DNA of 23,394 nucleotides. Source: a virus. The notes beneath the pieces are model-generated. The model worked only from the letters and a program-made list of their open reading frames with translations. It made no database searches and was not told the origin of the DNA. Positions 1 to 23,394 of this stretch are shown one piece after another. The position numbers and the translations under genes are program-made. The number at the start of each line of letters is the position of its first letter. Within the stretch, counting starts at the first letter, position 1. Where the stretch lies: positions 1-23,394 of IMG/VR virus record IMGVR_UViG_3300044858_004742. One strand, given 5' to 3'.

Positions 1-309
1 GACTCCCCCGCCACCGCAGCGCACTACATCAACTGCGCGATCAAGGAGATTGGGCAACTTCGCAAGGAGCGTGATGCTCTCATTCAGATGCGTGAACGAC
101 AATACGCTGCGGTAGTGATGGAGGACAATAATGCCTGCCTCACCGCCGAGCGTGACGAGATGAGGCGGCAACGGGACGAAGCACGAAGGGAAGTATGTAA
201 GAGAGTCGAATCGGCTAGTTGTTTGAGTGATGGTGAACCGACCACGCTTGCTTCTGATTACGCCCGTTGGTGTGGTTGGGACTGCTTCCCACAGGAGGAC
301 GGCAAGTGA
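1..309 (+). CDS. Coiled-coil protein, 5' end outside window
   Basis: The reading frame is open from the first base to a TGA at 307-309, so the gene starts upstream of the window; 102 residues are visible. The visible part is hydrophilic and heptad-like, rich in E, R, K and Q (for example ERDEMRRQRDEARRE), which suggests a coiled coil, with a short Trp/Cys-containing end (ARWCGWDC). I recognise no family. It overlaps the next gene by GTGA, and an AGGAGG (293-298) lies inside its 3' end, so the two are translationally coupled. The similar E/R-rich helices of the downstream gene suggest that the two are related. Confidence 0.7.
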   Translation, partial: DSPATAAHYINCAIKEIGQLRKERDALIQMRERQYAAVVMEDNNACLTAERDEMRRQRDEARREVCKRVESASCLSDGEPTTLASDYARWCGWDCFPQEDGK

Positions 310-620
310 GCGACGAAGAACGCGAATACCTGAACGAAACGATCAGAAGTCTCAACAATCAACTCGTTGATGCGTTGCGAGAGCGCGACGATGCGAGAGA
401 GCAGGCAGAACGGTGGGAGGACGATGCGCTGCGTCTGATGCAGGAGCGAAATGCCGCAGAGAGGGAGCGGGACGATGCGCGGTTCGCTGCTGCATATCAG
501 TATGCCAAGCACCACAACGGAGATATGCAGACACTGATGGACAACTTCTGCAAACTCAAGGGATGGGAAAAGATTAGGTTCTTTGTTGGTGACGATGACC
601 ACGCAAAACAAAGTCTTTAA
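306..620 (+). CDS. Coiled-coil small protein
   Basis: This is a 104-residue protein. I choose the GTG at 306 because an AGGAGG (293-298) sits 7 bases upstream and GTG overlaps the previous stop (GTGA). Residues 1-70 form an E/R/D-rich heptad pattern (RERDDAREQAERWEDD), a likely coiled coil, and the C-terminus carries the motif NFCKLKGWEK. Function unknown. The motif recurs, out of any complete gene, at 631-684 (see that entry), so the gene probably belongs to a small duplicated family in this phage. Confidence 0.7.
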   Translation: MSDEEREYLNETIRSLNNQLVDALRERDDAREQAERWEDDALRLMQERNAAERERDDARFAAAYQYAKHHNGDMQTLMDNFCKLKGWEKIRFFVGDDDHAKQSL

Positions 621-623
621 ACC

Positions 624-639
624 CATCTAAAACAATTTC
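624..639 (+). repeat. 16-bp direct repeat, left copy
   Basis: CATCTAAAACAATTTC occurs here and again, perfectly, at 1133-1148. The two copies bracket the gene at 684-1139. Confidence 0.85.
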
Positions 640-684
640 TTCAAACTCAAAGGTTGGAACAACACCAACAAGGAACCGCAGTAA
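631..684 (+). pseudogene. C-terminal remnant of a paralogue of the 306-620 gene
   Basis: Reading from 631 gives NNFFKLKGW followed by about eight residues and a TAA at 682-684. This resembles the NFCKLKGW end of the upstream gene, and the DNA from 541 and from 632 aligns with about four of five bases identical over some 26 positions. No start codon or upstream coding part remains; the codon before 631 is TAA. I read it as the tail of a duplicated gene whose body was lost. Its stop overlaps the ATG of the next gene (TAATG). Confidence 0.45.
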
Positions 685-1139
685 TGGCAATCAGCACAGT
701 CGGAGTATCAACACTTTTCTCGTCGGACGGTCAGGTGTTTTCGCGTTCAGAATATCAGGGCGCGATTTATCAAGAAGTCCACTTCACGGATCGGTTGGCG
801 TTTGACACGCAGTTCACGATTACCGAGCCGCGTGGCGAGGCACTGACAAACTTCACCTTTCCCAATTACCCGCTCATTCCCAACAAGCACTTCATGGGAT
901 CGTTTGATGGATTCTGGATTCACAAAATCTACAACGGCAAGCAGTTGGTGATGACGGTGCAGGGGGTGGATCAGGACTTGTTTATTCCCGTGGTGCATGA
1001 CCGCGTGGAGAGCGTGTGTATGCAGGCTTCCACTGAATTGAATGGAAGCGATTGTGAGCCACCCGATGTTCCTGCACCTGGTGCGCTTGCGGTTTTCTTG
1101 ACTGCCGCATTCGTGGCATCACGCCGAAAGCGCATCTAA
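684..1139 (+). CDS. Protein with PEP-CTERM-like C-terminal sorting signal
   Basis: This 151-residue protein starts at ATG 684; an AAGGAA lies 8 bases upstream, and the longer in-frame start has no ribosome site. Residues 1-125 are a soluble-looking region of unknown family. The last 23 residues have a three-part layout: VPAPG, a hydrophobic helix (ALAVFLTAAFVAS) and a basic tail (RRKRI). This is the architecture of PEP-CTERM signals processed by exosortase; the PAPG variant is, from memory, common in Planctomycetota. No N-terminal signal peptide is evident, which is odd because PEP-CTERM proteins are normally Sec-exported. A simple tail-anchored membrane protein is the alternative. A strong terminator follows at 1163. 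Confidence 0.65.
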   Translation: MAISTVGVSTLFSSDGQVFSRSEYQGAIYQEVHFTDRLAFDTQFTITEPRGEALTNFTFPNYPLIPNKHFMGSFDGFWIHKIYNGKQLVMTVQGVDQDLFIPVVHDRVESVCMQASTELNGSDCEPPDVPAPGALAVFLTAAFVASRRKRI

Positions 1140-1148
1140 AACAATTTC
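1133..1148 (+). repeat. 16-bp direct repeat, right copy
   Basis: This is the perfect second copy of the 624-639 repeat. It contains the TAA stop codon of the 684-1139 gene. Confidence 0.85.
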
Positions 1149-1162
1149 ATACACCGTGAAGA

Positions 1163-1186
1163 GCCGCCCTACGGGGCGGCTTTTTT
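1163..1186 (+). terminator. Rho-independent terminator
   Basis: A perfect 7-bp GC stem (GCCGCCC/GGGCGGC) closes a TACG loop and is followed by six T. It ends the transcript of the 306-1139 genes. Confidence 0.9.
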
Positions 1187-1212
1187 CATAGATACTGACG
1201 GAGGATTTTGTA

Positions 1213-1524
1213 ATGCTTGATGATTCAAAAATCATCGGGATTGATCTTGCCCGTGTGGACGGGGAGTGCGCCGTATACGCGATCTACGAGTCTAGGAACG
1301 GCGGAGAGGCGTGGATGCCCCTGAAGGAGTCTGGGAGCATCTGCGACCTGTTAGAGTTCGCCAAGGCACGATACGGCAGCGACACGCCACTGGTCATGCA
1401 GCAGCACATTCAAGAAATTCTGCGGGTTCAAATAATTGAAGAGGTAGAGGCACAGCGGAGACACAAACCAACACCACGAAAGAATTGGTTCAGAAGGGTT
1501 TGGGATTTCTTCAGAAGGAGATAG
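1213..1524 (+). CDS. Small protein of unknown function
   Basis: This is a 103-residue protein with a GGAGGA 8 bases before its ATG. The N-terminus has a beta-strand-like start (IIGIDLARVDGE), superficially like an RNase H/actin-type strand but too short to call. The C-terminus is strongly basic and aromatic (FRRVWDFFRRR), suggesting nucleic-acid or membrane contact. The Shine-Dalgarno of the next gene lies inside its last codons, so the two genes form an operon. Confidence 0.7.
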   Translation: MLDDSKIIGIDLARVDGECAVYAIYESRNGGEAWMPLKESGSICDLLEFAKARYGSDTPLVMQQHIQEILRVQIIEEVEAQRRHKPTPRKNWFRRVWDFFRRR

Positions 1525-1526
1525 CC

Positions 1527-1700
1527 ATGAAGAAAACCGAGAAGGAATTGCAGGACGATCTGTTGACCGCAGCGGCTCTCGCCGTTCACTCGTATGAGGA
1601 ATATCTTCTGGACCAAATAGGGTGGCGTGAATTGGCACAAGTCATGCAGTCACTCCGCAAGTCTGTGGCAGCAATAGATCGCCACAAACTCTCCAAATAA
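1527..1700 (+). CDS. Small acidic/helical protein
   Basis: This is a 57-residue protein. I chose ATG 1527 because AGAAGGAG lies 7-8 bases upstream and the previous gene stops at 1524; the longer in-frame start at 1485 would overlap that gene without a ribosome site. The sequence is predicted to be almost entirely helical and is not recognised. Confidence 0.65.
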   Translation: MKKTEKELQDDLLTAAALAVHSYEEYLLDQIGWRELAQVMQSLRKSVAAIDRHKLSK

Positions 1701-1796
1701 TCAATCGGCGTAAAGTATACACTTTTATATTGGTGTGAATTTTCCACTCGTATAAGTATCTGTGTCCGGTATGAAGATGAGAAGTAATTAGAAATC

Positions 1797-1812
1797 ACTA
1801 GTTTAAACTAGT
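1797..1812. repeat. 16-bp perfect palindrome
   Basis: ACTAGTTTAAACTAGT is self-complementary over all 16 bases. It lies in the 210-base gap between 1700 and 1911, about 50 bases upstream of a sigma70-like promoter. It may be an operator or protein-binding site; no function is shown. Confidence 0.8.
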
Positions 1813-1860
1813 AACACCAGACACCCCCACAATGAAATACAGAAAACCCACACAGAGGGA

Positions 1861-1888
1861 TTGCGTTCCTGTCCTGTCATGCTATACT
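1861..1888 (+). promoter_or_regulatory. Sigma70-like promoter
   Basis: TTGCGT (1861-1866), 16 bases, then TATACT (1883-1888) with an extended -10 TG (TGCTATACTGT). The same string GCTATACTGT recurs in the gp32 promoter. It drives the 1911 gene, 22 bases downstream. Confidence 0.7.
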
Positions 1889-1910
1889 GTGAGCATGAAA
1901 GGAGTCAGGC

Positions 1911-2174
1911 ATGAGCGCGTATCGGCTACACATTGACATACCTCTGCCTATGAGTGAAGTTGACGCGATTGCAGTCACCGAAACTGTTCTCGCAGTCCTT
2001 CAGTCCCCTCATCTCCTTCAGGGACTCCAGAGCCGTGGAGTTCCCTCGCTTAACTACCGTTTGGGGCATGACGAAGATCGGCAACGGAGCAACTACCTAC
2101 AGAAGACTCCGAGTGGTCATGTCACCTGCAACAAGAACCGAATCGCTCTAGATACCGTTGGAGAAACACCATGA
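1911..2174 (+). CDS. Small protein of unknown function
   Basis: This 87-residue protein has a good ribosome site (GAAAGGAG, 1897-1904) and sits directly downstream of the 1861-1888 promoter. It has a short hydrophobic strand region near residues 5-35 and a polar end. It is not recognised. Its stop overlaps the next start in an ATGA, so the next gene is translationally coupled to it. Confidence 0.65.
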   Translation: MSAYRLHIDIPLPMSEVDAIAVTETVLAVLQSPHLLQGLQSRGVPSLNYRLGHDEDRQRSNYLQKTPSGHVTCNKNRIALDTVGETP

Positions 2175-2350
2175 AGAAGATTGCCGCAAAGAAGATCACC
2201 AAGACCCAGCCTCGCATTCTGTTTTGGAACATGACCCGTGAAGACATTGAGCAATTGCTCCTGACGGGCTGCATCGTGCTGCTGTCCATCGGTGTGTGTG
2301 CGATGGGGCTTGGACTGTATGCAACGGCTACGCGAGTAGTTGTAAAGTAA
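2171..2350 (+). CDS. Small single-pass membrane protein
   Basis: This 59-residue protein starts at an ATG that overlaps the previous stop (ATGA). The N-terminus is basic (MKKIAAKKITK). Residues about 28-50 form one hydrophobic helix (LLLTGCIVLLSIGVCAMGL), followed by a short basic end. It is likely inserted in the host inner membrane; no family is recognised. tRNA-Ile follows within ten bases. Confidence 0.65.
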   Translation: MKKIAAKKITKTQPRILFWNMTREDIEQLLLTGCIVLLSIGVCAMGLGLYATATRVVVK

Positions 2351-2358
2351 AACCACTA

Positions 2359-2429
2359 GGGCAGTGGGCGGACGGCTTCGCAGACCTGCTTATACCAGGT
2401 TCATTCAGGATCGACACCTGAACTGCCCA
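2359..2429 (+). tRNA. tRNA-Ile (anticodon TAT), atypical
   Basis: A 71-base cloverleaf can be drawn: acceptor GGGCAGT/ACTGCCC (7 bp, perfect), a GCG/CGC D-stem with a GG-containing loop, anticodon stem ACCTG/CAGGT (5 bp, perfect) around CTTATAC, a 4-base variable loop, T stem TCAGG/CCTGA (5 bp, perfect) and discriminator A. The anticodon TAT would read AUA. Position 8 is G instead of T, and the T-loop is ATCGACA, lacking T54. All stems are intact, so I call it a probable tRNA with unusual tertiary positions. Confidence 0.7.
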
Positions 2430-2452
2430 TTCAAATTCTACAAAGGGAACCC

Positions 2453-2758
2453 ATGCACTACGATGACGAACAGTATGACACCGATCACGAAAACTATGAA
2501 GACGGCAACACGCCGCTTCCTAGCGATCAGGTGGCATTTCTTGATTACGGCAATGACGGGCTGTGGATTGTGGGAATTATGAATCCCCACGAACAGGGCG
2601 ACCGGCGGATCACCGAGATCATTGATGAGGATTCGGACATAAATAGTCTTGTGAAGAGGGCGGTTTACGATTGGGGAGTTGACCCGCACGAACTGTGGGT
2701 TTCCCCGTGTGCAAAGGAAATTGCCACCCTGACCCTTACCACTGGCAGAAGGATTTAA
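2453..2758 (+). CDS. Acidic small protein
   Basis: This is a 101-residue protein with AAAGGGAA before its ATG. The first 20 residues are very rich in D, E, Y and H (HYDDEQYDTDHENYED). The middle has a beta-like stretch (VAFLDYGNDGLWIVGIM). The charge pattern could suit nucleic-acid mimicry or protein binding, but that is only a suggestion. It lies 24 bases after tRNA-Ile and just before the 2761 gene. Confidence 0.65.
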   Translation: MHYDDEQYDTDHENYEDGNTPLPSDQVAFLDYGNDGLWIVGIMNPHEQGDRRITEIIDEDSDINSLVKRAVYDWGVDPHELWVSPCAKEIATLTLTTGRRI

Positions 2759-2760
2759 GT

Positions 2761-2967
2761 ATGGCTACACCAAAGAAGACAACCACCATTTCACTTGAGA
2801 TGGCTGTGGGTGATGCGGTCTTCCTGAAGATTGCAAAGATGGCTCACGCAAACAATCTCACCTTCAACGAGCAGATCAATCGGATCGTGCAGGAAGCAGT
2901 GGCAGGGCTTGATCGCCCCGTCGCTGTCCCCGCGCCCTTCGGTTTCTCAGCCAAGCCCAACGGATAA
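2761..2967 (+). CDS. Small protein, possibly ribbon-helix-helix type
   Basis: This 68-residue protein starts at ATG 2761, two bases after the previous stop. The AAGGATTTAAGT upstream contains a ribosome site, and the longer frame overlaps the previous gene. A beta strand (TTTISLEMA) followed by two helices (DAVFLKIAKMAHANN and NEQINRIVQEAV) resembles the ribbon-helix-helix fold of small DNA-binding repressors. The tail is Pro-rich. A regulatory role is plausible but rests on secondary-structure pattern alone. Confidence 0.6.
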   Translation: MATPKKTTTISLEMAVGDAVFLKIAKMAHANNLTFNEQINRIVQEAVAGLDRPVAVPAPFGFSAKPNG

Positions 2968-3024
2968 CACCATGCGTGGCTTGCTGCAACGGTTTGAGGA
3001 TTGCGAACCAACAGGAGGCTACCC

Positions 3025-3231
3025 ATGCGTGACGAAGAACGGGAAGAACTTCAGACCCTTCGGGAATTGGCGAAAGCCGTTGATGACCTACTTGGGGATT
3101 TTCCCCCGCTCCAACGATACAGGCGTGACCGCAGCGGAACGGTCGGGTTTACACCTCGCACTCTTTCGCTATACCGATACACTTGGAGACTCTTAAATGT
3201 TTGGAAGAAAGCACGAAAAGACGGAGGTTGA
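3025..3231 (+). CDS. Small basic/coiled protein
   Basis: This 68-residue protein starts at ATG 3025, seven bases after an AGGAGG. Its N-terminus (RDEEREELQ) resembles that of the 306 gene (SDEEREYLN), suggesting a shared origin. The C-terminal half is basic. An overlapping frame (2972-3196) without a ribosome site is rejected. The stop lies 3 bases before the next ATG. Confidence 0.6.
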   Translation: MRDEEREELQTLRELAKAVDDLLGDFPPLQRYRRDRSGTVGFTPRTLSLYRYTWRLLNVWKKARKDGG

Positions 3232-3234
3232 ACG

Positions 3235-3393
3235 ATGGAAGGCAAACATGGAGCAGGGAAGGGAGATTCCTATCGTCCGGTTGATCGGTTGGCTTGGGAG
3301 CGTGGTTGGGATGCGATCTTCGGAAAAGCCCAAGTTCAAAAGCCCAAGCGGAAACCGCGCACTGGGAAGAGCAAGCACCCGCGAAATCCATAA
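3235..3393 (+). CDS. Short conserved phage protein (GKGDSYRPVD motif)
   Basis: This is a 52-residue protein with ACGGAGG 8 bases upstream. It contains GKGDSYRPVD and, a little later, WDAIFGK, a combination I recall from short proteins of unknown function in many T4-like and other large phages. The C-terminus is Lys/Arg/Pro-rich. It lies in a tight run of small genes (3025, 3235, 3398), so it is likely co-transcribed with them. The longer overlapping frame that starts at 3197 is not needed to explain the region. Confidence 0.65.
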   Translation: MEGKHGAGKGDSYRPVDRLAWERGWDAIFGKAQVQKPKRKPRTGKSKHPRNP

Positions 3394-3397
3394 GTTC

Positions 3398-3655
3398 ATG
3401 CTGTTCCGCCTGATGCGTAGCATGAGCGAAGAGTATTTCGCTGCGGGATGGATGCACGGATTGGAACTGTCCTTGTGGCACATGGCACTGAAGGGCGACT
3501 CGTATGAGGGACAAATGCTCCTGATGTGCGCGGAAACCGCAGGGGGCTGGTGGGTGTGGGACGATGATCGTGATGAGAATGTGTTTGTTCCACTCCCTGT
3601 TTGGCGGCAGATGTACGAGCAGTATGCAGGAGAGATTGCAGAACCTGTTCGGTAA
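3398..3655 (+). CDS. Small conserved phage protein
   Basis: I take ATG 3398, five bases after the previous stop, giving 85 residues. The in-frame extension to 3197 would overlap the 3235 gene completely. The EEYFAAGWMHGLE-type segment and a second W-rich part (GGWWVWDDD) resemble short phage proteins of unknown role. No clear Shine-Dalgarno precedes the ATG, so it probably depends on coupling to the gene before it. The tmRNA gene begins immediately downstream. Confidence 0.6.
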   Translation: MLFRLMRSMSEEYFAAGWMHGLELSLWHMALKGDSYEGQMLLMCAETAGGWWVWDDDRDENVFVPLPVWRQMYEQYAGEIAEPVR

Positions 3656-3661
3656 TAAATA
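3654..3661 (+). promoter_or_regulatory. Possible T4-type late promoter (AATAAATA)
   Basis: AATAAATA differs from the T4 late octamer TATAAATA at one base and is flanked by GGTA/TACC arms. It overlaps the stop of the preceding gene and lies just upstream of the tmRNA acceptor piece. Confidence 0.4.
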
Positions 3662-3666
3662 CCAAT

Positions 3667-3975
3667 GGCATTGTTGATAGCGGACTGAACCACATACAGC
3701 ACGGGGGTTCAACTCCCCCCGACTCCATTAAAAGATGCGCGAACGCGAAGTGACTGCATCACTCGCCTCTTCCCGCAGTCAAGTCCTCCGATTGCAGCGG
3801 GGGCAAATATACGGGGTCGATTCGGAATCGACTGGTGTGTAGTAGAGAAGCAGGAGATGCCCGAGGGGTGCAGCGGACCCTCGTTAAAAACACCGGTGCA
3901 ACAATAATTGCCAACAGACTGGCAATGGCGGCTTGAAGCCGTGGGGACTGATCCTCCCGCGACTGAACGGATCAA
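3667..3975 (+). ncRNA. ssrA: Circularly permuted (two-piece) tmRNA
   Basis: The 3' tRNA half comes first: GACTGAACCACATACAG, then T stem GGGGG (3703-3707), loop TTCAACT, CCCCC, 3' acceptor strand CGACTCC (3720-3726) and discriminator A3727; CCA is not encoded. After an 85-base spacer (3728-3812) comes the 5' half: acceptor GGGGTCG (3813-3819), a D-loop-like ATTCGGAATCGAC, then CGAGGG/CCCTCG (first pseudoknot stem) and the resume region AATAATT-GCC. The acceptor strands pair over 7 bp with a G-U at the third pair, the AlaRS identity element. The tag reads from GCC 3910: ANRLAMAA, then TGA 3934-3936 in a CGGCTT/AAGCCG hairpin. The RNA would rescue stalled ribosomes with SmpB. Outer ends are approximate. 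Confidence 0.88.
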
Positions 3976-4002
3976 GGGAGCCGCAAGGCTCCCTTTTCTT
4001 TT
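3976..4002 (+). terminator. Rho-independent terminator of the tmRNA
   Basis: Perfect stem GGGAGCC/GGCTCCC around a GCAA loop, followed by TTTTCTTTT. Confidence 0.9.
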
Positions 4003-4031
4003 ATACATAATTGAACACGGAGGACACACGC

Positions 4032-4271
4032 ATGAGTTACCTGTTCAATGAAGCCAAGCCATTTGCAAATAATACTTCAGTTGGAAAATGCAAGGGAGTT
4101 CTACTAACTGCTGATGGCACCAATAGAACCGCTGATTTGTGGACTTATACCGATGCAGGAACCACTGCTGCTACCCGTGTTGCAATTTTAGCAAATACCA
4201 CCCAAATTTATCATTTAAGAGTTTGGGGAATTTCCTTTGGTGCTGGCATCACTGGCGCGGTTCTCGCCTAA
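4032..4271 (+). CDS. Small beta-rich protein, possible virion decoration protein
   Basis: This 79-residue protein starts at ATG 4032, with GGAGG 8 bases upstream; the in-frame start at 4011 precedes that ribosome site. It is rich in T, A, G and N with alternating hydrophobics (CKGVLLTADG, TRVAILANTTQIYHLRVWGISFG). The pattern is like small beta-sandwich head or tail decoration proteins of phages, but I cannot name a family. It has a few TMs-like Gly/Ala residues at the end but no true membrane helix. Confidence 0.55.
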   Translation: MSYLFNEAKPFANNTSVGKCKGVLLTADGTNRTADLWTYTDAGTTAATRVAILANTTQIYHLRVWGISFGAGITGAVLA

Positions 4272-4299
4272 CAAAATATTCATAAATCGTAGAAGGGTA

Positions 4300-4328
4300 T
4301 TGACCGTGCCCCCAAGGTGGACTATACT
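4300..4328 (+). promoter_or_regulatory. Sigma70-like promoter
   Basis: TTGACC (4300-4305), 17 bases, TATACT (4323-4328). The bases AAATCGTAG-AAGGG just upstream are nearly repeated before the 5799 promoter. The expected start of transcription coincides with the ATG at 4335. Confidence 0.75.
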
Positions 4329-4334
4329 TTGGGC

Positions 4335-4532
4335 ATGGCAAAGCGAGTCCTAGACCCCATTGACATTGAAGCGGAACGACAGGGCAGTGCCCTGCGCCGT
4401 GGACGGCAGCAGCAGTGCAAGCCCTACGGATTCAACAAGCGCACCCATGCAGAACGCCGTGCGCGGCGTGACGGTGAAGCGCGGCAAGAGTGCCGCACCG
4501 TGAAGACCCGTATGTTTGTGGAGGCGTGGTGA
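4335..4532 (+). CDS. Small Arg-rich basic protein, probably leaderless
   Basis: This 65-residue, strongly basic protein contains Arg-rich stretches (ALRRGRQQQ, AERRARRD), suggesting nucleic-acid or ribosome binding. The -10 box TATACT ends at 4328, so transcription should begin at about 4334-4336, on the ATG itself. There is no Shine-Dalgarno, and the mRNA is expected to be leaderless. A GTG at 4317 in frame lies inside the promoter and is rejected. The stop overlaps the next ATG (TGATG). Confidence 0.6.
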   Translation: MAKRVLDPIDIEAERQGSALRRGRQQQCKPYGFNKRTHAERRARRDGEARQECRTVKTRMFVEAW

Positions 4533-4744
4533 TGCGCTGCTGCGATACTTGTGGGAAGACTATTCCCCCTGCGCGTCTTGAGGCTCTGCCCCATACCACT
4601 ACTTGCGTGGGATGCTCTCGCGCCACAACTTTCGTAGGTTTCATGGATTGGGCACACAAGACCGCACCTGAACTAGTAATGGTGAATGGTGCAGACACGG
4701 AAAACCTGCGACGAGCGCAAAGAATAAATTCACGCGCCCGTTGA
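4532..4744 (+). CDS. DksA/TraR-type zinc-finger protein
   Basis: This 70-residue protein has C4-x2-C7 and C25-x2-C28, with the connecting sequence GKTIPPARLEALPH, the signature of the C4 zinc finger of the DksA/TraR family (C-x2-CG-x-I-x3-RL-x-ALP...C-x2-C). DksA-like proteins bind the secondary channel of RNA polymerase. The coiled-coil arm that normally precedes the finger is absent; a helix follows instead, so it may be a minimal TraR-like RNA-polymerase modulator or only a zinc ribbon. GGAGGCG precedes the ATG, which overlaps the previous stop. tRNA-Gly follows directly. Confidence 0.75.
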   Translation: MRCCDTCGKTIPPARLEALPHTTTCVGCSRATTFVGFMDWAHKTAPELVMVNGADTENLRRAQRINSRAR

Positions 4745-4768
4745 CAGCAACTGCGAGTGTCGTATAAT
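4741..4768 (+). promoter_or_regulatory. Consensus sigma70-like promoter overlapping tRNA-Gly
   Basis: TTGACA (4741-4746), 16 bases, TATAAT (4763-4768): both hexamers are perfect, but the -10 lies in the D-arm of tRNA-Gly. Transcription would begin inside the tRNA and serve the 4841 gene or tRNA-Lys, not the tRNA itself. The TATAAT may simply be D-arm sequence. Confidence 0.45.
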
Positions 4769-4825
4769 GGCTCATTACGCGGGTTTTCCAAACCCGACAT
4801 GAGAGTTCGATTCTCTCCACTCGCA
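4753..4825 (+). tRNA. tRNA-Gly (anticodon TCC)
   Basis: A 73-base cloverleaf: acceptor GCGAGTG/CACTCGC, anticodon stem CGGGT/ACCCG with loop TTTCCAA, T arm GAGAG-TTCGATT-CTCTC and discriminator A. CCA is not encoded. It reads GGA. Confidence 0.95.
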
Positions 4826-4840
4826 CTACAGGAGGTATGA

Positions 4841-5080
4841 ATGGCACGACGAGAACTTAATCCGCACATGGAATTGAGCATTACCACCAATCCCCACTAT
4901 CCTGATGAGCCATCGCTGCACATCAAGGGCGTGGACACGGTGGAACAAGTCGATACATACACCACTGATGAAGTGGAAGACTTGATTGATCGTCTTCACT
5001 TGCTTCTTGGAGAAATGGAACACAAGCGTAAGATCATGGAGTTCAGCAAGGCTCCTACGCTTTGGGATGGAATTGATTGA
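4841..5080 (+). CDS. Small protein of unknown function
   Basis: This is a 79-residue protein with AGGAGG (4830-4835) 5 bases before the ATG. An acidic middle (DTVEQVDTYTTDEVEDLIDRL) and a helix of heptad type are visible; the end contains APTLWDG. It is not recognised. It lies between tRNA-Gly and tRNA-Lys and probably shares their transcript. Confidence 0.65.
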   Translation: MARRELNPHMELSITTNPHYPDEPSLHIKGVDTVEQVDTYTTDEVEDLIDRLHLLLGEMEHKRKIMEFSKAPTLWDGID

Positions 5081-5086
5081 GACAAT

Positions 5087-5159
5087 GCCTTCGTAGCGCA
5101 ATTGGTAGCGCAGTTGACTTTTAATCAATTGGTTGTGGGTTCGAGTCCCGCCGAAGGCA
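5087..5159 (+). tRNA. tRNA-Lys (anticodon TTT)
   Basis: A 73-base cloverleaf: acceptor GCCTTCG/CGAAGGC, anticodon stem GTTGA/TCAAT with loop CTTTTAA, T arm GTGGG-TTCGAGT-CCCGC and discriminator A. CCA is not encoded. Confidence 0.95.
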
Positions 5160-5179
5160 CGATACAAAAAGGAAAACAA

Positions 5180-5773
5180 ATGGCAAAGAAGAAGACAAAG
5201 AAGACCAATACCACTAAACGCACCACTCGCGCCTCTCTTGACGAGAGAAACGAGCGCCTTGGAAAGGCAGACGCTCCCAAGCCCCGCAAGTCGCGTAAGC
5301 CCAAGAGCGTGGTTACCACCGAACCTGCGATCAACACTGTTTTGCGTGAAAAGCGCAAGAATGCTTGGCTTAAAGCAAACGCAAACAGTTTGAAAAACAA
5401 TTTCCTTGCGGAAAACGATCCAAGCGTGGTTTCGCAGGTTGTTTCCAAGGTTGTTTCGTGGACACCTCCCGCTCCCGAAAAATACACGCAGTCAGAAAAG
5501 GAATTGCTTGAGTCGGGATGGAAGCACGATCTTACCACCGATGATTTTGTGTTCCACACAGACACCAAGAACACCTGCTGTGGTGGGTGCAATCCTAATG
5601 CTCCGTGGTGGAGAAAGGCTGACATGAAGATGGAACAATTCAAGAATTGGTTTGGAAATAAGGTTGAAAAGGCAATGCACTGGGCATTTGACCATCCCCT
5701 TACATTTACTATTTCACTAATGAGTTTTTTCCTTGGCGTGAGTATTTTGGTTTTGATCTCCACGCGCAAGTAA
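5180..5773 (+). CDS. Lys-rich tail-anchored membrane protein
   Basis: This 197-residue protein starts at ATG 5180, just after AAAAGGA; the open frame upstream runs into tRNA-Lys and is not used. Residues 1-45 are highly basic (KKKTKKTNTTKR, PRKSRKPK) and likely disordered. Residues 132-137 contain a cysteine cluster (CCGGC) that could bind metal. Residues about 174-193 form one hydrophobic helix followed by STRK, so the protein is predicted to be anchored by its C-terminus. Function unknown; the basic part could bind nucleic acid near the membrane. Confidence 0.75.
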   Translation: MAKKKTKKTNTTKRTTRASLDERNERLGKADAPKPRKSRKPKSVVTTEPAINTVLREKRKNAWLKANANSLKNNFLAENDPSVVSQVVSKVVSWTPPAPEKYTQSEKELLESGWKHDLTTDDFVFHTDTKNTCCGGCNPNAPWWRKADMKMEQFKNWFGNKVEKAMHWAFDHPLTFTISLMSFFLGVSILVLISTRK

Positions 5774-5798
5774 AATATAGGAAAATCGTAGCAGGGGG

Positions 5799-5826
5799 TT
5801 GACACGGGTGAACTACCTGCTACAAT
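5799..5826 (+). promoter_or_regulatory. Sigma70-like promoter
   Basis: TTGACA (5799-5804), 16 bases, TACAAT (5821-5826). It is preceded by AAATCGTAG-CAGGG, shared with the 4300 promoter. Confidence 0.75.
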
Positions 5827-5907
5827 TAGGACATCGAAACGCGGAAGGATGTGTTGAGCCGACATCCGATGCGTAAACTTTCAGAGGCTCGTTTTGGAGA
5901 TTTTGCT

Positions 5908-6156
5908 ATGAAGAACCGTAAGAATTACACCGTCGCCGTCACCGTTGACCTCTACGACAACAGCACCGACAACAAGTTTGATGCTTTTGCTCGTCGCATC
6001 AGCGGCACGAACATTGCTCTCCGCAATGCCCGTAGCGACAGCGACAGCCGCACCTACACCTTCGGTTGCACCGAGTCGGGTGTGGGCATCCTGCTCTCCC
6101 GTTGGAGCAAGCGCCTTGGCAGCGGCATGGCTGACGCTTCGGTGTCGGTTGCCTAA
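5908..6156 (+). CDS. Small protein of unknown function
   Basis: I choose ATG 5908 (82 residues) because GGAGA (5896-5900) sits 7 bases upstream; in-frame starts at 5851 and 5869 lack correctly spaced ribosome sites. The sequence has alternating strands (YTVAVTVDLYD, RTYTFGC) and a helix (GILLSRWSKRL), like a small alpha/beta protein. The mRNA from the 5799-5826 promoter would have a leader of about 75 bases. It is not recognised. Confidence 0.65.
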   Translation: MKNRKNYTVAVTVDLYDNSTDNKFDAFARRISGTNIALRNARSDSDSRTYTFGCTESGVGILLSRWSKRLGSGMADASVSVA

Positions 6157-6161
6157 TCCCA

Positions 6162-6228
6162 ATCGGTGAGCGATCACCGATAACTTCCCGATGGGGTGGC
6201 TATGACCGTAATGGCATAGTCACCCCAT
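6162..6228 (+). other. Two strong intergenic hairpins
   Basis: Hairpin one is ATCGGTGA-GCGA-TCACCGAT (6162-6181, 8 bp perfect). Hairpin two is a 14-bp stem with one G-T pair, 6191-6204 against 6215-6228, with a 10-base loop. Neither is followed by a T-run, so they are not classical terminators; mRNA stabilisation or processing is possible. Confidence 0.75.
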
Positions 6229-6258
6229 TCTGGGTTTACTACTAACAAAGGAGATACT

Positions 6259-6636
6259 ATGAACAAGGCTTCAGTTTTTGTTGTGTATTCGCTGCTTTCG
6301 CTTGTTGGTTTCGGTGGAGTTGCCCTGCTTGGATTCACGGGCAAGTCCAACGATCTCAGCGCAATCATTGCGTTCTTTTCGTTCTATGGCTTCCTCTGCA
6401 CCACTGGCGTGTTCTATGTGGTGGGCAAGATGAAGGCAGCAATGGAGTGGCAGGACGAGCGGATTGGTGATGTGACCCGTGAGAACATTGAGCGCATCAA
6501 GGAAGTTTACTCCCTTGTTGACAGCGAGGTTCGTCAGATGAACGGTCGCGTGGACGATGTTCAGGACAGCCTGTCCCGCGAAATCAGTTCTGTGTGGAGC
6601 GAGATGGAGTCTCACACCACCAGCAGCAAGCGGTAA
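6259..6636 (+). CDS. Two-helix membrane protein with coiled coil
   Basis: This is a 125-residue protein with AAAGGAG 4 bases before the ATG. Residues 5-27 and 33-56 are hydrophobic helices separated by a short polar turn, giving a hairpin in the inner membrane. Residues 60-118 are a long amphipathic coiled coil (ENIERIKEVYSLVDSEVRQM) in the cytoplasm or periplasm. Spanin, holin and superinfection-exclusion proteins can look like this, but no motif decides. It is closed by a terminator at 6653. Confidence 0.75.
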   Translation: MNKASVFVVYSLLSLVGFGGVALLGFTGKSNDLSAIIAFFSFYGFLCTTGVFYVVGKMKAAMEWQDERIGDVTRENIERIKEVYSLVDSEVRQMNGRVDDVQDSLSREISSVWSEMESHTTSSKR

Positions 6637-6652
6637 TCTGTTCCCTTTCTGG

Positions 6653-6687
6653 CAGACTATGGGGGAAACCCTGTAGTCTGTTTTTTT
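6653..6687 (+). terminator. Rho-independent terminator
   Basis: Stem CAGACTA/TAGTCTG (7 bp) with an inner GGG/CCC and seven T. The ATG of the deaminase gene follows directly at 6688. Confidence 0.85.
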
Positions 6688-7125
6688 ATGAACGCTCGTC
6701 AAATACAGCGCCTCCTCCGTGTTGCGTATCCCCTGTGCTTGGAGATTCCCCGTCCCAAGAAGCACATCTCTATTATTCTGTACAAGGGGCGAGTAGAGTC
6801 AATTGGTTCCAATGCCATAAAGACCCACCCGATGGCAGTGCAGCACGGTTACCTGTTCGGGGAAATGCATTCAGAACTGGACGCATTTCTCCGCGTGGGT
6901 GAGCGCAAGCGGGGGCTGGTCCTGTTCAACATCCGATTCAACCGATTCGGGCAGATGCGTATGGCGCGTCCGTGCCCACGGTGTATGCCGTGGTGTGTGG
7001 GCTGTTTCAGTGAAATCTGGTACACCACCGACGAGGGAGTAATGCTGCACGGTGAGGGGTTAGCCCCTATAAATATAGGGACACCGAAGGAGATTCTGAA
7101 TGAAAAAGTTCACCCAATATCTTAA
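6688..7125 (+). CDS. Zinc-dependent CDA-fold deaminase
   Basis: This 145-residue protein has H61-S-E63 and P95-C96-x2-C99, the metal-binding and catalytic signature of the cytidine/deoxycytidylate deaminase superfamily: His and two Cys bind zinc, Glu shuttles the proton. The order (SNAIKTHPM, then GEMHSELDAF, then ARPCPRC) matches small deaminase-fold proteins in many phages. The substrate (free nucleotide or base, or nucleic acid) cannot be read. No Shine-Dalgarno is visible: the start follows the T-run of a terminator, so expression probably needs read-through. The C-terminus overlaps the next gene and contains that gene's late promoter. Confidence 0.8.
   Translation: MNARQIQRLLRVAYPLCLEIPRPKKHISIILYKGRVESIGSNAIKTHPMAVQHGYLFGEMHSELDAFLRVGERKRGLVLFNIRFNRFGQMRMARPCPRCMPWCVGCFSEIWYTTDEGVMLHGEGLAPINIGTPKEILNEKVHPIS
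7068..7075 (+). promoter_or_regulatory. T4-type late promoter (TATAAATA)
   Basis: A perfect TATAAATA within the inverted repeat CCCTATA-AA-TATAGGG, 25 bases before the ATG at 7100, where AAGGAGA (7087-7093) is the ribosome site. Confidence 0.8.
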
Positions 7126-7954
7126 TTCAACCCAATTGAGCGAGTCTCTGAACGACAAGGCTGTCGTAGAGGTTCCGCTTGTTGAAACCAAACTGTCCCG
7201 CGTCTTTCAGTATGTGGAAGACGACAAGAAGGACTTTGGAATTGTTAGTGCTTTCCGTGGCGTGAATTCCGACAAGGAGAACAAGGCACGGCACGAAGAG
7301 TTGAAGAAGGCTGTTCGTGCAATGGGCTACGGCTTTATTGAATTGCGCGGAGGCTATAAGGGTGACGAGGGATATGTGGAGGAATTGAGTCTGCTTATTC
7401 CCAACATCACAAAGAAGGGAATTGTTGATCTTGGGCGCAAGTATCAGCAGCACTCCGTGATGTACAAGAACGATCAGGACTTCTATTACATCGGCACCAA
7501 CGAAGAGGCTGGTGTAGGCAAGGTTCTCATGCGCTTCAAGAAGGGCGAGGGGCAGGACAATCTTGAACTTGCAAAGCACAAGGTGGTGGACTTCTTCTCC
7601 CAATTGAAGAAGGGCGCACACTCCGACAAGAAGTTTGTTTTCAATGTAAAGCCTGAAGCCGAAGGTGGTCAGCAACAGAGCAGCGGTGGAGAAACCACTG
7701 CACAGGCACAGCGTCACCGACCAGGCGACATTTGGAAGACATCAAGCGGACTGTGGGGCGGCATGGACGACAAGGGCAACTACGAGTATTTTGACGATCA
7801 AGAGGCTGCTCGTAAGTTTGCAAAGAAGCACCGCAAGGGCTACCGAATTCAGGAGCGCGAGGAGTGGTGCTTTGCAAAGGCAGCATATTTGCGTCGCGGA
7901 GAAGACCCAAAGTGGATTACAATTTATGAAGATTCGCAAGACGAAATCGCATAA
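7100..7954 (+). CDS. Probable internal head protein
   Basis: This is a 284-residue protein with a late promoter and strong ribosome site. The N-terminus MKKFTQYLNSTQLSE has the look of the capsid-targeting propeptide of T4 internal head proteins, and L13-S-E15 fits the L/I-x-E cleavage rule of the gp21 prohead protease. Residues about 45-140 (IVSAFRGVNSDKENKARHEE, then GYGFIELRGGY, then QHSVMY) resemble a domain of unknown function that I recall from phage polyvalent and internal proteins. After a Q/S/G linker (about 190-210), a basic aromatic C-terminal domain follows. I infer packaging in the head and delivery with the DNA; the activity is unknown. Confidence 0.65.
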   Translation: MKKFTQYLNSTQLSESLNDKAVVEVPLVETKLSRVFQYVEDDKKDFGIVSAFRGVNSDKENKARHEELKKAVRAMGYGFIELRGGYKGDEGYVEELSLLIPNITKKGIVDLGRKYQQHSVMYKNDQDFYYIGTNEEAGVGKVLMRFKKGEGQDNLELAKHKVVDFFSQLKKGAHSDKKFVFNVKPEAEGGQQQSSGGETTAQAQRHRPGDIWKTSSGLWGGMDDKGNYEYFDDQEAARKFAKKHRKGYRIQEREEWCFAKAAYLRRGEDPKWITIYEDSQDEIA

Positions 7955-7970
7955 ATAGTAGCGGGGCAAA

Positions 7971-8075
7971 ATGAAAAAAGACACTCGGGCAGATTTAAAG
8001 AAATCGCTGCTGCGAAACGCTGTTCAAAATATACGGCGTGAAATAGTTGTTCGCACCAAGGGACAAAAGAAATAA
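7971..8075 (+). CDS. Tiny basic protein
   Basis: This is a 34-residue frame, MKKDTRADLKKSLLRNAVQN and then about 14 more basic residues. The ATG is preceded by a weak AGCGGGG, and a late-promoter-like CATAAATA lies at 7950-7957, overlapping the previous stop. The composition (K, R, helix) looks like a real small phage protein, but the length makes the call uncertain. Confidence 0.45.
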   Translation: MKKDTRADLKKSLLRNAVQNIRREIVVRTKGQKK

Positions 8076-8095
8076 TCAAACACCGTGTGGGTGTA

Positions 8096-8123
8096 TTGAC
8101 TCCTTGTGCTTTTCGGATACAAT
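8096..8123 (+). promoter_or_regulatory. Sigma70-like promoter
   Basis: TTGACT (8096-8101), 16 bases, TACAAT (8118-8123), 24 bases before the ATG of the secreted protein gene. Confidence 0.75.
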
Positions 8124-8146
8124 CAGACTATTGAAAGGAGTTCGTA

Positions 8147-8611
8147 ATGAACTTTAAGACACTCGTTTCGTCGCTCGTCGCTTCTCTCGCCATCTCGTCC
8201 GCTGCACAGGCGCAGTGGGTTGGCGGTGGCAGTGGCATCTCCATCGGTGTGGGCGGCGGCTACAGCAAGACCACGCTTCCCAACGGTCAGTCCATTTCCA
8301 ACAGCAACATCAACTGGGGCGTTGGGATGGGATCGGCATCGTCCTACGGCATGGGCTACCCCTACGGTGGCTACGGCATGGGCTACGGTGGCTACGGCAT
8401 GGGGTATGGCATGGGCTACGGCGGTTGGGGCTACGGCGGTTACGGTGGCTACGGCTACTACCCGTCCGCAGTGATGCCCTACTACGGCGGCGGTTGTGCC
8501 CCCGTGGTGGTTCCGTACTCCCCGTTCACTGGCACTTACGCCAATCCGTGCTACACCCCGCAGGTGATTGCTCCTGCCGCTGCGATGCCGCAGGCTCCGG
8601 TTATTTGGTAA
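8147..8611 (+). CDS. Secreted Gly/Tyr-rich low-complexity protein
   Basis: This is a 154-residue protein with GAAAGGAG before the ATG. Residues 1-22 are a textbook Sec signal peptide (basic NFK, hydrophobic core, AQA before residue 23). Residues 23-60 contain strands with Gly runs (VGGGSGISIGVGGGYS). Residues about 66-105 are tandem GYGM/GGYG repeats. The C-terminus has two cysteines and a Pro/Ala-rich end. Such sequences occur in outer-membrane or extracellular adhesive and structural proteins; a role in modifying the infected cell surface is inference. It is expressed from its own sigma70 promoter, so probably early or from the host polymerase. Confidence 0.8.
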   Translation: MNFKTLVSSLVASLAISSAAQAQWVGGGSGISIGVGGGYSKTTLPNGQSISNSNINWGVGMGSASSYGMGYPYGGYGMGYGGYGMGYGMGYGGWGYGGYGGYGYYPSAVMPYYGGGCAPVVVPYSPFTGTYANPCYTPQVIAPAAAMPQAPVIW

Positions 8612-8865
8612 ACACATGAATACTAATTATTAACTAAATTGCGCCTATCCCTCCTGCGACCACAGATCACGGTTGCTTGACAAACAGTGAAACAGCAGGA
8701 AAAGCCAAGAAATACTCCGTTAAGTCCAGAAGCACATATGCATACACCCAATGACAGTAGTTGGGTTGGTAGGAGAGGAATGCTTGGAGTGTGGAGACTA
8801 TGTTGGGGTTCTCTACAGCGGTGTTTCAGAGTACCGTGGCACACAGAACTCGTCTGAATGGTTCG

Positions 8866-8896
8866 GCGGCTCCATCCAAAAGCCGCCGCTTTTTTT
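8866..8896 (+). terminator. Rho-independent terminator
   Basis: Stem CGGCGGCT/AGCCGCCG around a 9-base loop, followed by a run of T. Confidence 0.85.
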
Positions 8897-8985
8897 GCGT
8901 GGTCAGCGTCCAGGCTGCTAGGGTCACCTACTTGCAAGGGGTGATCTGATACAGAGCAACAGAGGTGCGAGTCCTCCGCTACGCT
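8897..8985 (+). tRNA. Degenerate tRNA-like element with long variable arm
   Basis: Acceptor strands GCGTGGT and GCTACGC pair over 7 bp with two G-T pairs. The T arm AGAGG-TGCGAGT-CCTCC has 4 of 5 pairs and lacks T55. A loop CTTGCAA (anticodon TGC) is flanked by an imperfect stem, and a TCTG/CAGA variable arm follows. The spacing is that of an 89-base class II tRNA, but alanine tRNAs are class I. It could be a decayed tRNA or a tRNA mimic heading the tRNA cluster. Confidence 0.35.
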
Positions 8986-8988
8986 TTC

Positions 8989-9061
8989 GGTCCTGTCGTC
9001 TAGTTGGCTAGGATACCGCCCTTTCACGGCGAGAACACGGGTTCGAATCCCGTCAGGATCA
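8989..9061 (+). tRNA. tRNA-Glu (anticodon TTC)
   Basis: Acceptor GGTCCTG/CAGGATC, loop CTTTCAC, T arm ACGGG-TTCGAAT-CCCGT and discriminator A. The outermost anticodon-stem pair is a C-A mismatch. Confidence 0.92.
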
Positions 9062-9062
9062 T

Positions 9063-9135
9063 TGACCCGTAGCACAATCGGTAGTGCGATCCGCTGTTAA
9101 CGGATAGGTTACAGGTTCAAGTCCTGTCGGGTCAG
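9063..9135 (+). tRNA. tRNA-Asn (anticodon GTT)
   Basis: Acceptor TGACCCG/CGGGTCA, anticodon stem ATCCG/CGGAT with loop CTGTTAA, T arm ACAGG-TTCAAGT-CCTGT and discriminator G. It begins two bases after tRNA-Glu. Confidence 0.95.
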
Positions 9136-9142
9136 TTGGATT

Positions 9143-9225
9143 GGGAGTGTACTCAAGCGGTCAACGAGGGCAGACTGTAAATCTGCTGGCTTACGCCTAC
9201 GGGGGTTCGAATCCCTCCGCTCCCA
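9143..9225 (+). tRNA. tRNA-Tyr (anticodon GTA)
   Basis: A class II tRNA of 83 bases: acceptor GGGAGTG/CGCTCCC, anticodon stem GCAGA/TCTGC with loop CTGTAAA, a long variable arm, T loop TTCGAAT and discriminator A. Confidence 0.95.
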
Positions 9226-9228
9226 TTC

Positions 9229-9300
9229 GCCGTCTTAGCACAGTGGTAGTGCAGTTGATTTGTAATCAACAGGTCATCGGTTCGAATCCGATAGGCGGCT
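9229..9300 (+). tRNA. tRNA-Thr (anticodon TGT)
   Basis: Acceptor GCCGTCT/AGGCGGC, anticodon stem GTTGA/TCAAC with loop TTTGTAA, T arm ATCGG-TTCGAAT-CCGAT and discriminator T. Confidence 0.95.
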
Positions 9301-9344
9301 TTTGTTAAGACACGGTTCAAAAAGCGCACAGATGAACATAGTGC

Positions 9345-9539
9345 ATGGAAACACTAGACCTCACATTCTCCCTCATCGGAACGCTATCACTGCTGACAGC
9401 AGGAGCGTTGAAACTATACGCAATTGGTTACGAACACGGATTTGAAGCAGCGCGTCGGTGTGGCGTTTGCGGGTTCACCCTTGAGACACGGGAACACCCG
9501 CTGCAAGTTCGTAATATTCGTGAATTGGCAGGAGTGTAG
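9345..9539 (+). CDS. Small membrane protein with CxxC
   Basis: This 64-residue protein has residues about 5-27 as one hydrophobic helix (LTFSLIGTLSLLTAGALKLY) and then a soluble part with C39-x2-C42 (RRCGVCGFTL), a possible zinc knuckle or redox pair. No clear Shine-Dalgarno precedes the ATG. It follows the tRNA cluster and is probably transcribed with it. Confidence 0.6.
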   Translation: METLDLTFSLIGTLSLLTAGALKLYAIGYEHGFEAARRCGVCGFTLETREHPLQVRNIRELAGV

Positions 9540-9540
9540 C

Positions 9541-9558
9541 CACTCATAAATATGAGTG
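9541..9558 (+). promoter_or_regulatory. Late-promoter-like octamer inside a perfect inverted repeat
   Basis: CACTCATA-AA-TATGAGTG is an 8-bp perfect inverted repeat containing CATAAATA (9545-9552), one base off the T4 late consensus. The ATG of the next gene lies immediately downstream at 9559, so a late transcript from here would have essentially no leader. Confidence 0.5.
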
Positions 9559-9744
9559 ATGTCCACTCCTAAACCAATAACGGAAGCACTTCGTCAAAAA
9601 ATTCGTGACCTTCGTGGGTTGGGTGATGCCGTGGAAGCAGTTACTGAAGTGCTTGCCATAAAAAAATGCTCTGCTTGTGAAGAGCGCAGAAAAAAACTCA
9701 ATCAGATGTTTCCTTTTGGAGGATCAGACGGACAGATTAAGTGA
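9559..9744 (+). CDS. Small conserved phage protein with CxxC
   Basis: I use ATG 9559 (61 residues); the GTG one codon upstream is in frame. The core GLGDAVEAVTEVLAIKKCSAC followed by ERRKKLNQMFP is a pattern I recall from short proteins of many large phages, role unknown; the CSAC and basic helix could bind zinc. Its 3' end overlaps the convergent 388-residue gene by 21 bases, and its DNA also carries that gene's terminator. Confidence 0.65.
   Translation: MSTPKPITEALRQKIRDLRGLGDAVEAVTEVLAIKKCSACEERRKKLNQMFPFGGSDGQIK
9660..9685 (-). terminator. Minus-strand terminator inside the 9559-9744 gene
   Basis: On the minus strand GCTCT-TCACAAGC-AGAGC is followed by A and seven T. It lies about 40 bases beyond the stop of the convergent appendage operon. 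Confidence 0.65.
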
Positions 9745-10890
9745 AAGTCTGGGTCTGATGCTGCTCTTTTTCACTATTGTTGGGAGTCCTGTCCTGTTTT
9801 CTGATGCAGTAGCCTGTTTCAGATACAACCGAATCCTGTTGTTTTGTTTCCGTTCGTCGGAATAGAACTCAACCGTGAACGATTTTGCGTTGTTTGGATA
9901 TATGTTTGGCTGATACTCAAAAATCACAGGATCATCTGGTAGTAATGTCTGTAAATCTACTACAAGAGAATTGCTTGGATTGATAAATTCTACGATCCCA
10001 GAGCCGGTCGGCACTGCCGACACCACATCAAACTCCATTGATGTGTATATTTCCGTTGAAAATCCAGCAGTTGACCCCGAAACAACGAACTCTCCATCGT
10101 TTCTCTTGTCTATTAGCGTGTAGACAGCAGAATTAGTGTTCACATCAGGTGCAAACATGGTGAAAGTGCTTCCAATTGAAGCGGATGCATTAAATGTGGA
10201 CCACCTCTGTGTGCCTGTTGTGGAGGTTTCTGCATTTTTTATCACCAAATACGGAGACTGCGGCTTCACTTGAACAAAAATTCCTTCTGTTTTTAGAGAA
10301 TTGGTGTCTCCCGCTCCTAAAAACACGCAGTTTGACTGTGGAGAGACACCTAGCAACGGGGATTCTGCTTGTTGAGAGTAAAATTCCCATATGTCCGAAG
10401 AGTCTTCTGTGCTGGTAAGCATGATTCCTAGATTTGAATCAGAATACGCAAGCCAAATGTTCAAGAATGGAGTCATGTCAAACGAAACTGTGTTTCCGTT
10501 CCAGTATCCTTCAGGAATTATTCCTTCCGCAAGAGGCTCAACTGACCCACCGTCTTGCCATGTTGATCCTGTTGTTTCGGAAGGAACATACCATGTTGCT
10601 GTTTCATCAGCAGAAGCCCCTAGCGGAAGCATGAAAGCATACAGTGTTCCTGATGTTTTTCCCTCTGCTGATGTGAGTGACAGAGTTCCGTTTAGGATGT
10701 TGTATGGATTTCCTGCTGTGTATCCATCCACAGACTGTAGACTGTTTTCTATGAATGACCTGATATCAAAAAACAGAGTAGAGCGGTATATGGATTTTTC
10801 AGTCCCGCCAACTTTTATGGTTTTTCTTGAACGGTACAGAATGTTTCCGTCCAATCCGCCTTCATAAGATTGTGTAGTTGTGGATGTCAT
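9724..10890 (-). CDS. Putative virion appendage protein with DNRLRE-like domain
   Basis: This 388-residue protein starts at the ATG that overlaps the upstream stop (ATGA at 10890-10887), not at the in-frame start 60 bases earlier. Residues about 5-170 (EGGLDGNILYRSRKTIKVGG, YRSTLFFDIRSFI, GTLSLTSAEG, SFDMTPFLNIWLA, GIMLTS) have the repeating strand pattern of the DNRLRE/CBM-like beta-sandwich found in cell-surface and phage adhesins. The remainder is Ser/Thr-rich and beta-like. It contains one cysteine and no membrane helix. As last gene of a three-gene operon with two other beta-rich proteins, it is probably a fibre or receptor-facing decoration protein. Confidence 0.65.
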   Translation of the reverse strand: MTSTTTQSYEGGLDGNILYRSRKTIKVGGTEKSIYRSTLFFDIRSFIENSLQSVDGYTAGNPYNILNGTLSLTSAEGKTSGTLYAFMLPLGASADETATWYVPSETTGSTWQDGGSVEPLAEGIIPEGYWNGNTVSFDMTPFLNIWLAYSDSNLGIMLTSTEDSSDIWEFYSQQAESPLLGVSPQSNCVFLGAGDTNSLKTEGIFVQVKPQSPYLVIKNAETSTTGTQRWSTFNASASIGSTFTMFAPDVNTNSAVYTLIDKRNDGEFVVSGSTAGFSTEIYTSMEFDVVSAVPTGSGIVEFINPSNSLVVDLQTLLPDDPVIFEYQPNIYPNNAKSFTVEFYSDERKQNNRIRLYLKQATASENRTGLPTIVKKSSIRPRLSLNLSV

Positions 10891-11813
10891 TGTGAATTTA
10901 TTATTGGAGATCCAATACCAGGAATCATAGGGGGAATGGTGTTTCCGCACCCCTTAGAAAATTCTATTACTAGAATTGTTGAGCAGGTTTTCCTTACCAA
11001 ATCTATTCTTGCACAATTTCTTCCATTTTCATCACGAAATCTAGTGACATATTCGTTGGTTTCTATACTCACTGGTCCTCCAATAATTATTGGTCCAGAT
11101 TTTGTCCCGATATCAGGATACTCTGGATCCCAATTGGGAGTACCTGGTCCGTATCCAGGCTCATATTCTAGTGGTGGAGGTGTGGGAGTTTGGATTTCTT
11201 TCCAATCATCCCAAGGATCATAAGCATCATCTTCGCTTATTATATCGACTGGACTTGTTGGATTGAGCGGATCGCAGTCTGGTGATGCGTCTTTGCAGCA
11301 CGCTATTGTTGTGGTTCTGCTTATTGAACCATGACACCACACAACAGCCTTTATCCAGCCACATTGTCGTGGATTTTCTGGATCATACACATACATCGGA
11401 TATGGAATATCTTCAAATTTTGGAGCAGGAGGACACGGACAGGGTTCAAAAATTTGTGGATTCGGTGGATTTCCTACAGGAGATGTTGGAAATCCTGTTG
11501 GCTTGCTTGGAGGAAGCGAGGTATAAGAAGCAATAAACTCTTTTCTCTGTTTTTGTGAAGAAAAAACAGGAATATCCTTTGCAGCAAGTGAAGCCACTAT
11601 TTCGTAATCAATGCCACCAACAGTAATTGTTGGTCTTCTAACATCACTTAAACCAATGAAAGTTTGTGCCGCAGTTTCAAATACTTTTGGTGGATTTGAT
11701 TTCAGTATATTCGTGATGTAACTGTCTGTGATTAGCAGAGGATCGTCCACCACTATATTGATGTTTGTGGTGGTGAATGTTTTAGAGCGAAAGTCGTTGT
11801 TGCTGCCGTTCAT
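10887..11813 (-). CDS. Pro/Cys-rich putative structural protein
   Basis: This 308-residue protein starts at ATG 11813, overlapping the upstream stop (TGATG); the GTG one codon earlier is the alternative. Residues 1-100 look beta-like. Residues about 105-165 hold a Pro- and Cys-rich stretch (EPCPCPPAPK, then CGWIKAVVWCHG, then ACCKDASPDC). Residues about 180-235 are a Pro/Asp/Tyr linker, and three further cysteines lie near the end. The cysteine number suggests metal binding or a disulfide-stabilised extracellular domain. No family is recognised; it lies between two probable appendage genes. Confidence 0.65.
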   Translation of the reverse strand: MNGSNNDFRSKTFTTTNINIVVDDPLLITDSYITNILKSNPPKVFETAAQTFIGLSDVRRPTITVGGIDYEIVASLAAKDIPVFSSQKQRKEFIASYTSLPPSKPTGFPTSPVGNPPNPQIFEPCPCPPAPKFEDIPYPMYVYDPENPRQCGWIKAVVWCHGSISRTTTIACCKDASPDCDPLNPTSPVDIISEDDAYDPWDDWKEIQTPTPPPLEYEPGYGPGTPNWDPEYPDIGTKSGPIIIGGPVSIETNEYVTRFRDENGRNCARIDLVRKTCSTILVIEFSKGCGNTIPPMIPGIGSPIINSQ

Positions 11814-13678
11814 CACGATGCATAGAACGAGAATGTCATGTTGATGCCCGTGTTGTGCGGAGCAAACGATGCGGAATATGATGGATAGAATACTTTGATT
11901 TTGTTGATGTTGTCTACTTCAAAGAACATCTCGTCGCCGTGATACAGTACATATGATGCGCTTCCTGCGGATGCTCCATAAACCGCAGCATCGGCTTCCG
12001 AAATCACGCACATGATCTCGTTCTGTGATCCTCCGGTTCCTGTGACTATACGAGAAGCCTTGATGCGAACGCCGTTTGCACAGGTGTATCCGCCTACTGC
12101 GTTGAACGCAGTCAGATTCTGTGGTGTGTAGGTAGCGTTGCCTGTCCGAGCCATGAATTTTGGCTGTTGCTTGGAACCAACTAGAGTCACGCTAACACTG
12201 TCTTGTGTGGTTGGATATGCTCCATTTGGGACAACTGTGGCTCTGATTCCCTGAACAGGGCTTCCCACAGAGTCTTTTATCAGCGTGTATATGGAGTTAG
12301 CGTCATTGAAATCAAATGCGCCAACCGAAACACTGCTGGAATACAGTGCTTTCTTTACCGCTGCCATGAAGTCGGTATTTGTTTTTACCTGACCGATAGT
12401 GCCGTTGATGATTCCTGTTTGTGCAGTAAATCCTGCCAATTCTATTGGCAGCAGTCCGTTATTTGCTCCACGAACTGTGACTGGTTCGCCATTTGTTCCG
12501 CCGCTTACCCATATTCCGCGAGAAGCAAATTGTGATCCTTGAACAGGAATTGCTCCATTTGCCGCAGCAGTTATTCCGACTTGGGCTGAGAATGTTGCGT
12601 TAGCAACGACGGTAAATGTAATTCCTGCATTTACCATGTTCACATTCAGAGCAGATCCGCTCCAACCAGACCCAGTTATCCCACCAACACGAGACAAAGT
12701 TCCGTTTGGTAATTGTGCATTCATGTAAGTTGGAACAGTGTTCAGAGAGTTGGTGTCTGCTGCTCCCTGACCAACTACGGTCACAGTATCTGAAATATAA
12801 GACAGATCACGAATATCCAAATTTAGAGCAGATACTGTGATGCCTGTAGAAGACTTTATATTTACATTCAGTGCATTGGACTCAGCGTAAATTGGACTTG
12901 CAGTTGCTCCTGTAAATCCAAAAAGTCCAACAGAAACAGTTCCTGCGGTTCCCCCTCCGTAGACTGTCACGGTATCGGATACCGCTGTTAGCCCCCGGAT
13001 GTTTAGATCCGTTGCCTGCACATTTATGGCAGTTCCGCCTGATACTCCAAATATTCCAAGATTGGCAAATGAACTAACCGATACTGGAATGGTGGAGTTT
13101 ACGGTGATTCCTACGGGATACGCTCCCGCAATACCCTGAACAGCGAGGTAGTCTATTCCGCTGGTGCTTCCGCTGGTTGCTCCTACGGCTCCTCCGAATA
13201 GATTTCGGATGTCTAGATCGGTTGCCGAAACCGTAGCGGATCCAAAAGTTACTGCTACTGGTCTTCCTCCAGAAACTCCCACAATATTGAAAGTCATTCC
13301 ACCGTTTCCAACTATGCTTACCGCAAGGCTGTCGTATCCGGTTTCTGATGTGTAGTCGTATCTCTTGAATATATTGTCAATATTCAGATTTAGTGTGTTT
13401 CCTGCGGCAATGTTCAATTCTTGAACAGTTACCCCTTGCAGTGTTACAGGAATTGCTGTTCCATAGGAGAACGATGTAAGGTCTACCTCTAGAGGGGTAG
13501 CATTTGTCCCTATGATATTTACAGGAAGCCCGTCAAATTCCGATACCAGTATTGCAGTATCGTTTGTGCCAAACGCAACCTTATTAATCTGGTAGTGTGC
13601 GTCGTTGACAAAATCGCTGGCTATGGTATAAGTAGTGCCACTGGTTACAATGTCGTAATTGTCGCTGGTTGCTCCCAT
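11813..13678 (-). CDS. Large repetitive beta-rich putative tail fibre/adhesin
   Basis: This is a 621-residue protein with GGAG 6-7 bases upstream of the ATG. It is rich in G, V, T, S, N and A with very few charges. A motif (A/L)xLxIRxL recurs at residues about 152-160 (ATDLDIRNL), 222-230 (ATDLNIRGL) and 284-292 (ALNLDIRDL), each followed by strands such as SDTVTV, so units of 60-70 residues are repeated. This suggests a beta-helix or trimeric fibre shaft. The last 150 residues (PKFMARTGNATYTPQNLTAF onward) are non-repetitive and may be the tip. Host-recognition fibre is inference; a head or neck fibre is also possible. Confidence 0.65.
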   Translation of the reverse strand: MGATSDNYDIVTSGTTYTIASDFVNDAHYQINKVAFGTNDTAILVSEFDGLPVNIIGTNATPLEVDLTSFSYGTAIPVTLQGVTVQELNIAAGNTLNLNIDNIFKRYDYTSETGYDSLAVSIVGNGGMTFNIVGVSGGRPVAVTFGSATVSATDLDIRNLFGGAVGATSGSTSGIDYLAVQGIAGAYPVGITVNSTIPVSVSSFANLGIFGVSGGTAINVQATDLNIRGLTAVSDTVTVYGGGTAGTVSVGLFGFTGATASPIYAESNALNVNIKSSTGITVSALNLDIRDLSYISDTVTVVGQGAADTNSLNTVPTYMNAQLPNGTLSRVGGITGSGWSGSALNVNMVNAGITFTVVANATFSAQVGITAAANGAIPVQGSQFASRGIWVSGGTNGEPVTVRGANNGLLPIELAGFTAQTGIINGTIGQVKTNTDFMAAVKKALYSSSVSVGAFDFNDANSIYTLIKDSVGSPVQGIRATVVPNGAYPTTQDSVSVTLVGSKQQPKFMARTGNATYTPQNLTAFNAVGGYTCANGVRIKASRIVTGTGGSQNEIMCVISEADAAVYGASAGSASYVLYHGDEMFFEVDNINKIKVFYPSYSASFAPHNTGINMTFSFYAS

Positions 13679-13731
13679 TGGCTTCTCCGATGAGGTCTGG
13701 GCTAGTGTTTACTAAATAGGAATACCTTCCT

Positions 13732-13974
13732 ATGTATATTTCCGAAAGCAAGGCTGATATGGACATAAACAACATACGGTTCCCCCGTGAAGTGGAAAAT
13801 CATGTGAAGAAATACAGTGTTTCGTATATTGACGCTGTGCTGGCGGTGTGTGAGCAGTTCGGGATAGAGCCACAGGTGGCAGCAAAATTCCTGAACAAGC
13901 CAATAATTGAAAAAATCAAGGCAGAGGGGCAAGAACTGAATTTGCTCCCCCGAAAGTCCCGACTTCCTGTTTGA
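13732..13974 (+). CDS. 33: Late transcription co-activator gp33
   Basis: This is an 80-residue protein. The segment VSYIDAVLAVCEQFGIEPQV followed by KPIIEKIKAEGQELNLL matches T4 gp33 (112 residues), where the equivalent region binds the beta flap of RNA polymerase; the T4 protein bridges sliding clamp and polymerase at late promoters. The shorter N-terminus lacks T4's first 30 or so residues, and the C-terminal clamp-binding tail is not obvious. It is immediately upstream of gp32, as genes 33 and 32 are neighbours in T4. A weak AGGA lies about 10 bases before the ATG. It is divergent from the fibre operon, 53 bases apart. Confidence 0.85.
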   Translation: MYISESKADMDINNIRFPREVENHVKKYSVSYIDAVLAVCEQFGIEPQVAAKFLNKPIIEKIKAEGQELNLLPRKSRLPV

Positions 13975-13998
13975 CACGCGGCAGGCTTCTGCTATACT
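13971..13998 (+). promoter_or_regulatory. Sigma70-like promoter for gp32
   Basis: TTGACA (13971-13976), 16 bases, TATACT (13993-13998), extended TG -10. It overlaps the stop of gp33 and precedes gp32 by about 75 bases. Confidence 0.8.
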
Positions 13999-14074
13999 GT
14001 CTACATATGAGTGACTGAATTGTTTGTCACACACTAACACATACACCGTACAAATCGTACACAAGGAGATACAC

Positions 14075-15010
14075 ATGGGATTCAAAGACCTAAAGACCGC
14101 TTCCAAGACTTCGTATCAGACTCTTGCCTCCGAAATGGACAAGATGGCAAAGAAGTCCGAGTCCTACAAGGATGACCGCTTTTGGAAGGCAGAAACCGAT
14201 AAGACAGGCAACGGCTACGCGGAGATCCGCTTCCTTCCTGCACCCGATGGCGAGGATTTGCCGTGGGCGCGTGTGTGGAGCCACGGTTTCCGTGGACCGG
14301 GTGGTTGGTACATTGAGAACTCGCTCACCACGATTGGATTGAAGGATCCAGTTTCGGAGATGAACAACCTCCTGTGGGAGAGTGGTTCAGACAAGGACAA
14401 GGCAATTGCCCGTGATCGTAAGCGTCGCCTGTCGTACATCAGCAATGTGCTTGTGGTGAGCGATCCGAAGCACCCCGAGAACGAGGGCAAGGTGTTCCTG
14501 TTTAAGTACGGCAAGAAGATTTTTGAGAAGATTCAGGGCGCGATGAACCCAGAGTTCCAAGACGAGAAGCCCATGAATCCGTTTGATTTCTGGTCGGGAG
14601 CAAACTTCAAGTTGAAGATTCGTCAGGTTGACGGCTACGCGAACTTTGAGAAGAGCGAATTTGCTGCTCCGTCTGCGCTCCTAGGCGGTGATGACGCTGC
14701 CCTTGAGAAGTTGTGGAAGACACAGCACTCTCTGAAGGAGTTCACCGATCCCAAGAACTTCAAGTCTTACGACGAACTGAAGGCTCGTCTTGAGCAGGTT
14801 CTTGGTGGCAACATCCGTGCAACTGTTTCTGAGTCGGTTGCAAAGGGTGGTGCAGAGCGCACTGCTTTGGAAGAGGATGAAACACCCGCTCCTGCTGTGA
14901 AGAAGGCTGCTCCCCCGCAGCCCACGAAGAAGCCTGCTGTCACCGTCAAGGATGACGATGACACAGAAGATGCCCTGTCCTACTTTGAGAAGTTGGCACA
15001 GGAAGACTAA
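14075..15010 (+). CDS. 32: Single-stranded DNA-binding protein gp32
   Basis: This is a 311-residue protein (T4 gp32 is 301). ATG 14075 follows AAGGAGAT; the 17-codon extension to 14024 is upstream of the ribosome site. The N-terminus is the cooperativity domain. The core (GYAEIRFLPAPDGEDLPWAR, WYIENSLTTIG, RRLSYISNVLVVSDPKHPEN, NPFDFWSGANFKLKIRQVDG) is the OB fold. A Pro/Lys linker leads to an acidic tail (DDDDTEDALSYFEKLAQED) of the kind that binds replication partners. It has no cysteine at all, so the T4 zinc site (one His, three Cys) is missing. It coats ssDNA in replication, recombination and repair. Confidence 0.95.
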   Translation: MGFKDLKTASKTSYQTLASEMDKMAKKSESYKDDRFWKAETDKTGNGYAEIRFLPAPDGEDLPWARVWSHGFRGPGGWYIENSLTTIGLKDPVSEMNNLLWESGSDKDKAIARDRKRRLSYISNVLVVSDPKHPENEGKVFLFKYGKKIFEKIQGAMNPEFQDEKPMNPFDFWSGANFKLKIRQVDGYANFEKSEFAAPSALLGGDDAALEKLWKTQHSLKEFTDPKNFKSYDELKARLEQVLGGNIRATVSESVAKGGAERTALEEDETPAPAVKKAAPPQPTKKPAVTVKDDDDTEDALSYFEKLAQED

Positions 15011-15032
15011 ATCCCTTCGGTTTCGCAGCAAA

Positions 15033-15060
15033 GGGCGCACTTCGGTGCGCCCTTTTCTTT
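15033..15060. terminator. Bidirectional terminator
   Basis: GGGCGCAC-TTCG-GTGCGCCC (8 bp perfect) flanked by AAA and TTTTCTTTT. It ends gp32 on the + strand; on the minus strand it follows the tape-measure stop at 15060-15062, with a short T-run. Confidence 0.9.
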
Positions 15061-17300
15061 TACCAAGTGTGTGAAGCCATCTGCATGGTCTTCAGTGTTG
15101 GTTCGTTGTTGCGAATACGCAGATCGTCGTTGAAGTTGTTGGTGGTGTTGCTCACCTTTGTCTGCACCACTGCATTGTTGTTCACCGATGGCTTCGTCGC
15201 TGTCCCCGCAGCCGCACCTCGTTCTGCTTCCAATGCGCTCATCTCTGCGTTGTGCTGCTGCACCATCTTGCCCACAGTGGTGTTGGGTGTTGCAGGAGCA
15301 GAGATGGTTCCCGTAGCCTCGGTTCCTATGGTTTGACCTTCGGCTCCTGCACTGGCAGCAGTTTTGCTTACTTGTGCTTCAGTCTGTGCTTTGTCTTTCT
15401 GATCTTCTGCGCTGCTGACTTCTATGAGGCTAGCAATTCCAGGAATGGATGAAACTAGGTCATATATTCCTCTTCCTCCCAAAATATCACCCAGTTGTTC
15501 CCCAAGCCATCCTCCTATCCATCCTCCTGCCCCGCTACCAACAATTGCTCCTGCGGCAGTCCCTGCCACCGGAATTGCCGATCCAAGAGTTCCAACAAGT
15601 GCTGCTCCCCCAATACTACCAAGTATTCCACCAAAAAGTCCTGTTATCTGTTTTCCTATTTGTTCTTTCTTTTGATCTACGCTTAGGCTAGGATCGCTTT
15701 TAATTCCTGCAATGTTGATGGAGCGCACGGCAGTTTCTAGCAAAGAAGAAACTCCAGGCGCACTCAATAGTGCTTTTCCTACTTTTGGACCAGCAGATCG
15801 AATAGCACCGGAGAGTGCTTTCATTGGATTTAGTCCCGACACGGCTCCCGATATAGATCCTAGTGCTTTTGACATCCATCCCACAGCCTTGCCACCAACA
15901 GACTTTCCTACATCTAGTGCCCGTGTGCCAGCGGACTTTGCTATATCAAGCGCACCCCGTCCGACACTAGACACAGATTTTCCTATTGCCGAAGAGCCTC
16001 TGAACAGCGATGTGTTTTTGAATGCTCCCATTGCACGACTGCCTAGGTTTCCTGCGACTCTGCCTACAGCGCCCAGTCCTCGTCTTGCAATTCCGCCTTG
16101 TCCAAAACCTCTTCCAATCAGTCCTTTTGCTCGCTTCAGCAATCCACCACCAGGCATCATTGAAATGATGTCTCCAATTGATCCTCCCTCTGCACCCTCT
16201 CCTGCCATCCCAAGTTTCTTGAGAATTGATCCCATCAGACTACCAAGAACACCGCCTCTGGTTTGTGTTGGTCGTGGTTCGGCAGCAGTTGCAGGAGTTT
16301 GTGTTTCTAGTTCAGCCTCTCTGGCTCGCAGTTCTTCTCCGCTTGGCTTGAAATGGTCGGTAAGCAGTTTTCTTATTGCTGCTACTTCGTTATAAATTGC
16401 ACCAATAGTGGTGGAGTCTCTGCCTATGGATTCTGCTGATGACGGAGGAGGCTCGATAAAACCAGGTATATCTGACGCTCTTGTTCCTCCTTCTACACGA
16501 GGCTGATTCCTCTTTGCTCCTGGTAGAGAAAGGTCTGCTCCTCTTCGTCCTTTTCGTGAAATGCTTTCTTGAATTTGACCAGAAAACTTTTCTAGTTCTT
16601 CTTTGCTTTCCCTCTTCTCTCGCATGAATTGACCAAGCAATCCACCAACAACTGGTATCTTGGACACCAACCTTTCGGGAAGAGTTTTTTTAAAATCTTG
16701 AACCTTTTCTTTGATGAATTCACCGAACGAGGTTCGTTTCTTCAGTTGTTCTTCAATCGGAGCAATCACAGAGTCTAGTTGATTTGCAATTCCAGACTGC
16801 TCACCTTGAGTTTTCTTTGCCAGTTCTCGGATGAAACGCAGTTTGGCGTAGATTTTTTTTGCTTCTTCGTGAGAAGCACTGAGAGAACCTTCAGCAAGTT
16901 TTACACTTTCCTCTAGTAATTCAAATGCCGCTGCTCCGGCAGGATCTTCTACATTGAATTTGTCGGCATTGGCATTGATGTAGTCTTGTAGAACAGAACG
17001 AATGCCGGGTCTTCCCCCTCGTCCTATTACTATTTTTTCAAGTTCTGGTGTTTCAATCCCCATTCCTGCTCGCATTTTAGCAATGGCTTGGAGGAAATCC
17101 ACCTGCTCCATAGCCTGCTCCACTGTATCCTCTGTGGTATCTTGTGTAGGCGGAGGTGCCGTTGCAGGAGCAGTTGCTGGCGAAGCCGGACCCATCACGG
17201 GTTCTAAAGACGGACGGGATGCCTGTCTAGACCCTCCCCGTGGTCGCCGCTTGAAACCTGGCTTTCGTGAGTATTTTTTGCTTGACTTGTTTCTTGCCAT
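15060..17300 (-). CDS. Probable tape-measure / baseplate hub protein (gp29-like)
   Basis: This is a 746-residue protein. Residues 1-60 are very basic then Pro/Ala-rich. Residues about 65-260 are predicted helices (coiled coil). The middle has many Gly-separated amphipathic repeats (RGLGAVGRVAGNLGSRAMGA). Residues about 555-609 form a hydrophobic Gly/Ala-rich segment (AALVGTLGSAIPVAGTAAG). The end is Asn-rich and polar (TTNNFNDDLRIRNNEPTL). Helical length with a membrane-active Gly segment is typical of tail tape measures. It lies directly after the gp26/gp51 chaperone-like pair, where tape measures are expected. The assignment to gp29 is by position and features, not by motif. Confidence 0.7.
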   Translation of the reverse strand: MARNKSSKKYSRKPGFKRRPRGGSRQASRPSLEPVMGPASPATAPATAPPPTQDTTEDTVEQAMEQVDFLQAIAKMRAGMGIETPELEKIVIGRGGRPGIRSVLQDYINANADKFNVEDPAGAAAFELLEESVKLAEGSLSASHEEAKKIYAKLRFIRELAKKTQGEQSGIANQLDSVIAPIEEQLKKRTSFGEFIKEKVQDFKKTLPERLVSKIPVVGGLLGQFMREKRESKEELEKFSGQIQESISRKGRRGADLSLPGAKRNQPRVEGGTRASDIPGFIEPPPSSAESIGRDSTTIGAIYNEVAAIRKLLTDHFKPSGEELRAREAELETQTPATAAEPRPTQTRGGVLGSLMGSILKKLGMAGEGAEGGSIGDIISMMPGGGLLKRAKGLIGRGFGQGGIARRGLGAVGRVAGNLGSRAMGAFKNTSLFRGSSAIGKSVSSVGRGALDIAKSAGTRALDVGKSVGGKAVGWMSKALGSISGAVSGLNPMKALSGAIRSAGPKVGKALLSAPGVSSLLETAVRSINIAGIKSDPSLSVDQKKEQIGKQITGLFGGILGSIGGAALVGTLGSAIPVAGTAAGAIVGSGAGGWIGGWLGEQLGDILGGRGIYDLVSSIPGIASLIEVSSAEDQKDKAQTEAQVSKTAASAGAEGQTIGTEATGTISAPATPNTTVGKMVQQHNAEMSALEAERGAAAGTATKPSVNNNAVVQTKVSNTTNNFNDDLRIRNNEPTLKTMQMASHTW

Positions 17301-17329
17301 GAGTGGTGTCCGAAGTCATGCAGTAAAGG

Positions 17330-17518
17330 TCACAGAGGTTTCTTGTTTGCTGCCTTTTCTCTCTCTTTTTTCAAATGTTGGATCAGCATTTGTATGTATA
17401 CCTCCCTCTCCCAAGGTAGCATTTGCTCTATTTCAGAAAGGGAGTAGCCGTGGTGTTGCATCAAGTTGAAGTTTACCTGATAGTATGCCCCCAAGTCATT
17501 GTGACACAGGGCTACTGA
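17330..17518 (-). CDS. 51: gp51-like hub assembly domain, expressed by -1 frameshift
   Basis: After a -1 slip at 17524-17518 the frame reads 62 residues to TGA 17330-17332. The part FNLMQHHGYSLSEIEQMLPW then ER-VYIQMLIQHLKKE matches the short gp51 (baseplate hub assembly catalyst) family of marine T4-like phages: aromatic start, L-x-E-x3-L/M, a P-x-ER motif and a helical end. In this frame a TGA lies just upstream of the slippery run, and no ATG, GTG or Shine-Dalgarno precedes the conserved region; the first ATG cuts into it. The product is therefore most likely a gp26-gp51 fusion of about 296 residues. A TTG start is the alternative. Confidence 0.75.
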   Translation of the reverse strand, partial: SVALCHNDLGAYYQVNFNLMQHHGYSLSEIEQMLPWEREVYIQMLIQHLKKEREKAANKKPL

Positions 17519-18219
17519 AAAAAATCAGATACGCTGTCCAATTCCACATTCACTGTGGACTGACACGACTGACAGGTATATTTGAATTTATACCGTAGTT
17601 CAGGAACGCTCTGCATAAAGTCCATGATCTTGGCAAACTGATCGGGCAGCAGATTGTCCACAAACTCAGAGAGTTGAGCAGGATTGATGTCCCTAACCTG
17701 ATACACCTGTTCATCAACAACCACAGCCTCAATGCACTTCTTCGCTAGTTCAAAAGCAATCTCTACTTCATTCTTGTTGTAGTCAAAATCGTGAATGGAT
17801 GGATACCGCAGAATCACAGACAGGTTTTCGCTTATCGGTATGTTTGGATCTGATTGTGGCTTGTCTGCCTGATTTATGGTGATTTCATCCAGTTTGATCT
17901 TGATGTTTGTGGAGTTTCCGCACTTGGAGCAGGTGACCTGCGGCTTTACCTCTTCGCCCACGGACTTTGCACGAATCTGCAAGAATGCGTATTCTGCATC
18001 TGCTGCACACAGTTTTCGTGTGTCTAACAAGTCTTCAGTGCAAGCCAGTATGACATTACGCATAGCGTCGTTGATCTGGTTGATGTCTTTGGATTGCAGG
18101 GCAACCAGCAGCACCTTTTCTTCCTTTACCACAAATGGTCGGAATTTTACGGTGGTGCCGTTCACGGGAAGGGTCATGGAGTAGCGGGGAAGGGCAGAAT
18201 TCTGTAAATTCAGTGTCAT
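17512..18219 (-). CDS. 26: Baseplate hub assembly protein gp26
   Basis: This 235-residue protein (T4 gp26 is 208) has AAAGGATTACC before the ATG. The region VNGTTVKFRPFVVKEEKVLL is typical of gp26-like hub proteins. Two CxxC pairs (97-100 and 216-219) could form one zinc site. The last codons before TAG are TTT TTT CAG, within the heptamer T_TTT_TTT. With gp51 it resembles the G and GT tail-assembly chaperones that coat tape measures. It may be read from the GATAAATA at 18249-18256. Confidence 0.8.
   Translation of the reverse strand: MTLNLQNSALPRYSMTLPVNGTTVKFRPFVVKEEKVLLVALQSKDINQINDAMRNVILACTEDLLDTRKLCAADAEYAFLQIRAKSVGEEVKPQVTCSKCGNSTNIKIKLDEITINQADKPQSDPNIPISENLSVILRYPSIHDFDYNKNEVEIAFELAKKCIEAVVVDEQVYQVRDINPAQLSEFVDNLLPDQFAKIMDFMQSVPELRYKFKYTCQSCQSTVNVELDSVSDFFQ
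17518..17524 (-). promoter_or_regulatory. Programmed -1 frameshift slippery site T_TTT_TTT
   Basis: Seven T on the minus strand, read TTT TTT in the gp26 frame after GAT, two codons before the gp26 stop. A -1 slip enters the gp51 frame. Lambda-like phages use the same logic for G/GT. Confidence 0.7.
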
Positions 18220-18248
18220 GGTAATCCTTTGGTCAATGTAGTTTCAGT

Positions 18249-18256
18249 TATTTATC
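18249..18256 (-). promoter_or_regulatory. Possible late promoter (GATAAATA)
   Basis: On the minus strand GATAAATA overlaps the tube-gene stop and lies 30 bases before the gp26 start; one base off TATAAATA. Confidence 0.35.
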
Positions 18257-19025
18257 AACCGTTTCGTGGGGGATATCCTGTGGGCTGCACGCCCCGTCCG
18301 TAGATCAGTTGCTGTGCTGTGGCAGGATCGTATATTCCGTTTACGGTTCCGTCTGGACCAACGCGGTCTATTCTGTTTCCGTTTCGGATGAGAGACTGTA
18401 TGGACTGCTGTGGTCCTGGAATTACTGTGGGTGGCTGACCAATTGTGCCAGCGGCTCTGGTTGGAGCAGGCATTCCCACATACTGCAATGAGTATTTTCT
18501 GAAGCACAGGGTAATGTCTTGCCGCAGGAATTCGTTGTCCTTGTCGTAACCCACTTGTAGATCGCCTATCATTTTGGGATAGGTTTCGTTTATCGTTACG
18601 ATGTAGTTCACGGCATCGTTTTTGTCTAGAACAGTTATGGTGGTGTCCGTGACATACTGATCGTAGTATTGGAATTTGTAGTTTCCGAGATCGGAAACCA
18701 ATCCCATCCAGTCTTCAAAAAACTGTTTTTCTCTCATGTCCTGTGACAGTATCACCGATAGAGTCATCTCTCCGCTATAAATCTGCTCATACGGCATATT
18801 CCGTGCAGGACCGTAGAAGCGGAACGGCGTGGTTGAGAACGAGCGTCCGGGAATAGTAACTGCATCGCAGCGCATGGACAGTGATCGCAGGGTGTCTATG
18901 TTTACAGCACCGCCTCGCCATCCCATTGGATACGCAAATGCCACCTCATATCGGTTTGCGTATACGAGTCCCGTGGACAGGACTGATTGCACCAACTGAT
19001 TTATGTTGGCTGGGTTGTTTGCCAT
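18255..19025 (-). CDS. Tail tube fold protein (gp19/gp54-like)
   Basis: This 256-residue protein has YANRYEVAFAYP, then LSMRCDAVTIPGRSFSTTPF, then YGPARNMPYEQIYSGEMTLS and REKQFFEDWM. These are hallmarks of the tail-tube beta-barrel of marine T4-like phages, shared by the tube protein gp19 and the tube initiator gp54. Its place next to gp26 and the tape measure favours a baseplate tube initiator (gp54) over the main tube, which usually sits near the sheath gene; I cannot decide. The ATG follows the previous stop directly (TAAATG) with GAGG upstream. The last 50 residues are a Pro/Gly-rich extension. Confidence 0.8.
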   Translation of the reverse strand: MANNPANINQLVQSVLSTGLVYANRYEVAFAYPMGWRGGAVNIDTLRSLSMRCDAVTIPGRSFSTTPFRFYGPARNMPYEQIYSGEMTLSVILSQDMREKQFFEDWMGLVSDLGNYKFQYYDQYVTDTTITVLDKNDAVNYIVTINETYPKMIGDLQVGYDKDNEFLRQDITLCFRKYSLQYVGMPAPTRAAGTIGQPPTVIPGPQQSIQSLIRNGNRIDRVGPDGTVNGIYDPATAQQLIYGRGVQPTGYPPRNG

Positions 19026-19616
19026 TTACCGTCCTCGTTTTACAATCTGCTTGTGTGTTTCTCGATATACCGTAACAGGTCTTGCGTTCTTCATTCGTTC
19101 GGTGTTGCCCATCACCATGTCTTCCCACAATTCAAACGGAACTACCACTGGTCTGCGCTTCATGCCTTTCCACAGGTATTTTCGGTAGCACGGGCGAAAG
19201 TATTTGAATTGTCGCCGTGCATCCAGTCGGTCGTAGTCCACCATCAGGCGCGTTCTCCATGTTTCGTTGGCTTTCAGTGTTGGCAGTCCGCGCATGATGG
19301 AGTCAAACAAGAATTTTCTCTTCACGGGATCAACAAAATGGAGGTTTACCCCTTCAAAGCCTCCCCGATACACACCCGTGATGAGAACCAGCGGATACTG
19401 GTCGTAGTATGTATTTCTTGAAATAAAAGATTCGCTCATTGGGGTGTATTTGAAAAACACCATCTGCCCCTGAAACAGTCGGCTTGGCATGGAGAACTTT
19501 TGCGCCCGATTCAGCAGTTGCAGAAACTGAATGTAGGTTTGATCGGTTCCACCGAGAATGGAGGTGGTTTCTTCAAGCAGTGCCTGTAAGTCTGATTTCA
19601 GTTCGTCTTCGGTCAT
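19026..19616 (-). CDS. Conserved structural-type protein of marine T4-like phages
   Basis: This is a 196-residue protein. I use ATG 19616, which overlaps the gp4 stop (ATGA); the in-frame start 84 bases earlier lies inside gp4. The core MVFFKYTPMSESFISRNTYY then DQYPLVLITGVYRGGFEGVN and LHFVDPVKRKFLF resembles a conserved protein annotated as hypothetical or structural in cyanophages and relatives, often near gp4 and tube genes. The pattern F-Y-P-x-D-x-P-L-V and G-x-N-L-H-F is shared. Role unknown; tail or head-completion component is inference from the operon. Confidence 0.65.
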   Translation of the reverse strand: MTEDELKSDLQALLEETTSILGGTDQTYIQFLQLLNRAQKFSMPSRLFQGQMVFFKYTPMSESFISRNTYYDQYPLVLITGVYRGGFEGVNLHFVDPVKRKFLFDSIMRGLPTLKANETWRTRLMVDYDRLDARRQFKYFRPCYRKYLWKGMKRRPVVVPFELWEDMVMGNTERMKNARPVTVYRETHKQIVKRGR

Positions 19617-20053
19617 GCCTTTTTCCTGAACAGGTCGTCTTCCGTGAGTATCTTGAATTCCCACCCACGAGCCTCTGAAACCTGCTTTGCGGCTTCCCAT
19701 TTAGCCTTGTTTGTGATCCAAGTTTTTACTTCGGTGATGTATCCCCGTGTGACTCGCTTACGGCGCGTGGGTTCTTGACACTGCTTCTTTGGCTTTATCT
19801 CAATAAGCCAAGTCTTTACCCCTTCAGGTGTCCGTATCTCTATGAGGAAATCTACAAAATATCTGTGGGGCTTTTTGTCTAATGGACTGATATACGGAAT
19901 AACTACTTCTTCAGAAGCCCAACGCAGCACATTGGTACTCTGATCGCAGTATTTCATAAACTTTCGCTCCCACATACTCCGATACATGATCTGTGTGGGG
20001 TTGCCGATGTATTTGGAGGGGTTTTGGGGACGGAAAAAGCCTCTGTATGCCAT
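19613..20053 (-). CDS. 4: Head completion protein gp4 (gp50/4 family)
   Basis: This is a 146-residue protein (T4 gp4 is 150). The segments YRGFFRPQNPSKYIGN, MYRSMWERKFMKYCD, EEVVIPYISPLDKKPHRYFV and DFLIEI, then IEIKPKKQ, match T4 gp4 closely. The D-x-L-I-E-I and E-I-K-P-K pair is the core of its restriction-endonuclease (TnsA-like) fold: E48/E49, D68, E83-x-K85 are candidate metal and catalytic residues. It completes the filled head before tail joining. It is the first gene of the minus-strand operon; the ATG lies within a late-promoter-like palindrome shared with gp48. Confidence 0.9.
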   Translation of the reverse strand: MAYRGFFRPQNPSKYIGNPTQIMYRSMWERKFMKYCDQSTNVLRWASEEVVIPYISPLDKKPHRYFVDFLIEIRTPEGVKTWLIEIKPKKQCQEPTRRKRVTRGYITEVKTWITNKAKWEAAKQVSEARGWEFKILTEDDLFRKKA

Positions 20054-20060
20054 ATAAATA
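20053..20060 (+). promoter_or_regulatory. T4-type late promoter (TATAAATA) for gp48
   Basis: A perfect TATAAATA in the inverted repeat CATAT-AA-ATATG, 24 bases before the gp48 ATG, overlapping the first codon of the divergent gp4 gene. Confidence 0.8.
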
Positions 20061-20083
20061 TGTAGCGCCCACCGAGGAAATTC

Positions 20084-21580
20084 ATGTCAGCAATACCAAA
20101 CTTCAATCCACCACTAGTAAATTCTGCTGGCAGACCCATTGTGGCTACCAACAGAACCACCAAACTGTCTGAAGAATTCTTCAATAGCAAGATAGAGGAC
20201 AGTGTTACTCGGGCACTTGAGGGAACCCCAAAGGTTCAGCGCGGCTCCCGCACCCGTCCGTCTATTTTAAAATATCCTGTTGAGATTGGAACGGGTGAGG
20301 TTCCTCATGTGATGCAGTTCAAAGTGTTCTGGCGTTGGGAGCAGAAAGACCTGAAAGAGACTGCAACCAAAGCAAAAGAAGAGGCACAGCGTAAAATTGG
20401 AGAACTGAACACGCTTGCTGGCTTGATACAGAACGGAAATCTTACCAAAGAGATGGTTGAGCAGAGTGGGCTTCCGCAGGAGCAGATTGCCGCCCTCAAG
20501 GAACTGGCAAACAGCACTGAATTGCTAAAGGTTGTAGATCCTGCAACCAATGATAATCTTGCTACTCTACTACAAACAAATCCCGGCAGAGCAAAAGAAT
20601 TGCTTGAACAGACAATCACTTCATATCAGGCTCGTCTTTCTAGTATAGAGTCCGAATTGAGTGATGGTGTCGGTCGGGTTGGTCTTGATGACCAAGAACG
20701 CCTACTCATTCTGAATCGGTTGAATGAAACTGTGCAGTCTACAAGCACAGGACAAGCAGCAGTTACGGGAGCAGTATCCGGCGGAGTGGTTGGTGGGTTG
20801 CTTGGTTTGCTGATGGGTGGAAAGAAAGGTGCTGCGGTTGGTGCAATTGGAGGTGCTGTTGCTGGTGGTGCTGCCGCTGCTGGTGGTGTGGCTCTAGCCA
20901 AAGCATTTCAGAATCAAGCCGTATACGATCAGATGGTGTCTCTGTATCTGCCTTTTTGCACAAAGATAAACAATGAAGACACCTTCATGTATGAAGATCC
21001 TGGTCAAGCAATTGCTGGGGGTGCGTTTGATTTTCTGGGTCGTCCGGTTGAAACGGTGGGACAAGCCGCAAATGTGGGTCTTGAGAAGGCAGCAGGTGCT
21101 GTTGGTGCAGGTGGCGCTGGTGCGCTGGCTCGCGGAAAGGTAATCAATCCTCGCCTTGAAAAATTGTTCAAGCAAAAGGAATTCCGAAACTTCAATTTTT
21201 CTTGGGAGTTTTATCCCAAGACCAAGAAAGAAGCGGATCAAATACGGGACATCATAGAGACTTTCCGATACCATTCTCACCCCGCAACCGACGATCAGGC
21301 AGCAGAACCAGAACAGAAGGTTCAGGTTGTTCTTCGGGTTCCTGCGGAGTTTGAAATACGATTTCTGTCAACCGATCCCAATCCAAATCAGTCGGGATTT
21401 GTTGAGAACGAATACCTTCCAAAAATTGGACGGTGTGCGCTTACGGCAATATCGGTTGATTATGCTCCGAACTCTGTGTGGAGTTCTTTCGTTGACAATT
21501 CCCCGACAGCCATAACATTCTCGTTGCAGTTCACCGAGATGGGTCTGCTCACACGCGAAGCGGTAGACAAGGGCTTCTAA
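20084..21580 (+). CDS. 48: Baseplate tail tube cap gp48
   Basis: This is a 498-residue protein (T4 gp48 is 364). The N-terminal part (KYPVEIGTGEVPHVMQFKVF) and C-terminal part (FNFSWEFYPKTKKEADQIRD, FRYHSHP, FEIRFL, LPKIGRCALTAISVDYAPNS, ITFSLQFTEMGLLTREAV) carry the gp48 signature. gp48 sits on the hub and nucleates the tail tube. Residues about 85-360 are an insertion relative to T4: a coiled coil (85-218), a Gly-zipper hydrophobic segment (226-273) and a Gly/Ala-rich stretch. The ATG has GAGG upstream and its stop overlaps gp53 by one base (TAATG). Confidence 0.85.
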   Translation: MSAIPNFNPPLVNSAGRPIVATNRTTKLSEEFFNSKIEDSVTRALEGTPKVQRGSRTRPSILKYPVEIGTGEVPHVMQFKVFWRWEQKDLKETATKAKEEAQRKIGELNTLAGLIQNGNLTKEMVEQSGLPQEQIAALKELANSTELLKVVDPATNDNLATLLQTNPGRAKELLEQTITSYQARLSSIESELSDGVGRVGLDDQERLLILNRLNETVQSTSTGQAAVTGAVSGGVVGGLLGLLMGGKKGAAVGAIGGAVAGGAAAAGGVALAKAFQNQAVYDQMVSLYLPFCTKINNEDTFMYEDPGQAIAGGAFDFLGRPVETVGQAANVGLEKAAGAVGAGGAGALARGKVINPRLEKLFKQKEFRNFNFSWEFYPKTKKEADQIRDIIETFRYHSHPATDDQAAEPEQKVQVVLRVPAEFEIRFLSTDPNPNQSGFVENEYLPKIGRCALTAISVDYAPNSVWSSFVDNSPTAITFSLQFTEMGLLTREAVDKGF

Positions 21581-22485
21581 TGTCATACTTCTCAAAGTTT
21601 CCTCTTGTAAAGTATCCCATCAAAGACGGTGCTGTCTTCCGTGTTGTGTTTGCTCGTAATCTGTTGAGAAGAATTGCTCTCAGTGAAGACATGAAGAGCA
21701 GCGATTCTGCGTTTTTGGAATACGACATCAAAGACGGCGAGCGACCCGAACAGATTGCAGAAAAGGTTTACGGTGATCCAACTTTTCACTGGATAATTCT
21801 ACTCACTAACGATGTGATTGATCCGTATCACGGATGGTATAAATCTTCTGCTGCTATGGAAGAATTCATACAGAAGAAGTATTCTGGATACTCTGTGTTC
21901 TTCACCAACATAGACGATGGATTTTTATATCGTTCAGATTTTGTTTCTGGATGCACTCTTTCTCAAGGCTCTTCCGTTAGTTCTATAAAGGAATACAATT
22001 CCACTCTTTGTAGATTTTCTGTGGACGGAACAGGATTTGGAGAAGGCTTTGCTAGTGTTGGATTGAGTGGTGGATCTACTCAAGTAATAAAGATACACCG
22101 CGTAGATCCTGCTTATACATCGGTTCATCATTTTGAATCTACTCGTCCAACCGCTGACAACAGCGCAAACGAAAAAGTTACGCTTGATCCACTCAGCCAA
22201 CAGACAACTAGTTATTCCGTTGTGGGTGGTGTTGTGGGTGCCACACAGGACGAATACCCGTCTAGCACACAGGGAATTGGATATGTTGGAACTGGTGTGG
22301 TATCCATGTGGGAAACCTATATTGGTCGCTATATGGGTATATCTGGCAGTCAAGTCAACAACTATGCTGTCAGCAACTACCTGTATGAGATGAACGAAAA
22401 CGAAAAGAAACGAACGATCAAGATTCTTCACCCTCGTTTCAAGCGCGAAGCAGTTCAAGAACTTGAATCTTTGCTGAGGGTATAA
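21580..22485 (+). CDS. 53: Baseplate wedge protein gp53
   Basis: This is a 301-residue protein (T4 gp53 is 196). Residues about 48-100 (EYDIKDGERPEQIAEKVYGD, then WIILLTNDVIDPYHGWYKSS) match T4 gp53, which caps the wedges and joins them to the hub. Residues 110-245 are an insertion relative to T4 with a Ser/Thr/Gly-rich beta-like character. The C-terminus (NEKKRTIKILHPRFKREAVQ) resembles T4's. The ATG overlaps the gp48 stop, so the two are translationally coupled. Confidence 0.85.
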   Translation: MSYFSKFPLVKYPIKDGAVFRVVFARNLLRRIALSEDMKSSDSAFLEYDIKDGERPEQIAEKVYGDPTFHWIILLTNDVIDPYHGWYKSSAAMEEFIQKKYSGYSVFFTNIDDGFLYRSDFVSGCTLSQGSSVSSIKEYNSTLCRFSVDGTGFGEGFASVGLSGGSTQVIKIHRVDPAYTSVHHFESTRPTADNSANEKVTLDPLSQQTTSYSVVGGVVGATQDEYPSSTQGIGYVGTGVVSMWETYIGRYMGISGSQVNNYAVSNYLYEMNENEKKRTIKILHPRFKREAVQELESLLRV

Positions 22486-22486
22486 C

Positions 22487-23394
22487 ATGGCTGATTCTGT
22501 TGGACACGGCAACGAAGCACTGAAGGCAGGCGACTACAAACTAGAACGCTTTGTGCTGTATTCTCTTGTAAACGGCAGCGAGATAGAATTGAACAATCTG
22601 TATCGCTATATTGAAATCTATGAAGATATATTCTCTCCATACATTTCTGCCAAACTACACATCGAAGACGCGATGAATTTTCCCGAGCGGCTTCCAATCA
22701 CAGGACAGGAAAAAGTAGAGATTGAATTTCGTTCTGACATCAACAGCATGGAACCGGTGAAACTTGCCTTTCGTGTCTACAAACTAGACAGCCAAAGGAT
22801 AAGTGAGTCAGGAAAGACACAGCAGTATGTGCTGCATCTAATGAGCGAGGGCGGCTATTTCAACTTCTCACAGATATGCGGATACGCATTGAGTGGGTCG
22901 GTTTCTGAAATGGTAAAGAGCATACTATACAAGCATTTTCCTGAAACTGTGTGGAAAGACAAACTAGACATAGAGAACACAGCAGACAATTACTCTTTCG
23001 TGTTACCTGCCAGTTACTCTCCGTTTCGTGCCATAGACTGGCTTTGTGGAAAGGCATATTCAAAGACTGGACTTGAATACAGCCCGTATCTTTTTTACGA
23101 ATCCATAGACGGTCACCGCTTCAAGAGTCTGTCCAAGATCATAGAGGACGGATCTGCGAACATGATTCGTTATGAATATACACAAGGCAATATGCCTGTG
23201 CTTGAAGGACAGAAGGAAAACTTGGGATTTCAAAGCGTGTTGCCGAGCAGATATCACAAGGTTCAGAAACTAGAAGAGTTGTCTCGGTTTGATGCTGCTT
23301 CAAACATAATGAACGGGATCGTTTCTTCACACCTAACGGTTCACGATCTGGTGCGTAAAGAACACAGAGAACATGAGTTCTATGAGAGCGATGT
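22487..23394 (+). CDS. gp27-like baseplate hub protein, 3' end outside window
   Basis: The frame is open from ATG 22487 (one base after the gp53 stop) to the window edge, 302 codons. Residues FVLYSLVNGSEIELNNLYRY, then EIYEDIFSPYISAKLHIED, then FPERLPITGQEKVEIEF have the order of strands in the gp27 / hub family of long-tailed phages, and the middle (NYSFVLPASYSPFRAIDWLC, then GKAYS) is typical of such hub proteins. gp27 forms the trimeric hub that carries the needle. Assignment is by pattern and place; the missing end would decide. Confidence 0.65.
   Translation, partial: MADSVGHGNEALKAGDYKLERFVLYSLVNGSEIELNNLYRYIEIYEDIFSPYISAKLHIEDAMNFPERLPITGQEKVEIEFRSDINSMEPVKLAFRVYKLDSQRISESGKTQQYVLHLMSEGGYFNFSQICGYALSGSVSEMVKSILYKHFPETVWKDKLDIENTADNYSFVLPASYSPFRAIDWLCGKAYSKTGLEYSPYLFYESIDGHRFKSLSKIIEDGSANMIRYEYTQGNMPVLEGQKENLGFQSVLPSRYHKVQKLEELSRFDAASNIMNGIVSSHLTVHDLVRKEHREHEFYESD

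Follow-up and report, generated by a model that had tools for sequence, protein, structure and literature searches.

The window, a 23,394-base virus record, very probably holds the permuted ssrA gene of an uncultured T4-superfamily phage. tmRNA is the RNA that frees stuck ribosomes, and the best reading of the locus is a two-piece tmRNA under selection, because its helices covary across four phages, and the spacer and upstream flank have diverged while the mature parts and the tag have been held. The Rfam permuted-tmRNA model RF04321 (tmRNA_permuted) matches over its full length at 3667-3936 on the plus strand, with 69.3 bits against a cut-off of 47 (E 1.1e-11 versus all of Rfam), and ARAGORN calls a permuted tmRNA (tmRNA*) at 3636-4027 with the tag ANRLAMAA. 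Together with a gene neighbourhood shared by three other contigs and compensatory changes, the score and the call argue that the match is not due to chance. Of the three older subtype models, the betaproteobacterial RF01850 (beta_tmRNA) ranks first among the matches listed, and the window reaches 41.5 bits at a permissive threshold, below that model's cut-off of 84. The features that define RF04321 are present: the T arm and 3′ acceptor strand (3703-3726) are encoded ahead of the 5′ acceptor strand (3813-3819), the tRNA-like domain with its alanine identity pair G3-U70 is invariant in the four phages, the inter-piece helix covaries in helices 1 and 2, and there is a pre-tag pseudoknot, a resume codon and a stop-terminated tag frame. 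The gene looks real and functional from its sequence. The original prediction, which proposed a phage tmRNA in permuted form with its own tag, is borne out by the covariance model and ARAGORN scans it had suggested, by synteny and by covariation. Every element that it named can be found, namely the T stem-loop, acceptor strands, D-loop-like segment, CGAGGG/CCCTCG stem, resume GCC and ANRLAMAA-stop frame.

All parts of the gene lie on the plus strand. A late-promoter-like octamer, AATAAATA, matches by motif at 3654-3661, about one helical turn ahead of 3667. The predicted acceptor piece (3667-3727), delimited by the RF04321 alignment and by covariation with 3832-3861, contains the 5′ strands of the inter-piece helix (3667-3671, 3691-3694 and 3697-3699), the T stem-loop (3703-3719) and the 3′ acceptor strand (3720-3726), followed by the discriminator A3727. 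A CCA after the discriminator is not encoded in any of the four phages, which read CCATTA; most other phage tmRNAs checked have CCACCA at the same position. The predicted intervening spacer (3728-3812) is identical to that of the 147-kb relative G008 at 29 of 93 positions and would be removed by processing. ARAGORN, RF04321 and the alignment place the predicted coding piece at 3813-3973, its 3′ end being provisional. It opens with the 5′ acceptor strand GGGGTCG (3813-3819), invariant in the four phages, which pairs 7/7 with 3720-3726 and includes G3-U70, just as had been claimed. The 3′ strands of the inter-piece helix (3832-3861) are followed by a pseudoknot at the PK1 position (3862-3895; helices 5 and 6). 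Its stem 1 is the CGAGGG/CCCTCG pairing (3862-3867/3878-3883) already proposed as a pseudoknot stem, to which we add stem 2 (3874-3876/3893-3895). The tag frame ANRLAMAA-stop occupies 3910-3936, with the resume codon GCC at 3910 preceded by U at -5 and A at -4. The loop of a helix at 3928-3942, invariant in the four phages, contains the stop codon of the tag. An H-type pseudoknot (3944-3973; stems 3944-3947/3955-3958 and 3950-3954/3969-3973) has three double-changed pairs (helix 10). It is followed by an intrinsic terminator (3974-3997) with a hairpin at 3974-3995, where G008 has a different G+C-rich inverted repeat. A tag hairpin masking the resume codon (3907-3913/3920-3926) was set aside as not special, since most of the tmRNAs checked form a comparable hairpin.

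Three other IMG/VR phage contigs carry the tmRNA at the same place, two retrieved by a pattern scan of IMG/VR and the third, G008, by a gp32 search. Gene order is shared with all three, and protein identity is 35-55% for the ORF just before the tmRNA (3197-3652) and 74-76% for the ORF at 4317-4529. With identities to the relatives falling as far as 36-42% for the gp54- and gp19-like tail proteins, the group is, judged by its sequences, old. The 3197-3652 protein had no match when used as an IMG/VR query, and DNA likeness in cultured phages was limited to short matches, the best-ranked over the terminator region. In the alignment of the four, 15 of 64 pairs are changed on both sides, against a mean of 5.3 in shuffles (0 of 500 reach 15) and 0-4 when the structure is slid, four sequences being few for such statistics. 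A hand-drawn structure with two pseudoknots leaves 96.5% of cells paired across the alignment; since the window sequence served as its template, that percentage is biased in the structure's favour, and the double changes carry more weight. Of these, six fall in helices 1 and 2, which join the two predicted pieces, while three in the terminator helix count for little, G008 being poorly aligned there. Covariation is uninformative either way about three invariant parts: the T stem, the acceptor with G3-U70 and the stop-codon helix. Identity between the window and G008 is 33% in the upstream flank, 75% in the acceptor piece, 31% in the spacer, 75% in the tRNA-like/PK1 part, 96% (of nucleotides) in the tag frame, 73% after the tag and 32% in the terminator. 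The contrast between spacer and mature parts comes from this one distant member, because the window spacer is still 88-89% like those of the two nearer relatives. From the freely diverging spacer and the covarying inter-piece helices we infer cleavage into two pieces.

The octamer AATAAATA fits the cyanophage late promoter motif NATAAATA, as given in an excerpt of PMC2984593; the T4 form is TATAAATA. T4 late TATA boxes sit about one helical turn before the transcription start, according to a passage of PMC2988020. By this motif argument, the octamer appears placed to start the tmRNA transcript near 3667. The window contains 7 copies of the octamer core ATAAATA where 1.43 would be expected, and 1 of 100 shuffles reaches 7. 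Other copies stand 23-29 nt ahead of a 498-aa tail gene, a 284-aa gene and the baseplate-hub gene, and the first two recur before homologues of like size in the contigs G001 and G002. The octamer at -13 is also exact in L092, with one core mismatch in L090 and L091; that ATAAATA is imperfect in two of the four relatives counts against the late-promoter reading. In the mechanism we propose, a late-promoter transcript would run from a start near 3667 to the terminator near 3997. Host enzymes would excise the spacer, RNase P at 3813 and a 3′ tRNA-processing activity near 3727, and CCA would be added after the latter step. The two pieces would stay together by base pairing, receive alanine and act in concert with host SmpB. 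On ribosomes stalled late in infection, the RNA would append ANRLAMAA to the nascent chain, terminate at UGA and free the ribosome; the tagged chain would then be degraded to some degree. An SmpB gene had no match in G000, G001, G002 or G008, and host SmpB would be needed because the gene is absent from the 147-kb relative.

The four phage tags are ANRLAMAA, ANQLAMAA, ANRMAMAA and ANRLAMAA, all ending AMAA. By eye, the phage tag resembles an ANDERFALAA-type tag minus two residues. The bacterial permuted beta tags retrieved were ANDERFALAA, ANDEHFAIAA and ANDENFALAA, a small sample in which the MAA end is absent. The tag had been described as short with an uncommon end, and within that sample the combination does appear unusual. 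MAA also ends the tag (ANTRAFAMAA) of a one-piece phage tmRNA, L023. An effect of this end on ClpXP would be a guess. It is unlikely, though worth weighing, that rescue occurs without destruction, a short MAA tag lacking DE being poorly seen by host ClpXP/SspB so that the phage assumes control of ribosome rescue yet spares the tagged proteins. The AMAA end in all four relatives, its absence among the retrieved bacterial tags and the missing DE of ANDERFALAA-type tags would fit, but the C-terminal hydrophobic residue and AA are retained. A decoy role, in which the RNA would bind SmpB of the host and suppress trans-translation there, seems much less probable. The failure to find SmpB in the phage would be compatible with it, and phages can carry such inhibitors, a tmRNA of mycobacteriophage DS6A that has only the tRNA-like domain having been proposed as one in excerpts of PMC11915505 and PMC4131195; yet a decoy could do without the tag frame, the stop-codon helix and the pseudoknots, all of which are conserved. 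That the gene is a non-functional relic captured from the host, or a pseudogene, is scarcely credible: its RF01850 score is low, but compensatory changes among the four phages contradict it, as does conservation among phages with some tail proteins only 36-43% identical. Returning to a two-piece tmRNA under selection, it is conceivable, if rather doubtful, that it represents a phage-lineage-specific permuted subtype, expressed along with the late genes, and that its shortened MAA tag changes what becomes of proteins rescued while virions assemble.

The window encodes gp32 (phrog_224), the late-transcription regulator gp33 (phrog_254), tail tube, baseplate, head-closure and DNA-end-protector proteins and seven tRNAs. 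Among 80 contigs found through gp32, 13 have a tmRNA (12 by ARAGORN, one of them the one-piece L023, plus L048 by RF04321), always on the gp32 strand and upstream of that gene, in a search whose centring on gp32 favours that place. The 32 whole contigs searched gave no second RF04321 match. At 1078-1444 of L023, a one-piece tmRNA (RF00023, 119.5 bits) occupies the place upstream of gp32 that in relatives is taken by permuted forms. Attempts to assign a host were unsuccessful. The window gp32 is closest to cyanophage gp32 (about 55%) and G008 gp23 to Synechococcus phage capsids (58-60%), and best matches to cyanophages at about 54-60% identity are too distant to name a host. RF01850 is passed by 1 of 299 Pseudomonadota genomes and by 4 of 150 in the order of that one match; the tags are of the ANDE type, and the host is not assignable from subtype. 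A pattern scan of genome contigs gave one alphaproteobacterium only. A 161-aa ORF (654-1139, plus strand) ends in VPAPGALAVFLTAAFVASRRKRI, which is PEP-CTERM-like (TIGR02595, 12.3 bits, below the cut-off of 16; E 0.24) and is a possible host clue; similar ends occur in L103 and L099/L100. Elsewhere in the window, the N-terminal half of the 284-aa protein (7100-7954, plus strand) matches Pfam S-AdoMet_lyase (39.2 bits, cut-off 28) and DUF3293 (36.3 bits, cut-off 25), and TATAAATA lies 24 nt upstream of its gene here and in two relatives. A Gly/Tyr/Met-rich repeat protein with a signal-peptide-like start (8147-8611, plus strand) has 35-52% identity in three relatives. A 408-aa ORF among the tail genes (9727-10950, minus strand) has a DNRLRE-domain-like match of 25.9 bits, below the cut-off of 34.

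The novelty of a permuted tmRNA in a phage, implied by the original prediction, was overstated. In the excerpts available of PMC9004378 (2022, methylophage Melnitz), 402 phages have a tmRNA, with 133 unique structures, and 53 two-piece structures are given in phage genomes, 50 of them marine or aquatic; an excerpt of PMC11915505 counts 79 unique phage tmRNA sequences and introduces RF04321. The form being already reported, the window gene is a well-supported further case. A keyword search of literature excerpts found no earlier description of this clade, tag or late-type octamer. The new details are that octamer, the lack of an encoded CCA, the lack of SmpB in the 147-kb relative and a score under the cut-off of the best subtype. 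One more clade of uncultured T4-like phages is now known to bring its own ribosome-rescue RNA. Covariation is stronger evidence of selection on it than a single model match, and the octamer yields a testable claim on when the phage needs its tmRNA. That a tmRNA, permuted or one-piece, recurs upstream of gp33-gp32 in distant phages suggests an enduring association with the late-gene region.

Melnitz and Pelagibacter phage Mosig offer the closest likeness in place, each being a T4-like phage with a permuted tmRNA just upstream of gp33-gp32 on the same strand. Their tmRNAs are of the alpha subtype with an LAA end, whereas that of the window is beta-like, ends in MAA and lacks CCA. A glutamine riboswitch match adjoins the Melnitz tmRNA, and an excerpt of PMC9004378 describes that tmRNA downstream of an early promoter, in contrast to the late-type octamer here. 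The betaproteobacterial permuted tmRNA (RF01850) shares the part order and the 3′-end hairpin and is the best-scoring subtype, but it differs in its ANDE-type tags, and the window remains under its cut-off. A tmRNA of Stenotrophomonas phage Marzo is reported in a passage of PMC8928761. Stenotrophomonas phage Mendera is also T4-like and has a permuted, beta-type tmRNA (NC_048804, 68064-68315; L177; 118.5 bits) that the feature list for that stretch omits. It differs from the window in its location within a cluster of tRNAs that precedes the genes for ribonucleotide reductase, in a tag ending RIAA and in an encoded CCA. Melnitz, Mosig and Mendera score 94-119 bits in this analysis. The tmRNAs of mycobacteriophages such as Bxz1 have the one-piece form, unlike that of the window. 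They are likewise phage-encoded, as an excerpt of PMC4131195 describes.
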